DNA of 64,000 nt from Arthrobacter gandavensis (GTDB lineage Bacteria > Actinomycetota > Actinomycetes > Actinomycetales > Micrococcaceae). Shown here piece after piece: positions 1-64,000 of the stretch. Location of the stretch: the NCBI RefSeq assembly GCF_009192735.1, contig NZ_VTFU01000002.1:682001-746000 (forward strand), written 5' to 3'. A program made the position numbers and the translations under genes. Position 1 is the stretch's first letter; each line of letters begins with the position of its first letter. The notes under the pieces were generated by a model. It did no database searches. It was not told the origin of the DNA and worked only from the letters and a program-made list of their open reading frames with translations.

Positions 1-425
1 TGCAGACGGGCATCCTGCACCGCCGCCATGACACGCTCCACCTGCTCAGCGTAGGGCTCTCCCCACGACGGCTTCAGCGGGTTGTACATCAGCGGCCAGT
101 ACCGCGGGTTGCGCAGCCTGCTGGTGACACCGGACAGGCCCTCGAACCGGTTGGTCGCTTCCAGGATGCGTTCGTCGGTGGTGATCTCCAGGTCCAGGGC
201 GGCAGCGATCGGCGCAGCGGTCTCCTGTGCCCGGGTCAGCGGCGACGCGACCAGGTGCACCAGCTTGGCGCCGTCGTTCTTCCGGTCTTCAAAATGACCG
301 GCGACGCGGCGGGCCATTTCCTGCCCCAGTTCGGACAAATGGAACTCCGGCAGGCGCCCGTAGAGCACGCCGTTCGGGTTGAAAACTTCTCCATGGCGGA
401 CAAGGTGAATCGAGGCACGGGACAT
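1..425 (-). CDS. Histidine phosphatase family protein (N-terminal part, cut by window edge)
   Basis: The first 141 residues of a minus-strand gene are present; the rest lies beyond base 1. The start ATG at 425 is followed by MSRASIHLVRHGEVFNPNG, which carries the RHG phosphohistidine motif of the phosphoglycerate mutase/histidine phosphatase superfamily close to the N-terminus, as is normal for the family. A second motif, ASPLTRAQETA near residue 60, supplies the second arginine of the phosphate pocket. The family transfers or removes phosphate from small metabolites through a phosphohistidine; the substrate cannot be told. It is divergent from the YceI gene across a 143-base gap. Family assignment is firm and specific function unknown. 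Confidence 0.88.
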   Translation of the reverse strand, partial: MSRASIHLVRHGEVFNPNGVLYGRLPEFHLSELGQEMARRVAGHFEDRKNDGAKLVHLVASPLTRAQETAAPIAAALDLEITTDERILEATNRFEGLSGVTSRLRNPRYWPLMYNPLKPSWGEPYAEQVERVMAAVQDARL

Positions 426-504
426 GTGTACAAGTTTCGCAGAGGAAGTGCCGTGAACTAAATCTGCGAAATACTTGAAGCTTGAACAAATCTGTGTCAG
501 AGTA

Positions 505-518
505 GATGCAAATGCATC
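505..518. promoter_or_regulatory. Palindromic operator candidate upstream of yceI
   Basis: GATGCA-AA-TGCATC is a perfect 6+2+6 inverted repeat. A second overlapping one follows, ATGCA at 512-516 and TGCAT at 523-527 with a 6-base spacer. They overlap a plausible -10 (TAGATG, 503-508), with TTGAAC at 482-487 as a possible -35. A dimeric repressor, for example of the MarR type, is the simplest inference; no regulator gene is adjacent. Confidence 0.5.
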
Positions 519-568
519 GACGTGCATCGGGGCGCGGCCCCGGAACCTACCAGCATCAGGAGAACAGC

Positions 569-1111
569 ATGATCCCCAACGGACTTTCCACCGGCACCTG
601 GACCCTCGACGCCTCGCACAGCGAGGTCGGATTCACAGTCCGGCACGCCGGCATCAGCAAGGTCCGCGGCAACTTCGACGACGTCACCGCAGTCATGGAG
701 GTGGGACCGTCCGTCAACGAGTCCACCATCAACGCCGTCATCAAGTCCGCATCGTTCAACTCGAACGACGCCAACCGCGACGGCCACGTCAAGGGAGCGG
801 ACTTCTTTGACGTGGAGCAGTTCCCGGAACTGAAGTTCTCCGTCACCGGTGTCGAGGGCTCGGGCGAGACCTACCAGGTGGCCGGCGACCTGACGATCAA
901 GGGCACCACCCGTCCGGTGGTCCTGGACACCGAATTCAACGGCGTGGCCGTTGACCCCTTCGGCGCCACCCGCGCCGGCTTCTCCGGCACCACCGTCATC
1001 AGCCGCAAGGACTTCGGCCTGACGTGGAACGCAGCCCTGGAAACCGGCGGCGTGCTCGTCGGCGACAAGGTGACCATCAATGTGGACGCCGAGTTCGTGG
1101 CGGCTTCCTGA
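569..1111 (+). CDS. YceI family protein
   Basis: A 180-residue protein of the YceI lipocalin-like beta-barrel family. The N-terminal GTWTLDASHSEVGFTVRH is the family hallmark, followed by ISKVRGNFDDV and later GDLTIKGTTRPVVLD. Members bind isoprenoid-type lipids and are often induced by stress. No signal peptide is visible, so this copy is probably cytoplasmic. ATG 569 is chosen because AGGAGA lies just upstream and the family fold begins there; an in-frame ATG at 506 would add 21 unrelated residues. Translation from 569 also places the palindrome at 505-518 in the untranslated leader. It is followed by a strong terminator, so it is probably monocistronic. Confidence 0.93.
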   Translation: MIPNGLSTGTWTLDASHSEVGFTVRHAGISKVRGNFDDVTAVMEVGPSVNESTINAVIKSASFNSNDANRDGHVKGADFFDVEQFPELKFSVTGVEGSGETYQVAGDLTIKGTTRPVVLDTEFNGVAVDPFGATRAGFSGTTVISRKDFGLTWNAALETGGVLVGDKVTINVDAEFVAAS

Positions 1112-1150
1112 CCCAAGGTTTGGGCAGCCCACTCACCGAGTGAGGTTCAA

Positions 1151-1183
1151 GGACACCCCGGCACCGCGCCGGGGTGTCCTTTT
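1151..1183 (+). terminator. Rho-independent terminator after yceI
   Basis: GGACACCCCGGC and GCCGGGGTGTCC form a 12-bp perfect stem around a short loop (ACCGC), followed directly by TTTT. It lies 39 bases after the yceI stop. The rest of the gap to 1376 holds direct repeats of GCGGACGATCC and no gene. Confidence 0.85.
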
Positions 1184-1376
1184 GCGTTAATACTGCGGAT
1201 GGTTGAAACCGCGGACGATCCTAAAACTGCGGACGATCCGGGGACATCGCGGGAAGGCCTGCGGGCGACGGTGCCGCCGCGATAGGCTGGGGGAAACCCA
1301 ACCCTGCACCAACAGACCAGTCCGCGTAGACCCGTCTGCCCGGGCAGCATCTGCACCAACCAGCAAGTAGGCGGCA

Positions 1377-2180
1377 ATGAGCACACCCCCGAATTCCCCG
1401 GACCCACGCGACGCGAACCAGCCCCGGGATCCCGGCGCTGCCGCAGACGACGAACCCAGGTACGGACAGCGCCTGCCGAATCCCCAGCAGGGACAGCCTT
1501 ACACTCCGTACAGCCAGCAGGGGCCCGGCCAGCAGGGGCCCGCGCAGGATGCCGGCCAGCACCCATCCCCTTACGGACAGAATCCATACGGGCAGCAATA
1601 CGGTCAGCAGTATGGCCAGCAGCCGCAGAGCCCGTACGGCTACCAGTCGGCGCAGCCCTCCGGTTATGCCACTCCCGGGCAGGGACAGATGCCCGGCGGC
1701 AAGCGGATCCCGCCCCGCGAGGTGATGACCGGCTTCTGGCTGATTCTCGCCGCGGGGCTCCTGACCCTGATCTACCTGACCACCACATACCTCACCCTCG
1801 CGGACTCCGTCAGTTTCAGCATGCTGCCGGAAAATGACCGCCAGACGGTCCAGGATGCCGGCATGACCGAGGAAACGTTCAGAAGCCTGTTCGTGACCAC
1901 TGGAGTGATCCTGTCTCTGATCGTCACGCTGGTCTACGTCCTCATTGCTTTCCTGATCCGCAGGGGCAAGAACTGGGCCAGAATCCTGGGAACCGTCTTT
2001 GCCGCACTGTCCGCCGTGTGGGTACTGCTCTCCCTGTTGAGCGGTCTTGCGTTCTCCTCTCCGGTGGAGCTGATCGCGCTGCTCGGCTCGCTCGCCGGCA
2101 TCGCGGGAATCGTCATGCTCTACCGCCCCCAGGCGCAGCCGTACTTCCAGCCGCGGCCGCGCTTCGGCCCTTATTACTAA
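1377..2180 (+). CDS. Membrane protein with Tyr/Gln/Gly/Pro-rich N-terminal tail
   Basis: A 267-residue protein of unknown function. Residues 1-110 are a disordered tail with repeats of YGQQ and YGQNP type. They are followed by about four hydrophobic segments (roughly residues 118-137, 175-195, 205-225 and 230-245) and a short polar C-terminus ending FGPYY. It is paralogous to the next gene: both carry a conserved loop (GKNWARILGTVF here, GRNWAHIGGSVL there) and an LYR...YF.PR C-terminus. The tail is probably cytoplasmic. ATG 1377 has no strong Shine-Dalgarno. I recognise no enzyme motif and assign no function. Confidence 0.8.
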   Translation: MSTPPNSPDPRDANQPRDPGAAADDEPRYGQRLPNPQQGQPYTPYSQQGPGQQGPAQDAGQHPSPYGQNPYGQQYGQQYGQQPQSPYGYQSAQPSGYATPGQGQMPGGKRIPPREVMTGFWLILAAGLLTLIYLTTTYLTLADSVSFSMLPENDRQTVQDAGMTEETFRSLFVTTGVILSLIVTLVYVLIAFLIRRGKNWARILGTVFAALSAVWVLLSLLSGLAFSSPVELIALLGSLAGIAGIVMLYRPQAQPYFQPRPRFGPYY

Positions 2181-2234
2181 GGGAAGCAGCAGCACGCCTT
2201 TCCTGTTGGCAGGCGCAAAAAGCAGGTGCAAAAA

Positions 2235-2266
2235 GGTCGGTCCGGAATCCGGGCCGGCCCTTTTTG
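2235..2266 (+). terminator. Rho-independent terminator
   Basis: GGTCGGTCC pairs with GGGCCGGCC (nine pairs, two of them G-U) around a 7-base loop, followed by CTTTTT. It ends the transcript of the first membrane-protein paralogue, so the second is probably transcribed separately. Confidence 0.75.
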
Positions 2267-2400
2267 TCCCCGCGGAGGCCCGCAAACCGCCGCCGCTGGT
2301 CACACCGTCAGAGTTGCGCTGTAGCGTTTGATGTCCCGTCCCGGAGGGCAGGACTGTCTGGGCGGGGAGCGTATCCCTTTTGACGAAGGCGGCAGCCGAC

Positions 2401-3102
2401 ATGAGTTCACTTCCCGCTTCCCCCAATCCCCAAAAACCCCGCATGCTTGACCTCGGCCGAAGGGCCCGGGGAGTTCTCGGTTCCCGGATTCCCCCCTCCG
2501 GCCGGCATGCCGGCACAACCGCCCCGCCGACGCCGTTCCCGGCCTCCGGCGCCGTTGAAGAACCACCCCCGGCAGCAGGTCAGCCCAACCTGTTCATCCC
2601 CGACCCGCCGGCAACCCGTCCGCCGCAGGCGCTGCCCGCCAGGATCCCCTACGGCGAGTGGAAGGGGCCCCGGCCGCGGGCAGTGGGCCTGGCGTTTGCC
2701 ATGATCGTGGTGGCCGGGCTCATCAGCCTCAGCGGAGGAATTGCGGCAAGCCGCAACCCGATCACGGAGCTGCCGGCCAACGCAGCGGAGTTCCAGAGGC
2801 TCGGTGTCGACGCCGGCGAGTATGCGGCCGCCCTGCAGGTGGCCACAATGGCTGCTGCCCTGGTGGTGTTCGGCATCTATTTGCTGATCGCAGTCCTGGT
2901 CCGCGAAGGCAGGAACTGGGCACACATTGGGGGTTCGGTCCTCGCAGCAGCGGCACTGACCGTGGCGGTCGCCGCCGATTCAAGTGTCCAGGTGACAGCC
3001 GCACTGGTGGCCGCCGCCGGCTTGGGCCTGCTGTACCGCAGTGACTGCAGGAGATATTTTCGCCCGCGGCGCAGCCAGTATCTGAGCTCCCAGGACTCAT
3101 AG
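2401..3102 (+). CDS. Paralogous membrane protein with Pro-rich N-terminal tail
   Basis: A 233-residue relative of the preceding gene with the same plan: a proline-rich tail (residues 1-90), then about four hydrophobic helices starting at AVGLAFAMIVVAGLISL, the shared GRNWAHIGGSVL loop and the LYR...YF.PR end. The tail lacks the YGQQ repeats of its neighbour. ATG 2401 is chosen because its first residues (MSSLPASPNP) align with MSTPPNSPDP of the paralogue; a TTG at 2380 with GGGGAG upstream is the alternative. Function is unknown. The pair looks like a tandem duplication followed by divergence of the tails. Confidence 0.72.
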   Translation: MSSLPASPNPQKPRMLDLGRRARGVLGSRIPPSGRHAGTTAPPTPFPASGAVEEPPPAAGQPNLFIPDPPATRPPQALPARIPYGEWKGPRPRAVGLAFAMIVVAGLISLSGGIAASRNPITELPANAAEFQRLGVDAGEYAAALQVATMAAALVVFGIYLLIAVLVREGRNWAHIGGSVLAAAALTVAVAADSSVQVTAALVAAAGLGLLYRSDCRRYFRPRRSQYLSSQDS

Positions 3103-3117
3103 CGGTGGTATCGGACA

Positions 3118-3173
3118 GGATCCATCACTGACAGGGTCCATCACTGACACCGTCCGTAACTGACACCGTCCCG
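3118..3173. repeat. 16-bp tandem repeat, 3.5 copies
   Basis: Three and a half copies of a 16-base unit with the core TCCATCACTGACA (variant TCCGTAACTGACA) lie between the convergent membrane-protein and rex genes. It ends 3 bases before the rex stop. No coding role is apparent. Confidence 0.7.
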
Positions 3174-3176
3174 CGG

Positions 3177-3884
3177 CTACGTTGCGAGCCGGGCCCGGGC
3201 CTCGGATGCGATGTTCGAGACCTGGGCCCGCTGCGCGTGGTAGGCCAGAATCTGAAGCTCGGTGGCCATGTCCACCTTCCGCACCTGAACCTGGTCCGGC
3301 ACCTGCAGGACCACGGGCGCGAAACTCAGGATGCTGGTGATTCCGCAGGCCACGAGACGGTCGCACAGATCCTGCGCCACCTCGGCGGGAACCGAGAGGA
3401 CTGCCATGTTTGCTCCCGTCCGCTCCAGGACGTTTTCCATGGCGTCGATGGAGCTGACCCGCAGCCAGCCGACCTCCTGGCCAATCACCAGCTGGTCGGC
3501 GTCGAAGAGGGCCACCACTTCAAAACCGCGGGACCCAAATCCCGGGTAGCCGGCAAGCGCCCGGCCCAGGTTTCCGGCACCGACAATCGCCACCCGCCAG
3601 TTGCGGGTCAGGCCCAGGGCAACGGCAATCTGTTCGCTGAGATAGGAAACGTCGTAGCCGACGCCCCGGGTGCCGTAGGAACCCAAATATGACAAATCTT
3701 TGCGGAGCTTCGGGGAATTGACTCCCGCCGCCTCCGCCAATTCCTCCGAGGACACCCGGTCAATTCCTTCAGCCAGCATGCTGCTCAAGGCCCGCAGGTA
3801 GATGGTCAGGCGGGCCAGCGACGCAGGCGGAATGTGCCGGACGGCTGCACTGCCCGGCCGGTCGGATTCCTCAGTGGTGCTCAC
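3177..3884 (-). CDS. rex: Redox-sensing transcriptional repressor Rex
   Basis: A 235-residue protein of normal length for Rex. The N-terminal winged helix (about residues 18-85) includes the recognition segment SPKLRKDLSYLG (57-68). A Rossmann domain follows with the dinucleotide motif VGAGNLGRAL (101-110), then DADQLVIGQEV. Known role: Rex senses the NADH/NAD+ ratio and releases operators of respiratory and fermentation genes when NADH rises. The start is GTG 3884, 5 bases after a GATAGG hexamer, so the mRNA may be almost leaderless. The usual actinobacterial partner hemA is not seen here; glutaredoxin-like and HAD genes lie upstream instead. Confidence 0.96.
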   Translation of the reverse strand: MSTTEESDRPGSAAVRHIPPASLARLTIYLRALSSMLAEGIDRVSSEELAEAAGVNSPKLRKDLSYLGSYGTRGVGYDVSYLSEQIAVALGLTRNWRVAIVGAGNLGRALAGYPGFGSRGFEVVALFDADQLVIGQEVGWLRVSSIDAMENVLERTGANMAVLSVPAEVAQDLCDRLVACGITSILSFAPVVLQVPDQVQVRKVDMATELQILAYHAQRAQVSNIASEARARLAT

Positions 3885-4010
3885 ATGTGCCTATCGGTTG
3901 TTATGCCGCCGGGACGGCTGCGGTCCCCCGGCGTGCCGCCAGTGGGTCCTCCGGGCTGCCCGGTTTTCCCACTCTAAGCCCGCAGCCGGGCCGGACAAAG
4001 CCCTCTGAAG

Positions 4011-4265
4011 CTAGGCCCCCAATAGCCGGCGGATCCGCGCTTCATCCAGCTGCCAGAAATCGCGCTGGATTCCGTCGATCAGAAGCACCGGGATTTCTTC
4101 GCCGAAGCGGGAGGCCAGGTCGGCGTCCCCGTCAATGGACTTTTCGCGCCACCGAACGCCGAGATCGGCCTGGATCCGGTCCAGGACCGTCCGGGCCGCT
4201 TCACACAGGTGGCAGCCCGGCCTGGTGAGCAGGAGGAGATCGGGGTGCGCTTCTGAAGAGGTCAT
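4011..4265 (-). CDS. Glutaredoxin-like family protein
   Basis: An 84-residue thioredoxin-fold protein. LLLTRPGCHLCEAA places a CxxC redox pair at Cys18 and Cys21, and EEIPVLLIDG gives the cis-proline loop. This matches the small glutaredoxin-like (DUF836) family rather than classical glutaredoxin. ATG 4265 fits the domain start; the same frame stays open far upstream, but that region is antisense to the HAD gene. It lies upstream of rex on the same strand and is divergent from the HAD phosphatase, an arrangement common in actinobacteria. The exact electron donor and target are unknown. Confidence 0.88.
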   Translation of the reverse strand: MTSSEAHPDLLLLTRPGCHLCEAARTVLDRIQADLGVRWREKSIDGDADLASRFGEEIPVLLIDGIQRDFWQLDEARIRRLLGA

Positions 4266-4352
4266 ATATCTAAAATAGCCGCTGCGTCCAGTTCCGCCGG
4301 GCCTTGAACGGGCACCCGTGCCCCGGGCGACTTTTTGCGTAGACTCAGTTGT

Positions 4353-5165
4353 ATGCCCAGAACCACCGCAGTACGAGCCTCCGAGCCACTGGCAGCGGCG
4401 GTCAGACCCGGCGAGGCTGCATTCTTCGACGTCGACAACACCCTGATGCGCGGCGCGAGCCTTTTTCATGTGGGCCGCAAAATGTACCAGCGCAAGGTCT
4501 TTACTCTCCGGGAAGCGTTCGGTTTCGCCCGCAAGCAGGCGCGTTTCATGCTGCAGGGCGAGAATCTCAAGGACGTTCATTCGGTGCGCGACGCCGCACT
4601 GACGCTGGCCACCGGCCTGGCCGCGGCGGACATCCGGGTCTTGGGTGAAGAAGTTTACGACGAGATGATCGAATCCAAGATCTGGCCCGGAACCCGGGCG
4701 CTGACCGAGCAGCATATGAAGTCCGGCCGCCCCGTGTGGCTGGTGACCGGCACCCCAGTGGAGGTGGCGTCCGTCATCGCGGACCGGCTGCATCTGACCG
4801 GTGCGCTGGGAACAGTCAGCGAAATCGACCAGGGGCTGTATACCGGCCGCCTGGTGGGAGAATTCCTGCACGGCCCGGCGAAGGCCGAAGGCGTCAAGGT
4901 CCTCGCGAAGAAGGAAGGCCTGGATCTTGACCGCTGCTGGGCCTACAGCGACTCCTACAATGACGTGCCCCTGCTCAGCCTGGTGGGGCACCCGGTGGCC
5001 ATTAACCCTGATGCACGCCTGAGGCGCCATGCCAGGGACCGCAACTGGCCGATCTACGATTTCCGGTCGGGGCGGCGTGCGGCCACCCTGGGATTAAAGG
5101 GCGCCACCATAGCCGGTGGCGCCTACGGACTGTGGCGGGGCTTCTCCTGGGTACGCTCCCGTTAG
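4353..5165 (+). CDS. HAD-IB family hydrolase
   Basis: A 270-residue haloacid dehalogenase-superfamily phosphatase of subfamily IB (the SerB-like group). Motif I is FFDVDNTLMRG (catalytic Asp26 and Asp28), motif II is VTGTP near residue 132, and motif IV is CWAYSDSYNDVPLL. The C-terminus ends in a short hydrophobic stretch (TIAGGAYGLWRGFSW) that may touch the membrane. The family includes phosphoserine and lysophospholipid phosphatases; the substrate is not determinable. ATG 4353 is chosen because TAGACT ends 7 bases before it, which suggests a leaderless mRNA; a TTG at 4335 is less likely. Confidence 0.9.
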   Translation: MPRTTAVRASEPLAAAVRPGEAAFFDVDNTLMRGASLFHVGRKMYQRKVFTLREAFGFARKQARFMLQGENLKDVHSVRDAALTLATGLAAADIRVLGEEVYDEMIESKIWPGTRALTEQHMKSGRPVWLVTGTPVEVASVIADRLHLTGALGTVSEIDQGLYTGRLVGEFLHGPAKAEGVKVLAKKEGLDLDRCWAYSDSYNDVPLLSLVGHPVAINPDARLRRHARDRNWPIYDFRSGRRAATLGLKGATIAGGAYGLWRGFSWVRSR

Positions 5166-5207
5166 CTCGCCCGCTTTGCGGGACAGTCCGCATTAGCATT
5201 CCGCGTT

Positions 5208-5246
5208 AAACAGCAAACCCGCCGTTCCCCGAAGGGTACGGCGGGC
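5208..5246 (-). terminator. Terminator downstream of bS22
   Basis: CCCGCCGT (5218-5225) and ACGGCGGG (5238-5245) form an 8-bp perfect stem with a 12-base loop. On the minus strand it is followed by TTTGCTGTTT, and it lies about 20 bases after the bS22 stop. Confidence 0.7.
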
Positions 5247-5265
5247 TGCCCAGGAAAGATCCTGG

Positions 5266-5364
5266 TTACTTCTTGTTGCGACGCTGGTGGCGGGTCTTGC
5301 GAAGCAGCTTACGATGCTTCTTCTTTGCCATACGCTTGCGGCGCTTCTTGATAACTGAACCCAC
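5266..5364 (-). CDS. Small ribosomal subunit protein bS22 (AURKAIP1/COX24-type)
   Basis: A 32-residue, extremely basic protein starting MGSVIKKRRKRMAKKKHRK and ending RHQRRNKK. It matches the actinobacterial bS22 peptide found in mycobacterial 30S subunits near the decoding centre. The start is GTG 5364; GAGGA lies 6 bases upstream, which supports it. It is short enough to be missed by length-filtered gene finders. It lies downstream of a small HTH protein on the same strand, the usual actinobacterial neighbour, and is followed by its own terminator. Confidence 0.93.
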   Translation of the reverse strand: MGSVIKKRRKRMAKKKHRKLLRKTRHQRRNKK

Positions 5365-5511
5365 AGAGTCCTCACAAACTTGAAATAGTCAGACGCCGGC
5401 TCCAACGCTTCGGCACCGTTGGCACCCGCGCATTGACACCGGCAGATAGTTGCCACGATGTAAAACGTTCTTTAACAGGGTACCGCCTCGCCGCGGTATC
5501 CAGTGACAGCA

Positions 5512-5724
5512 CTACGCAGTGTCTGAGCGGCCGTCAATCACAGCATTTTTCAGCACCTGCTGAACCGCCGACTGCGGCACCCGGTACGAGCGTCCGAAAC
5601 GGACGGCAGGCAACTCCCCCGAATGGACCAGCCGGTACACGGTCATCTTGGACACGCGCATGACATCCGCGACCTCTGACACGGTCAGAAACCTCACGTC
5701 CGAGAAATTTCCCTCGTCTGCCAT
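5512..5724 (-). CDS. Small helix-turn-helix DNA-binding protein (excisionase/MerR-like fold)
   Basis: A 70-residue protein consisting almost entirely of one winged-helix domain: FLTVSEVADVMRVSKMTVYRLV is the HTH, and GELPAVRFGRSYRVPQSAV is the wing. This family is conserved next to bS22 in actinobacteria and resembles BldC and excisionase folds. No phage genes are nearby, so an excisionase role is unlikely; a chromosomal regulator is the better inference. ATG 5724 has AAGG just upstream. Targets are unknown. Confidence 0.88.
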   Translation of the reverse strand: MADEGNFSDVRFLTVSEVADVMRVSKMTVYRLVHSGELPAVRFGRSYRVPQSAVQQVLKNAVIDGRSDTA

Positions 5725-5879
5725 TTGCCTTGAGTCCTTTGCTGATGCGCAACAACCGGCTGCAGTGCGGATCGGCCGGAAGACGCGGTGGCTGCCACTG
5801 GGGACTGCTGTTGGGGACGGTCATTTACGTTAACTGTCCGGTCTTCCACTCTAGTATCCGAGGTCCCGATAGCGGAAGT

Positions 5880-7016
5880 TCACCGGGCATCTTCGCGCCG
5901 CCGGCGGGCAGCTTTGGCCAGTGATGCCAGGACCTGCCCGCTGGTGTCCCACCCCATGCACGCATCGGTGATGCTCTGTCCGTAGACCAGGGATCCGGGG
6001 TTGGCTTCGTCCAGCTTTTGGGCACCGGCGACCAGGAAGCTTTCCAGCATTATTCCGGCCACGGCCGACGACGCCGCCCCGCCCTCTCCCAGACGGCCCG
6101 CCAGCTCCAGCGCCACCTCGGCCTGGCGGACGTGGTTCTTGCCGCTGTTCGCGTGGCTGGCGTCGATAACCAGCCGGGGGTTCAGGTTCCTGGCCGCGAG
6201 GGCATGGGTTGCCGCTGCGACGTCGGGGGCCGAGAAGTTTGGCCCGGCGGTTCCGCCGCGCAGAATCACGTGCGTGTCCGGATTGCCGGCGGTACTGACC
6301 ATTGATGCCCGGCCGCCGCCGTCGATTCCCAGGAAGGTCTGCGGTGCCGCAGCCGCCTGGCATGCGTCCAGGGCGACTTCCAGCGAGCCGTCGGTTCCGT
6401 TCTTGAAGCCCACCGGCATGGACAGTCCGGACACCAGCTGACGGTGGATCTGGCTTTCGGTGGTCCGCGCACCCACGGCACCCCAGCTCACCAGGTCCGC
6501 CAGGTACTGCGGGCTGATGGGCTCCAGGAATTCAGTGCCCACCGGCAGGCCCAGCTCGCCCGCGCTGAGGAGGAACCGGCGTGCCTCGCGCAGGCCGGCG
6601 GCGATGTCGTGGGATCCGTCGAGGCGGGGATCGTTGATCAGGCCCTTCCAGCCAACGGTGGTGCGCGGCTTCTCGAAGTAGGCGCGCAGCACAATCAGGA
6701 GGTCCTGCCGGTGCTCGCGGGCAGCAGCCGCCAGCTTCCGGGCGTACTCGATTCCGGCCGCCGAATCGTGGATGGAACAGGGACCGATAATCACCAGCAG
6801 CCGGTCATCAACACCGTTCAGGACGGCTCGGATGTCCGCCCGGGAACGCTCGATGTGCCGGGCCAGGGCCGGGGTCAGCGGCATTTCCCGGGCCAGCTGG
6901 ACCGGAGCGGGGAGGGTGCGGAAGCCGCTGACCCGAAGGTTCGAGGTGTTCGGCGCAGGGTGGGGAACACTGGGGGCAATGCCCGTCGATGCGGGTGCTC
7001 CGGAGGTAACAGTCAT
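5880..7016 (-). CDS. 3-deoxy-7-phosphoheptulonate (DAHP) synthase, class I
   Basis: A 378-residue class I DAHP synthase, which condenses phosphoenolpyruvate and erythrose-4-phosphate in the first step of the shikimate pathway. Seen motifs: LLVIIGPCSIHD, AYFEKPRTTVGWKG, GTEFLEPISPQYL, FKNGTDGS and VIDASHANSGK, all typical of the AroF/AroG/AroH family. Length is usual. ATG 7016 is chosen because the family homology begins shortly after it and GGGAAAG precedes it. The frame stays open to 7178, but that stretch overlaps an out-of-frame aromatic leader peptide (7138-7194), and the extension looks like leader RNA. Feedback specificity (Phe, Tyr or Trp) cannot be read from sequence. Confidence 0.95.
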   Translation of the reverse strand: MTVTSGAPASTGIAPSVPHPAPNTSNLRVSGFRTLPAPVQLAREMPLTPALARHIERSRADIRAVLNGVDDRLLVIIGPCSIHDSAAGIEYARKLAAAAREHRQDLLIVLRAYFEKPRTTVGWKGLINDPRLDGSHDIAAGLREARRFLLSAGELGLPVGTEFLEPISPQYLADLVSWGAVGARTTESQIHRQLVSGLSMPVGFKNGTDGSLEVALDACQAAAAPQTFLGIDGGGRASMVSTAGNPDTHVILRGGTAGPNFSAPDVAAATHALAARNLNPRLVIDASHANSGKNHVRQAEVALELAGRLGEGGAASSAVAGIMLESFLVAGAQKLDEANPGSLVYGQSITDACMGWDTSGQVLASLAKAARRRREDAR

Positions 7017-7124
7017 GGTCTTTCCCGTTCGGCTGTGGTGCGGACCGGCGGGAAGACTCATCAAAGCCCGCCGGATATGGCGAAGGGCAGGGAAATGATC
7101 CCCTGCCCCGGTGGCTCTGAAGGT
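7017..7124 (-). promoter_or_regulatory. Candidate attenuator region between the leader peptide and DAHP synthase
   Basis: Three stems can form in the leader RNA. Stem A: 7152-7163 (the end of the leader ORF) pairs with 7112-7123 over 12 bp with one G-U. Stem B: 7085-7092 with 7101-7108, 8 bp perfect. Stem C: 7045-7052 with 7067-7074, 8 bp perfect. The ribosome-binding GGGAAA (7021-7026) could also pair with TTTCCC inside stem B (7090-7095). No U-tract follows, so control of translation or Rho access is more likely than a classical terminator. Inference from base pairing only. Confidence 0.45.
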
Positions 7125-7137
7125 TGGCGTCAGCGTA

Positions 7138-7194
7138 TTACCGCGCAGGCTCCTCCAGAGCCAACGGAAAATACGCATACCAACGCTTTGTCAT
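7138..7194 (-). CDS. Aromatic-rich leader peptide of DAHP synthase
   Basis: An 18-residue ORF, MTKRWYAYFPLALEEPAR, ends 121 bases before the DAHP synthase start. Four of residues 5-9 are Trp, Tyr, Tyr and Phe, the end products of the pathway. Its ATG lies 7 bases after a TACGGT -10, so the transcript would begin at the ATG itself, as is usual for actinobacterial leader peptides. Leader-peptide control of a DAHP synthase gene is known in Corynebacterium glutamicum (aroR-aroF). Inferred role: ribosome stalling at the WYAYF codons when aromatic amino acids are scarce changes RNA folding downstream. Confidence 0.72.
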   Translation of the reverse strand: MTKRWYAYFPLALEEPAR

Positions 7195-7201
7195 GCCTCC
7201 G

Positions 7202-7231
7202 ACCGTAAACCCGGTCCGCGTCCGCTGGCAA
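7202..7231 (-). promoter_or_regulatory. Promoter of the aro leader and DAHP synthase
   Basis: On the minus strand TTGCCA (7226-7231) and TACGGT (7202-7207) are separated by 18 bases, a good sigma-70-type match. It begins about 23 bases downstream of the gdhA stop. Confidence 0.6.
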
Positions 7232-7253
7232 ATCCGGTGCCGCCGAATGACCC

Positions 7254-8633
<1,380 letters not shown>

Positions 8634-8681
8634 CTAGCGTTCGGCCGCCGGGCCTGCGATGTGTGACGGGGGAAGTCAGCC

Positions 8682-9284
8682 TCAGGAGCGCCGACGCCGG
8701 AACTTGGGGAGCTGCCCCAGCAGGTCAACGGCGCGCTCAGCCGCGCGTCCCACGGTGCGGCCCAGATGCTGTGCCGCCTGGTCCGCGCCCGCCGGCTGGG
8801 CTTCGACGCTTCCGGGTTCCAGCCCGGCTGACGCTGCGGCTGCTGCGGACACCTGGTCCGGCGAGGTCGGGCGGCCGGCGAACAGCTGACGACCGGTTCG
8901 GGCTGTCCCCGCCGCGTTTCCAGTACCGGAGGCAGCCGGTGCCGAACCCAGTGCGGGACCGGCCGCGCCCGCCGGGCTCATGGAGGGGAGGCGCACACCG
9001 GGGGTCTTGGCGGCTTGGAGCGAAGGGAGATCGAAGGCCTTGAGCCACAGCACGATTTCCTCGAGCGGTGCCGGCTGCAGCGAGTAGTAACGTTTCTGCC
9101 CCTCCGCGCGCATGGTGACCAGGCCGGCTTCGCGGAGGACCTTCAGGTGCTTCGAGACGGTGGGCTGGCTGACTTCCAGCTCTTCCACGAGCGCGCCTAC
9201 GGATTTATCCCCGCTGCGCAGCGCACCCAGCAGTTCACGGCGGGTGCCCTCCGCAATGACGGCAAAAACATCATCGATGACCAT
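8682..9284 (-). CDS. ArsR-family winged-helix transcriptional regulator
   Basis: A 200-residue protein. Residues 1-90 are an ArsR-type winged helix: VIAEGTRRELLGAL, then the recognition helix VSQPTVSKHLKVLREAGLV and the wing MRAEGQKRYYSLQ. Residues 95-200 are a low-complexity Ala/Gly/Pro tail ending in basic residues. No metal-binding Cys pair (ELCVC type) is present, so it is probably not a classical metal sensor. It lies 76 bases downstream of acuC on the same strand and may be co-transcribed. Its target is unknown. Confidence 0.88.
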   Translation of the reverse strand: MVIDDVFAVIAEGTRRELLGALRSGDKSVGALVEELEVSQPTVSKHLKVLREAGLVTMRAEGQKRYYSLQPAPLEEIVLWLKAFDLPSLQAAKTPGVRLPSMSPAGAAGPALGSAPAASGTGNAAGTARTGRQLFAGRPTSPDQVSAAAAASAGLEPGSVEAQPAGADQAAQHLGRTVGRAAERAVDLLGQLPKFRRRRS

Positions 9285-9360
9285 GACCCTTACTTTATCC
9301 GTTTCGTGGACAAAGGCTGGTTCCCGTGCCGGGCGGTGGGGACGCCCGGTGGAACGCCGC

Positions 9361-10569
9361 CTAATCGAACCAGGGATCCAGTCCGTGCAGCGGGAACACT
9401 TCCTTGCGGGTGGCCATCACGGTGCGGTCAATCTCGTCGTTGGGGTCGTAGCCGACTTCCCAGGATCTCCACCACAGCTCAACGCCGTCACCCATCAGGG
9501 GCTGGGAATCCTCGCCGTAGCGTTCCTTCACGTACTCCCGCCATGATTCAGGGACCGGGGTGTTGCACCGGATCCGCCCGTTGGCGGCCACGGACATCAG
9601 CAGGCTCCAGGAACGGGGAACCACTGAAACAACGTTGTATCCGCCGCCGCCGGTCGCAATCCATCTGCCGCCGCAGAGGTTCGCGGCGAGGTCGGCGATG
9701 GTCAGGGCCGCCTGCCGCTGGGTTTCGACGCTGAGCCGAAGATTGGTCAACGGGTCATCGAAGTGGCTGTCGCAGCCATGCTGGCTGACGATCACGTCGG
9801 GAGCGAAGGCCTCTGCGAGCTGGGGCACCACCGCGTGAAAGGCCCTCAGCCAGCCGGCGTCGGACGTCCGGGCCGGGAGCGCCACGTTCACCGCGGTTCC
9901 CTCCGCGCCGGGGCCTCCGGTTTCATTGGCGAAACCCGTGCCCGGAAAGAGCGTCAACCCGGTTTCATGCAGCGAAATTGTCATGACGCGGGGATCGTTC
10001 CAGAAGATGCTCTGCGTCCCGTCGCCGTGATGGGCATCGACGTCGATATACAGGACCTTGCCGGCGCCGCCCGCGAGCAGCCGGGCGACGGCGGCCGCGG
10101 CGTCGTTGTAGATGCAGAATCCCGAGGCACGTTCGGCGGCCGCGTGGTGCATGCCTCCGCCAAAGTTCACGGCATGGACGACGTCCCCGGACAGCACGGC
10201 ATCAGCAGCTGCCAGCGAACCGCCGACCAGCCGTGCGCTGGCCTCGTGCATCCCGGCAAAGGCAGGATTATCTTCGGTGCCAAGGCCAAATTTTTCCTGG
10301 GATGACCGCGGGTCCTCACTGACGCTGCGCACCCCGGCGATGTATGCGCTGCCGTGGACCATCCCGAGCTCCTGGTCGGAGGCGACAAAAGGCTCCCCCA
10401 GGGAAACGCCGGGCAGATCGAAGATTCCCAGGTCCCGGGCCAGCCTCGCCGTAAGGTCCAGGCGCAGCGGACTCATGGGATGGCCGAGGCCAAAGTTGTA
10501 CTGAAGCATGGACTCGTGCCAGATGATTCGGGTCGGCATGACCGGAAGACTGAGCCCGCGGTTGATCAT
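9361..10569 (-). CDS. acuC: Acetoin utilization protein AcuC / class I-type histone deacetylase family
   Basis: A 402-residue arginase-fold deacetylase. Motifs: LQYNFGLGHPMSPLRLDLT at the start, NFGGGMHHA, VLYIDVDAHHGDGTQ (zinc ligands) and SQHGCDSHFDDPL, then GGGGYN. AcuC removes acetyl groups from lysines and in Bacillus reactivates acetyl-CoA synthetase; acs lies about 30 kb away in this window, so a functional link is plausible. ATG 10569 is preferred because TAGCCT ends 7 bases before it (leaderless); ATG 10539, nearer the conserved MPTRIIWHES, is an alternative. It is divergent from the potassium transporter. Confidence 0.9.
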   Translation of the reverse strand: MINRGLSLPVMPTRIIWHESMLQYNFGLGHPMSPLRLDLTARLARDLGIFDLPGVSLGEPFVASDQELGMVHGSAYIAGVRSVSEDPRSSQEKFGLGTEDNPAFAGMHEASARLVGGSLAAADAVLSGDVVHAVNFGGGMHHAAAERASGFCIYNDAAAAVARLLAGGAGKVLYIDVDAHHGDGTQSIFWNDPRVMTISLHETGLTLFPGTGFANETGGPGAEGTAVNVALPARTSDAGWLRAFHAVVPQLAEAFAPDVIVSQHGCDSHFDDPLTNLRLSVETQRQAALTIADLAANLCGGRWIATGGGGYNVVSVVPRSWSLLMSVAANGRIRCNTPVPESWREYVKERYGEDSQPLMGDGVELWWRSWEVGYDPNDEIDRTVMATRKEVFPLHGLDPWFD

Positions 10570-10711
10570 GCTCAACAGGCTACGCGATGTGAGCAATACT
10601 GGGAGACTGACACCGCGGCACGCCGCCGGACCGTTACGGAGCCCCGCATCAGTGGTTTACTTCTGTGCAGAGCACCGCGCCCCACTTGGAACCAAGGAAA
10701 CAAGCACGAAT

Positions 10712-12121
10712 ATGGCACCCATCCGGCAGCCCCGGCTGCAGCTGCGGCAGCTTCGACCCACTAACGCCTTCTCCGCGCTGCGCGACTTCATTGACGCACT
10801 GGCTGCCAGCTCACCCGCCCGGCTTGCCCTGATCGTCTTCGCCCTGGTGATCCTGCTCTTTACGGCCCTGCTGTCGCTGCCGGCATCCGCCTCCAGCGGA
10901 CAGGTCACACCCCTGTACGACGCGTTCTTCACAGCGGTGTCGGCGGTCTGCGTCACCGGGCTGACCGTCGTCTCCACCGCCACCCACTGGTCCGGGTTTG
11001 GCCAGGTCCTCATCCTGATTGCCATCCAGGTGGGTGGTTTGGGCATCCTGACCATGGCATCGCTGCTGGCCCTCGCCGTGAACCGGCGGCTGGGCGTACG
11101 CGGGAAGCTCATTGCCCAGGAAGGCATGAACACCGGCCGGCTGGGCGAAGTCGGCTCGCTGCTGCGCATCGTGGTCACCACCACCGTGGCCATCGAACTC
11201 ATCCTGGCGCTGGTCATGGCCCCCCGGTTCATGATTCTGGGCGAGTCACCGGGCCAGGCGGTGTGGCACGCAGTGTTCTATGCGGTCTCCGCATTCAACA
11301 ACGCCGGGTTCACCCCGCACTCAGACGGGCTCGTTCCGTATGACGAAGATCTGTGGATTCTGCTGCCGCTGATGGTCGGCGTGTTTGTCGGCAGCCTCGG
11401 TTTCCCGGTAATCATGGTCCTGCTGCAGAGCAAGATCCACGTGCGGCGCTGGAACCTGCACACCAAGCTCACCCTGTTGGTGACCAGCATCCTGCTGGTG
11501 GGCGGCAGTATTCTCTGGGGTGCCTTCGAATGGTTCAACACCCGGACCATCGGCGAGATGAATGTGGCCGACCGGATCCTGCACTCTGTGTTCGCTTCGG
11601 TCATGACCCGTTCCGGCGGCTTCAACCTCGTGGATATGTCGGACCTGGACTCCAGCACCCTGGTGATCACCGACATGCTCATGTTTGCCGGCGGCGGTTC
11701 GGCATCCACGGCCGGCGGCATCAAGGTCACCACCCTCGCCGTCATCTTCCTGGCGATCGTGGCGGAAGCGCGCGGTGATTCGGACGTCCGGGCCTTTGGC
11801 CGGACCATAGCCTTTGGCGCGATGCGGGTTGCCATCTCCGTGGTGGTGCTCGGCGCCACCCTGGTGGCGGTGACCACCGTGGCCCTGCTGGCCATCACCG
11901 AAGAGACCCTCGAGCCGGTGCTCTTCGAAGTGATTTCCGCCTTTGCCACGGTTGGGCTGAGTATAGGACTTAGTGAAGAGCTGCCGCCGGCAGGCAAATA
12001 CCTCCTCGCCGCACTGATGTTCGCCGGCCGCGTGGGTACCATCACCCTCGCTGCGGCCCTCGCCACACGGCAGCGCAACACGCTTTACCACTTCCCCGAG
12101 GAAAGGCCGATCATTGGCTGA
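10712..12121 (+). CDS. TrkH/KtrB-family potassium uptake channel subunit
   Basis: A 469-residue integral membrane protein of the SKT superfamily. All four pore-loop signatures are present: VCVTGLTVV, FNNAGFTPHS, MTRSGGFNLV and FATVGLSIGL, each with the filter glycine. The length fits KtrB better than the longer TrkH. Translation starts at ATG 10712 after AAGGAAA; the frame is open to 10508, but that part overlaps acuC on the other strand. It overlaps the next gene by 8 bases, so channel and regulator are translated together. Confidence 0.94.
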   Translation: MAPIRQPRLQLRQLRPTNAFSALRDFIDALAASSPARLALIVFALVILLFTALLSLPASASSGQVTPLYDAFFTAVSAVCVTGLTVVSTATHWSGFGQVLILIAIQVGGLGILTMASLLALAVNRRLGVRGKLIAQEGMNTGRLGEVGSLLRIVVTTTVAIELILALVMAPRFMILGESPGQAVWHAVFYAVSAFNNAGFTPHSDGLVPYDEDLWILLPLMVGVFVGSLGFPVIMVLLQSKIHVRRWNLHTKLTLLVTSILLVGGSILWGAFEWFNTRTIGEMNVADRILHSVFASVMTRSGGFNLVDMSDLDSSTLVITDMLMFAGGGSASTAGGIKVTTLAVIFLAIVAEARGDSDVRAFGRTIAFGAMRVAISVVVLGATLVAVTTVALLAITEETLEPVLFEVISAFATVGLSIGLSEELPPAGKYLLAALMFAGRVGTITLAAALATRQRNTLYHFPEERPIIG

Positions 12122-12782
12122 CAGACCAGCTCATAATGCTCCCGTCCTGGTGATCGGGCTGGGACGCTTTGGCTCCGCCACCGCCGAACAGCTGGTCAAG
12201 CAGGGCCGCGAGGTCCTGGCCATCGAGCGGGATCCGAACCTTGTCCAGAAGGCGTCAGGCATCCTCACCCACGTGGTGCAGGCCGACGCCACCAACATTG
12301 ACGCACTGAAGCAGCTTGGCGCGCAGGAGTTTTCCTCCGCCGTCGTCGGCGTGGGAACATCGATCGAATCCAGCGTGCTGATCACCGTGAACCTGGTGGA
12401 TCTGGGAATCGAACACCTGTGGGTCAAGGCGATCACCTCAGCCCACGGCAAGATCCTGACCCGGATCGGCGCCAACCATGTGATTTATCCGGAGGCCGAC
12501 GCCGGCCGGCGCGCCGCGCACCTGGTGGGCGGGCGCATGCTGGACTTCATCGAGTTCGACGACGACTTCGCCATCGTGAAGATGTACCCGCCGCGCGAGA
12601 CCCAGGGCTTCACGCTGGGCGAATCCAACGTGCGGTCCAAATACGGGGTGACCGTGGTGGGGGTGAAGTCCCCCGGCGAGGACTTCACCTATGCACGGGC
12701 CGACACCAAGGTCTCGTCCCGGGACATGCTGATCGTCTCCGGGCACGTGGACCTGCTGGAGCGGTTCGCCGCCAGGCCGTAG
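12114..12782 (+). CDS. TrkA/KtrA-family potassium uptake regulatory subunit
   Basis: A 222-residue cytoplasmic RCK protein. The N-terminal Rossmann fold has VLVIGLGRFGSATAEQL (residues 11-27) and an acidic strand end (AIERD), followed by a C-terminal RCK_C (TrkA-C) domain from about residue 140. These proteins form rings that gate KtrB in response to ATP/ADP or NAD(H), and c-di-AMP in some species. The start is TTG 12114 within the end of the channel gene, preceded by GAGGAAAGG. It ends 6 bases before the convergent proC stop. Confidence 0.94.
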   Translation: MADRPAHNAPVLVIGLGRFGSATAEQLVKQGREVLAIERDPNLVQKASGILTHVVQADATNIDALKQLGAQEFSSAVVGVGTSIESSVLITVNLVDLGIEHLWVKAITSAHGKILTRIGANHVIYPEADAGRRAAHLVGGRMLDFIEFDDDFAIVKMYPPRETQGFTLGESNVRSKYGVTVVGVKSPGEDFTYARADTKVSSRDMLIVSGHVDLLERFAARP

Positions 12783-12788
12783 CGGAGG

Positions 12789-13643
12789 CTACTTCTGCGC
12801 CGCAGTGAGCTCGGCGGTGATCTCCGCGGCGCGTTCGGCAGCGGCACGGGCGGCGCGGGCAACGACGTCGGGCAGCCCCTGCTCATCGAACGTGCGGATG
12901 GCGGCCTCGGTGGTGCCGTTGGGGCTGGTCACGGCCCGCCGCAGCACCGCGGCGTCGGCGCCGGGCTCGGCCAACATGTAACCGGCGCCGGCAACCGTGT
13001 CCCGGGCCAGCACCGCTGACAGTTCCGGGTCCAACCCCAGTTCCTCCCCCGCGCGGGCCATGGCTTCGGCCAGGTAGAAGGCATAGGCCGGCCCGGAACC
13101 GCTGACTGCGGAAACGGCGTCCACCTGGTCCTCCGGAACCTGGACCACCCGTCCGGTGGGAGCGAACAGCTCGGCGGCCAGTGACATGGTGGCCTCGGTG
13201 GCGCTGCCCCCGGCGGACAGGGAAACCACTCCGCGGCCCAGCCGGGACGGCGTGTTGGGCATGGAACGGATGACCGGCTGCCCGTCGGGAAGCCCGGCTT
13301 CCAGCATCTCAAGGGAAACGGCGGCGGCAACACTGATGACCACTGTCCCCGGGTGCAGGACGGGGGCAATCTCCGCGAGCAGGGCCGCGACGCCCACGGG
13401 CTTGACCCCGATAACGACGACGTCGGCAGCGGCCGCCGCGGTGCGGTTGGCGTCCGGATCATCGTTGCCGGCCAGCACCGTGAGTCCCTCATAGCGTCCG
13501 CGCAGCTCTTCGGCCCGTTCAGGGCGCCGCACGGTGGCGCTCACCTGTGAGACAGGCATTCCGCCGGCAAGGATTCCGCCAAGAATGGCTTCGTTCATTG
13601 AGCCGCAGCCCAAAAAGGTCAGTTGCAGAGTTCCGGTATCCAT
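12789..13643 (-). CDS. proC: Pyrroline-5-carboxylate reductase
   Basis: A 284-residue enzyme reducing pyrroline-5-carboxylate to proline with NAD(P)H. Seen: the Rossmann motif FLGCGSMNEAILGG at residues 10-23, VIGVKP, RSMPNTPSRLGRG and the C-terminal dimer signature VSGSGPAYAFYL, then DTVAGAGYML. Length is standard. ATG 13643 follows CAGAAT by 6 bases, so it is probably leaderless. It is the last gene of a minus-strand run with the TIM-barrel and Ppx genes; its own promoter-like hexamer suggests independent expression. Confidence 0.96.
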   Translation of the reverse strand: MDTGTLQLTFLGCGSMNEAILGGILAGGMPVSQVSATVRRPERAEELRGRYEGLTVLAGNDDPDANRTAAAAADVVVIGVKPVGVAALLAEIAPVLHPGTVVISVAAAVSLEMLEAGLPDGQPVIRSMPNTPSRLGRGVVSLSAGGSATEATMSLAAELFAPTGRVVQVPEDQVDAVSAVSGSGPAYAFYLAEAMARAGEELGLDPELSAVLARDTVAGAGYMLAEPGADAAVLRRAVTSPNGTTEAAIRTFDEQGLPDVVARAARAAAERAAEITAELTAAQK

Positions 13644-13701
13644 GCCCCGATTCTGTCACGGCATGCACGCGTGCCCTCCATCGAGGGCCGGTGGAACTGC
13701 G

Positions 13702-14532
13702 CTACTCCGAGATCTGGCCGAGGTTCATCCGGGCGAAGTCCAGCGTCTGCTTCAGCTGGTCCTCCCGCTCGCCGGCTCCCTTGACCTTGCGGGTGCTCAC
13801 TTCGATGGCGACCACTCCCGCGTAACCGGTTTCGGCCAGGTACTGCAGCGCTTCGGCGCAGCGCTGGGTGCCCTCGCCGGGCAGCATGTGCTCGTCGCGG
13901 CCGTTGGGCGTGCCGTCGGTCAGGTGGACATGGTGCAGGCGGCTGCCGAGCTTGCGCAGTTCCTCATAGGAATCCATGCCGGCAATGGCGGCGTGCGAGA
14001 AGTCCCAGGTGACGTGGTCATAGGGTTCCGTCACCGGGTTCCAGTGCGGAAGGTAGGCCTTGGCTTCGCGTCCGCGGACCCGCCAGGGGTACATGTTCTC
14101 GACGGCAATGGTCACGCCGTACTGCTCGGAAATGTGCCGCACTCCCTCGGCGAAGTTCTCGGCGTAGCCGGACTGCCAGCGGAACGGCGGATGGGCCACC
14201 ACCGTGGTGGCCCCGACTTCGGCGGCCATGGCGGCGGAGAGCTCAATTTTCGTCCAGGCCTTGCCCCACACCTGCTGGGTCAGCAGGAGGGTTGGTGCGT
14301 GGATGGCCATGATCGGTTGCCCGTACCGCTCGCTCAGCGCGTTCAGGGTCTGCGGGTTCTGGCTGTCATTGTTGCCCGTGACCATGACCTCGACGCCGTC
14401 GTACCCCAGGTCGTGGGCGACGGCGAAGGTGTCGTGCACGCTTAGCGGATAAACAGAGGCGCTGGACAGGGCCACCGGAATAAACGGTGTGCTGTTGTCG
14501 TCGGCCTGGGAGATCTTGGATGAAATCGTCAT
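13702..14532 (-). CDS. Sugar phosphate isomerase/epimerase family protein (xylose isomerase-like TIM barrel)
   Basis: A 276-residue AP-endonuclease-2/xylose-isomerase-like TIM barrel. Seen: YDGVEVMV, a metal-site set including AIHAP, VVAHPPF, IAVENMYPW, VTWDFSHA and HHVHLTDG, and VAIEVSTRK. These His/Glu/Asp ligands suit a divalent-metal isomerase, epimerase or endonuclease-like fold; the substrate is unknown. The start codon (ATG 14532) abuts the stop of ppx at 14533 with no gap, so the two are almost certainly co-transcribed. This pairing with Ppx is common in Micrococcaceae. Confidence 0.88.
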   Translation of the reverse strand: MTISSKISQADDNSTPFIPVALSSASVYPLSVHDTFAVAHDLGYDGVEVMVTGNNDSQNPQTLNALSERYGQPIMAIHAPTLLLTQQVWGKAWTKIELSAAMAAEVGATTVVAHPPFRWQSGYAENFAEGVRHISEQYGVTIAVENMYPWRVRGREAKAYLPHWNPVTEPYDHVTWDFSHAAIAGMDSYEELRKLGSRLHHVHLTDGTPNGRDEHMLPGEGTQRCAEALQYLAETGYAGVVAIEVSTRKVKGAGEREDQLKQTLDFARMNLGQISE

Positions 14533-15582
14533 TCAGCTGGACTTTCCGTAGAAGGTGCTGGGAACGGTTGCGCTTGCGGGTTCAGTCACAAGGGCCGGTG
14601 GAGGCAGCGTTGGACTGGCCGGATGCGGGTTCTCCGGAAGCGGACCGTCGGATTCAAAGCGCAGGGTGTCGAAACGCTGCAGCAGCAGGCCCTCGCGCAG
14701 TGCCCAGGGACAGATGTCGAGGACCGGCAGGTCGAAGGCTTCCATGGCCGCGTGCGCCGTCATGGCCCCGGCGAGCACCTGTGCCGCCCGGACCGGCGAT
14801 ACGCCGTCGAGGTTGCCGCGGTCATCAATGGACATGGTTTCCAGCCGCTTGGTCCACAGCCCGAGGTCGGCCCGCAGCAGTTGCCGGCGGACGTACGGCC
14901 CTGCCGCTGACGGCGCGGCTCCGGCGATGCGGGCCAGCGACCGGAAGGTCTTGGACGTTCCGACGGCGAGGTCGGGCCGCCCTGATTCCGCAAACGCGCC
15001 GGCGGCATCCTGGACGCAGGCGCGGATGTACTTGCGGAGTTTCTTGATGCTCTTGGCCGTGGGCGGATCGCCGGTGAGCCAGTCGCGGGTCAGCCGGCCA
15101 GCTCCCAGCGGCACTGACAGCGCGGTTTCCGGAAGTTCGTCGGCGCCCTGCGCCATTTCGAACGATCCCCCGCCGATGTCCAGGTCCAACAGGGTGCCGG
15201 CACCCCAGCCGTACCAGCGGCGCACGGCGAGGAAGGTCAGTGACGCCTCGTCGGTGCCGCTGAGCTCCTCCAGCCGGATGGTGGTCTCATCCTCCACCCG
15301 GGCCAGCACGGCATCGCCGTTGGCCGCTTCCCGGATGGCCGAGGTGCAGAAGGCCAGCACGTCCTGGGCGCGGTGCCGGCGGGCAAATTCGCCGGCTTCG
15401 GCCACAAAATTGATCAGCTCGCGCTGGCCGGCTTCGGTGATGGCGCCGTCGTCGTCCAGATACGCAATCAGTGACAGCGGCCGCTTGTGGGACGCAAACG
15501 GCACCGGCCGGGCACCCGGATGGGCGTCCACCAGCAGGAGGTGGACGGTGTTGGACCCGATGTCGAGGACGCCTAAACGCAT
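14533..15582 (-). CDS. Ppx/GppA-family exopolyphosphatase
   Basis: A 349-residue actin/Hsp70-fold phosphatase. MRLGVLDIGSNTVHLLLVD is the family N-terminus, CTSAIREAANGD and LLDLDIGGGSFEMAQG are the second and third nucleotide/phosphate motifs. The family hydrolyses polyphosphate or (p)ppGpp; actinobacterial short Ppx proteins of this length are mostly exopolyphosphatases. The C-terminus (from about 305) is a Pro/Ser-rich tail. ATG 15582 lies 6 bases after GATAAT, which suggests a leaderless mRNA that continues into the TIM-barrel gene. Confidence 0.92.
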   Translation of the reverse strand: MRLGVLDIGSNTVHLLLVDAHPGARPVPFASHKRPLSLIAYLDDDGAITEAGQRELINFVAEAGEFARRHRAQDVLAFCTSAIREAANGDAVLARVEDETTIRLEELSGTDEASLTFLAVRRWYGWGAGTLLDLDIGGGSFEMAQGADELPETALSVPLGAGRLTRDWLTGDPPTAKSIKKLRKYIRACVQDAAGAFAESGRPDLAVGTSKTFRSLARIAGAAPSAAGPYVRRQLLRADLGLWTKRLETMSIDDRGNLDGVSPVRAAQVLAGAMTAHAAMEAFDLPVLDICPWALREGLLLQRFDTLRFESDGPLPENPHPASPTLPPPALVTEPASATVPSTFYGKSS

Positions 15583-15670
15583 GACACCATTATCCCGCGC
15601 CGGAACGAAGCTCCCGCACAGGGCAGCTCCGTACCGGCGGGCACGGGAATGGCCGGAGCCAGTCGGCGCC

Positions 15671-18403
15671 CTACTTCTTTGCCGGTGCGCGCTTGCGCGC
15701 CGCCGGCTTGCGGGCGGCCGGCTTCTTGGCCGGGCCCTTTTCGCGCTTCTCCGCCAGCAGGTCGATAGCCTGTTCGCGGGTCAGCTCTTCGATGGCCGTG
15801 GACCGGGGCACCGTGATGTTGGTGATGCCGTCGGTGATGTACGGACCGAAGCGGCCGTCCTTGACCACAATCGGCTTTTCGGAGACCGGGTCGGTGCCGA
15901 ACTCCGCCAGCGGGGCCGCTGCCTGCCGCCCGCCGCGCTGCTTGGGCTGGGAGTAGATCTCCAGTGCCTGTTCCAGCGTGATGGTGAAGATTTCCTCTTC
16001 CGAGCCGATGGACCGCGAGTCCGTTCCCTTTTTCAGGTACGGACCGAAGCGGCCGTTCTGCACGGTGATCTCGTTGCCCTCGGCGTCAGTGCCCAGGACG
16101 CGCGGGAGCTTCATCAGCTTCAGCGCTTCCTCGAGGGTGACGGTCTCCACGCTCATGGACTTGAACAGCGATCCGGTGCGCGGCTTCTGCTTCACGGGCT
16201 TCTTCGGCGGCTTGGGCTTGCCGTTCTTGTAGTACTCAACCGGCTGGTTGGCCAGTTCCTCGGCGGTGGGCTCCGGAATCAGCTCGATCACATAGGGGCC
16301 GTAGCGGCCGTTCCGCGCCACAATGGTGCGTCCGGTTTCCGGATCCTCACCCAGCACGCGTTCTTCGGGACCGGCTGTCTCCATCAGCTCAACCGCCTTT
16401 TCGGCGGTCAACTCATCCGGTGCCAGATCCTCGGGAACGTTGGCGCGCTCGGGTTCGGTGCCTTCCGGAGCATCCGCGGGCAGCGGGCGCTCCAGGTACG
16501 GTCCGAATTTGCCCACGCGCAGCATGATGCCCGGCGCAATCTCGATCGAGTTGATGGCCTTGGCATCAATTTCGCCGAGGTCGTTCACGATGGTGTGCAG
16601 TCCGGTGTCCACGCGGTCGCCGTAGTAGAACTGGTTTAGCCACTCCACGCGGCCGGCTTCGCCCCGGGCAATGCGGTCCAGGTCCTCTTCCAGCTCCGCG
16701 GTGAAGTCATAGTCCACGTAGTCCGTGAAGTGCTCCTCGAGCAGGCGCACCACTGAGAACGCGATCCAGCTCGGCACCAGTGCCTGGCCGCGGTTGGTGA
16801 CGTAGCCGCGGTCCATGATGGTGGAAATGGTCGCCGCGTACGTGGACGGGCGGCCGATGCCGAGTTCTTCGAGCACCTTCACCAGCGACGCTTCGGTGTA
16901 GCGCGGCGGCGGGGAGGTCTCGTGTCCGACGGCGTTCAGCTCGGCGGCGGTCAGCGCGTCGTCGGCCTTCAGGACCGGCAGGCGTGCGCCCTCGGTGCCC
17001 TCGGCGTCGTCGTCGCGTGCCGCGTCGCGGCCCTCTTCATAGGCGGCCATGAAGCCGCGGAAGGTGATGACCGTGCCCGACGCCGAGAACTCGGCGTCGC
17101 GGCCGTCAGAAGCCACCGCACCGAGGCGGACGGACGCCGTCGAGCCCTTGGCGTCAGCCATCTGCGAGGCGACGGTGCGCTTCCAGATCAGTTCGTAGAG
17201 CTTGAACTCGTCTCCGCGCAGCGAGGAGGCAACCTGAGCCGGGGTGCGGAAGGAGTCACCGGCGGGGCGGATGGCCTCGTGGGCTTCCTGCGCGTTTTTG
17301 GACTTGCCCTTGTAGACGCGGCGCGCTTCGGGCACGTATTCCGGTCCGTACAGTTCCGAGGCCTGCCGGCGGGCGGCGTTGATGGCCTGGTCCGACAGCG
17401 CCGGGGAGTCCGTACGCATATAGGTGATGTAGCCGTTTTCATACAGCCGCTGCGCCACCTGCATGGTCACCTTCGAGGAGTAGCGCAGCTTGCGGCCGGC
17501 TTCCTGCTGGAGGGTGGAGGTGGTGAACGGGGCGGCCGGGCGGCGGGTGTACGGCTTGGTGTCCACGGAACGGACTGAGAACGACGCCGATTCCAGGTTC
17601 GCGGCGAGCGACGTTGCTGCCGCTTCGTCCAGGTGGGCCACGGACTTGGCCTTGAGCTGGCCCAGGTCGCTGAAGTCCTTGCCGGTGGCGACGCGGGCGC
17701 CGTCCACGGAGACCAGCTTGGCCTTGAAGGTTTCAGCCGCACCGGTGGCAAAGGTGCCCAGCAGGTCCCAGTAGGAGGCGGGACGGAACGCCATGCGCTC
17801 ACGTTCGCGCTCCACCACCAGTCGGGTGGCGACGGACTGCACGCGGCCGGCGGACAGGCCGCGGGCAACCTTGCGCCACAGCACCGGGGAAATCTCGTAG
17901 CCGTAGAGGCGGTCCAGGATGCGGCGGGTTTCCTGCGCATCCACCATGGCGACGTCGACGTCGCGCATTTCCAGCAGGGCACGCTGGATGGCTTCCTTGG
18001 TGATTTCGGGGAAGGTCAGGCGGTGGACCGGGACCTTGGGCTTGAGCACCTGGAGCAGGTGCCAGGCAATGGCTTCACCTTCACGGTCACCGTCAGTTGC
18101 GAGGTAGAGTTCGTCGGCGTCCTTGAGGGCAGCCTTGAGCTCGGCCACCTTCTTCTTCTTGTCCGAAGACACCACGTAGTACGGCTCGAAGTCGTTGTCG
18201 AGATCCACGGCGAACTTGCCGACGGCAGTCTTCTTCAGCTCGGCCGGCAGATCCGACGGCTGCGGAAGATCGCGGATGTGGCCCATGGAGGCCGTCACCT
18301 CGAAGCCCTCGCCCAAATACGCGGCAATGGTCTTGCCCTTGGCGGGAGACTCGACAATGACTAACTTCTTGCCGGTCTTCTTGTCCGTCGCCTTAACTGG
18401 CAC
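15671..18403 (-). CDS. topA: DNA topoisomerase I
   Basis: A 910-residue type IA topoisomerase that relaxes negative supercoils. Seen: the N-terminal Toprim domain with KLVIVESPAKGKTIAAYLG and TDGDREGEAIAWHLL, the active-site tyrosine in YITYMRTDSPALS, and RPSTYAATISTIMDRGYV. The C-terminal third carries repeated GRFGPY / GRYGPYV units (actinobacterial D5-D9-type DNA-binding repeats) instead of zinc fingers, then a basic KKPAARKPAARKRAPAKK tail. GTG 18403 is chosen because TAGGAG lies just upstream; the frame is open further to 18550 without family similarity. Confidence 0.97.
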   Translation of the reverse strand: MPVKATDKKTGKKLVIVESPAKGKTIAAYLGEGFEVTASMGHIRDLPQPSDLPAELKKTAVGKFAVDLDNDFEPYYVVSSDKKKKVAELKAALKDADELYLATDGDREGEAIAWHLLQVLKPKVPVHRLTFPEITKEAIQRALLEMRDVDVAMVDAQETRRILDRLYGYEISPVLWRKVARGLSAGRVQSVATRLVVERERERMAFRPASYWDLLGTFATGAAETFKAKLVSVDGARVATGKDFSDLGQLKAKSVAHLDEAAATSLAANLESASFSVRSVDTKPYTRRPAAPFTTSTLQQEAGRKLRYSSKVTMQVAQRLYENGYITYMRTDSPALSDQAINAARRQASELYGPEYVPEARRVYKGKSKNAQEAHEAIRPAGDSFRTPAQVASSLRGDEFKLYELIWKRTVASQMADAKGSTASVRLGAVASDGRDAEFSASGTVITFRGFMAAYEEGRDAARDDDAEGTEGARLPVLKADDALTAAELNAVGHETSPPPRYTEASLVKVLEELGIGRPSTYAATISTIMDRGYVTNRGQALVPSWIAFSVVRLLEEHFTDYVDYDFTAELEEDLDRIARGEAGRVEWLNQFYYGDRVDTGLHTIVNDLGEIDAKAINSIEIAPGIMLRVGKFGPYLERPLPADAPEGTEPERANVPEDLAPDELTAEKAVELMETAGPEERVLGEDPETGRTIVARNGRYGPYVIELIPEPTAEELANQPVEYYKNGKPKPPKKPVKQKPRTGSLFKSMSVETVTLEEALKLMKLPRVLGTDAEGNEITVQNGRFGPYLKKGTDSRSIGSEEEIFTITLEQALEIYSQPKQRGGRQAAAPLAEFGTDPVSEKPIVVKDGRFGPYITDGITNITVPRSTAIEELTREQAIDLLAEKREKGPAKKPAARKPAARKRAPAKK

Positions 18404-18575
18404 TGTTCTCCTACGTAACAAAGGTGGTTCAAAGGGTAAGGGACCGTGGCCGGGCTCTGATGCCTGGCCCGGTTCATCCTCAGACAGTATGCGGGATGCC
18501 CCAGCACTAGGGTAACCGCTGCGAATGAGAGTTGCTGACCCGGCTCCCAAAACAGCGGAGGCTTCCGGGCGGCCC

Positions 18576-20312
18576 TTAGCGGGCTGCGGGGATCAGGAAT
18601 CCGTCCAGCACCAGGTTCCGGACCTCGGCTTCCAGGGAACTGGAAAAGTCAGGATCCGGGCGCCCCAGCAGGGCGGCCAGGGCGCCGATGATCTGCCCCA
18701 CTGACAGTTCGCCGTCGCTGGCGGAAACAAAGCCGGTCAGCTCCGTGCTCATCAGGTTGGTGCGGCGCAGGCCCGCGCCCTGGCGCAGCAGGATCACGCC
18801 CGGGTGTTCCGCTCCCGGCCGCGCATGGCGTTCCTCGGTGACGTCATCGGCCACCTCCAGGTACTCGTCGTGGAGCGAGGGATGCGCCGCCAGCCAGTCA
18901 AAGCGCCCGACGGCGGCCCCCAGATGCGGTCCAACGGGCTGCTCCAGGGCGTGGGTGATCTCCTCGAAGCGTCGCAGCGGCGCGGCTTCGGGGGCGGCCC
19001 GGCGGCGCAGGAACACGGAGCCGAACCCGACGGCGGTCACTTCACGGGAGGCGAAATCCGCCAGGTACGCGGCATAGGAGGACAGGTATTCGGCCCGGTC
19101 CCGGTTTTCGGCGGCATCCCGCAACCACATTTCCGCGTACTCTGCCGGCTCCAGGACTTCCCGCTGGATGACCCAGGCATCCGTTTCGGGAGGCAGCCAC
19201 GACTCGATGCGTCCGGACCACCGGAGGGGCTCGGCGCCGGCGGTTTCCGCATCGGTGGTGTCGGCAAGATCACTCCCCTGGATCTCCCAGTTCCCCAGCA
19301 TTTGGGCCGTTCCGCCCGGAACCAGCACCTGGTGCATGGTCCGCATAAGCGTTGCCACAATCTCGTCCCCGGCCATGCCGCCGTCACGGTAGGTGAAGCG
19401 GCCCTCGGGGTCCTCGCCCTCGGCACGCGGCGTGATGACGAACGGCGGATTGGACACCACCAGGTCGAACTTCTCTCCGGCCACCGGTTCCAGCATGCTG
19501 CCCAGGCGCAGCGACACCCGGTCCTGGAGCCGCTGCGGATCCAGCTCCAGAGCCTTGGCGTTCAGCAGCATATTGAAGCGGGTGAAGGCGAGCGCCCGCT
19601 CGGAAATGTCAGTCGCCGTGACGTGCCGGGCATGCCGAAGCAGGTGGAATGCCTGGATGCCGCAGCCGGTTCCCAGGTCCAGGGCACGGTCAACGCTGCG
19701 GCGAATGGTCAGCTGGGCAAGGCTCAGGGATGCCTGGCCGATTCCGAGCACATGGTCGTGGCGCAGCACGCCCGGCCGCTGGTGGGCACCCAGGTCGCTG
19801 GCGACCCACAGGTTACTGGCGGCTTCAGGGTCAGCGGCTTCAGGGCTGGCGGCTTCAGGGCTGGCCGATTCAGGGCTGGCCGATTCAGGGCTGGCAATCC
19901 CATAGGGCCGCAGGTCAACGGCGGCACGGAAACGGTCCGCCGTCGAACTGCCTCCGGCGTCTGTTCCCGGAGCCGCTGCCGCCGGTTCCAGAAGTCCCAG
20001 CGCGAGCAGGCCCCCGGTTCGGGTCCGGGGAAACGCGGTGTCCAACAGGTCACGGTCCAGGTCCTCCCCCACGAGCCACAGCAGGATCATGACGTTGACC
20101 GTTGCCGGGTTCTCCTGCTGCGCTTCGTCGCGGCAGCGCAGGAGTGCCGGCACCAGCTGATCACGGCCGAGCGCGGCTGCGGCGGACTCCCCCAGGAAGT
20201 CGGCCACGCCGTCCACTGTGTAGTGGGCATCCGCCAGATCCGTGGCCAGGGCATGCAGCAGCGGGAGGTCGGAACTCTGGGGTGCGCCGGGGACGCCGGA
20301 GAAATCAGTCAC
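18576..20312 (-). CDS. N5-glutamine/small-domain class I SAM-dependent methyltransferase
   Basis: A 578-residue actinobacterial methyltransferase. The SAM site is RALDLGTGCGIQAFHLLR and the catalytic/substrate motif is VVSNPPFVI near residue 287, the NPPF/Y signature of enzymes acting on amide or base nitrogens (PrmC, HemK, RlmF/RsmC types). An N-terminal helical domain precedes it and a DUF-type C-terminal domain follows. A five-copy pentapeptide repeat (SPESA/SPEAA) lies between the N-terminal and catalytic domains. GTG 20312 follows GGAGC; the gene starts 9 bases after the flavoprotein stop, so they are probably co-transcribed. The substrate is unknown. Confidence 0.88.
   Translation of the reverse strand: MTDFSGVPGAPQSSDLPLLHALATDLADAHYTVDGVADFLGESAAAALGRDQLVPALLRCRDEAQQENPATVNVMILLWLVGEDLDRDLLDTAFPRTRTGGLLALGLLEPAAAAPGTDAGGSSTADRFRAAVDLRPYGIASPESASPESASPEAASPEAADPEAASNLWVASDLGAHQRPGVLRHDHVLGIGQASLSLAQLTIRRSVDRALDLGTGCGIQAFHLLRHARHVTATDISERALAFTRFNMLLNAKALELDPQRLQDRVSLRLGSMLEPVAGEKFDLVVSNPPFVITPRAEGEDPEGRFTYRDGGMAGDEIVATLMRTMHQVLVPGGTAQMLGNWEIQGSDLADTTDAETAGAEPLRWSGRIESWLPPETDAWVIQREVLEPAEYAEMWLRDAAENRDRAEYLSSYAAYLADFASREVTAVGFGSVFLRRRAAPEAAPLRRFEEITHALEQPVGPHLGAAVGRFDWLAAHPSLHDEYLEVADDVTEERHARPGAEHPGVILLRQGAGLRRTNLMSTELTGFVSASDGELSVGQIIGALAALLGRPDPDFSSSLEAEVRNLVLDGFLIPAAR
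19821..19895. repeat. 15-bp in-frame tandem repeat, five copies
   Basis: Five copies of a 15-base unit around the core TTCAGGGCTGGC encode the pentapeptides SPESA, SPESA, SPEAA, SPEAA and DPEAA in the linker of the methyltransferase. The unit length keeps frame, so copy number can vary without breaking the protein. Confidence 0.85.
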
Positions 20313-20321
20313 CGCTCCAGT

Positions 20322-22126
20322 TTATGGCTGGCGGCGGCGGCCTCCGTCCCGGCCCGCTGCATGCAGCGCACCCAGATACCCAAAGACCACGGCCGGTGCG
20401 ATGGTGGCGCCTGCACCGGGATAGGTCCGCCCCATGACCGAAGCCGTGGTGTTGCCGGCGGCATACAGACCCTCCATGACCGAGCCGTCCTCGCGCAGCA
20501 CGCGGGCATCCGGATCCGTCACCAGCCCGCCCTTGGTGCCCAGGTCTCCGGGATACAGCCGCACCGCGGTGAACGGCCCTTTCTCGATGGCGCCGAGGTT
20601 GGGGTTCGGCTTCACGCCGGGATCTCCGTAGTAGTTGTCGTACGCTGTGTTGCCGCGGCCAAAGTCGGCATCCACCCCGGTGCGGGCAAAGCCGTTGAAC
20701 CTCTGCACCGTGGCGGCCAGGCCAGCCGCGGGGACGCCCATCTTTTCGGCCAGCCCGGCCACGGTGTCCGCCTGCAGCAGCAGGCCTTCAGCGGCCCATT
20801 TCTTTCGTCCGACCATGATGGCGGAGAACAGGTAGCGGCGGCGGTGCCGGGCATCCATCACCAGCCAGGACGGGTTGGCCGGAACCGTTTTGTCGCGCTC
20901 GAGCATGTGGTGCCCGAAGTCCACGTAGGACTCGGACTCGTTGAGGTACCGCTCTCCGGACGAATCGACCACCAGGGAATGGGGCATGGAGCGTTCGGCC
21001 AGCGAGAAGGCCACCCCTCCGCCGGGCGCCACCGTGGACGGGCCCCACCACGCGTCGTCCATCAGCGCCAGGGCTCCCCCGCGCTGGGCCACCAAATCAA
21101 TCACGTCCCCCTGATCCCCTTCCGGAGCCGAGGAGTATTCCTGGTCCAGCCCGTGATACTTCTTGCGCCATTCCGCGTTGCGGGCGAACCCGCCGGCGCC
21201 CAGCAGCACGCCTTTCCGGGTCCGGATCCGGACCCTGTGCCCGCGGTGCGCGGCGACGGCACCGATCACGGCACCGCCGTCGTCCTGGATCAGGTCCACC
21301 AGCGGCGACGACAGCCACACCGGCGTCTGCTGCTGGCGCACGATGTGCATCAGAGAGGAAGACAGGGCGCCGCCCAGCCCATAAAGCCGCTTGCCCCGGG
21401 CGAAGCCGCCGATGGTGCGGAAGACAAAGCGTGCCCCGCGGATGAAACCACTGGGGGTGGACCAGGCGCGGGACAATTCCCAGACGTCGTCCGTGGCCAG
21501 GGGCACTGGGATGCCGGACTTCGCGGCCCGGGAGGATGTGAACCAGGCGCCCAGTTCTTTCGTGTCGAAGGCTTTGACCTCCAGGGAACGGCCGATCATG
21601 CCGCCGGGCTTGTCCGGATAGTAATCCGGGTAGTCCTTGGACCGCATCCAGCGGACACCCAGCCCCTGGAGCATGGTCACGACGTCGGGAATGGCCGTCA
21701 GGAAGGCCATCTTCCGTTCCCTCGAGGACACGGGGCCGACGTCGGCGATCACCGTTTCCATGTAGGTCATGGCCTTTTCGGTGCTGTCCGGCACACCGGC
21801 CGCGGCCATCAGCGGGTTATTCGGCATCCACAGTCCGCCACCGGAATTGAGGTGGTGCCTCCCCAAACATCCGTGCTTTCCAGGACCAGGACGTCCTGCC
21901 CCTGCTCGGCGGCCGTTATGGCCGCCGTGAGGGCTGCGGCGCCCGTTCCGACCACGAGCACATCCACGATGCGGTCCCAGTCCTGGACAACGTCCGCGGT
22001 GAGGTTCGCTGCGGTTTGGCCGGCTGTCGTTTCGTTGGGTGCTGTTTCGTTGGGTGCTGTGCTGGTGGGTGCTGTTCCGTTGGCTGCTGTGCTGGTCCCG
22101 GTGCTGTCTGCGTACTCCTGCGTCAT
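20322..22126 (-). pseudogene. KstD-like FAD-dependent oxidoreductase, frameshifted
   Basis: Two frames together make one flavoprotein of the 3-ketosteroid delta-1-dehydrogenase/fumarate reductase family. The N-terminal frame (from ATG 22126, GGGGACA upstream) has the FAD motif VLVVGTGAAALTAAITAA and reaches STDVWGGTTSI. The remaining 510 residues continue in another frame with SGGGLWMPNNPLMAAAGV. Both meet at 21843-21848, where reading ATT-CCGGT instead of ATT-TCCGGT shifts the frame: one T appears missing. The C-terminus keeps YPGAGATIAPAVVFGYL. Family members dehydrogenate steroids or similar ketones. It may be a true inactivation or a base-call error; everything else is intact. The N-terminus holds a Thr/Ala-rich repeat. 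Confidence 0.82.
22030..22089. repeat. 15-bp in-frame tandem repeat in the KstD-like N-terminus
   Basis: Two identical copies of TTTCGTTGGGTGCTG followed by two diverged copies (TGCTGGTGGGTGCTG, TTCCGTTGGCTGCTG) encode the pentapeptide series NETAP/TSTAP/NGTAP before the FAD-binding domain. Confidence 0.75.
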
Positions 22127-22219
22127 GGTTTGTCCCCTGCGCTCCTGCCCCAGACTTCGGTGTCTGGTGCTGTGACGCATGCTACAGGGCAGGGCAACCC
22201 CGGGAACTGCCGCCGCTAC

Positions 22220-23113
22220 CTACTCGGTACAGCCGTCCGGGCAGCGCAGGGTTTTCGGATCCGAAGAGCAGTCTGCGCAATACAGGGTCAGCTTCCGGCA
22301 GGAGGGGTTGGAGCAGTTCTCGAACTTGCTGGTGGGCGCCTCGCAGCGCACGCAGGTCCCAATAGTGACGGCCTCGTCGGTGAACTCCGTGTGCATCCGC
22401 TTGTCGAACACGTACAGCGATCCTTCCCACAGCCCTTTGTCGCCGTAGGTTTCGCCGTAGCGGACGATGCCGCCCTGCATCTGGTAGACCTCTTTGAAGC
22501 CGCGGTTGACCATGAGCGATGAAAGCACCTCGCAGCGGATACCGCCGGTGCAGTAAGTAACCACGGGCTTGTCCTTGAGGTCGTCGTATTTGCCCGAGTC
22601 GAGTTCCGCAATGAAGTCGTGCGTGGTGGCCACGTCGGGCACCACAGCTCCCTTGAACCGGCCAATCTGGGCCTCAAAGGCGTTGCGTCCGTCGAAGAAC
22701 ACCACTTCCTCGCCGCCGGCCTTCTTTTCCTCGACCAGCTCATGCAGCTGCTCGGGGCGCAGGTGCTTGCCGCCGCCCACCACCCCGCCGTCGTCGACCT
22801 TTAATTCACCGGGGGCGCCGAAGCTCACAATCTCCTCCCGCACCTTGATGCTCAGGCGGGGGAAGTCCTCGGCTCCGCCTTCGGAGTATTTGATGTCCAT
22901 CTTCTTGAAGGCCGGGTACTCCCGGGTCGCCTTCACGTACGCCTTGATGGCGTCCAGGGGGCCGCCCACGGTTCCGTTGATGCCGTCGGGGGAAATCAGG
23001 ATCCGCCCGCGAAGACCAAGTTTTTCGCAGAGGGCGCGCTGCCACAGGCGGATCGCCTCCGGATCCGGAAGGGGCGTGAACGCGTAATACAGAACAATTC
23101 GATTCAAAGACAC
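22220..23113 (-). CDS. trhO: tRNA uridine(34) hydroxylase / rhodanese-domain protein
   Basis: A 297-residue TrhO (YceA) homologue, which with oxygen hydroxylates U34 of tRNAs to 5-hydroxyuridine. Seen: the N-terminal domain with [11 protein letters not shown]-like [15 protein letters not shown], a central rhodanese domain with [17 protein letters not shown] and the catalytic-loop Cys in [11 protein letters not shown], and a C-terminal zinc-finger-like tail with seven Cys (CVRC...CSNPSCRK...CADC). Length is usual for actinobacteria. The start is GTG 23113, 6 bases after a TACCCT hexamer, hence possibly leaderless. Confidence 0.95.
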
Positions 23114-23195
23114 ACATCAAGGGTAGACCGCGGCGGGACCCCGTATTTCATCAGCACCCGTACCTTTCCCCTGCCTCCCCCGTTAGTGTTCATTC

Positions 23196-23846
23196 ATGAG
23201 AGTGCTGAACGACGATTTGCTCGAGGCATGGGTGACCGGCTGGGCCCAGGCCCGCGGTTACCAGACACGCCGGGAGGGCCGCTTCCCATCCGCGTTCCTG
23301 CATGACACGACCCATGACTGGGAGTATTTTGCGCTGGAACCCTCCCACGATGAGTTCGCGGCGCTCGCCTCTTCGGCGCGGAAGAGCCCGGAACGACTGT
23401 TCACCATCATCACCAGCCGCACGAACGAGGTCCAGGGGGCAGCCCTGGTGCACGGACTGAACGTGCGCTCCGCGGATGAGGTGTTCATGTCCCTGGACAT
23501 GAACGGCCAGGACATCGAAGACCCGGTCCCGCTTGACGGGTTTGAAACCGAAACGGTCCGCGGTGACACGATCGGCACCGTCCTGGTCACGTCCAACGGC
23601 GAGCCGGCGGCCCGCGGCAGCGTTGCCGTGGTGGATGGCCTCGCCGTGTATGACCGCATAGTCACCGAACCTCAGTTCCGCCGCCGTGGACTGGGCAGCT
23701 ATGTGATGCGTGCCCTCACCGCAGTGGCGCTGGAACACGACGTCGACGCCGGGCTGCTGGTAACCACCCCCGAGGGGCTGGAACTGTACCGGTATCTGGG
23801 CTGGGAGAACCTGGCCAGCGTGGTGATGTTCGAACCCAAGCTGTAA
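23196..23846 (+). CDS. GNAT-family N-acetyltransferase
   Basis: A 216-residue acetyltransferase. The acetyl-CoA signature is in the C-terminal half: GLAVYDRIVTEPQFRRRGLG (motif A, with the RRRGLG pyrophosphate loop at about residue 165) and LVTTPEGLELYRYLGW, the final GNAT beta-strand/helix. The N-terminal 100 residues are a diverged GNAT half. The acceptor substrate is unknown. ATG 23196 lies 6 bases after TAGTGT, so the mRNA is probably leaderless. Divergent from trhO. Confidence 0.85.
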   Translation: MRVLNDDLLEAWVTGWAQARGYQTRREGRFPSAFLHDTTHDWEYFALEPSHDEFAALASSARKSPERLFTIITSRTNEVQGAALVHGLNVRSADEVFMSLDMNGQDIEDPVPLDGFETETVRGDTIGTVLVTSNGEPAARGSVAVVDGLAVYDRIVTEPQFRRRGLGSYVMRALTAVALEHDVDAGLLVTTPEGLELYRYLGWENLASVVMFEPKL

Positions 23847-23960
23847 GCACTCCGTCCCAGGGCGCAGCTCGGGCAGCGGGACGGCTGGGCAGTTTCAGCC
23901 TGCGGCTGAGCAGCCGTGTTTAACGGCGGCCGTTCCGGCTGCCGGTGGGAGAATGACAAA

Positions 23961-26357
23961 GTGGCCCTACATGATTCCCTGATCCCCCTGCTCGGCTCCG
24001 GTGCCGACCCGGAACAGCTGGTCCATGTGCACGAAATCCCCGCCCGCACGGCTGTTCCGGTGCCCTGGCCGGACTGGGCTCATCCCGACGTCGTCGCCGC
24101 CTACTCCCGTGTGGGAGTGCATGAGCCGTGGCGCCATCAGATCGAAGCGGCACAGTCCGCCCACGCCGGAAATCACACCATCATTTCCACCGGCACCGCG
24201 TCGGGTAAGTCGCTGGCCTACCTGCTGCCGGTGCTGGATGAAATCCACCGCACGGCGCTCGATGACCGGGTCACCCTGGAGCCCACGGGTTCGGTGGCCC
24301 TGTATCTGGCCCCCACCAAGGCGCTGGCCGCGGACCAGCTCTCCGCCGTCAATGCCCTGAAGCTGCCCACCGTGCGGGCCGAAACGTACGACGGCGACAC
24401 AGACCCGGGCGCCCGGCGCTGGATCCGGGACCATGCCAACCTGGTGCTGGCCAACCCCGACATGCTGCACTTCGGCGTGCTGCCCAACCATGCCTGGTGG
24501 GCGCGGTTCTTCCGCCGGCTCAAGTACGTCATCATCGACGAGGCGCACAGCTATCGGGGCGTGTTCGGTTCCAATGTCGCGAACCTGATGCGCCGGCTGC
24601 GGCGGATCTGCCGCTACTACGGCGCCAATCCGGTGTTCATCGGCGCCTCGGCCACGTCCGCTGATCCGGCGCAGTCCTTCGGCCGGCTGATCGGTGACGA
24701 GGTGACCGCGGTGACCCGGGACGCTTCTCCGCACGGTGCCACCACGGTGGCCCTGTGGGAACCGCAGCTGACCGACCTGAAAGGTGAAAACGGTGCCCGT
24801 TCCCGCCGGACCGTGGTTGCCGAAACATCCGATTTGCTGGCCAACCTCGTGGCCGCCCAGGTCCGCACCATTGCCTTCATCAAGTCCCGGCGCGGCGCGG
24901 AAACCATAGCGTCCATCACCCGCCGGCTCCTGGACGAGGTGCATCCGTCGCTGCCTGACCGGGTGGCCGCATACCGCTCCGGATACCTGCCGGAGGAACG
25001 GCGGGAGCTGGAACGCCGGCTGCGCAGCGGCGAGCTCCTGGGGATTTCCAGCACCTCCGCACTGGAGCTGGGAATCGATGTTTCCGGGCTCGACGCCGTG
25101 CTGGTGGCCGGCTGGCCGGGGACCCGCGCGTCCCTGTTCCAGCAGATTGGCCGGGCCGGCCGGTCCGGGCAGGACGCTTTGGCCGCGTTTGTGGCCAGCG
25201 ATGATCCGCTGGACACCTATCTGGTGCACCATCCGGAGGCAATCTTCGATGTTTCCGTGGAAGCAACGGTGTTTGACCCGTCCAACCCCTATGTCCTGGG
25301 CCCGCATCTCTGCGCCGCTGCGGCGGAAATACCGCTGACCCCGGATGAACGGGAGCTGTTCGGGCCCACGGCTGCCGGGCTGCTGGATCAGCTGGTGGAA
25401 CAGGGCTATCTGCGCCGCCGGCCAGCGGGCTGGTTCTGGACCCACGCCGAGAGCGCCGCCGCCATGGTGAACCTGCGGGCCGCCGGCGGTGGACCCATCA
25501 ACATTGTGGAGTCCGACACCGGCATGCTGCTGGGCACGATGGATGGCCCGCAATGCCAGTACCAGGCGCACACCGGAGCGGTCTACGTCCACCAGGGGCA
25601 GACGTTCATGGTGGACGAACTGAACGAAGCCGACCACTGCGCCATGGTTACCCGCGGCAACCCGGAGTTTTACACACAGGCCCGCGACATCACCCAGATT
25701 GAGGTCATGGAGACCGAGCGGACAACGCACTGGGGCGAAATCCAGGTCTGCTTCGGCACGGTCAAAGTCACCACCCAGGTGGTCTCCTTCCAGCGCAAGG
25801 CCCTGATATCGAATGAGATCCTGGGCGAGGAGCCGTTGGAGCTGGAGGCCAAGGAGCTGTTCACCAAGGCCGTGTGGTTCGTCATCGGTGAGCATCTGCT
25901 GACCGATGCCGGGTTGATTCCGGCCGATTTCCCCGGCGCCCTGCATGCCGCCGAACATGCATCGATCGGGATGCTGCCGCTGATCGCCACCTCTGACCGC
26001 TGGGATATCGGCGGGGTGTCCACGGCACTGCACGCGGATACCGGGAAGCCAACTATCTTTGTGTACGACGGCCACCCCGGTGGCGCCGGCTTCGCCGAAC
26101 GCGCCTACGAAGCCGCCGAACTGTGGCTGACCGCCACCCGGGACGCCATCCGCGCCTGCGAATGCGAGCGCGGCTGCCCGTCCTGCGTGCAGTCCCCCAA
26201 GTGCGGCAACAAGAACAACCCGCTGTCCAAGGCAGGCGCAGTGACGCTGCTGCAGGTGCTGCTGGACTCCGCCCGCGGCCGGGACTCTGATCCGGCAGCG
26301 GCTGGCGCAGTGCGGACGGCTGGAGCGGCCGGGACGGCTGGAGCAGCCGGGGGTTAA
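23961..26357 (+). CDS. DEAD/DEAH-box helicase with C-terminal DUF1998 (Mrf/YprA-type)
   Basis: A 798-residue superfamily 2 helicase. Motifs in order: Walker A STGTASGKSLAYLLPVL (about residue 78), DEAH box in YVIIDEAHSYRGVFG (about 193), GASATSADP (motif III), STSALELGIDV and QQIGRAGRSG (motifs V and VI). The C-terminal DUF1998 domain carries a four-Cys cluster CECERGCPSCVQSPKCGN (about 733-750), as in MrfA, a DNA-damage repair helicase of Bacillus. The M. tuberculosis homologue is Rv3649, also near the Tad cluster. GTG 23961 is supported by GGGAGAA upstream; ATG 23916 is an alternative. Confidence 0.93.
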   Translation: MALHDSLIPLLGSGADPEQLVHVHEIPARTAVPVPWPDWAHPDVVAAYSRVGVHEPWRHQIEAAQSAHAGNHTIISTGTASGKSLAYLLPVLDEIHRTALDDRVTLEPTGSVALYLAPTKALAADQLSAVNALKLPTVRAETYDGDTDPGARRWIRDHANLVLANPDMLHFGVLPNHAWWARFFRRLKYVIIDEAHSYRGVFGSNVANLMRRLRRICRYYGANPVFIGASATSADPAQSFGRLIGDEVTAVTRDASPHGATTVALWEPQLTDLKGENGARSRRTVVAETSDLLANLVAAQVRTIAFIKSRRGAETIASITRRLLDEVHPSLPDRVAAYRSGYLPEERRELERRLRSGELLGISSTSALELGIDVSGLDAVLVAGWPGTRASLFQQIGRAGRSGQDALAAFVASDDPLDTYLVHHPEAIFDVSVEATVFDPSNPYVLGPHLCAAAAEIPLTPDERELFGPTAAGLLDQLVEQGYLRRRPAGWFWTHAESAAAMVNLRAAGGGPINIVESDTGMLLGTMDGPQCQYQAHTGAVYVHQGQTFMVDELNEADHCAMVTRGNPEFYTQARDITQIEVMETERTTHWGEIQVCFGTVKVTTQVVSFQRKALISNEILGEEPLELEAKELFTKAVWFVIGEHLLTDAGLIPADFPGALHAAEHASIGMLPLIATSDRWDIGGVSTALHADTGKPTIFVYDGHPGGAGFAERAYEAAELWLTATRDAIRACECERGCPSCVQSPKCGNKNNPLSKAGAVTLLQVLLDSARGRDSDPAAAGAVRTAGAAGTAGAAGG

Positions 26358-26407
26358 GCCGGCGGGCCCCAGCCATCACACAACCGCACCCGGGACAAGG
26401 GCCCTGT

Positions 26408-26773
26408 TCACGGTGGCGGTCCCGCTCGGGCTTGGCCGGTTGCCGGCCACGGCAGCAGGCGAACACCCACCTCGGTGTCCACTTGGACGCTTCGGTCAGC
26501 AGCGTTGACGGCGCAGCCGGTCAGCGATGCACCGTTGCGGGCGGCGACTTCCTTTGCCACCCCACACGGATCTCCGGACCGCAGATTTCGGACCGTATCC
26601 GCCGCCGCCAGGGCTGAGAGATCTGCCGCGGTGGCGGACCGGGTGGCGGCGACTGCTCCCTGCAGCAGCAACAGCACCGCCCCCAAGAGGATGACCAGCA
26701 ACAGTCCAGCCCCCAGAACCAGGACGGTGCCCGATCCGCGGTCACCGCTTTTTGTTGTCCGTCGTGACCGCAT
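26408..26773 (-). CDS. Rv3654c-family TadE-like pilus-locus protein
   Basis: A 121-residue protein with one N-terminal membrane helix (VLVLGAGLLLVILLGAVLLL) preceded by GDRGSGT, then ATRSATAADLSALAAAD, the pseudopilin/TadE-like helix continuation, and two Cys (CGVA, GCAV) that could form a disulfide outside the cell. It matches the helicase-like TadE group Rv3654c, last gene of the Tad cluster. The same frame is open through the 27-bp repeat block to GTG 26959, only 12 bases after the tadE stop; that start would give 183 residues with a basic 9-residue repeat. ATG 26773 fits family length. Confidence 0.75.
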   Translation of the reverse strand: MRSRRTTKSGDRGSGTVLVLGAGLLLVILLGAVLLLLQGAVAATRSATAADLSALAAADTVRNLRSGDPCGVAKEVAARNGASLTGCAVNAADRSVQVDTEVGVRLLPWPATGQARAGPPP

Positions 26774-26833
26774 GCCTGGCGCTAAAACCGTGCCTATCCC
26801 ACGCCGCCGCACGCCGATTCCTCCTCCCCAACC

Positions 26834-26941
26834 CCGTGTCCGATGTCCTTCTCTCCCAACCTGTGTCCGACTTCCTTCTGTCCCTCCCCGTGTCCGATGC
26901 CCTCCTCTCGCTCCCCGTATCCGACTTCCTTCTGTCCCTCC
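26834..26941. repeat. 27-bp tandem repeat, four copies, inside the Tad cluster
   Basis: Four 27-base units start at 26834, 26861, 26888 and 26915, each beginning CCGTGTCCGA or a close variant. Units 1 and 3 resemble each other, as do 2 and 4, so the array grew as a 54-base dimer. On the minus strand the unit encodes a 9-residue basic repeat in frame with the Rv3654c-like gene. Confidence 0.85.
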
Positions 26942-26971
26942 CGCCTTCTTCCTGCTCACTCGCGCCGACGC

Positions 26972-27334
26972 TCACGGCGGGGATTCCGGAAGGGCCGACG
27001 CGGATGCCGACAGCACCAGCGGCAGCCGATCCAGCAGGGGTGCTGCTACGGCTGAGTCAACCTGCACCCGCAGCCAGTCCCCGTCCGCCGAAACCGTTAT
27101 CCGCGCATCGGGTCCGGCAATGCGGCGGGCGGCAGACTCCGCGGCATTGCTGTCCCCGCGCATGATTTCCCGTGCCGCTGCCCGTGCCCCTTCTTCCACC
27201 CGGAGCTGGGTCACCCCGGCTGCGACGCCCGTGAGGACCGCTGCCAGAAGCAGCGCCACGGCCGGCATGCCCACCGCGAGTTCAGCGGTAACGGCGCCGA
27301 GCGAGGACGGACTCTCAGCGGCCTTCCGGCCCAC
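26972..27334 (-). CDS. TadE-family pilus assembly protein
   Basis: A 120-residue minor-pilin-like protein. After GAVTAELAVGMPAVALLLAAVLTGVAA (written in part: TAELAVGMPAVALLL), the conserved Glu near the start of the hydrophobic helix is the TadE/Flp hallmark, followed by VEEGARAAAREIMRGD. It corresponds to Rv3655c of M. tuberculosis. Start GTG 27334 lies 2 bases after the preceding stop, implying translational coupling; no good ribosome site is visible. The C-terminus ends ALPESPP. Confidence 0.8.
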   Translation of the reverse strand: MGRKAAESPSSLGAVTAELAVGMPAVALLLAAVLTGVAAGVTQLRVEEGARAAAREIMRGDSNAAESAARRIAGPDARITVSADGDWLRVQVDSAVAAPLLDRLPLVLSASASALPESPP

Positions 27335-27336
27335 CT

Positions 27337-27738
27337 CTAGCCCAGCGTGAGGGCGCTGCGAATCAGTCCCATCAACAGGGACCGCACCTCGCCGCTGCCC
27401 AGCACGGCTACCAGCAGCGCGGCGAAAGCCACGGCCGCGAGAGTGGCAATGGCATATTCCGCTGTTGCCATTCCTGCTTCCCGGTCGGCGAGACTCCGGA
27501 CTGAGAAGTTGTTCCGCAGCCGCTCCTTTCCTTTCCGCCCACCCGGTGCCGGGCGGAACGGAGCGGCAGAGGGGTGCGCCGGATACAGCACCGTCACGGT
27601 CCCCGGTTTCCCGGCGGCACCGCAGGCGCACCTGCCTCCAGCTGCGGGCACCGGGCCTTCTTCGTTCCCGAGAACCGGTGCGCCGGCAAAGCTGCGGCCG
27701 CTGTGTGCAGTAGTTACGGATCTGCTCAAGACAGACAT
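27337..27738 (-). CDS. DUF4244 / Flp pilin-like protein
   Basis: A 133-residue protein. The C-terminal 45 residues hold REAGMATAEYAIATLAAVAF, a Flp-type pilin signature with Glu at position 5 of the mature helix and an EY pair, as in DUF4244 (Rv3656c). The first 85 residues are an unusually long, Pro/Gly-rich leader with two Cys (GRCACGAAG). A strong AGGAGG lies 6 bases before ATG 27738, so this gene can be translated strongly and independently, as expected for the major pilin. Cleavage after Gly before MATAEY is inferred from Flp pilins; no prepilin peptidase is in this window. Confidence 0.83.
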   Translation of the reverse strand: MSVLSRSVTTAHSGRSFAGAPVLGNEEGPVPAAGGRCACGAAGKPGTVTVLYPAHPSAAPFRPAPGGRKGKERLRNNFSVRSLADREAGMATAEYAIATLAAVAFAALLVAVLGSGEVRSLLMGLIRSALTLG

Positions 27739-27901
27739 GGTTTCCTCCTGAAGTTTGCTTGGCTCATGTGCGCCGCTTCCTGAGCGGTGTTCCGATCCTG
27801 CCGGTGATCGCCGGCCCGGGACAGGAGCCCGGATGCGGTTCCGGATAACGGCTGCCGGCAAGTTGCTTGTGGAGGGGAGCTCCCGCGCGACACAGCCGCG
27901 C

Positions 27902-28552
27902 TCACGGAAACGACGGCAGCAGGGACAGCAGCAGCGGCACCACGGTCAGGACAATAAATGCGGGCAGCGCGCATAACCCCAGCGGCACCACCAGCCTTAC
28001 GCCGAGCGCTGCAGCACGGCGTTCGGCCTCACGGGAGCGTCGGCGGCGGAGCTGGGCTGCGGTGGCCAGCAGTACAGCGGCCGACGGCGCGCCGGTGGTG
28101 GCTACAAAAGTCAGTGCATCCCGAAGCTGGCCTGCCGCCGACCCGCTCAGACCGGTATGGTTCCTGCGCGGATTCGCTGCTGCCTGCGGTCCGTGCGATT
28201 CAGGCGGGCCAATACCCGGATCCGGGTCGGCCAGCTCCCATGCCACTGCCCAGGGTGCTCCCAGCTCCAGCGCGGACTGCACCCGCCGCAGGCACGATGC
28301 AGTAGGGGCGTCCACCACGTCGGCGAGAACGCCCAAGGCCGGCAGCAATGATTGACCGGCATCCAGCATGGCCGCCACCAGATCCAGCATCAGGGCCGGG
28401 TCGGCCACCCCCGCGGCAGCGCTGTTCGGGATCGGGGACCCGCCTTTAACCACAGCAGGACCCCGCCCAGCGTGCCCCGGCGTCTGTTGGACCGGCAGGA
28501 GCAGCAGCCCGAAGGCCGCAGCCAGGAACACGGCCACCAGCATTCCCACCAT
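27902..28552 (-). CDS. TadC-like type II secretion F-domain protein
   Basis: A 216-residue membrane protein with an N-terminal helix (MVGMLVAVFLAAAFGLLLL) and a C-terminal hydrophobic pair ending LVVPLGLCALPAFIVLTVVP, typical of the T2SSF/TadC inner-membrane platform. The cytoplasmic part holds DPALMLDLVAAMLDAGQSL. It corresponds to Rv3657c. ATG 28552 overlaps the tadB stop by one base (TGATG), showing coupling. A 163-base gap to the pilin gene follows with no gene in it. Confidence 0.82.
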   Translation of the reverse strand: MVGMLVAVFLAAAFGLLLLPVQQTPGHAGRGPAVVKGGSPIPNSAAAGVADPALMLDLVAAMLDAGQSLLPALGVLADVVDAPTASCLRRVQSALELGAPWAVAWELADPDPGIGPPESHGPQAAANPRRNHTGLSGSAAGQLRDALTFVATTGAPSAAVLLATAAQLRRRRSREAERRAAALGVRLVVPLGLCALPAFIVLTVVPLLLSLLPSFP

Positions 28553-29382
28553 CAGGCGCCGGCTGCCTGCCGGACCAGTGCCCGGGACCAAAACCTGCCA
28601 ATCAGCGACAACGCCACGCCGGCGGCTGCGGCCAGCCAGCCCAGTGGGCTTCCCGCGAGAACCGCGATTGGGTCGGCACCCAGCAAGTAACCTAAGCCCA
28701 GACCGCCCACCGGCAGCCAGGTCAGCAGCCGAATGGTCGCTTTCGGTCCGGCCATTGCCGTTTCACGGGCTGCCTGCTGATCCAGGATGCCCTCCAGCTG
28801 CACCGCATAGCGGCCGAGGACTCCGGCCAACGGCGCACCGCTGCGCTCGGAGACGCTCACACAGGCGGCCAGGTCCCGCCACAGCCCTTCCACGGACAGC
28901 TGACCACCGCTGCCGCCGTGCCCCGCCTTGGCGTGGCTTTCCCGCCCGGACCGACTCGGCTGATCCAGCCGCGCCCCGGCCGCGGCTGCACGGAACACCG
29001 GCACCGGGCTCAGGCCCAGAGAGGCCGCCTGCGCTGCCGATTCCAGGACGGGCAGCAGCCGTTCGGCGGGCAACCGCAGTGGACCGGTCCCGGCGCCGTC
29101 CCGCTGGAGGGCCGCAGCATCAGCCCACAACTGATGCGGAGCCCTGCCCGCTGCCAGCAGCCCGGTGAGCTGGTGGAGCAGCAGGGGAAGATCCTGCAGC
29201 TCCCGCTCCGGGCGGGACCGGTGCCGCCACGGAACCAAATGGACCTGTTGCCGGACCACGGCTTTTCGGGGCCTTCGCTTCGTCCCGCCAACCGCCGGAG
29301 GAAGCCCTGGTGGTGAACCGGAACGCGGCAGCCCCAAAAGCGCGGATAAGACCAGCAGCACCGTAACGAACAGACCGGTCAC
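28552..29382 (-). CDS. TadB-like type II secretion F-domain protein
   Basis: A 276-residue membrane platform protein. An N-terminal helix (VTGLFVTVLLVLSALLGL) is followed by a cytoplasmic T2SSF region with LLLHQLTGLLAAGRAPHQLW and LAACVSVSERSGAPLAGVL, then helices near LTWLPVGGLGLGYLLG and LGWLAAAAGVALSLIG. It corresponds to Rv3658c and pairs with TadC around the TadA ATPase. GTG 29382 overlaps the tadA stop (GTGA, 4 bases). A longer start at 29460 would overlap tadA by 82 bases and is not needed. Confidence 0.85.
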   Translation of the reverse strand: MTGLFVTVLLVLSALLGLPRSGSPPGLPPAVGGTKRRPRKAVVRQQVHLVPWRHRSRPERELQDLPLLLHQLTGLLAAGRAPHQLWADAAALQRDGAGTGPLRLPAERLLPVLESAAQAASLGLSPVPVFRAAAAGARLDQPSRSGRESHAKAGHGGSGGQLSVEGLWRDLAACVSVSERSGAPLAGVLGRYAVQLEGILDQQAARETAMAGPKATIRLLTWLPVGGLGLGYLLGADPIAVLAGSPLGWLAAAAGVALSLIGRFWSRALVRQAAGA

Positions 29383-30626
29383 GGGACAGGCAGTTCGTTT
29401 CGTGCAGACACGGTCGGGCCCGCGGTGCGTCCCGTCAGCCGTTCCTGCAGGGCCAGCCAACCCGGACCGTAACGCCCGGCACCCTCAGGATGCACCAGCG
29501 GCAGCAAGGCCGGCACGGTCAGCAGCCGCCCCTCAGATGAAACGGTGAGGACGGCGATCTCTGCCACTTTCCGTCCGGCTGGCCCACGGGCGAGGTGCAC
29601 CACCACGTCCAGGGCACTGGCGGCCTGCAGGTTTACCGCGGTGCCGTTCATCCCGGCCAAGGCACCCAGCGCGGCCAGCCGAGCCGGCACGCTGGCTGCG
29701 GAGTTGGCGTGGATGGTGCCGCCGGCGCCGTCGTGCCCCGTATTCATCGCGGCCAGCAGTTCCCGAACCTCCGCTCCGCGGCATTCGCCGACCACCAGCC
29801 GATCCGGCCGCATCCGCAGTGCCTGCATCACGAGCTCAGCCAAATCCACCGAACCGCTCCCCTCCACGTTTCCGTGCCGGCTTTGCAGCCCCACAACGTG
29901 GGGATGCCGCGGATCCAGTTCAGCGGCATCTTCGACCAGCACCAGCCGCTCCCTTGGGTCGCACAGCGACAACAACGTGGACAGCAGCGTGGTTTTTCCG
30001 GTTCCAGTGGCTCCACTGATGAGGAAATTCAGCCGGGACGCCACCATGCGCCGCAGGACTCCGGCGGTTTCGGGGTCCACGGTCCCGCCGGCTTGCAGCT
30101 CGTCCAGCCCGAATGCCTGGGTCCGCCGGATTCGGATGGACAGCAGGGTTGACCCGGTGGAGACCGGACGGAGGACGGCATGGACCCGGTACCCGCTCAG
30201 CTGTACGTCGACACAGGGGTTGGAATCGTCCAACCGGCGCCCGCCGGCGGCAACCAACCGTGCAGCGAGGGCCTGGACCTCGGAGTCGGAACCAAAGCGG
30301 ATTCCCGTCAGTTCCAGGCCGTGACCGCTGTCCACCCAGACGCGGTCCGGACCATTGACGAGAATGTCACTGATGCCGGGCAGCAGTGCCAGTTCCTGCA
30401 GCGGTCCCAGCCCCTGCAGCTCCGCCTGCACCCGGTCCACCGCGCGCAGCGCCCCCTCGGCGCCCAGCAGCCTGCCGCTGGAATGAATAGCTGCGGCCAA
30501 CCGCGCCGCTGTGACCGGTTCGCCCTCCTCAAGCATTTGGCGGCGCACCCGGCTAAGCATGGGAGCGTCTCCCGGCCGGGGCTGTGCGGTTTGTGGACGG
30601 GCGGCACGCCTGCCCGGGCTGCTCAT
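29379..30626 (-). CDS. TadA/CpaF-family pilus assembly ATPase
   Basis: A 415-residue secretion ATPase of the TadA/VirB11 group, which powers Flp-type pilus assembly. Seen: the N-terminal domain with ISDILVNGPDRVWVDSG, Walker A NFLISGATGTGKTTLLS (about residue 205), the Asp box LVLVEDAAEL, Walker B RPDRLVVGECRGAEV, and the His box TGHDGAGGTIHANSA. It corresponds to Rv3659c. ATG 30626 overlaps the upstream stop by 4 bases (ATGA). All catalytic motifs are intact. Confidence 0.94.
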   Translation of the reverse strand: MSSPGRRAARPQTAQPRPGDAPMLSRVRRQMLEEGEPVTAARLAAAIHSSGRLLGAEGALRAVDRVQAELQGLGPLQELALLPGISDILVNGPDRVWVDSGHGLELTGIRFGSDSEVQALAARLVAAGGRRLDDSNPCVDVQLSGYRVHAVLRPVSTGSTLLSIRIRRTQAFGLDELQAGGTVDPETAGVLRRMVASRLNFLISGATGTGKTTLLSTLLSLCDPRERLVLVEDAAELDPRHPHVVGLQSRHGNVEGSGSVDLAELVMQALRMRPDRLVVGECRGAEVRELLAAMNTGHDGAGGTIHANSAASVPARLAALGALAGMNGTAVNLQAASALDVVVHLARGPAGRKVAEIAVLTVSSEGRLLTVPALLPLVHPEGAGRYGPGWLALQERLTGRTAGPTVSARNELPVP

Positions 30627-32113
30627 GAGCGCGCTCCGCGGTCTGGGCCTTCGGATTCCGGCAGTTCGGATGCGAGCTGCCGGACCAGATGCCCGGTGAC
30701 CCGCCGGATGCTTGCCCGGCGTCCCTGTTCCAGCAACAGGCCGCGGGCTTCGGAATGCTCCAAGTTGCGCACCGCTGGCAGATAGCCGGCCAGTGGAAGA
30801 CCGACGGCGCGGGCAGCCCGGGCGTCGTCCAAACCGTCTCCGAGCGGCCCCCTGACCACCACCGCTTGGGGGACAGCCCCCAGGCTGAGGTGCAGTGACC
30901 GGGCAGCCAGGACCGGGCGAAGGCGCCCGGGAACCACCAGCAGCACGGCATCGCAGGAGGACAGCAGCTGGCCGGACCAGTGCCGGGCGCAGTCCACCAC
31001 AGTCAGGGCAAAGGCAGCTCGCGCAGCGTCCATCACCGCGTGGATGCTCTCCCCGGCCGGATCCTGCATCCCGTCCGGATCAGCGGCGGGCACAGTTTCC
31101 ACCGCATCGCCGGACCATGCCCCGGAGGCGCCGGACAGCAGCGCGAAGCCGGATACCTGAGGAAGGGCCGACACGAGCTGAACCGGATTCAGCGATCCGC
31201 GGACGTCGGCCAGATCAGGCCAGCGGACACCGGGAATCTCCCCGCTGGCAAGGCTGGCGTCGAGCCCGCCGCCGTGCGGGTCTCCGTCCACCAACAGGGT
31301 TGCCACTCCCTGTTCCGCAGCTTCGTGGGCGACCCAGCATGACAGGCTGGATGCTCCCGCACCGCCGCAGCCACCCATCACGCCGAGCACGTAACCCGCC
31401 GATGGGGAACGCCGGCGGCTCAGGTACTCGGCCAGCCAGCCGGAGGCTGCCGGCAGCGCTGCCACGCGCACGGAGTCCAACCTTGCCGCCGCTTCCCACA
31501 ATTCAGTGTCCTGCACCGTGCCCACCAATATGGTCTCGGTCCGGTGCCGCTCCGGGCCGCCATGCCGGAACCGGCCGGACAGCTCCGTTCCGGCCGCGTC
31601 GATACCCAACAGCAGCACCTCGGGGTTCCGCCCCGAGGATGATGGGAGATCCGGGAGAACTTCCAGGTCCATCCCGGCCGCCGCCGTAACCCTGGACACC
31701 TCGTCCTGCAGCTGCTGGGAACGGCTGACCAGGATCACCGGTGGTTGGTTTGCGCCGCCGCGGGCATCGCTACGGCCGGCGGGGCTGGCGGCAGTTCCCC
31801 GGGATCCGGTCCGCCGCCCGGCGCGGGACACCCGCCGCCCCTGTGCGACATCGGCTCGCCGACCCGGTTCGGGATGGCTCCCTGCCGATCCGGCGGACCG
31901 GGACCCTCCCAGCCGCGCGGCGAACCCCTCGGCGCCCCGGTCCAGCGGCAGTGCGCCCGCCCCCTCCAGCCCAGGCCCGTCCAGCTCCAGCCCCTCGACC
32001 CCCAGCTCCCCCGGCTCCGGTTCCCCCGGCATCACCGGCACCGCAACGGCCGTTGCCGGAGCCCGACCGCGGCGCTGCCTGGTTGCCGGCACCCACAGTT
32101 GTTCGTCTCTCAT
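30623..32113 (-). CDS. Ssd/CpaE-like septum-site/pilus-localisation P-loop protein
   Basis: A 496-residue MinD/ParA-superfamily protein, homologous to Rv3660c (septum site determining protein) and to CpaE of Tad loci. The receiver-like middle domain begins at QPPVILVSRSQQLQDEV. The deviant P-loop is VMGGCGGAGASSLS, lacking the Walker lysines, as also in the M. tuberculosis protein; LLVDGDPHGGGLDASLA and LTVVDCARHW are switch motifs. The first 120 residues are Gly/Pro/Glu/Arg-rich and not family-like, so the true start may be downstream of ATG 32113 or may be 32149. It heads the Tad operon and overlaps tadA. Confidence 0.82.
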   Translation of the reverse strand: MRDEQLWVPATRQRRGRAPATAVAVPVMPGEPEPGELGVEGLELDGPGLEGAGALPLDRGAEGFAARLGGSRSAGSAGSHPEPGRRADVAQGRRVSRAGRRTGSRGTAASPAGRSDARGGANQPPVILVSRSQQLQDEVSRVTAAAGMDLEVLPDLPSSSGRNPEVLLLGIDAAGTELSGRFRHGGPERHRTETILVGTVQDTELWEAAARLDSVRVAALPAASGWLAEYLSRRRSPSAGYVLGVMGGCGGAGASSLSCWVAHEAAEQGVATLLVDGDPHGGGLDASLASGEIPGVRWPDLADVRGSLNPVQLVSALPQVSGFALLSGASGAWSGDAVETVPAADPDGMQDPAGESIHAVMDAARAAFALTVVDCARHWSGQLLSSCDAVLLVVPGRLRPVLAARSLHLSLGAVPQAVVVRGPLGDGLDDARAARAVGLPLAGYLPAVRNLEHSEARGLLLEQGRRASIRRVTGHLVRQLASELPESEGPDRGARS

Positions 32114-32240
32114 GCACCCCACCGTTCCCGGCCCGAGTCTCAAGCGCATCGGGCACCGTGCGTATTGGGGACAACCTGCGCTGCCTCGGCGGATGTGGAG
32201 GGCAGGCGAGCACGGTCCCGCGGGCAGGGACAATGGAAGC

Positions 32241-33956
32241 ATGTACGTTGTCCTCGCCCCGGCCGGTCCAGGCCCCGCCGCCGGTTCCCTCCACCTGCAG
32301 GAAACGGACGACGCCGGCCAGCCCACTGCAGCCCCCGCCGTCGTCGTGCCGTCCCTCCTCGCCGCGGTGGTGGGCGACTATGAGGACCGACCCGGCACCG
32401 TCCGCTGGGTGTTTTCCAGCAGCCGCGATGTGTATCCGCAGCTCCTGAACGCTGGTGTGCGGGTGGAGCGCAGCCACGATCTGGCCTTGGTTCGCGGCAT
32501 CCTGCGCTTCTCCGAAGCCGCCGCTCCCTCTCCTTATATAGAGGCACTGCGCGAAGAGACCCCCGAGGGCGACGCCGATCTGCTCCCCCGCCAGCTGCTG
32601 CCGGTCCCACCCGCGCCGAACCAGAGCTCACTGTTTGAAGAGCTGGAGGGTTTTGACGATCCGGCCGCCCGCCGCGGCCCATCACTCGAAGACCAGGTAA
32701 CCGAACTGCAGGCCCAGCTCTCCGCGGTTGCCGCCTCCCTGTCACGGCAGGCGCTCGCGCTGCTGCTGGCCGCCGAATCCGCCGGCGGGCTGATTGCCAT
32801 CGAGATGGAGCATGCGGGACTGCCCTGGCGGCGCGACATCCACGAGGCCATGCTGGAACAGGAGCTCGGCCCGCGCCCGCCCGAGGGCCAGCGGCCGGTG
32901 CGGCTGGAACAGCTGGCAGCAGAGCTGCGCGAAAAACTTGGCAACCCCGGGTTCAACCCGGATTCCCCGCAGGAACTTCTGCGCGCCCTGCACCGGGCCG
33001 GCATCGAAGTGAAAACCACCCGGTCCTGGGAACTGCAGCAGCACGAGCACCCCGCCATCGCTCCCCTGCTCGAATACAAGCGGCTATCCCGGCTGCTCAG
33101 CACCAACGGGTGGACGTGGCTGGACGCCTGGGTGGCGGACGGCCGGTTTCGGCCGGAGTACGTGGTGGGAGGCGTGGTGTCCGGCCGATGGGCGTCGCGC
33201 GGCGGCGGCGCCCTGCAGATCCCGCGGTTTGTGCGTGACGCCGTACGGCCGGACCGGGGCCACAAACTGATAGTCGCCGACGCCGCGCAGCTCGAACCGC
33301 GGGTCCTCGCCGCCTTGGGCCGGGACAGCGCGCTTGCGTCAGCGGCCCGTGGCAAGGACCTGTACCAGGGGATCGCGGACCAGAACTTCAACGGCGACCG
33401 GGCCCAGGCCAAAATGGCGATGCTCGGCGCCATGTACGGGGCCACCTCCGGCGAAGCGGGACGGCTGATGCCCGCCCTTACCCGTTCGTATCCGCAGGCG
33501 ATCGACGTCGTCGAGCGCGGTGCCCGGGCCGGCGAGGCCGGCAAAACCGTCACCAGCCTTCTGGGCCGCAGCACCCCTCCGGTGTCCGAGCGGTGGCGGC
33601 GGTCCCAGCAGACAGCCTCCGCGGAAGAGCAGCGCCGCGCCGATTCGCTGGCCCGGTCACAGGGCAGGTTCACCCGTAACTTTGTGGTGCAGGCGACGGC
33701 GGCTGAATGGGCCCTGTGCTGGCTGGCCGAAATACGACGCCGGCTCCGGGCGGCGTCGGTCTCCTCACCGGCCGGAGAACTGGTGTTTTTCCTGCACGAT
33801 GAAGTCATGTTGCATGTGCCCGAGGCCAGGACCGCGGAGGTCAGCGTCTTGGTGACGGACGCCGCCGCTGCCGCCACCAAACTGTTGTTCGGCTCCATAC
33901 CGCTGGAGTTCCCGGTGGTCGCCGTGACCGTCGGTTCCTACGCCGACGCCAAGTAA
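32241..33956 (+). CDS. DNA polymerase I-like bifunctional 3'-5' exonuclease/DNA polymerase
   Basis: A 571-residue family A polymerase without the 5' nuclease domain. Polymerase motif A is VADAAQLEPRVLAALG (Asp in place, Gln-Leu for the usual Gln-Ile), motif B is RAQAKMAMLGAMYGATS, and motif C is VFFLHDEVMLHVP with the catalytic HDE. The N-terminal 200 residues form a diverged exonuclease-like domain in which the full set of acidic residues is not evident. Actinobacteria carry this protein besides PolA; its cellular role is unclear. ATG 32241 lies 6 bases after GACAAT; the frame is open upstream but there antisense to the ssd gene. Confidence 0.9.
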   Translation: MYVVLAPAGPGPAAGSLHLQETDDAGQPTAAPAVVVPSLLAAVVGDYEDRPGTVRWVFSSSRDVYPQLLNAGVRVERSHDLALVRGILRFSEAAAPSPYIEALREETPEGDADLLPRQLLPVPPAPNQSSLFEELEGFDDPAARRGPSLEDQVTELQAQLSAVAASLSRQALALLLAAESAGGLIAIEMEHAGLPWRRDIHEAMLEQELGPRPPEGQRPVRLEQLAAELREKLGNPGFNPDSPQELLRALHRAGIEVKTTRSWELQQHEHPAIAPLLEYKRLSRLLSTNGWTWLDAWVADGRFRPEYVVGGVVSGRWASRGGGALQIPRFVRDAVRPDRGHKLIVADAAQLEPRVLAALGRDSALASAARGKDLYQGIADQNFNGDRAQAKMAMLGAMYGATSGEAGRLMPALTRSYPQAIDVVERGARAGEAGKTVTSLLGRSTPPVSERWRRSQQTASAEEQRRADSLARSQGRFTRNFVVQATAAEWALCWLAEIRRRLRAASVSSPAGELVFFLHDEVMLHVPEARTAEVSVLVTDAAAAATKLLFGSIPLEFPVVAVTVGSYADAK

Positions 33957-34114
33957 CCGCTTCCGGGAACAGCGCCCAACACCTCCGTGCGGCCGTGGCT
34001 TCTCCCCGGACTATCCCGGATGGTTATCCCCAACGTGGTTCTTTCCCCGCCGTCCGGACATCCCGCATGCCATACTCGGGGCAGCACCAGTCCGTTATGA
34101 CCGGGGGAAGCTAC

Positions 34115-34528
34115 ATGCAGCAACAGGTTGACTCGCACGGGCAGCCCAACGCGCCCGAAGCCACAGGCGCCGCCGGCTACTCCGTGAACCCCTCCGGCAT
34201 CCACGCCACGCTGGTGGACGTCGCCGCTGACGGCCAATCACTGGCCCAGGCCGCGAAGGCGGCCCGCGACTGCGGCGACGCGGCCGCCGGGAGCTTCGGC
34301 ACCGCAACGGCAGTCGCGGCGGCGTTCAAGGGGTTCTGGTCCGGCCGCGAGGATGTTGGAGAACGCATTGCATCCCTGCTCTTCCGCAAGGCTGACGCCG
34401 TCTCCGCCGCCGCCTCGGCCTTTGTGGAGGCTGACCACGAGATGACAGCAACCGCGTCGGCTGCCCTGGCCAAACTCCCCGCAGGTTACGCTCCGCACCA
34501 CCGGGGCGGGTTCCGGGCGGTGCAATAA
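34115..34528 (+). CDS. Small helical protein, WXG100/DUF6507-like
   Basis: A 137-residue protein without a signal peptide. VNPSGIHATLVDVAADGQSL starts a long helical region, followed by a FKGFWSGREDVG turn and a second helix LLFRKADAVSAAASAFVEADHEM. The helix-WxG-helix plan resembles WXG100-type and DUF6507 proteins that are encoded next to large hydrolases or toxins in actinobacteria; the match is structural and modest. ATG 34115 has GGGGGAAG upstream; ATG 34097 is possible. It is the first gene of a three-gene operon, with 3 bases to the next. Confidence 0.72.
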   Translation: MQQQVDSHGQPNAPEATGAAGYSVNPSGIHATLVDVAADGQSLAQAAKAARDCGDAAAGSFGTATAVAAAFKGFWSGREDVGERIASLLFRKADAVSAAASAFVEADHEMTATASAALAKLPAGYAPHHRGGFRAVQ

Positions 34529-34531
34529 AGC

Positions 34532-36454
34532 ATGCTGACGCTGCAGCTTCCACACATCGACGTTCCCTGGACCGATCTGGAGGACAATGCCGCGGACATG
34601 GCCCTGCGCGCCGCAACCGCTGCCGGGTATCTCAGCGACGCATCCGCGGCATGGGACCGGTTCCGCGGCTGCTACCGGCACCCGGGAACCCAGGATCAGG
34701 TGCACGCCGCGGTGGAGGAATTGAAGGAACCGATGGAAAACTGGCAGCGGTCCCTGCGGGACGCCGCCGAGACCATCAGCAGGTTCACGGCCAGCGGCCG
34801 GATCCTGGCGGGGCGTGCCCGGGAACTGCGCCAGGTGTTTGGACAGCTGAGCCAAACCACGGAGACCGACGGGGAAGATGAACGGCAGAGCACCGCAGAG
34901 CGGCAGTTGAAGGAGGAGGCCGCCGCCCTGAAGCGCGAATGGACCGATCTGCAGGAAACCACCGCCGCTGCTCTGGCGGACATCAGCTACGGAAACGGCG
35001 CAGGCCTGCCCATGGGCGCCGCGCCCGGAGGGCAGGTCCTGCCGGCAGTTGCATGGTCCACTCTCACCGGGCGGCTGGATGAACGGTTCGGCGCCGTGGA
35101 CCCGAATAAGCTGCTGCCGTCGCTGGCCGGTTTGGACGATGCCGAACTCCGCGGGTGGGCCGCGGCCAACCCGGAGGCTGCGGCCCTTTTGGCTGGCATG
35201 ACATTGACCGGTCCCTTCCGGGCAGGCACCGCCGAAGCACTCATGCAGAAAGCCATGGCCGGCGGCGCCGACCTGACCGAGGACGGCATCACCGGTATCC
35301 GCGATACCTGGATGTTGCTGTCGCCGCAGGACCAGGAGCGGCTGATGCTGCTGTACCCGGGTGTTTTCGGCAACCTCAACGGGGTGCCCTTCGCCCAGCG
35401 GGCCAGGGCCAACCTCATCACGGTCCCCGGCCTTCAGCACACAATCCGAGCAGAGCTGGAGCAGCTGCGGGAGCCACTGCTGGACGATTACACGGGGAAC
35501 GGCATCCAGGGCTACTACACCTGGAAAGCCCGGCATGAGGAATGGATCAACCTGCGCGGGCCACTCGATCAAAAGCTCCGGGGCCTGGACCACGCCGTGG
35601 AGAACAAGGTCCAGGTGGTCATGGTCAGCACGGAGGGCAACGGCCGGATTGTGACGATGACCGGGACCCCTTCCCGGAACACCCGGTACATGGCCGCCCT
35701 GATTCCGGGATCCGGATCAAACCTCGGAGAACTGCATTCCTACTCGAACCGGTTCGCCGCGATTTACGGTGACACCTCCGGCGACAAGGTCGGATTCTAC
35801 TGGCAGGGTACCGGCATTCCGCAGGACGCGGTGTGGGACAACAGGAACTCGGACTTCAACGAGACCGGCGCACCGCGGCTTGCAGCGTTCGACTTTGCCG
35901 TGGACCTGGAAATACCCGCGGACGCCCGCACCACCTACGTGGGCTACAGTGCCGGAGGCTCCCTGCTGGGCACAGCGGAACGGGAAGGGCTGGACTCCAC
36001 CAATATCGTTTATGTTGCCCCGGCCGGGCCGGGCCACGGAGTCGGCGGGGTGGAGGATACATCCAACCCGGAGGCCAACCGCTACTGGTTCCAGACCCGG
36101 GACGACGTGCTGATCGGAGCCGCGCAGAAGCTTGGCGGGGGCGGCCACGGGAGGTCCTTCCTGCAATCCGGCACCCCGACCGTCATGGGCGTGACCCGGC
36201 TCGAAACGGGATTTCTGGACCACAACGATCCGTCATCCCTGGTCAAGGGGCACGAGGAGTACTTTGCGGAACATTCAACCTCTGCCCGGAATATGAAGGG
36301 CGTGATCGAGGGCACGAGGGTCAGCCTGTTCGTGGATTACGTCGACCACTGGGAGATTGAGTACAGCTACCGGGAATCCCCCATCGAGAGCCGTCCCGAG
36401 GATTTTGCCGGGGAGAAATTGGAGACCGTCGACGTGCAAACCCTTGAGGATTGA
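34532..36454 (+). CDS. Alpha/beta hydrolase (DUF1023-like) with N-terminal helical domain
   Basis: A 640-residue protein. Residues 1-160 are alpha-helical and charged, with coiled-coil character (RQSTAERQLKEEAAALKRE), like the WXG100-type heads of type VII substrates. A middle region (180-390) links to a DUF1023-type alpha/beta hydrolase: AALIPGSGSNLG (oxyanion region), the nucleophile elbow TYVGYSAGGSLL (Ser near 473), VAPAGPGHGV, a likely acid in TRDDVLIGAAQ and His in a GHEEYF segment. No signal peptide is seen. The substrate is unknown. It stands between the small helical protein and a lipoprotein, suggesting a surface-related role. Confidence 0.82.
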   Translation: MLTLQLPHIDVPWTDLEDNAADMALRAATAAGYLSDASAAWDRFRGCYRHPGTQDQVHAAVEELKEPMENWQRSLRDAAETISRFTASGRILAGRARELRQVFGQLSQTTETDGEDERQSTAERQLKEEAAALKREWTDLQETTAAALADISYGNGAGLPMGAAPGGQVLPAVAWSTLTGRLDERFGAVDPNKLLPSLAGLDDAELRGWAAANPEAAALLAGMTLTGPFRAGTAEALMQKAMAGGADLTEDGITGIRDTWMLLSPQDQERLMLLYPGVFGNLNGVPFAQRARANLITVPGLQHTIRAELEQLREPLLDDYTGNGIQGYYTWKARHEEWINLRGPLDQKLRGLDHAVENKVQVVMVSTEGNGRIVTMTGTPSRNTRYMAALIPGSGSNLGELHSYSNRFAAIYGDTSGDKVGFYWQGTGIPQDAVWDNRNSDFNETGAPRLAAFDFAVDLEIPADARTTYVGYSAGGSLLGTAEREGLDSTNIVYVAPAGPGHGVGGVEDTSNPEANRYWFQTRDDVLIGAAQKLGGGGHGRSFLQSGTPTVMGVTRLETGFLDHNDPSSLVKGHEEYFAEHSTSARNMKGVIEGTRVSLFVDYVDHWEIEYSYRESPIESRPEDFAGEKLETVDVQTLED

Positions 36455-36456
36455 CC

Positions 36457-37098
36457 ATGGTAAATAGAGAACCCCTGCGGCCCATGCCCCGGCTCATTCC
36501 CTGGCTGCTGTTGCCCGCGTTGCTCACCGGCTGCGGTGCCTTCGCCCAGTCCTCAACCCCCGACGCAACGGAGACCGCCGTGGATGATCCCCGCGCCATC
36601 AAATCGCCGGAACACTTCGCCTCCATGCAGGGCAGGCTGGAGCAATTGGTTCCGTCCCTGCGGGAGACATCGGCTGACGCCGGCGTGGAACTCGAGGTGC
36701 GCGGACTTGCGGATTCCTCCTGCCTTGGTCCGGAAATCAAGGAGCAGCAGGAACGGACCCGGTGGGAAGGCTTGCTTCGCGGCGACGCCGTCAACCCGGA
36801 GACCGCTAACGCGGCGCTTGACCAGTTGAGCGTGCTCCTCCAAGAGGAAGGCTGGACCCTCGTGGACGAAACCAACCATCCTGAAAGGGACACCGGCGAA
36901 GTCCGGAGCCTCGCTTTTGTGAACGACGGCCTCAGCGTGAGCGTCCTGTATGACCTTTCCACCGGCAGCGGGCCGGGCATGCTCGATATCGTTGCCGCGA
37001 CGCGCTGCGTGGACCATCCCACGGACCACCAGATGCTCCGTTCCACCCTGGATCCCCACTACGGCCAAAGCGACGAGCACTACCTCGACGGCGAGTGA
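36457..37098 (+). CDS. Predicted lipoprotein of the hydrolase operon
   Basis: A 213-residue secreted lipoprotein. After a basic N-terminus, the hydrophobic stretch LIPWLLLPALLTGC ends in a lipobox, LLTGC, with the acylated Cys at residue 26. The mature part is hydrophilic with two more Cys (SSCLGPEI, ATRCVDHP) that could form a disulfide. No enzyme motif is recognised; mycobacterial LppA-like lipoproteins have a similar plan. ATG 36457 has GAGGA 7 bases upstream and begins 2 bases after the hydrolase stop, so it belongs to the same operon. Confidence 0.82.
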   Translation: MVNREPLRPMPRLIPWLLLPALLTGCGAFAQSSTPDATETAVDDPRAIKSPEHFASMQGRLEQLVPSLRETSADAGVELEVRGLADSSCLGPEIKEQQERTRWEGLLRGDAVNPETANAALDQLSVLLQEEGWTLVDETNHPERDTGEVRSLAFVNDGLSVSVLYDLSTGSGPGMLDIVAATRCVDHPTDHQMLRSTLDPHYGQSDEHYLDGE

Positions 37099-37110
37099 GC
37101 TTCCCGCCGG

Positions 37111-37794
37111 TTAGAGGCGCGGAACGATCTCGCGGTCCTGGTTCCAGGGCAGGGTCCAGCCCAGTTCCTCCAGCACCGCGTTGAGGATGATGCCGGTAAA
37201 GCCCCACACCAGCACCCCGTTCACGAGGAACGCCGGGGAGCGGTGTGCGCTGGCCCCGTGCCTCATCACGGCGGTGCGGCGGTTTTCCGGGTCCAGCAGA
37301 TCCGCAACCGGTACCCGGAACACGGAGGCTGACTCGCCGTAATCCACCACGTCCACGGGCGTGGGGCGGTCCCACCAGCCCAGGACTGGCGTTACCAGGA
37401 AGTTGCTCACCGGCAGCCCCACCTCCGGCAGGGTACCCAGGACAACGACGCCGTCCGGGTCCAGTCCCGTTTCCTCCCGGGCCTCGCGCAGCGCTGCCGC
37501 CTCGGGTCCCGCGTCGGAGGGGTCCAGCGATCCACCGGGAAACGCCACCTGTCCGGGGTGGTCGTTGAGCGTGGCGGCACGCTCCACCAGCAGGACGTCG
37601 AGCTCGTCCGGCACCACGTCGGAGCGGAAGTCCGAGGGTTTGTCGTCCAGGTTGCCGAACAGGATCAGCACGGCGGCGCGGCGGGCCGTCGCCGGATCCA
37701 CACTCCGGCGCAGGAGTTCCAAATTCGCGTCGAAATAGGTGGTCCGGGCGGCAGCCGAAGCCCCGAGCGCCCGCAGGTCCGCGTAGGCGCTCAT
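37111..37794 (-). CDS. CoA pyrophosphatase-like Nudix hydrolase
   Basis: A 227-residue Nudix hydrolase. The Nudix box is [20 protein letters not shown] followed by EETGLD, preceded by [10 protein letters not shown], the UPF0035/CoA-pyrophosphatase signature (NudL, Rv3672c type). The C-terminal [11 protein letters not shown] segment is also typical. It probably cleaves CoA or related dinucleotides. Its ATG (37794) overlaps the nth stop by 4 bases, so both are one transcript; the same nth-nudix-marP neighbourhood occurs in mycobacteria (Rv3674c-Rv3671c). Confidence 0.92.
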
Positions 37795-38588
37795 GCTTCG
37801 AGGCCGAACCCGGCGGCACGCAGCTGGGCGCGGGTTTCGGCAGCCATCATCCTGGCATGCAATTCTTCCCGGCCCGGAGCCAGTTCATACTTCAGCAGCT
37901 TCCGCGCCTTCTCGGGGTCCGTCTCGCCCTCGCCGTAAGAGGGACAAAGCTGCGCAACGGCACATGCGCCGCACGCCGGATTCTTGGCGTGGCATACCCG
38001 CCGGCCGTGGAAAACCACCCGGTTGGACAGCGGAGTCCAGTCCTTGGGCTCAAACAGTTCAGCCACGTCCTCCTCGACCTTTACCGGGTCCTTGGAGGTT
38101 GTCCAGCCGAACCGGCGCGACAGCCGGCCAAAGTGGGTGTCCACGGTGATGCCCGGAATTCCGAAGGCATTGCCCAGCACCACGTTGGCTGTCTTGCGGC
38201 CCACGCCGGGCAGAGTGACGAGCTCCTCGAGCTTGTCGGGCACCTCGCCGTCGTACTCATCCACCAACCGGGTGGACAGCGCCTTGATGCTGGCAGCCTT
38301 CGCGCGGAAGAACCCGGTGGGCCGGATCAGTTCCTGCAGGTCAGCCTCATCGGCCTCCGCCATTGCCTTCGGATCCGGATAGCGGGCAAACAGCACGGGG
38401 GTCACCGCGTTGACGCGGATATCCGTGGTCTGCGCGGACAGCACAGTGGCGATCAGCAGTTCAAAGGCGTTGGTGAAGTCCAGCTCCGCCACGGCATAGG
38501 GATACTGCTCCCCCAGCAGCCGGTTGATCTTCCGTGCCCTCCTTTTCAGGGCGAGCAGGGATGGATCACTCCCGGTTGCCTTAACCAC
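37791..38588 (-). CDS. nth: Endonuclease III
   Basis: A 265-residue HhH-GPD DNA glycosylase/AP lyase that removes oxidised pyrimidines. Seen: [15 protein letters not shown], the helix-hairpin-helix [20 protein letters not shown] with catalytic Lys, the catalytic Asp in [14 protein letters not shown], and the [4Fe-4S] cluster ligands [17 protein letters not shown]. About 35 C-terminal residues extend beyond the E. coli enzyme. The start is GTG 38588. It is upstream of and coupled to the Nudix gene. Confidence 0.96.
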
Positions 38589-38645
38589 GTTGTCGGTGTC
38601 CTTCGTTCGCTCCGGATGATGCCAGGTGCTGCGCGGCGGTGCCGG

Positions 38646-40028
38646 CTATTCGCCGGAGTCCTCGCCCACGCGCTCGATGTTGCTGAGGTCCCGCAGCACG
38701 CCGATACGGCCGGTGCGCTTGTCCTGCACCAGGAATTCGGTGCCGCGGTCTTCCAGGCCCAGCTCCCAGTCGCCCGGGTGGAACATGAACAGGGGCAGGC
38801 CGGTGCGCTCGTCGACAATCTGGCGAGGGGTTCCCACGGCAAACCAGAACGCCTCCACAACGTTCTCGGATTCATCGCGTGTGGCGCTGATCGAGTCAGA
38901 GCCCGACGACGACGCCGAAACCAGGGGCGATGCCTGCGTGGCGGGTTCCGCGGAAGAGGACTGCTGTGCTGCTGGATTCCGCTGCTGCCCGGCCTGCTGG
39001 CTTTGCACCACCGGGTTCACGGTGGTGGCGGCGATGGAGTCGTCGCGGCGGGCAGCGGCGGCCGAAGCATCGGTCCCGTTATCCGGGGCATTGCCGGCGG
39101 CAGGTTCGGAGCTGGCCGGCTGGGAGCCGGCTGATTCCGAGCTGGCCGATTTGGAGCCGGCAGGCTGCTCACCGGTGCCGGCCGGGCCGCGGGCGCCGCT
39201 GCGGTCCGACTCGTCACGGCTGCGGTCCGACTCGTCACGGGTGGAGGCAGCGGTGGCGCCGGCAGCTGCAGCGCCTGTTTCCGGAATGCCGTTCGGAGCC
39301 GGCGTGGTGCCGGCGTCCTCGGGCTTGCGGCCAAACAGGCCGGACGGGGCGAGCTTGCCCATCCCACCGAGGCGGGAACCTGCCGGCTTGGCCTCGTCCG
39401 CGGCCTCGCCGGCGCGGTCAGCGTCGCTGGAACCGGCGGCGCGGGCCTGGGAGGCCGGAGCGGCCGGACGGCGGCGCAGGCGAACGGTCTCGCGTGCCAT
39501 GACGTGTGCCGGCGTCTCGGGGCGCTCGGCAAACTCCCGGGAGAACGGCGGAATGTGCGGGGCGAGGGTGGTTGCCACCAGCAGGCCAAGGGCACCGATG
39601 AGCGTCAGCATGGCGCCGATGGTGAACTCGTTGACCAGGTGCAGGAAGAAGAAGGCGGTGGCCAGCACTGCCACCACGGAACCGAACTGGTCCACGGACA
39701 GCGAGCCGATCCGGTATTTCAACTCAGGAGCCATCCGGCGGGCTGCGAACAGGCCGGCGGTCAGAAGCGGCAGGATGATGCCGATTCCCAAGAAGAACAG
39801 CGGAGTCAGCGGCGACCAGAGGTTGGCCAGCAACCCGAAGCTCGTGCTCCATGGCAGGAGCGAGCCAATCAGCATGAGAAGGACAGAACCGCCCACGACT
39901 GTGTCGCGCAGGCCGAACGGGCCCAGGACTGCGGTCCGGGCTTTGTCCTCGCCGGTGGGACGGTTCTCGGCGGGTGCCGGGGTATCCGCCACCGTTCGGG
40001 AGTCCTTTTCAACGGGGGGCTGGTTCAT
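38646..40028 (-). CDS. Membrane protein with long Ser/Ala/Glu-rich cytoplasmic domain
   Basis: A 460-residue protein of unknown function. Residues 40-175 hold four hydrophobic helices (GGSVLLMLIGSLLPWSTS, PLFFLGIGIILPLLTAGLF, FGSVVAVLATAFFFLHLV, LTLIGALGLLVATTLA). Then comes a disordered Ala/Ser/Glu/Pro-rich stretch (190-370) containing a duplicated RDESDRS. A folded C-terminal part ends with FMFHPGDWELGLEDRGTEFL and TGRIGVLRDLSNIERVGED. ATG 40028 follows GGAGAACAA. The C-terminal part may bind a partner; nothing identifies it. Confidence 0.78.
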   Translation of the reverse strand: MNQPPVEKDSRTVADTPAPAENRPTGEDKARTAVLGPFGLRDTVVGGSVLLMLIGSLLPWSTSFGLLANLWSPLTPLFFLGIGIILPLLTAGLFAARRMAPELKYRIGSLSVDQFGSVVAVLATAFFFLHLVNEFTIGAMLTLIGALGLLVATTLAPHIPPFSREFAERPETPAHVMARETVRLRRRPAAPASQARAAGSSDADRAGEAADEAKPAGSRLGGMGKLAPSGLFGRKPEDAGTTPAPNGIPETGAAAAGATAASTRDESDRSRDESDRSGARGPAGTGEQPAGSKSASSESAGSQPASSEPAAGNAPDNGTDASAAAARRDDSIAATTVNPVVQSQQAGQQRNPAAQQSSSAEPATQASPLVSASSSGSDSISATRDESENVVEAFWFAVGTPRQIVDERTGLPLFMFHPGDWELGLEDRGTEFLVQDKRTGRIGVLRDLSNIERVGEDSGE

Positions 40029-40230
40029 TTGTTCTCCATTCACGACCGCCGCCTGCGGGCCGGCCGTTAGCTGCAGGCGCAGCATGGGCGGGCCGCATGC
40101 ACGGTAAAAAAGCGGTTGCTTCCACCCACAGCCTAGTCAACGCTCGGACCGCAGACTAGCCGAACTGCCGCACGGATGCCCGCCGTGATTTACCGCTCAC
40201 CGCAGAAATACCCCCTTTGCGGGGCTCCGG

Positions 40231-40270
40231 TGTGACCGTGCACACACACATTCCGGATCGGCGCTAGGGT
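40231..40270 (+). promoter_or_regulatory. acs promoter with Crp/GlxR-like site
   Basis: TGTGA-N6-ACACA (40231-40246) differs from the Crp consensus TGTGA-N6-TCACA at one base. A TAGGGT -10 lies at 40265-40270, which puts the site centre about 39 bases before the expected start point, close to the class II position. The rest of the 312-base gap 40029-40340 holds a small GC hairpin (40211-40224) and no gene. Confidence 0.5.
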
Positions 40271-40340
40271 TGATCCAACGCTACGGCAGCCCCTCGATCC
40301 GGGCTGGACCGTGGGCACTCAGCTAGCGAAAGGGTTCACG

Positions 40341-42329
<1,989 letters not shown>

Positions 42330-42356
42330 CCCCACATGAACCACCCCGCGACATGA

Positions 42357-42396
42357 CAGAAGGTGCGTTTCCCAAGTCCGGGAAGCGCACCTTCTG
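42357..42396. terminator. Bidirectional terminator between acs and ohr
   Basis: A 17-bp stem (42357-42373 with 42380-42396, one G-U pair) around a 6-base loop lies between the convergent acs and ohr genes. The stem ends carry CAGAAGG/CCTTCTG but no clear U-tract follows on the plus strand. Confidence 0.7.
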
Positions 42397-42422
42397 CCGT
42401 TTCGGCGGAGAGCGGGAAGGGC

Positions 42423-42842
42423 CTAGCCGACCGTGACGTCAAGAACGACGTCGATGTTCCCGCGGGTCGCGTTGGAGTAGGGGCACACCTGGTGCGCGGC
42501 CTCGACGAGCTTCTCCGCGGTGGCCTGGTCCACGCCGGACATTTCCACGTGCAGTTCCACGCCGAGCTTGAAGCCGACTTCCTGCTTGTGCAGGCTGACA
42601 TCGGCCGTGACGGCGGCGTCGGCGATCGGAGCCTTCTCCGCGCGGGCAATCATTTTCAGGGCGGAAAGGAAGCAGGCGGAGTAGCCGGCGGCAAAGAGCT
42701 GCTCCGGGTTGGTGCCGTCGCCGGCGCCGCCCATCTCGGTGGGAGTGGCCAGGTTGACCTTCAGCTGCCCGTCGCTGGTCTGGGCTTCTCCGTTGCGGCC
42801 GTCTCCGGTGGCGGTGGCTGACGCGGTGTACAAAGCGCTCAT
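42423..42842 (-). CDS. ohr: Organic hydroperoxide resistance protein (Ohr/OsmC family)
   Basis: A 139-residue thiol peroxidase that reduces fatty-acid and organic hydroperoxides. The two catalytic cysteines are Cys57 in GYSACFLSAL and Cys120 in QVCPYSNATRGN; the active-site Arg would be the one near residue 15-20 (GDGRNGEA). Length and TNPEQLFAAGYSACF fit Ohr rather than OsmC. It is divergent from a TetR regulator across a 102-base gap holding a palindromic operator. No MarR-type OhrR gene is nearby, so the TetR protein is the likely regulator. Confidence 0.95.
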   Translation of the reverse strand: MSALYTASATATGDGRNGEAQTSDGQLKVNLATPTEMGGAGDGTNPEQLFAAGYSACFLSALKMIARAEKAPIADAAVTADVSLHKQEVGFKLGVELHVEMSGVDQATAEKLVEAAHQVCPYSNATRGNIDVVLDVTVG

Positions 42843-42870
42843 GGCAACTCCTTCAGTTGGGGGGGTCCTC

Positions 42871-42896
42871 AGGTAGACTAACTAGTACGTCTACTT
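42871..42896. promoter_or_regulatory. Operator palindrome between ohr and tetR
   Basis: Inverted half-sites GTAGAC (42873-42878) and GTCTAC (42889-42894) are centred on a perfect ACTAGT hexamer (42881-42886), giving nine of eleven symmetric positions. It lies midway between the two start codons, the expected place for a TetR-family operator controlling both genes. Confidence 0.65.
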
Positions 42897-42944
42897 GAGC
42901 CAAGTAAACCCGGCTTCGCCGCAATCCGCAACCGAGAAGGATCC

Positions 42945-43502
42945 ATGACCAGCCAGCCACCGGTGCGAGAGCGCATCCTGGACACCGCAGCAGCCCTCTT
43001 CTACTCCGAGGGCATCCGCGCCGTGAGCGCTGACCGGATCATTGCCGCAGCGGGAACCACCAAGGTGACCTTTTACCGGCACTTCCGCACCAAGGAGGAC
43101 CTGGTGGTCGCCTACCTGCAGGCTCAGTCGGCCCGGATCCGCGCCGCCGCCGCAGGCCTGAGCGATGATCCCCGCACCGGGCTGCTGCAGCTGGCCGAAG
43201 CCATGGGCGCGGAAACCTGCATCCCCGGGTTCCGCGGCTGCCCGTTCATCAATGCGGCAGCCGAGTACCCCGATGCCGGGTCCCCCGTCCGCGCCGTCGT
43301 CACGGAGCACCGGCAGTGGCTGCATGCAGAGGTCAGCCGCAGGATCGCACAGTTGGGAGCCGCCGAACCGGACCGGCTGGCCGACCAGCTGCTGATGCTG
43401 CGCGACGGTGCCATGGTCCATGGCTACGTCGCCGATCCTGCATCGGTTTCCGCGTCCCTCATCAGCGCCGGACGCGCCATCCTCGGCCCTCTGACGCCCT
43501 GA
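42945..43502 (+). CDS. TetR/AcrR-family transcriptional regulator
   Basis: A 185-residue TetR regulator. The N-terminal HTH runs from RERILDTAAALFYSEGIRAV through ADRIIAAAGTTKVTFYRHF (recognition helix). The ligand domain has Cys92 and Cys99 in ETCIPGFRGCPFINAAAEYP; the GCPF.NAAAE segment is common in one TetR subgroup. Because it faces ohr, regulation by peroxide through these cysteines is a fair inference, but not established. The 80-base gap to the transporter gene may carry the latter's promoter. Confidence 0.92.
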   Translation: MTSQPPVRERILDTAAALFYSEGIRAVSADRIIAAAGTTKVTFYRHFRTKEDLVVAYLQAQSARIRAAAAGLSDDPRTGLLQLAEAMGAETCIPGFRGCPFINAAAEYPDAGSPVRAVVTEHRQWLHAEVSRRIAQLGAAEPDRLADQLLMLRDGAMVHGYVADPASVSASLISAGRAILGPLTP

Positions 43503-43581
43503 CGCGGGAAGCGCGCCACCGGCGACGGCGTGACCTTGGACTCATCTGGTTTGCAGCGGGGCACCCGGGGTAGCAGAATCA

Positions 43582-44952
43582 ATGCTCGTGTCCACTTCCA
43601 GCACTTCCTCCCCACATTCCACTTCTGCTGTCGCAGATTCACCGAGCCCTCGGCAGCAGCGCCGGATGGCGCGCAAGGTGGCCGGAGCTTCCTTTGTCGG
43701 AACGGCGCTGGAGTCTTATGACTTCTATGTCTTCGGCACCGCGGCCGCGCTGATCCTGAACCGGATCTTCTTCCCGGAGGTTGATCCGCTGATCGGCGTC
43801 CTGCTGTCGTTCCTCTCGCTGGGCATCGGCTTCATTGCCCGGCCCGTGGGCGCCGTCCTCTTCGGCCACATCGGAGACCGGATCGGGCGCAAGAAGTCGC
43901 TGATCTGGACCATCGTCCTGATGGGCACGGCCACCGGAGTCATCGGCCTGCTGCCGGACTACAACACCATCGGCCTCTGGGCTCCGGCGCTGCTGGTCAC
44001 CCTGCGGCTGCTGCAGGGCCTGGCCGTGGGCGGGGAATGGGGCGGGGCCATCCTGATCGCCACTGAACACGCGGAACCACGCAAGCGCGCCCTCTACGCC
44101 GCCATTCCGCAGATCGGATCCCCAGTGGGCACCATCATGGTCACCGCCACCTTCCTGCTCCTGACCCAGGCATCACAGGAAACCATGGAAGCGGGCCTGT
44201 GGCGGGTCCCGTTCCTGATGGCCTTCCCCTTCATGGCCATCGCCCTGTACCTGCGCTTCGCCATTGAGGAGACCCCCGTCTTCAAGGAGGTGGCGGAGCA
44301 CTCCGCCGTTCCCCGCGTTCCGGTCCTGGAAGTGCTCACGGCCCAGCGGCTGCCGGTCCTGGTGGCCGCCGCCGCCTCCCTCCTCGGTATCGGGTCCTAC
44401 TTCCTGATGACCACCTACACCCAGGCCTACGGCACCAATCAGCTTGGCCTGTCCGACTCCACCGTGCTCAACGCCGCCCTGGTGGGATCGGTCCTGCAGC
44501 TGGCCACCATCCCGGCCTTCGGCTGGCTGGCCACGAAGATCGGTTCAGCGCGGATGGTTGCCGCCGGTGCCGCCGCAACGCTGCTGATTTCCTTTCCGCT
44601 GTACTGGGTGATCAGCACCGCGGACCAGACCACCTACATCCTGGCCATCCTGCTCGGGGGCATTGCGCCCACGGCGGCATGGGCGGCGTTGGGCGGACTC
44701 ATGGCGGACCTGTTCCCGGCCCGCACTGGCTTCACGGCCCTCTCCCTGGCCTACAGCTTTGCCGGCATCCTGGCCGGCTTTACGCCCGCGGTCACGTCCG
44801 CGTACGGCGAGGCGACCGGCGGCGCATGGTGGCACCCCGGCGTCGTGCTGGCACTGATGTCAGTCATCACGATTGCCGGCGCGATGGCCGCCAGCCGCAT
44901 GACGCGCCGTGCCGCTGCCGCGGCCGGTGCCGGCGAGTTGGCGCATAGTTAA
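43582..44952 (+). CDS. MFS transporter of the metabolite:H+ symporter (MHS/ShiA-like) family
   Basis: A 456-residue transporter with about 12 membrane segments. MHS signatures: SFVGTALESYDFYVFGTAAAL in the first helix, FGHIGDRIGRKKSL in loop 2-3, RLLQGLAVGGEWGGA in helix 4, and RFAIEETPVF after helix 6. The family takes up organic acids, betaines, shikimate or dicarboxylates with protons. The next gene, 3 bases downstream, is a type II dehydroquinase, so shikimate/quinate-like substrates are the best inference. The N-terminal 28 residues are a Ser-rich tail. Confidence 0.9.
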   Translation: MLVSTSSTSSPHSTSAVADSPSPRQQRRMARKVAGASFVGTALESYDFYVFGTAAALILNRIFFPEVDPLIGVLLSFLSLGIGFIARPVGAVLFGHIGDRIGRKKSLIWTIVLMGTATGVIGLLPDYNTIGLWAPALLVTLRLLQGLAVGGEWGGAILIATEHAEPRKRALYAAIPQIGSPVGTIMVTATFLLLTQASQETMEAGLWRVPFLMAFPFMAIALYLRFAIEETPVFKEVAEHSAVPRVPVLEVLTAQRLPVLVAAAASLLGIGSYFLMTTYTQAYGTNQLGLSDSTVLNAALVGSVLQLATIPAFGWLATKIGSARMVAAGAAATLLISFPLYWVISTADQTTYILAILLGGIAPTAAWAALGGLMADLFPARTGFTALSLAYSFAGILAGFTPAVTSAYGEATGGAWWHPGVVLALMSVITIAGAMAASRMTRRAAAAAGAGELAHS

Positions 44953-44955
44953 GGC

Positions 44956-45420
44956 ATGACTGCCTCCCGCACCCGAAACCTGCTCGTCCTTAATGGCCCC
45001 AACCTGAATCTCCTGGGCACCCGGGAGCCGGGGATCTACGGTTGGGACACGCTCGACGACGTCGAGGCCCTCGCCCTGAGCGCGGCGGAGGCCGTCGGCT
45101 GGACCGTGGACTGCATCCAGTCCAACCATGAAGGGGACCTGATCGACGCCATCCACGGCGCCCCGGGCCTGGCGGATGCCATCATCATCAACCCTGCCGC
45201 GTACAGCCACACCTCGGTGGCCATTCCCGACGCACTCTCCGGCGTCGGCCTGCCCGTGGTGGAGGTGCACCTGAGCAACATCCACCGGCGCGAGGAGTTC
45301 CGCCACCACTCCTACGTGTCCGCGGTGGCCGACGTCGTCATCTGCGGGGCCGGGATTGCGGGCTACGGCATGGCAGTGAACTACCTGGCTGCCCGGCTCG
45401 ACGGCGAAGCGAACGCCTGA
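44956..45420 (+). CDS. aroQ: Type II 3-dehydroquinate dehydratase
   Basis: A 154-residue flavodoxin-fold enzyme interconverting 3-dehydroquinate and 3-dehydroshikimate. Seen: LVLNGPNLNLLGTREPGIYG with the active-site Tyr and Arg of the lid loop, IINPAAYSHTSVAI, and VVEVHLSNIHRREEFRHHSY with the catalytic His. It begins 3 bases after the transporter, so they share a transcript. That context favours a catabolic role in quinate/shikimate use over, or in addition to, chorismate synthesis. Confidence 0.95.
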   Translation: MTASRTRNLLVLNGPNLNLLGTREPGIYGWDTLDDVEALALSAAEAVGWTVDCIQSNHEGDLIDAIHGAPGLADAIIINPAAYSHTSVAIPDALSGVGLPVVEVHLSNIHRREEFRHHSYVSAVADVVICGAGIAGYGMAVNYLAARLDGEANA

Positions 45421-45472
45421 GCCTCCCCGCGTCGCAGGAGCCACTCTTCCCCGGAGTCCTCCTTCACGAGTC

Positions 45473-46657
45473 CTACTCGCCGGAGATGCACTGCCCGGGT
45501 GACACCGGGTCGGAATAGCCGGCGGCGGCATCAGCCACCGGGACCAGCTCCTTCAGTGACAGGGCATAGCCGATGGGCTGCTCGCCGGTGGTCTTGGCGA
45601 AGATGACCCCGGCCACCTGCCCGTCGATGTCCAGCAGCGGGCCGCCGGAATTTCCCTGCTGTACGTTGGCCGCCAGAGTGTAAACCTCCAGCACCTCCGG
45701 CGACGTGCCGTAGATGTTGCGGACCGACACGTCGGACAGCCGCTCCACGTTGGCAGCCTGCAGCCGGAACGGGCCGCCGGCCGGATACCCGGCAAACGCC
45801 GCAGTGGTGTCGTTGGGCAGCACCCCGCCCAGCGGAATGGGGTCCGCGTCAAGGTTGTCCACGGCCAGCACCGCCAGGTCGCGGGTGCTGTCGAAGTACA
45901 CCACCTTGCCCGGAAGGGCTCCGCCCCCGGGAATCTGCACCACCGGTTCAGGCACACCCGCAACCACGTGGGCATTGGTAATCACGCGGTCATCCGCCAC
46001 CACAAAGCCCGAACCCGTCTGGTTCTGCCCGCACTGGTAAGCCGTCCCGGTGATCTTAACCACAGACTCCGACGATGCCTGGAGCCCTGCCGAGGACAGC
46101 GACTGGTCGGGGGCGACCACCGTTTCCGGCGCCGCACTGTCCAGGATGGTCGGCAGGCCCTCGGCCAGAGTGAAGGAACGCACCTGCGCCGTCCAGGTCT
46201 TCACCCGGTCGGGCGTGGCCTCGTCGATGGTGGTCAGGACCTTGGACGAGGTGATCTGCTGCGAGAGGAACGGCACGCCGAGGGTATTGACGCTGAACGC
46301 GAGCATTGACATCACCAGTGCGGACACCGCCAGGTTCACGGCGCCGCCGAGCAGACGGTCCAGGAACCGCAGCGGCGGGAAGTTCAGCCAGCGCCGGATT
46401 CCGCCGCCCAGCGCCGCTCCCAGCGCGTGGCCACCCAAGACGAGCACCGCCACCGTCGCGATGACCGCCGTCAGCCGCCAGCCGTCGTCGGGCACCCACG
46501 CCGCCACCAGCGGGATGGCAAAGAAAGCGGCCACCGCTCCGGCCACGAAGCCGACGATGCCGCCCAGGGTCACCACCAGACCGTTCCGCAGGCCGGCGAG
46601 AAGGTAAAACAGCAGCGCCAACAGCAGAATGATGTCGAGGAGGGAGAAACCGAGCAC
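45473..46657 (-). CDS. marP: MarP-family periplasmic serine protease
   Basis: A 394-residue membrane-anchored protease like Rv3671c, needed for acid and oxidative stress tolerance in M. tuberculosis. Four N-terminal helices (CvpA-like, residues 1-125) lead to a chymotrypsin-fold domain with His230 (ITNAHVVAG), Asp260 (DSTRDLAVL) and Ser337 (QQGNSGGPLLD). Cys209 (YQCGQN) and a Cys five residues from the end could form the stabilising disulfide known in MarP. GTG 46657 is chosen because GGAG lies 6 bases upstream; TTG 46669 is the alternative. Convergent with aroQ. Confidence 0.93.
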   Translation of the reverse strand: MLGFSLLDIILLLALLFYLLAGLRNGLVVTLGGIVGFVAGAVAAFFAIPLVAAWVPDDGWRLTAVIATVAVLVLGGHALGAALGGGIRRWLNFPPLRFLDRLLGGAVNLAVSALVMSMLAFSVNTLGVPFLSQQITSSKVLTTIDEATPDRVKTWTAQVRSFTLAEGLPTILDSAAPETVVAPDQSLSSAGLQASSESVVKITGTAYQCGQNQTGSGFVVADDRVITNAHVVAGVPEPVVQIPGGGALPGKVVYFDSTRDLAVLAVDNLDADPIPLGGVLPNDTTAAFAGYPAGGPFRLQAANVERLSDVSVRNIYGTSPEVLEVYTLAANVQQGNSGGPLLDIDGQVAGVIFAKTTGEQPIGYALSLKELVPVADAAAGYSDPVSPGQCISGE

Positions 46658-46887
46658 AAACAGCTCCAAAATACGGTGTAGGGGACTAACGCGGGACCCT
46701 ACGCTGCCGGTCCCTGCCTCCAGAGTTTAGCGGCCCAAGCTGGGGAATCCGTTCCCCGCGGAGCGCGGCAGGCAGAGCACCGGGGCGTCCTTTTTATCAT
46801 CCGAGGGCGAACAAAGCTATTACAGGTGTCACATGGGGCCGTAGTGCGGGAAGATAATAGAAGGGACAACTATTTACAGGAGATTTC

Positions 46888-47565
46888 ATGGATATCGAGG
46901 TACTGCGCCGTGCGCCATTGTTCGCCTCATTGGGAGACGACGTCTTCGCAGCTCTAACCGACGAGTTGACCGAGGTCGACCTTTCGCGCGGCGCATCAGT
47001 TTTCCGCGAAGGTGACCAGGGCGACCAGCTGTATTTCATCGTGTCCGGAAAGATCAAGCTCGGCCGCTCGGCTCCCGACGGCCGCGAAAACCTGCTGGCC
47101 ATCCTCGGCCCGGGCGAGCTCTTCGGCGAGATGGCACTGTTTGATCCGAGCCCGCGCAACGCCACGGCAACCGCGGTGTCCGAAACCCGCCTGGCAGGAC
47201 TGCGGCACGACAACCTGAAGGCTCTGCTGGAAACGCGCCCCGAGGTCTCGGTGCAGCTGCTTCAGGCCCTGGCCCGCCGGCTTCGCCGCACCAACGAGTC
47301 CCTCGCGGACCTGGTGTTCTCGGACGTTCCCGGCCGCGTCGCCAAGGCTTTGCTGGATTTGGCGGACCGGTTCGGCCGTCCGGCAACCGACGGCATCCTG
47401 GTGGCCCATGAGCTGACCCAGGAAGAACTGGCCCAGCTGGTCGGCGCTTCCCGCGAAACAGTGAACAAGGCTTTGGCTGAGTTCGTGCAGCGCGGCTGGC
47501 TGCGCCTCGAGGCGCGCGCAGTGGTCATTCTGGACGTACAGCGGCTGCGCCAGCGCTCCCGCTAG
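46888..47565 (+). CDS. Crp/Fnr-family cAMP-binding transcriptional regulator
   Basis: A 225-residue global regulator of the actinobacterial Crp/GlxR type. The cyclic-nucleotide pocket is GELFGEMALFDPSPRNATATA in part (GEMALFDPSPRNATA), with Glu, Arg and Thr placed to bind cAMP, and the C-terminal winged helix is TQEELAQLVGASRETVNKAL. CAGGAGA stands 8 bases before ATG 46888 and a GATAAT -10 lies at 46853-46858. The long 5' gap (46658-46887) contains hairpins but no gene. The Crp-like site before acs is a candidate target. Confidence 0.95.
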   Translation: MDIEVLRRAPLFASLGDDVFAALTDELTEVDLSRGASVFREGDQGDQLYFIVSGKIKLGRSAPDGRENLLAILGPGELFGEMALFDPSPRNATATAVSETRLAGLRHDNLKALLETRPEVSVQLLQALARRLRRTNESLADLVFSDVPGRVAKALLDLADRFGRPATDGILVAHELTQEELAQLVGASRETVNKALAEFVQRGWLRLEARAVVILDVQRLRQRSR

Positions 47566-47588
47566 CAGCAGGAACCACCGCCTAATGA

Positions 47589-47628
47589 CGACGGCGCCGC
47601 TCCCCTTTGGGTGGGAGCGGCGCCGTCG
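47589..47628. terminator. Bidirectional terminator between crp and the Nudix gene
   Basis: A 16-bp perfect stem (47589-47604 with 47613-47628) around the loop CTTTGGGT lies 23 bases after the crp stop and before the end of the convergent Nudix gene. No long U-tract follows. Confidence 0.72.
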
Positions 47629-47678
47629 CTGCGTCTGGCTCCGTGTGTGCCGGCGGCAGCGGAGCCGGCGCAGCCCGG

Positions 47679-48590
47679 TCAGCGTCCGCGCTGCGCCGAT
47701 CCTTCGCTAACGCCGCTGAGCTGCACGGCCAGCCAGTATCCGCCGTCGGCCTGGACCAGTTCGGGCTGATAAACCTTGGCCGGCCGCCGGGAGGCCAAGT
47801 ACGCAATGCAGCCGCGCGCGCTGGCCAGCTTTTCCAACACCAGTTCCACCTGTGGGACGGTCAGCTCCCCCAGAGTCAGGCCCGTGGTGTCGGGCAGCCC
47901 GATTTCATCGCCCAGGGCCGTGGTGTCCCGTGCGGCGATTTCCGCGGCAGCGGACCGCCACTGGCCCCAGCTGCCCTTGCCTTCGAGCAGCGACGGTTCC
48001 TGCCCGATGGGCTGCACCACCGCAAAGTACCGCGTGTCGAAGCGGCGGAGGGCAAAGTCTGCGGTCTGCCAGTTGGACAGCGGCCGCAGCAGGTCCGTGC
48101 GCAGCCCCAGTCCGCGGCGCGTGAGCAGGTCCAGGAAGGACTCGTCGGAGGCGGCAATGCCGATGCGCGCCGCCATCCACTCCGGGCCGCGGTTCGCCTC
48201 AAGGAGCGTGGACTCGTCCGGCCCCGCCAGCAGGATGCCGGTTTCTTCAAACAGTTCGCGGATGGCTGCCACCACGTGGCGGCGGGCCAGCAGGGGATCA
48301 TCGATCCCCAGGGCTTTGGCCCACGCCGCCGGGGACGGTCCGTACCACGCGGCGGGGCCGTCGTCGCCGTCTTCCAGGCTGCCGCCGGGGAACGCGACCT
48401 TGCCCAGCGGGGATTCGCCGCGCCGGTACGCCAAATATGTTTCGGTGCCGCGCGGAGCATCACGGACCAGCACCACGGAGGATGCCAGGCGTGGTTTGCG
48501 CGGTGTGCGGTCACCGTGTTCTAGCCAGCTTTCCGCGGCCCCCCGCAGATACGGGGGAACCGGGAAAAGCCGTACAGAGGAACTAGGCAA
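47679..48590 (-). CDS. Nudix hydrolase
   Basis: A 303-residue Nudix protein of the NUDT19-like group. It has [15 protein letters not shown] and a later AAIRELFEETGILLAG, so the Nudix box is split by an insertion of about 30 residues (PAAWYGPSPAAWAKALGID). This insertion is typical of the group acting on CoA or acyl-CoA derivatives. The start is TTG 48590, overlapping the RidA stop by 8 bases. Expression is therefore coupled to the DUF4177-RidA genes upstream. The substrate is unproven. Confidence 0.85.
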   Translation of the reverse strand: MPSSSVRLFPVPPYLRGAAESWLEHGDRTPRKPRLASSVVLVRDAPRGTETYLAYRRGESPLGKVAFPGGSLEDGDDGPAAWYGPSPAAWAKALGIDDPLLARRHVVAAIRELFEETGILLAGPDESTLLEANRGPEWMAARIGIAASDESFLDLLTRRGLGLRTDLLRPLSNWQTADFALRRFDTRYFAVVQPIGQEPSLLEGKGSWGQWRSAAAEIAARDTTALGDEIGLPDTTGLTLGELTVPQVELVLEKLASARGCIAYLASRRPAKVYQPELVQADGGYWLAVQLSGVSEGSAQRGR

Positions 48591-49065
48591 ATTCTGCTAT
48601 CACTTCTACTTCGACCGGGGCATCCAGCGGGAGAACCGCCACGCCGACGGCGGACCGGGCGTGGGCGCCGGCCTCACCGAAGACTTTCCCCAGCAGTTCA
48701 GATGCGCCGTTAATGACGCCCGGCTGACCGGTGAAGGACGGGTCTGAGGCGACGAAGCCCACAACTTTGACAATACGGCTGATCCGGTCCAGGTCGCCGA
48801 TCTGCGCCTTGATGGCGGCCAGTGCGTTAACGGCGCAGGTCGCGGCGTATCCGGCGGCGTCCTCGGCGGACACCGAAGCGCCAACCTTGCCAGCAGCCGG
48901 CAACACGCCGTCAACAAACGGCAGCTGCCCGGAGGTGTAAACGTAGTTTCCGGTGACAACGGCCGGCACATACGCCGCCACGGGGGCAGCAACCGCGGGC
49001 AGGGTCAGGCCCAATTCCGCCAGCCTGCGCTCGACCGCCGAAACCGCTCCGGTCACCTCTGTCAC
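48583..49065 (-). CDS. RidA family protein (YjgF/YER057c/UK114)
   Basis: A 160-residue member of the Rid family. Seen: VVTGNYVYTSGQLPFVDG, AINALAAIKAQIGDLDRISRI-like CAVNALAAIKAQIGDL, and HARSAVGVAVLPLDAPVEVE, where the Arg normally binds the carboxylate of the imine substrate. RidA hydrolyses reactive enamine/imine products of PLP enzymes; the longer actinobacterial group may differ in substrate. The start is GTG 49065, overlapping the DUF4177 stop (GTGA). Confidence 0.9.
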   Translation of the reverse strand: MTEVTGAVSAVERRLAELGLTLPAVAAPVAAYVPAVVTGNYVYTSGQLPFVDGVLPAAGKVGASVSAEDAAGYAATCAVNALAAIKAQIGDLDRISRIVKVVGFVASDPSFTGQPGVINGASELLGKVFGEAGAHARSAVGVAVLPLDAPVEVEVIAEFA

Positions 49066-49220
49066 TGCGACTTCTCGCGCTTCATGTAGGCCACGGCTCC
49101 GGTGCCGTTCGGGGCGGGGGTGATTTGGACCAGCTCCCAACCTTCTTCGCCGTGCATGTTAAGGACAGCTCCCGGCGTGTGAAGAGGAAGCGGCGTGATG
49201 AAATATTCCCATTTGCTCAT
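49062..49220 (-). CDS. DUF4177 domain small protein
   Basis: A 52-residue protein starting MSKWEYFITPLPL and containing GEEGWELVQITPAP, the DUF4177 core; the function of the domain is unknown. The ATG at 49220 lies 7 bases after TAGTCT, so the mRNA is probably leaderless. It heads a minus-strand operon with RidA (4-base overlap) and the Nudix gene and faces the penicillin-binding protein gene across only 37 bases. Confidence 0.85.
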   Translation of the reverse strand: MSKWEYFITPLPLHTPGAVLNMHGEEGWELVQITPAPNGTGAVAYMKREKSQ

Positions 49221-49257
49221 AATCCAAAGACTAACGCGTGCTTGTAGACTGATGCGC
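49221..49257. promoter_or_regulatory. Compact divergent leaderless promoter pair
   Basis: Two -10 elements point away from each other within 37 bases: TAGTCT on the minus strand (49228-49233) and TAGACT on the plus strand (49245-49250). Each ends exactly 7 bases before its start codon. Each promoter's -35 zone must therefore overlap the other gene's -10 or start codon. Confidence 0.6.
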
Positions 49258-51582
49258 ATGGCAGCTCGCAAATCACCTCTTTTTGACACGGCGACCACTT
49301 TGGGCAAGATCGTCGCGTTCTTTGGCGTCAGTGCACTTTGTGGTGTTTTGGCCGCGGGACTCCTTGTTCCCGCCGCCGCGGCTGCCGGTACCGCAGCATC
49401 AGGATCCCTGCAGTTCTTCGACGACCTGCCGTCCGAACTCGAGGCGGGAGCACTGGCGGAGCCTTCCAAGATTTTCGCCAATGACGGCTCCCTCATTGCC
49501 ACGCTGTATGAGGAGAACCGCCAGCCGATCAAGCTCGCGGAAGTCTCCCCCACCATGATCGACGCGATGCTCGCCATTGAGGACGACCGCTTTTACGAGC
49601 ACGGCGGCGTCGACATGCAGGGCATCATCGCCGCCCTGGCATCCAATATCTCTTCCGGCACCAACCGCGGCGCCTCCACTATTACGCAGCAGTATGTGAA
49701 CAACGTCATCATCGACTCCAACCTCCAAAACGAGGAGGAAGTGGTCTTCAGCGGCAGCGTCCAGAAGACCTACGGTGACAAGCTGCGCGAGATGAAGCTG
49801 GCCATCGCCGTGGAGAAGCAGCTGAGCAAGGACGAGATCCTTGAGGGCTACTTCAACATCGTTCCGTTCAGCGGCACCACCTTTGGTGTGCAGGCGGCTG
49901 CCAAGTACTTCTTCAACGTCACCGCGGCGGAACTGAACATTCCCCAGGCCGCCCTGCTGGCCGGCGTCGTCAACGGCCCCACGCTTTACAGCCCCACCGG
50001 CAACCCCGAGGTGGCCCTCAAGCGGCGCAACCTGGTGATCGGCACCATGCTCAGCACCGGACGCATCACCCAGGAGGAACACGACGCCGCCGTCGCCACC
50101 GATCTGGGCCTGAACCTCACACCGGTCCCCAGCAACTGCGTGGGCGCGGTACAGGCACCGTACTTCTGCGACTACGTCACCCACCTGGTGACCAACGACG
50201 AGCGGTTCGGCGCAACGCTGGACGACCGTAAGAAGCTGCTGTACCGCGGCGGGCTGAGCATCAACACCACCCTTGATCCCGAGATCCAGAACGCTGCACA
50301 GACCGCGATCAACGAAACCGCCAACCCGGACACCACCGACCCCGAGATCGGCCACTCCATGGTGTCGATGGAGCCCGGAACCGGCAAGATCCTGTCGATG
50401 GCGCAAAACACCCGGTACACGCCCGAGCAGGGTCCCGGAAACTCAGTGCTGAACTTCAACGTGGACCAGTACCAGGACGGCAACCCGGAGAAGTCCCTGG
50501 GCGGCATGGGCGGCTTCCAGCCGGGATCAACCTACAAGCCGTTCACGGTCGCTGCATGGCTCGACGCCGGCAAGACACTGAACGCCCAGCTGGACGGCCG
50601 CAAGCGCACCTACCCCGCGGGACACAGCTGGAACGCCAGCTGCCTGCCCGGCGGCCGGTACGGGATCCCCGAAGCGTGGACACCCATTAACTACGGCGAC
50701 ACCAACTACAAGACCACTACGGTCATCGACGGCCTGGCCAACTCCCTGAACACCATCACGCTGGCGGAAATCAACCAGCTGGATCTGTGCAAGTTCCAGG
50801 AAATGGCGTTCGCTTCCGGCATCCACAACGGCAAGAGCGCAAGCGGCGAGTACGAACCGCTTGAGGTCAACCCGCCGTCGTCCTTCGGTGGTGGCGGCGA
50901 TGCGTCGCCGCTGGCCATGGCCACCGGCTTTGCCACCTTTGCGGCCGAGGGACTCAAGTGCGAGCCCCGCGCCCTGGAATCGGTGACGGCAGTGGACGGA
51001 CGGACCTTCGAGGTGCCGCCGCAGGACTGCCAGCAGGTCATGAAAAAGGAAGTCGCCCAGGGCGTCAACGCTGCAACGCAGCAGGTGATGACCAAGGGAT
51101 CGGGCTACAACCTGCAGATCGGCCTTCCGGTGGCCGGCAAGACCGGTACCAATGACTACCGGTCCCAGACCTGGTTCATGGGCTACACCACGGGCATGGT
51201 CACCGCGAGCTGGCTGGGCAACCACGTCTGGGGCGACGAGCGGGGAACCATGATCGGCAAGCCCATCGGCGGACGGGTATACCCGGAAATTGACGGTTCG
51301 CTCATTGCCGGACCGTCCTGGAAGAACTTCATCCAGCGCATTCCCGGTGAGTACGGGGCCAACCCCTTCACTCCCCCGCCCGCCAGCATCATGGGCAACC
51401 TGCCGGCACCGCCCAAGCCTGCTCCGGCACCGTCCCCCAGCCCGGCCGCGGACCAGGATAACGGCGGAGGCGACGGCGACGGCGGCGGCAACGACGGTGG
51501 CGGCGATGGCGACGGCGATAACAATGCCTCGGGGGCCGGCTACTTCAAAGACCAGCCCGCTGCCAGCCGCGAAACGTACTAA
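49258..51582 (+). CDS. Bifunctional class A penicillin-binding protein (transglycosylase/transpeptidase)
   Basis: A 774-residue peptidoglycan synthase. After a short cytoplasmic tail and one membrane helix (residues 15-45), the GT51 domain shows AIEDDRFYEHGGVD and NRGASTITQQYVNNVI. The transpeptidase has SxxK in GSTYKPFTVAAW (Ser near 422), SxN in ANSLNTITLAEI and KTGT in VAGKTGTNDYRSQ (about 627). The C-terminal 50 residues are Pro-rich then Gly/Asp repeats. It is equivalent to PonA/PBP1 of actinobacteria. ATG 49258 follows TAGACT by 7 bases; the frame upstream to 49195 overlaps the divergent gene. Confidence 0.96.
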   Translation: MAARKSPLFDTATTLGKIVAFFGVSALCGVLAAGLLVPAAAAAGTAASGSLQFFDDLPSELEAGALAEPSKIFANDGSLIATLYEENRQPIKLAEVSPTMIDAMLAIEDDRFYEHGGVDMQGIIAALASNISSGTNRGASTITQQYVNNVIIDSNLQNEEEVVFSGSVQKTYGDKLREMKLAIAVEKQLSKDEILEGYFNIVPFSGTTFGVQAAAKYFFNVTAAELNIPQAALLAGVVNGPTLYSPTGNPEVALKRRNLVIGTMLSTGRITQEEHDAAVATDLGLNLTPVPSNCVGAVQAPYFCDYVTHLVTNDERFGATLDDRKKLLYRGGLSINTTLDPEIQNAAQTAINETANPDTTDPEIGHSMVSMEPGTGKILSMAQNTRYTPEQGPGNSVLNFNVDQYQDGNPEKSLGGMGGFQPGSTYKPFTVAAWLDAGKTLNAQLDGRKRTYPAGHSWNASCLPGGRYGIPEAWTPINYGDTNYKTTTVIDGLANSLNTITLAEINQLDLCKFQEMAFASGIHNGKSASGEYEPLEVNPPSSFGGGGDASPLAMATGFATFAAEGLKCEPRALESVTAVDGRTFEVPPQDCQQVMKKEVAQGVNAATQQVMTKGSGYNLQIGLPVAGKTGTNDYRSQTWFMGYTTGMVTASWLGNHVWGDERGTMIGKPIGGRVYPEIDGSLIAGPSWKNFIQRIPGEYGANPFTPPPASIMGNLPAPPKPAPAPSPSPAADQDNGGGDGDGGGNDGGGDGDGDNNASGAGYFKDQPAASRETY

Positions 51583-51584
51583 CC

Positions 51585-52520
51585 GTGTCTGATACAGCCC
51601 TGGGCACTGCCCTGCGCTCCGCGGCCTGGACGGCGGGGACTGCAGCCGGAGCCGGTGCCGCGGCCCTGGCCTATGCTTCGCTGATCGAGCGCAACCTCTT
51701 CGGCGTTAGGACCGAAACGCTTGCCGTGCTGCCGCCGGGGAGCGCTCCGCTGCGGGTGCTGCACCTCTCGGACATTCACTTCGTGCCGAACCAGAACATC
51801 AAGACCCGCTGGCTGGCATCCCTGGCCGAGCTGGAACCGGACCTGGTGGTCAACACCGGCGACAACCTCAGCCACCCCGATGCCGTCCCGCCGCTGCTGG
51901 AGGCGCTGAAGCCGCTGCTCCGGTTCCCCGGCGTCTATGTCCCCGGGTCGAATGACTACTACGGTCCAATGCTGAAGAGCCCGTTCACCTACTTCACCGG
52001 ACCATCGAAGATCACGAGGGAACCTCCGGCGCTGCCCTTCGGGGAGCTGTTCGGCGCCTTCGAGGACGCCGGCTGGGCCGGGCTGACCAACCGCAGCGAT
52101 TCGCTGGTCCTGGACGGCCTCCGGCTGGACTTCTCCGGTGTGGACGATCCGCATCTGAACCGCGACGTCTATGCGGGATTCGCCGAACGGGCCGATGCTG
52201 CGGATCCCACTCCCGCCGTCCGGATCGGTGTTGCCCACGCGCCGTACCAGCGCGTGCTGAACTACTTCACCGACGGCGGCGCGGAGCTGATCCTGGCCGG
52301 CCACACGCATGGCGGACAGGTCTGCATCCCGTTTTACGGCGCTTTGGTCAGCAACTGCGACCTGCCCACCTCGCGCGCCAAGGGCGTGTCAGTGTGGGAG
52401 CACAACGGCCGCAGCGTGCCGATGAATGTTTCGGCTGGGATCGGCACCTCCCGCTTTGCTCCGGTCCGGTTTGCGTGCCGTCCGGAAGCCGTGCTGCTGA
52501 CCCTGACGCCACGGGGCTAA
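51585..52520 (+). CDS. Metallophosphoesterase (calcineurin-like)
   Basis: A 311-residue phosphoesterase. The metal-site motifs are in order: LHLSDIHFVPNQ, NTGDNLSHPD, GSNDYYGP (in place of GNHD, with the key Asn and following Asp), VAHAPYQ and LAGHTHGGQVCIP. An N-terminal hydrophobic stretch (residues 8-30) may anchor it to the membrane. The start is GTG 51585, 2 bases after the penicillin-binding protein stop, so the two form one operon as in other actinobacteria (Rv3682-Rv3683). The substrate is unknown. Confidence 0.93.
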   Translation: MSDTALGTALRSAAWTAGTAAGAGAAALAYASLIERNLFGVRTETLAVLPPGSAPLRVLHLSDIHFVPNQNIKTRWLASLAELEPDLVVNTGDNLSHPDAVPPLLEALKPLLRFPGVYVPGSNDYYGPMLKSPFTYFTGPSKITREPPALPFGELFGAFEDAGWAGLTNRSDSLVLDGLRLDFSGVDDPHLNRDVYAGFAERADAADPTPAVRIGVAHAPYQRVLNYFTDGGAELILAGHTHGGQVCIPFYGALVSNCDLPTSRAKGVSVWEHNGRSVPMNVSAGIGTSRFAPVRFACRPEAVLLTLTPRG

Positions 52521-52532
52521 GCGGGGCCAGCC

Positions 52533-52563
52533 GCGGCCGGGATGGTGGCCGGCCGCAGGCTTC
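52533..52563 (+). terminator. Possible terminator after the metallophosphoesterase gene
   Basis: GCGGCCGG and CCGGCCGC form an 8-bp perfect stem with an 8-base loop, followed by AGGCTTCTT. It starts 12 bases after the stop. The remaining gap to 52684 holds a TAGGAT -10-like hexamer before the ABC genes. Confidence 0.55.
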
Positions 52564-52684
52564 TTCGCCCCGGGCATGATCAGAGTCTGGACCGCCGTCG
52601 ATTCTGCCGCAGGGTCAGGCTTAGGATTGAGGCCACTAGGGACGCTGCCTGCGGCAGAACCCTCCATCCGCTCAAAGAGGTTTC

Positions 52685-54556
52685 ATGCCCGCGCAAACAA
52701 CATTGTGGCTATCCCTTGGCCGGTTATATCCACATTTGCGGCCCATTCTTCCCCGTCTGATCCTCGGACTTTTCTGCGCGCTCGGTGCCAGCCTCATGGC
52801 GCTGGCCATCCCGCAGGTTTTCCGGGTCCTCATCAACACTTCGCTGAACCCCGGCGGCTCCACCTCTGCCGTGTGGGGCGCGGCCGGCGTCGTCCTGGGT
52901 TTGGGCGTGCTCGAGGCTGCGTTCGTGGCGCTGCGCCGCCAGTTTGTCATTGCACCCGCCACCACAGTGGAAACCCGGATGCGCACTTCGTTCTACCGGC
53001 ACCTGCAGGATCTATCGGTGGAGTTCCACGACCGCTGGGGCAGCGGCCAGCTGCTGTCGCGGGCCATGAGCGACCTGAACCTGATCCGCCGCTGGATGGC
53101 GTTCGGCGCCATCATGCTCGTGGTCACCGCGCTGACAGTGGTGATCGGCTTTACCGTCATGCTGTTCACCAGCTGGCCGCTGGCCCTGATCTTCATGGCC
53201 GCCGCAGTTCCAATTGTCATTTACGGCTTCCGCTTTAACCGGTTCTACCGGCAGGTGTCCCGCCAAAGCCAGGACCAGACCGGAGACCTGGCCACCACCG
53301 TGGAGGAATCAGTCCACGGAATCCGCGTCCTGAAGGCCTTCGGGCGCAGCCGTGAAGCCCTGGACTCGTTTGAGGAACAGGCCCAGGAGCTGCGCCTGAC
53401 CGAAGTGTCCAAGGCCAATTCCCTGGCCAAATTCTCACTGGTGGTGACACTGCTGCCCGAGGCTGCGCTGGCTGCCGCCCTCGTTGTCGGCATCATTGCG
53501 GTATCCGACGGCACGCTCAGCATCGGTGCGCTGGTGGCGTTTTTCGCCACCGCCGCCGTCGTGGCCGGTCCGGTGGAGGCCATCGGCCCGCTGCTGTCCA
53601 TGACCCTCACGGCCAAAACCGCTATTGACCGGCATTATGAGGTCATGGACGCCCGGCGCTCCATCACCAGCCCCGCCAATCCGGTGCACCTGCACGACGT
53701 GCGCGGGGAGCTGATGTTCGACGGCGTGCACTTCGCCTACCCGGACACCAGGGAGGGCACGCGCAGCATCATCGACGGCGTCGACCTCTGCCTGCGTCCG
53801 GGCGAGACCATGGCCCTGGTGGGGGTCACCGGAAGCGGGAAAACGACCCTGCTGCAGCTGGTGCCCCGGCTCTTCGACGTCACCGGCGGCTCGATCCGGA
53901 TCGATGGCACCGACCTGCGGGACCTGGACCTGGAGGAACTGCGCACCATCGTGGCGGTGGCCTTTGAGGACACCACCCTGTTCTCCAGTTCCGTCCGCGA
54001 CAACGTGCTGCTGGGCGCGGAACCGGCCAGTCCCGCCGAAGCGGACCAGCTGCTGGCGCAGGCGCTGGATGTGGCGCAGGCCGACTTCGTGTATTCGCTG
54101 CCCGAAGGCACCGATACGCTGATCGGCGAGGAGGGGCTGAGCCTGTCCGGCGGGCAGCGGCAGCGTGTCGCCCTGGCCCGGGCCATTGCCGCCCGCCCCA
54201 AGGTGCTGATCATGGATGACCCGCTGTCGGCGCTGGACGTCCGCACTGAAGAACTGGTCGAAGGCAGGCTGCGGGAGGTGCTGGCCGACACCACCACGCT
54301 GGTGGTCGCGCACCGCCCCTCAACGGTGTCCCTGGCCGACCGCGTTGCCCTGCTGCAGGACGGCCGGATCACCGCCGTCGGAACCCATGCCGAGCTGCTC
54401 GCGGGCAACGAGCACTACCGGTACGTGATCGCCAGCCTGCCCACGGGTCCCGAAGATCTGGACAGCGGGCTCGAGGACTCACCGCCGTCCGAGGATGACG
54501 ACGGTGACGATCGCCTAGCAACCGCGCGCCTGGACGATGAGGAGACAGTTCGATGA
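52685..54556 (+). CDS. ABC exporter half-transporter, degenerate-site subunit
   Basis: A 623-residue fused permease-ATPase. Six membrane helices span residues 15-300; the ATPase has Walker [14 protein letters not shown] (about 379), signature [13 protein letters not shown], Walker [13 protein letters not shown] (about 507) and switch His in [10 protein letters not shown]. The catalytic Glu after Walker B is replaced by Asp, the mark of the degenerate-site partner in heterodimeric exporters such as TM287/288. AAAGAGG precedes ATG 52685. It overlaps the next half-transporter by 4 bases. The substrate is unknown (drugs, lipids or peptides). Confidence 0.92.
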
Positions 54557-56406
54557 GCCGTTCCAAGGGCGCCAAGGGTTCCGAGCCCAGCTACGACGCC
54601 GGTGCCCGGCTGGGTACTGCCGGCGAGGACGCCGTCCACTTGGGCAAGGAGGAAAACCGGGCGGTCCGCCGCCGTTCGCTGGCCCTGCTGGGCTCCCTGA
54701 TCCGGCCGAACCGGGCCCGGTTCATCGGCACCGTGCTGCTGGTGGTCTTTTCCCAGGCCGCCCGGGTGGCCGGACCGGCCATCATCGCTTACGGAATCGA
54801 CCATGCCCTGCCGGATCTGCGGGCCGGCAACAGCCTGCCGCTGATCCTCTCCGGCGTGGCCTATCTGCTGGCGGCGCTGCTCGCGGCCGCCCTGACCGCC
54901 GGGTACGTCCGCGCCACCGCGCTGCTGAGCCAGGCGATGCTGCTGGACCTGCGGCTGCGGGTCTTCCGGCACACCCAGCGCCTGAGCCTGGAGTTCCACG
55001 AAAAGTACACCTCCGGGCGCATCATTTCCCGGCAGACCTCCGACCTGGAGGCACTGCGCGAACTGCTCGATTCCGGCATCAGTTCCCTGGCCTCCGGCGC
55101 CATGTACATGCTGTTCACCGCTGTCAGCATCTTCCTGCTGGACTGGCGCACCGGGCTGCTGCTGATGGTGGCCTTTGTGCCCATGTACCTGCTGACCCGC
55201 TGGTACCAGACGCGTTCCCAGCTGGCCTACCGTGCGTCCCGCGTGACCTCCGCGAAGCTGATTGTGCACTTCGTGGAAACCATGACGGGCATCCGGGCCG
55301 TGAAGGCCTTCCGCCGGGAACAGGTCAATGCCAAGAAGTATGACGAGCTGGCCGATGACTACCGGGTTGCCACCGTCCGCTCCATCAACCTCAACGGTGT
55401 CTTCCAGCCCGGCCTGGTGCTCATCGGCAACGCCACCGTGGCAGTGGTGCTGCTCGTTGGCGGCTTCCGGGTGCTCGACGGGGGCCTCGAAGTGGGTGCC
55501 CTGCTGGCCCTGCTGCTCTACTCGAAGCGCTTCTTCCAGCCGGTGGACCAGATGGCGATGTTCTACAACTCCTTCCAGTCCGCGTCCGCGGCGCTGGAAA
55601 AGGTCTCCGGACTGCTGGAGGAAGTTCCCACCGTCCGCCCGCCCAAACATCCGGTGGAGCTGAAACACGCCTCCGGCGACATCCGCTTTGACGGCGTGGA
55701 GTTCCGGTATGGCACCGGCCCGGTGATCCTGCCGAAGATGGACCTGCACGTTCCCGCCGGGCAGACCGTGGCCCTGGTGGGCCAGACCGGGGCCGGCAAG
55801 TCGACCCTGGCCAAGCTGATTGCGCGCTTCTACGACCCGTCGCAGGGAGCGGTGCTGCTGGACGGCGTGGACCTGCGGAATCTCACGCAGCGGGACCTGC
55901 GCCGCGCCGTCGTCATGGTGACCCAGGAGGCCTTCCTGTTCAGCGGTTCCGTGGCGGACAACATTGCCCTCGGCAAACCCGAAGCCAGCCGCGCGGAGAT
56001 CATCGCCTCGGCCAAGGCAGTGGGCGCCCACGTGTTCATCGAGGCACTGCCGGAGGGGTACGACACCGACGTCAACAAGCGCGGCGGCCGGGTCTCCGCC
56101 GGCCAGCGCCAGCTGATCAGCTTTGCCCGCGCCTTCCTGGCGGATCCGGCGGTGCTGATCCTGGATGAGGCCACCTCCTCGCTGGACATCCCCAGTGAGC
56201 GGCTCGTGCAGCACGGCCTGAAGACGCTGCTGGGCAACCGCACGGCGCTGATCATTGCGCACCGCCTCTCCACCGTGGAGATCGCCGACCGGGTGCTGGT
56301 CATGCACAACGGTGAAGTGGTCGAGGACGGCACCCCCGCCGACCTGACCGCAGGCACTGGCCGGTTCGCGAAACTGCAGGCCGCATGGCAGGAGTCGCTG
56401 GTCTAG
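54553..56406 (+). CDS. ABC exporter half-transporter, catalytic subunit
   Basis: A 617-residue fused permease-ATPase that pairs with the previous protein. Seen: six helices (residues 55-330), Walker [15 protein letters not shown] (about 411), a non-canonical signature [15 protein letters not shown] (VSAGQ for LSGGQ), Walker [13 protein letters not shown] with the catalytic Glu (about 535), and [13 protein letters not shown]. In a dimer, the altered signature faces the degenerate Walker B of the partner and the consensus signature of the partner faces this intact site. The ATG overlaps the upstream stop (ATGA). A 50-residue cytoplasmic tail precedes the first helix. Confidence 0.93.
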
Positions 56407-56506
56407 GACGCCGGCATCGGTAGGACGATCACGGCGCAAACGGGCACCGTCTTCCGTGTTACCGGCGGCACGCAGCCCCGGTTTCGCGGAACCGCGCCTC
56501 ATCGTC

Positions 56507-56512
56507 TACACT
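56507..56512 (+). promoter_or_regulatory. -10 element of the tRNA-Pro gene
   Basis: TACACT lies 48 bases before the tRNA. No good -35 is visible; the nearest candidate is TTTCGC at about 56482. The leader between them contains no gene. Confidence 0.4.
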
Positions 56513-56560
56513 TGTAAAGTTGCTTCACCGGCGGGGAAACCCGCTGATTAGCAGTGGTTA

Positions 56561-56637
<77 letters not shown>

Positions 56638-56640
56638 TAG

Positions 56641-56680
56641 AAAAAGGTTCTCTTCCAGTTTTGGAAGGGAACCTTTTTCT
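56641..56680 (+). terminator. Terminator after tRNA-Pro
   Basis: A 17-bp stem (56641-56657 with 56662-56678, one G-U) around GTTT ends in CCTTTTT. The A-rich 5' arm makes it work in both directions, but the gene on the other strand (purC) points away from it toward the left and ends nearby. Confidence 0.92.
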
Positions 56681-56727
56681 CGTTAAAACTTTTCCAGCTC
56701 ACACGGCCTTCCTGATCCCCGCATGAC

Positions 56728-56762
56728 GCGGGGCCCGTCTCCCGGAAGGAAAGGGGCCCCGC
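56728..56762 (-). terminator. Possible terminator after purC
   Basis: GCGGGGCCC and GGGCCCCGC form a 9-bp perfect stem with a 17-base loop just past the purC stop. No U-tract is present, so efficiency is uncertain. Confidence 0.45.
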
Positions 56763-56773
56763 ACAGAAGCTTC

Positions 56774-57667
56774 TTACGCGAATGTCCGCCCGGTCAGCCG
56801 CTCGTAGGCCTGGACGTACCGGGCGCGGGTGCGCTCGATGACGTCCTCCGGCAGGGCGGGAGGCGGGGTGTCCGAGGCTTTGTCCCAGCCGGATTCCGGA
56901 GATGTCAGCCAGTCCCGCACGTACTGCTTGTCGAAGGACGGCTGCGCGTGTCCGGGCTCGTAGAGCGCCGCATCCCAGAAGCGGGACGAATCCGGGGTCA
57001 GCACCTCATCGCCCAGGGTCACCGCCCCGGTGGCCGGATCCTTGCCGAACTCCACCTTGGTGTCGGCCAGGATGATGCCGTGTTCCCGGGCAATGGCCTC
57101 GGCCGCCGTGTAGATCTCGAGGGTGAGCGCGCGCAGCTCCTCCGCAGTTTCGGCTCCGACTGACGTCACCACTGCTTCATAGCTGATGTTCTCGTCATGC
57201 TCGCCCACCTCGGCCTTGGCCGAAGGCGTGAAGATCGCCGGCTCCAGCCGGGACCCGTCCACCAGCCCGGCGGGCAGCGGCACCTCGCACACGGTCTGCG
57301 ACTGCCGGTATTCGATGAGCCCGGTGCCGGTGAGGTAGCCGCGGGCAATGCACTCCACCGGATACATGTCCAGCTTCTTGCAGATCATGGCCCGGCCCGC
57401 CACTTCGGCGGGAACGCCGTCGACAGCGGAAATCACGTGGTTGGGCACGGACAGCTGGTCAAACCACCACAGGCTCAGCTGGGTCAGGATGCGGCCCTTG
57501 TCCGGGATCTCGGAGGTCAGGACGTGGTCAAAGGCGCTGATCCGGTCGCTCGCCACCACCAGGACACGATCCGATGCGCCCGGCGCGGACAGATCCGCCG
57601 GCACGTAGAGGTCGCGGACCTTGCCGGAGTAAACGTGCGTCCAGCCGGTCAGTGCGGGGGCGCTCAT
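56774..57667 (-). CDS. purC: Phosphoribosylaminoimidazole-succinocarboxamide synthase
   Basis: A 297-residue SAICAR synthetase joining CAIR and aspartate in purine synthesis. Seen: HVYSGKVRDLYVP (nucleotide loop), VLVVASDRISAFD, VECIARGYLTGTG, ILADTKVEFGKDP and LGDEVLTPDSSRFWD. Length fits the longer monofunctional actinobacterial enzyme. ATG 57667 overlaps the purD stop by 4 bases, so the two are one operon. purF lies 5 kb away on the other strand. Confidence 0.97.
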   Translation of the reverse strand: MSAPALTGWTHVYSGKVRDLYVPADLSAPGASDRVLVVASDRISAFDHVLTSEIPDKGRILTQLSLWWFDQLSVPNHVISAVDGVPAEVAGRAMICKKLDMYPVECIARGYLTGTGLIEYRQSQTVCEVPLPAGLVDGSRLEPAIFTPSAKAEVGEHDENISYEAVVTSVGAETAEELRALTLEIYTAAEAIAREHGIILADTKVEFGKDPATGAVTLGDEVLTPDSSRFWDAALYEPGHAQPSFDKQYVRDWLTSPESGWDKASDTPPPALPEDVIERTRARYVQAYERLTGRTFA

Positions 57668-59010
57668 GCCTGCTCTCCATCCAGGCTGCGTGCCGGCGCT
57701 GATTCCTCAGCGTCATCGGGCACGGTGCAGGTGCCGGAGGGCACCACGACTTCGCCGTGCAGCGCCTTCAGGGCAATGTCATTCCGGTGTTGGGAACCGT
57801 CAAGCCGGATTTTCTCCACCCCGGCATACGCCAGACCGCGCGCGCTCTCCAGATCGGAACCGAGCCCGACGACGGCGAGCACCCGCCCGCCGGCGGAAAC
57901 CACTTTGCCGTCCTCGTTGGCCGCGGTGCCGGCGTGCAGGACGTGCACGCCGTCGAGCTTCTCTGCCTTCTTGAGGCCGCGGATCCGGTCACCGGTGCGC
58001 GGCGCCTCCGGGTAATTGGCGGCCGCAACCACCACGGCCACCGCCGTGCGCGGGTCCCACTTGAGCTGTTCCATCGCGTCCAGCTCGCCCTTGGCCGCAG
58101 CCAGCAGCAGGCCGCCCAACGGCGTTTTCAGCCGGGCCAGGACAGCCTGGGTTTCCGGATCGCCGAAACGGGCATTAAATTCGATGACCCGCATGCCCCG
58201 CGAGGTCAGGGCGAGTCCGCAGTACAGGACGCCGACGAAGGGGGTCCCGCGGGCGGCCATTTCATCAATCGTGGGCTGGGCGACGCGGCGGATGACGTCA
58301 TCCACCAGATCCGCCGGAGCCCACTCCAGCGGCGAGTATGCGCCCATGCCCCCGGTGTTGGGGCCCTCGTCGCCGTCGTAAATGCGCTTGAAATCCTGGG
58401 CCGGCGCCAGCGGGACCACGTTGCGGCCGTCGGACAGGACAAAGAGTGACACCTCGGGACCATCCAGGAATTCCTCGATCACCACGGTGCCGCCGGCGTC
58501 AAAGCATGCCTGTGCGTGGGCCAGGGCAGCGTCCCGGTCGGAGGTCACCACCACGCCCTTGCCGGCGGCAAGTCCGTCGTCCTTAACCACGTAAGGCGCT
58601 CCGAAGGTGTCCAGCGCGTCCGCGGCCTGCTCGGCGGTCGAGGCGACCCGGGCCATTGCAGTGGGGACACTGGCCGCTGCCATCACCTGCTTGGCAAACG
58701 CTTTGGATGCTTCCAGCTGCGCGGCAGCGCGTGATGGGCCAAACACCGGGATCCCGGCATCGCGCAGGGCGTCGGCGACTCCTGCGGCAAGCGGAGCCTC
58801 CGGGCCGATGATCACCAGGTTTGCTTCCAGGGTGCGGGCGAGAGCGGTCACCTCCGCCGGGTCGCTGGCGTTCACCGCGTGGACCGGAACCATCTGGGCG
58901 ATGCCGGCGTTGCCGGGGGCAGCGTGGACCTCCCGGACGTACGGATCAGCGAGGAGGGATCGGACAAGGGCATGTTCGCGGCCGCCGGGGCCTACAACGA
59001 GAACCTTCAC
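57664..59010 (-). CDS. purD: Phosphoribosylamine-glycine ligase
   Basis: A 448-residue ATP-grasp enzyme making glycinamide ribonucleotide. MKVLVVGPGGREHALVRSL is the N-terminal signature; IIGPEAPLAAGVADAL, VVKDDGLAAGKGVVV and RVIEFNARFGDPETQ give the ATP-grasp core and metal site. The C-terminus has a short acidic extension. The start is GTG 59010, 8 bases after TACCCT, so the transcript is nearly leaderless. Divergent from the molybdopterin oxidoreductase. Confidence 0.97.
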   Translation of the reverse strand: MKVLVVGPGGREHALVRSLLADPYVREVHAAPGNAGIAQMVPVHAVNASDPAEVTALARTLEANLVIIGPEAPLAAGVADALRDAGIPVFGPSRAAAQLEASKAFAKQVMAAASVPTAMARVASTAEQAADALDTFGAPYVVKDDGLAAGKGVVVTSDRDAALAHAQACFDAGGTVVIEEFLDGPEVSLFVLSDGRNVVPLAPAQDFKRIYDGDEGPNTGGMGAYSPLEWAPADLVDDVIRRVAQPTIDEMAARGTPFVGVLYCGLALTSRGMRVIEFNARFGDPETQAVLARLKTPLGGLLLAAAKGELDAMEQLKWDPRTAVAVVVAAANYPEAPRTGDRIRGLKKAEKLDGVHVLHAGTAANEDGKVVSAGGRVLAVVGLGSDLESARGLAYAGVEKIRLDGSQHRNDIALKALHGEVVVPSGTCTVPDDAEESAPARSLDGEQA

Positions 59011-59106
59011 AGTAGTTCAGGGTACTGGGTGCGCTCCGGCAGCAGAAAGCGGCGCCCGCGTGTGACGGCCACCCATACCTGCGCCGGGCGGCTGCGAATA
59101 GGATCC

Positions 59107-60834
59107 ATGACGGCCTCTCCGAAACACTCCCCCGCCCGCAGCCGCATCCGGCTCCTGCCCCGTCCGGCCACCCTGTATGCAGCGCTGTCCGGCATCTTGG
59201 CCGCGGCAACCGTGCTGGCCGTGGCTGAACTGGCCGGCGCCTTCTTCACCGCCCGCGCCCGCCCGCTGATCGCACTCGGTTCCACGTTCATCGATTTCAC
59301 TCCGCTGTGGCTGAAGAACTTTGCGGTGGAAACGTTCGGCACCAATGACAAGGCAGCACTGTTTGCCGGCATGGCCGTGACCATAGCCGTGCTCGCCGCC
59401 GTCGCCGGGGTGCTTGCGCGGCGCCGCTGGGCGCTCGGGCTGGCCGCCGTCGTCGTGATGGGGGCGGTGATCGTGGCCTGTGTCCTGACCCGGGCTGGGG
59501 CCGCTCCGCTGGACGCCGTGCCCACAGTGCTGGGCACGGCGGTCGGCATTGGTGTGCTGCGCGGACTGATTCGGCGCATTCCCGCTCCGGAACCGGCCCC
59601 ACCCGTTGCCGTCCCCGAAACGCCGGCGCATAGTGGATTCCGGCCGGCAGATGTTCCCGCAGCGGTGGCTGCCGGCCAGCCGGTCTCGGCGGGGGACGGT
59701 CAGAACGACGGCGGTGCCGGGGTTGCCATCGGCAGCCCGTCCCCCGCGCCACACCGGAAGCCAACCAGCCGCCGCGGATTCTTCGCCGCCGCCGGGCTCA
59801 CCGCGGTAGTGGCGGCAGCGGCGGCAACCGGCGGCCGCGCGATTGCCGCAGCCCGCAACACCACAGCCAGCTTCCGGGCCGCACTCCGGCTGCCGGCCGC
59901 CGCCCAGGCCGCACCCGCCCTGCCTGCCGGCCTGCAGTCCCCCGTTCCCGGTGTGACGCCGTGGCTAACGCCCAATGCTGACTTTTACCGGATCGACACC
60001 GCGCTGAGCGTGCCGGAAGTGGACGCCGAAACATGGGAACTGCGCATTCACGGAATGGTGGAGGAAGAGGTCCGGATCAGCTTTGCCGAGCTGTTGGACT
60101 CGGATCTGATCGAGCGGCATCTCACCCTGACCTGTGTTTCCAATCCCCTGGGCGGAGATTTGGCCGGCACCGCCAAGTGGCTGGGGCTGCCGGTGCGGGA
60201 GCTGTTGGCCCGGGCGCGGCCCACCGCGGATGCCGACATGGTGCTTTCCACCAGCGTTGACGGCTTCAGCGCGTCCACGCCCCTGGAAGTGCTGCAGGAT
60301 GACCGTGACGCCCTGCTGGCCGTGGGCATGAACGATGAGCCCCTGCCGCCGGTGCACGGTTATCCGGTGCGCATGGTGGTGCCGGGCCTCTACGGCTTTG
60401 TCTCCGCCACCAAATGGCTCATCGACATGGAAGTGACCCGCTTCGACGCGCAGACGGCGTACTGGACGGACCGCGGCTGGGCCGAGCGCGCGCCGGTCAA
60501 GACCATGGCACGGGTGGAGGTGCCGGCGTCGTTCGCCCGGGTGCCCGCCGGCCCCGTGGACATTGGCGGCACGGCCTGGTCACAGCAGCGCGGCATCGCC
60601 GGGGTGGAGATCCAGATCGACGACGGCGACTGGCAGCCGGCGCTGCTGGCCGAGGAGGCGTCAGTGGGTACCTGGCGGCAGTTTTCCTTCCGGACCCCGG
60701 ACCTGGAAAAGGGCAACCACACAGTGCGGGCACGGGCTACGGATCCACAGGACGGAGTGCAGACGGAGACCCGCGCCGACACGGTGCCCGACGGCGCCTC
60801 CGGCTGGCAGTCGGTGCAGTTCATGGTGGAATAA
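59107..60834 (+). CDS. Membrane-anchored molybdopterin-dependent oxidoreductase (sulfite oxidase fold) with internal Tat motif
   Basis: A 575-residue protein. Four hydrophobic helices span about residues 20-155, then a Pro/Ala-rich cytoplasmic linker, then TSRRGFFAAAGLTAVVAA (twin arginine at 222-223) before a fifth helix, and an extracellular sulfite-oxidase-fold domain. The molybdenum-ligand Cys is Cys343 in LTLTCVSNPLGG; VHGYPVRMVVPGLYGF and a C-terminal dimerisation domain follow. The even number of helices before the RR returns the chain to the cytoplasm, consistent with Tat export of a folded cofactor domain. Substrate unknown. The asparaginase gene begins 4 bases later. Confidence 0.9.
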   Translation: MTASPKHSPARSRIRLLPRPATLYAALSGILAAATVLAVAELAGAFFTARARPLIALGSTFIDFTPLWLKNFAVETFGTNDKAALFAGMAVTIAVLAAVAGVLARRRWALGLAAVVVMGAVIVACVLTRAGAAPLDAVPTVLGTAVGIGVLRGLIRRIPAPEPAPPVAVPETPAHSGFRPADVPAAVAAGQPVSAGDGQNDGGAGVAIGSPSPAPHRKPTSRRGFFAAAGLTAVVAAAAATGGRAIAAARNTTASFRAALRLPAAAQAAPALPAGLQSPVPGVTPWLTPNADFYRIDTALSVPEVDAETWELRIHGMVEEEVRISFAELLDSDLIERHLTLTCVSNPLGGDLAGTAKWLGLPVRELLARARPTADADMVLSTSVDGFSASTPLEVLQDDRDALLAVGMNDEPLPPVHGYPVRMVVPGLYGFVSATKWLIDMEVTRFDAQTAYWTDRGWAERAPVKTMARVEVPASFARVPAGPVDIGGTAWSQQRGIAGVEIQIDDGDWQPALLAEEASVGTWRQFSFRTPDLEKGNHTVRARATDPQDGVQTETRADTVPDGASGWQSVQFMVE

Positions 60835-60838
60835 GAAC

Positions 60839-61846
60839 ATGCCTGCCACATTTACTGCGTCCGATGCCGTTGAACTTGCCGTTGTGGAACGCAGCGGTTT
60901 TATCGAGTCCCGCCACATCGGTTCCGCCGTCGTCATGGCGGCGGATGGAAGCGTGGTGACCGCACTGGGCGATATTGACACTCCCATCTTTCCGCGCTCC
61001 ACGCTCAAGCCTTTCCAGGCCGTGGCTGCCATGAAGTCCGGGGTTCCGCTGCGCGGGCCGCAGGTGGCGCTGGCCGCGGCCAGCCACATCGGGTCCAAGG
61101 AACACACCGACGTGGTCAAGACCATGCTGGCTGCCGCCGGAGTCACCGAGGAACACCTGCAGTGCCCCGAGGACTGGCCGCAGGATGAGGCCGCCCGGCA
61201 TGAGCTGATCCGCGCCGGCAAGGGCAAGAACAAGCTCGCCTTCAACTGCTCCGGCAAGCACGCCGCATTCCTCTGGGCCTGCACCGAAAACAACTGGGAC
61301 CACGCAACCTACCTGGACCCACAGCATCCGCTGCAGCTGCGCATCGCCGAGGTCATCGAGGAATTCACCGGCGAAACCGTCAGCCACTGGGGCACCGACG
61401 GCTGCGGCGCCCCGCTGGCCGCCGTATCCCTCACCGGCCTGGCCCGCGGCATCGGCCGCCTGTCCAAGGCCCCGTCCAGCAAGCACGGCGACGCCCGGGC
61501 CGCCACAGTGGCCACCGCCATGCTCGACTACCCGTGGGCGGTCCACGGCCGCGGCCGGGAAAACACCGTGGTGATGGAGGACCTGGGCATCATTTCCAAA
61601 AACGGCGCCGAGGGCGTGCTGGTCCTTGGCACCGACACCGGAGTTTCGGTGGCCCTGAAGATGCTGGACGGTGACACCCGGGCCGCGTCGCTCGTGGGCC
61701 TGACCCTGCTGGCGGCAAGCGGTGCCGTGGACGCCGGAAAAATCGGCGCGGTGCTGGACAAAATTGTCCGGCCGGTCCTGGGCGGCGGCGAGCCTGTGGG
61801 CAGCATCCGTCTGGGTGCGCCCGTGACCGCGCTGCTGGACTCCTAG
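60839..61846 (+). CDS. L-asparaginase II family protein (thermolabile, Rhizobium etli type)
   Basis: A 335-residue protein of the Asparaginase_II family, unrelated to E. coli AnsA/AnsB. Seen: VVERSGFIESRHIGSAV, IFPRSTLKPFQAVA, the conserved NCSGKHAAFLW with the proposed nucleophilic Ser-Lys pair, TDGCGAPLAAVSL and GRENTVVMEDLG. It would release ammonia from asparagine in the cytoplasm. It lies 4 bases downstream of the oxidoreductase gene and 18 bases before the next gene, in an operon. Confidence 0.92.
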   Translation: MPATFTASDAVELAVVERSGFIESRHIGSAVVMAADGSVVTALGDIDTPIFPRSTLKPFQAVAAMKSGVPLRGPQVALAAASHIGSKEHTDVVKTMLAAAGVTEEHLQCPEDWPQDEAARHELIRAGKGKNKLAFNCSGKHAAFLWACTENNWDHATYLDPQHPLQLRIAEVIEEFTGETVSHWGTDGCGAPLAAVSLTGLARGIGRLSKAPSSKHGDARAATVATAMLDYPWAVHGRGRENTVVMEDLGIISKNGAEGVLVLGTDTGVSVALKMLDGDTRAASLVGLTLLAASGAVDAGKIGAVLDKIVRPVLGGGEPVGSIRLGAPVTALLDS

Positions 61847-61864
61847 GCGGCGGACGGAACACCC

Positions 61865-62245
61865 ATGGCACGACGACGCGTCCCGGTTCCTGAGGGCGAA
61901 ACGGCACTCCGGGCTGCCTTGGCTGCGGCTGAGGCCGGATCCGGCGCTGACCGCAAGACCACCGCCACCGCTGTCCGCTATTCGCTGGAAGAACTGGCCG
62001 AGCGCGCGCCGGGCAACAGCGTGGAGGTCCGCGTTCCGCCGTTTGGCGTCACGCAGTGCGTGGCTGGTCCGCGGCACACCCGCGGGACCCCGCCCAACGT
62101 CATCGAAACCGATGCCGCCACCTGGCTGGCGCTTGTGGCCGGACAGCGTTCCTGGGCCGACGCCGTCGGAGCCGGGAAGGTGGCGGCTTCCGGGCTGCGC
62201 GCGGACCTGTCCGAATGGCTTCCGCTGTTCCGTGCAGGGCAATAA
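61865..62245 (+). CDS. Sterol carrier (SCP2-like) family protein
   Basis: A 126-residue protein. [21 protein letters not shown], then [20 protein letters not shown], and [18 protein letters not shown] match the small actinobacterial SCP-2 fold proteins encoded just before purF. SCP-2 folds hold a lipid-binding pocket; the ligand and role here are unknown. The N-terminal 25 residues are basic and Ala-rich. It probably belongs to the operon starting with the oxidoreductase. Confidence 0.85.
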
Positions 62246-62270
62246 TCTCTACTGCCGGTAGAATTTCCGT

Positions 62271-62561
62271 ATGAGTTCCGAGCAGCACAGCCCTGAGCGC
62301 CGCGAGATTACCGTCCGCCGCGCTCCCCGCTTTATCCCCTTCCTGGCACTGGGCGTGATCGCCGGGTTCATTGCCGCGCTGGTGGTCGCCTACGCCGGGC
62401 CGGCTGATCCCACGTACACCCGCGGCGCAACGCTCGGGTTCTTCACCATCATGTTCGCCATTCCCGGCGTCTGCATTGGGGCCCTCGTGGCCCTGCTCCT
62501 GGACTGGATCAGCGTGCGAAAGGCACGCCGCGCCGTCGTCGAACGCGACGACCAGGAGTAA
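62271..62561 (+). CDS. Small two-helix membrane protein
   Basis: A 96-residue protein with two membrane helices (FIPFLALGVIAGFIAALVVA and LGFFTIMFAIPGVCIGALVA) joined by a short polar loop (GPADPTYTRGA), both ends cytoplasmic and charged. It is conserved next to purF in Micrococcaceae; no function is known to me. ATG 62271 lies 6 bases after TAGAAT, a clear leaderless arrangement. Confidence 0.82.
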   Translation: MSSEQHSPERREITVRRAPRFIPFLALGVIAGFIAALVVAYAGPADPTYTRGATLGFFTIMFAIPGVCIGALVALLLDWISVRKARRAVVERDDQE

Positions 62562-62638
62562 CTCCCCTCCCTCCCCCGTGAGCCGTAATGGTTCCGCCGC
62601 AAAGTCCGGCTTCGCCTCCAACGTGAGAGACTGTTTCC

Positions 62639-64000
62639 ATGGCACGCGGTGACGGAAAACTTTCCCACGATCTCATGCCCGGCGAGAAAGGTCCGCAGGA
62701 TGCCTGCGGAGTTTTCGGTGTCTGGGCCCCCGGCGAAGAAGTAGCAAAACTCACCTATTACGGGTTATACGCCCTGCAGCACCGCGGACAGGAGTCCGCC
62801 GGTATTGCCACGAGCGATGGCAACAGGATCAGCGTCTACAAGGACATGGGACTGGTGTCCCAGGTCTTTGACGAAACCACCCTCAACACCCTGACCGGGC
62901 ACATCGCGGTGGGGCACTGCCGATACTCCACCACCGGAGCATCGCAGTGGTCCAACGCCCAGCCCACATTGGGTGCAACGGCCAGCGGAACCGTTGCCCT
63001 GGCGCACAACGGCAACCTGACCAATTCCGCCGAACTCTACGACACGATCATCGAACGCGAGGGCCGGCCCCGGTTTGGCGAAATTGCCCAGGGCAACACC
63101 TCGGACACGGCCCTGGTCACGGCACTGCTCAACGGCTCCGACGGACGGTCCCTGGAAGACACCGCCCTTGAGCTGCTGCCCACGCTGCGCGGAGCCTTCT
63201 CCTTCGTCTTCATGGATGAAGGCACCCTGTACGCGGCACGTGACACCTACGGCGTGCGCCCGCTGGTCCTGGGCCGGCTGAACCGCGGCTGGGTGGTGGC
63301 CTCCGAAGGCTCCGCCCTCGCCACCGTCGGCGCCAGCTTCATCCGGGAGATCAAGCCCGGCGAGTTCATCGCCATCGATGAAAACGGCATCCGGTCCCAG
63401 ATGTTCGGCGAACCCACTCCCGCCGGCTGCGTCTTCGAGTACGTCTACCTCGCCCGTCCCGACGCCGTCATCAACGGCCGTTCAGTCTACGAGAGCCGCG
63501 TGGAAATGGGCCGCCAGCTGGCCCGCGAGTTCCCGGTCGACGCCGACATCGTCATTCCGGTGCCCGAGTCGGGCACTCCCGCCGCCGTCGGTTACGCCGA
63601 AGAGTCGGGCATCCCGTTCGCGCACGGTTTCGTCAAGAACTCCTATGTGGGACGCACCTTCATCCAGCCCAGCCAGACACTGCGGCAGCTGGGCATCAAG
63701 CTCAAGCTCAACGCCCTGGAATCCGTGATCCGGGGCAAGCGAGTGATTGTCGTGGATGACTCCATTGTCCGCGGCAACACCCAGCGGGCCATCGTGCGGA
63801 TGCTGCGCGAGGTCGGCGCCAAGGAAGTGCATGTAAAGATCTCCTCCCCGCCGGTGCAGTGGCCGTGCTTCTACGGCATCGACTTTGCCTCCCGCGCGGA
63901 GCTGATCGCCAACGGCGCGGCCATCGAGGAAATCTGCGCGTCGGTGGGAGCCGACACGCTGGCTTACATCTCCGAGGACGGCATGATCGGCGCCACCCAG
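62639..64000 (+). CDS. purF: Amidophosphoribosyltransferase (3' end beyond window)
   Basis: The first 454 residues of the enzyme that starts purine synthesis by making phosphoribosylamine from PRPP and glutamine; the gene runs past base 64000. A 22-residue propeptide precedes Cys23 (DACGVFGVW), the glutaminase nucleophile released by processing. Further motifs: YALQHRGQESAGIA, GHCRYSTTG, HNGNLTN, IPVPESGTPAA and the PRPP loop RVIVVDDSIVRGNT. Glutaminase and transferase domains are intact up to the edge. ATG 62639 follows GAGACT by 6 bases. It should be followed by purM in this group. Confidence 0.96.
   Translation, partial: MARGDGKLSHDLMPGEKGPQDACGVFGVWAPGEEVAKLTYYGLYALQHRGQESAGIATSDGNRISVYKDMGLVSQVFDETTLNTLTGHIAVGHCRYSTTGASQWSNAQPTLGATASGTVALAHNGNLTNSAELYDTIIEREGRPRFGEIAQGNTSDTALVTALLNGSDGRSLEDTALELLPTLRGAFSFVFMDEGTLYAARDTYGVRPLVLGRLNRGWVVASEGSALATVGASFIREIKPGEFIAIDENGIRSQMFGEPTPAGCVFEYVYLARPDAVINGRSVYESRVEMGRQLAREFPVDADIVIPVPESGTPAAVGYAEESGIPFAHGFVKNSYVGRTFIQPSQTLRQLGIKLKLNALESVIRGKRVIVVDDSIVRGNTQRAIVRMLREVGAKEVHVKISSPPVQWPCFYGIDFASRAELIANGAAIEEICASVGADTLAYISEDGMIGATQ

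Follow-up and report, generated by a model that had tools for sequence, protein, structure and literature searches.

The aroF gene of the window (the whole 64,000-nucleotide stretch of DNA analysed here) is preceded by a short leader open reading frame (ORF) and a series of RNA helices, and on sequence comparison this leader is homologous to AroR of Corynebacterium glutamicum and a member of an RNA switch family of many actinobacteria. The leader is proposed to be a leaderless, ribosome-stalling attenuator of the AroR type that, in this clade, would mask the aroF ribosome site, a reading whose chances we regard as evenly balanced. Comparison with relatives supports the conservation of the leader, the position of its -10-like site, the ORF and the helices P2, P3, P5 and P7, while translation of the ORF, ribosome stalling, the order of events, the direction of the response and its output are what we infer.

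All features described below lie on the minus strand. The leader ORF (7138 to 7194, 18 codons, stop included) encodes MTKRWYAYFPLALEEPAR, as translation of the sequence confirmed for the initial annotation, and its ATG is 178 nt from the ATG of aroF. The candidate control codons TGG TAT GCG TAT TTT (Trp-Tyr-Ala-Tyr-Phe) occupy positions 7168 to 7182, with 8 nt from the start of the Phe codon to the GGCTCT of the strand designated b. A -10-like TACGGT (7202 to 7207) ends 7 nt 5' of the leader ATG, the spacing originally claimed, so that the transcript would be leaderless, and a -35-like TTGCCA (7226 to 7231), read from the sequence, lies 18 nt 5' of the -10; a strict sigma-70 scan of the region returned 0 sites and missed both. 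The sequence TANNNT was found 6 to 8 nt 5' of the leader start, the position that marks an AroR-type leader, in 88 of 88 leaders (65 at 7 nt) and in 16 of 1523 other start codons of the same loci, the leader starts having been chosen among in-frame candidates, which somewhat favours a match. Transcription probably starts at or very near the leader ATG; for S. lividans, 17 % of transcripts are given as leaderless (PMC8079986). The region could instead be an untranslated structured RNA that binds a ligand or a protein, the ORF being incidental, and strong structure and nucleotide-level conservation would suit this, but the constant spacing between the -10 and an in-frame start codon in 88 of 88 leaders, three-base indels within the ORF and the retention of aromatic codons in varied arrangements make it highly unlikely.

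The predicted fold of the 181-nt leader has a z-score of -5.67, and 0 of 200 shuffles were as stable. Strand b (TGGCTCTGGAGG, 7152 to 7163), within the ORF, and strand d (CCTTCAGAGCCA, 7112 to 7123), after the stop codon, are recognised from the fold and from comparison as the two arms of P2, in which 7163-7152 pairs with 7123-7112 over 12 bp with one G.U pair; the pairing of the ORF end with a downstream segment was part of the initial annotation. Strand d is also the 5' arm of P5, of which strand g (GGCTTTGA, 7061 to 7068) is the 3' arm on the same kinds of evidence. The hairpin P3 (7084 to 7109) stands at the terminator position 2 nt from the end of P2, and P2 and P3 form together; P3 covaries, with 100 % of cells paired in 38 sequences, and is followed by TTCGCCATAT. 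There is no U-tract, as had been remarked, and a terminator scan of the window gave 0. The P4 hairpin (CCGGCGGG / CCCGCCGG, 7045 to 7074), predicted by folding and with a counterpart in another family that is 84.2 % paired, excludes P5 and P7. P7 (7018 to 7057), which covers the aroF ribosome site by pairing GTCTTCCCG (7057-7049) with CGGGAAAGAC (7027-7018), is indicated by the fold and by a swap test over all clades. P3, P4 and P7 account for the further hairpins before aroF, one able to mask the ribosome site, that had been noted. Folding also predicts a codon-run hairpin, P0/P1 (7123 to 7184), in which GTTGGT and GCGTATT pair with post-stop strands and which excludes P2; P0 pairs are disrupted in several genus members. 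The minimum-energy fold of the window leader consists of P0/P1, P5 (enclosing P3) and P7, with the ribosome site paired. A translation attenuator is expected to have two mutually exclusive helices, one of them covering the ribosome site, and P7 versus P4 is such a pair, with swap support over all clades and not inside the genus.

In the proposed mechanism, RNA polymerase would start at or beside the leader ATG and a ribosome would translate the leaderless ORF. Scarcity of charged tRNA for Phe (and Tyr or Trp) would stall the ribosome on the WYAYF run, just 5' of b, where it would block the hairpin P0/P1 formed by the codon run and b and let b pair with d in P2. Once P2 had formed, g would be free for P4, the 3' arm of P4 would be kept off the ribosome site, and aroF would be translated. 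With ample supply, the ribosome would clear the ORF, d would pair with g in P5, P4 would not form, and P7 would cover the aroF ribosome site. Starvation would turn aroF on, a direction kept from precedent, and the output in this clade would be mainly translational, with P3 standing where relatives have an intrinsic terminator.

The gene that would be controlled, aroF (5880 to 7016), encodes a class I DAHP synthase of 378 aa (TIGR00034, 1.6e-137; PF00793, 2.1e-82), and its ATG at 7016 agrees with the earlier statement that the ORF precedes a DAHP synthase. An aromatic-run ORF directly 5' of a class I DAHP synthase gene is the arrangement of the AroR type. The 5' neighbour of the locus is a gene for NADP glutamate dehydrogenase. 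A small excisionase-family HTH protein is encoded 3' of aroF (window 5512-5724), and sequence resembling this ORF was seen by eye downstream in several genus members. In the window's genus, aroF was matched in 12 of 29 genomes, and a 33-base leader core, allowing up to 3 mismatches, was found in 12 of 29, exactly the aroF-bearing ones; leader and aroF are both missing from the other 17, and a reversed-pattern control matched 0 of 29. By eye, the DNA from the leader ATG to the aroF ATG is far better conserved in the genus than the pre-promoter sequence. Since a type II DAHP synthase is present in 29 of 29 genus genomes, aroF appears to be an accessory isoenzyme accompanied by its own leader. 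In one genus member (G022, L012/L013) aroF is split into two overlapping matches with an internal TGA, which is either real or a sequencing error.

Among the best 80 aroF-like loci of public genomes, related aromatic leaders were found in 42 by regular expression, two of which (L067 and L068) are another sequence type, and four more were recognised by eye (L042, L053, L071 and L092). Named hosts include Arthrobacter, Sinomonas, Microbacterium, Paeniglutamicibacter, Mycobacterium, Mycolicibacterium, Dietzia and Actinoplanes. L067 and L068, from metagenome-assembled genomes labelled Actinobacteria and Rubrobacter, have, after their aromatic leaders, a hairpin that ends in a T-tract. Among these 80 loci, those from other phyla showed no related leader except at L031, and some actinobacterial loci (Nocardiopsis L048, Thermobifida L049) had none. 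The contig of L031, which bears an Arthrobacter-type leader with aroF, is labelled Sporosarcina beigongshangi and is possibly mislabelled or contaminated. Of 296 genomes sampled from the class, 58 had aroF at E <= 1e-60, and without the window's genome the regular expression found the leader at 37 of 57 aroF loci; in this set the sequence of L134 is masked with N, and Tyr...Phe leaders were seen by eye at L142 and L149. Per family, the leader was present in f1 (2/2), f4 (1/1), f8 (1/1), f10 (14/14), f26 (17/20) and f41 (2/2), and the regular expression found an aromatic leader at 0 of 17 aroF loci of family f23; other f23 genomes, unlike the f23 aroF loci, have the element before a chorismate mutase fusion. 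Family f10 has aroF at E <= 1e-40 in 101 of 121 genomes, and the regular expression found the leader at all of 20 loci hand-picked from 19 genera. Genus g147 has aroF in 34 of 131 genomes; the regular expression found the leader at 29 of 30 loci and the remaining one, L224, was recognised by eye, the ORF flagged there by the expression being a different one. A long gapped pattern had the wrong spacing (9 of 197 family genomes matched) and gives no prevalence figure. Rfam 15 gave no match at gathering score for the window leader and only two tRNAs on 13 relatives, and five weak Rfam matches were all below gathering.

The helices were compared on alignments and by an alignment-free test. P2 was paired in 98.7 % of cells in 38 sequences, in 99.5 % in 19 sequences of another group, with little variation, and in 97.6 % in the joint alignment A5 (58 of 81 distinct sequences), where four of its pairs changed on both sides. 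P3 was 99.6 % paired on the joint alignment and P5 96.7 % paired, and P4 in the f26-like leaders, at 84.2 %, had changes on both sides. Over P2 and P3 together, 12 of 21 pairs changed on both sides in the 58 sequences, and 0 of 500 shuffles were as high on four of five measures of covariation, the fifth (further pair types) being matched by 132 of 500. The part of the initial annotation that proposed a conserved, probably leaderless aromatic ORF with covarying stems before DAHP synthase is supported. In L045, strands b, d and g bear matching changes by eye. From group A, L060 and the identical copies L039, L109, L112 and L113 were dropped; from group B, L144 was dropped (missed by the pattern) and 54 of 55 were kept. 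A count of a small hairpin after P3 was dropped, as wrong bases were caught in two clades.

In the alignment-free test, pairing energies of own partners were set against those of partners swapped inside clades in 88 leaders, two duplicate group B rows included. P2 gave 1 of 2000, P5 0 of 2000 and the ribosome-site helix (P7 or P8) 0 of 2000, compared with 1214, 1914 and 1620 of 2000 for three control pairs; the region g+h used in the test contains the partners of both P7 and P8. By clade (of 2000), P2 gave 3 in A_other, 12 in f26-like and 202 in myco, P5 gave 0, 0 and 359, respectively, and the ribosome-site helix gave 1 in A_other, 1 in myco, 101 in f26-like and 549 in dietzia. An earlier version with 78 leaders had given a non-significant 823 of 2000 within clades for the ribosome-site helix, but several relatives' aroF starts were wrong in it, 14 leaders were without a start, and regions were empty; the 0 of 2000 was obtained after starts had been re-chosen by Shine-Dalgarno score and the regions redefined. 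L044, L053, L180 and L192 were left out of the test (d to start too short). Within-clade support for P2, P5 and P7 comes from other clades and none from the window's genus, where P2 is invariant, P5 gave 1848 of 2000 and the ribosome-site helix 1157 of 2000. That the ribosome-site helix varies inside this genus, yet own partners have no advantage, lowers the weight given to masking of the ribosome site and raises that of termination, discussed below. The pairing of b with a downstream strand gave 0 of 2000 in 48 further leaders, drawn from g147, from other genera of f10, from f41 and from Actinoplanes, and in some f10 leaders (for example L187, L189 and L190) the best partner of b lies beyond d. 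The pairing of a strand after the last aromatic codon with a post-stop strand beside P3, which characterises the AroR type, is found in b and d. A chance ORF in an intergenic spacer, in favour of which nothing was found, is so improbable as to be set aside, given the co-occurrence in the genus, the leaders in other families, the swap test, the -10 spacing and the covariation.

Equilibrium folding with a blocked ribosome footprint gave no clear switch, with weak and mixed counts. When a ribosome at the stop codon was compared with one stalled at Trp, masking of the ribosome site was stronger with the ribosome at the stop codon, the expected sense, in 8 leaders and weaker in 3 (>1 kcal/mol, n = 39); the corresponding numbers, again with n = 39, were 9 and 3 for a stall at the first Tyr, 10 and 5 at the second Tyr, and 17 and 14 at Phe. 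The 5' strand of P7 was freer by >0.1 with the ribosome at the stop codon than with a Phe stall in 21 of 88 leaders, with the reverse in 7 of 88, and the same comparison for a stall at the first aromatic codon gave 14 versus 5 of 88. With the ribosome at the stop codon P2 persisted (mean 8.7 versus 10.7 pairs), and P7 on average outweighed P4 in each of the four states modelled. A ribosome stalled at the second Tyr or at Phe occupies part of b and makes P2 weaker, the opposite of what a Trp stall does. Some Arthrobacter leaders also allow the ribosome-site strand to pair with g (P8), and in these leaders P5 would unmask, not mask, the ribosome site.

A less probable alternative, but a real contender, keeps the same leader and sensing and places the output in transcription termination, with P3 acting as an intrinsic terminator whose U-tract is poor, perhaps helped by a factor, and ribosome-site masking secondary. 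P3 is the best-kept hairpin, several relatives have U-rich tracts after it (for example TTTTTTGTTT), L189 and L191 have a hairpin at the position of d followed by T7 or T6, and C. glutamicum aroR has been described as transcription attenuation (PMC11802643). The window, however, has no terminator hairpin followed by a U-tract, P2 does not overlap P3 as an antiterminator would, P3 is present in all four modelled states, several f10 leaders are without P3 by eye, and the swap test over all clades supports the ribosome-site helix. Inspection by eye for an antiterminator formed by d and the 3' arm of P3 found no conserved pairing. Translational control through P7 is favoured here because the window has no U-tract and P2 leaves P3 intact.

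The codons of the run suggest which amino acids would be sensed. The last Phe codon is TTT in 87 of 88 leaders, and within the 5 codons before it Tyr is found in 88 of 88 and Trp in 74 of 88; among f26-like leaders, Trp is present in 9 of 22 and absent from 13 of 22. In 29 long mechanical ORFs of the window, TTT makes up 24 % of Phe codons and TAT 22 % of Tyr codons. Group B was selected with the Phe-to-b distance already fixed, so that this distance is tested only by 37 group A leaders and the later sets; it is 9 nt rather than 8 in L206 (by eye). Two of 30 g147 loci (L223 and L224) have Tyr in place of the last Phe. All Trp-containing leaders seen precede DAHP synthase genes, and many aroF leaders are also without Trp. 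The idea of a single sensor for Trp, Tyr and Phe is partly supported, the last aromatic codon of relatives being usually Phe and Tyr being frequent, but Trp is absent from many of them. Phe as the usual last aromatic residue fits the response reported in a review for C. glutamicum, in which aroF transcription rises under Phe limitation with no effect of Tyr (PMC11802643). A role for the peptide itself, as an arrest peptide or a nascent-chain sensor of free aromatic amino acids in place of tRNA charging, would agree with the near-invariant peptide of Micrococcaceae-type leaders; it is very unlikely, as the residues after the aromatic run differ greatly by clade and some leaders read the b motif in a different frame (GSG rather than APG), which implies that the RNA, not the peptide, is kept in those leaders.

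The same RNA was also found before other genes. The covariance model R1 was built from 58 leaders and matches the window copy, which was in the training set, at 7.0e-27. It matched 52 of 296 class genomes at E <= 0.01 (stricter filters) and 46 at E <= 1e-5, of which 35 have aroF directly after the match, many of these genomes having supplied training sequences, and 11 are outside the 58 aroF genomes. In these 11, a leader containing a TTT codon is preceded by TANNNT, at a distance of 7 nt in 10 cases and of 6 nt in L243. The next gene encodes DAHPS-like and chorismate mutase domains in 10 of the 11, the DAHPS match at L239 falling short of the Pfam cut-off; at L243 it encodes only a chorismate mutase domain. 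None of the 11 leaders contains Trp and in L235-L238 Phe is the sole aromatic residue, which would suit a pathway to Phe and Tyr only. The DAHPS part of the fusion at L235-L242, L244 and L245 is well below NCBIfam cut-offs (4 tested), and the ORF after the fusion gene in 7 of 10 loci is presumably dnaE, which it resembles by eye. Four weaker R1 matches (L246-L249) have no such leader by eye and look like chance. The aroF genomes outside f23 without an R1 match were G243, G307, G319, G330 and G478, in which leaders are present, and G421, which is masked.

Taken more widely, and with confidence somewhat short of even, AroR would be one branch of an ancient actinomycete RNA switch that has a leaderless upstream ORF, a Phe codon some 8 nt 5' of its switch strand as anchor, and exclusive helices P2 / P5 / P4 / P7 ending at the ribosome site, and that controls aroF and DAHPS-like/chorismate mutase genes, its output having been changed between translation control and intrinsic termination in different lineages. 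Of this family, one case from Corynebacterium has been described before. Aromatic synthesis begins with DAHP synthase, which is also an engineering target. If the proposal is true, many actinobacteria (among named loci Arthrobacter, Microbacterium, Mycobacterium, Dietzia, Actinoplanes) share one post-initiation control, and their leaders form a natural series in which attenuator output can be traced from terminator to ribosome-site masking.

An aroR attenuator of C. glutamicum aroF was reportedly described by Neshat et al. in 2014. It has been called a translational regulatory leader, relieving control by Phe and Tyr (PMC7356990), and the aroF leader is described with Phe-Tyr-Phe (PMC4046766). 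L206 contains an exact match to the published C. glutamicum aroR-replacement primer site, directly before MFAARFYFMSGSGAFPRQLAVSRAT (PMC7356990), and g147 is therefore taken as Corynebacterium and the window leader as an AroR homologue, the two forming one family. The earlier view that the window leader differs in kind from the Corynebacterium case is not supported, since L206 and its genus mates share the plan of a -10, an aromatic run, a GGCTCCGG strand and a complementary post-stop strand. The available passages of a 2005 survey report no conserved RNA structures before Phe or Tyr operons of actinobacteria (PMC1262725), the titles and abstract openings listed by literature searches gave no instance of the element outside Corynebacterium, and the available parts of PMC4833913 and PMC2965389 do not mention it.

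Like the window, AroR combines a class I DAHP synthase gene, an aromatic-run ORF with an adjoining -10, and GGCTCCGG with its complementary post-stop strand. The AroR relative L206 reads RFYF, lacking Trp, has a T6 tract after P3, and showed no P5 strand by eye, whereas the window has WYAYF, no U-tract, and P5, P4 and P7 extending to the ribosome site. The trp leaders of Corynebacterium and Streptomyces are likewise short ORFs with codons for the product amino acid, trpL of S. lividans being leaderless, but are described with poly-U terminators and an antiterminator that shares terminator strands, neither of which was seen in the window (PMC1262725, PMC8079986). Mycobacterial cysteine attenuators also have a leaderless upstream ORF and a proposed occlusion of the ribosome-binding site, and differ from the window, by description, in their polycysteine codons and the genes concerned (PMC13236596). 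The LEU element 5' of leuA in actinobacteria resembles the window leader in having a leader ORF, no obvious terminator and a strand able to pair with the Shine-Dalgarno sequence; there, Leu codons pair directly with that sequence at the base of a pseudoknot, whereas in the window a chain of exclusive helices is proposed (PMC1262725).
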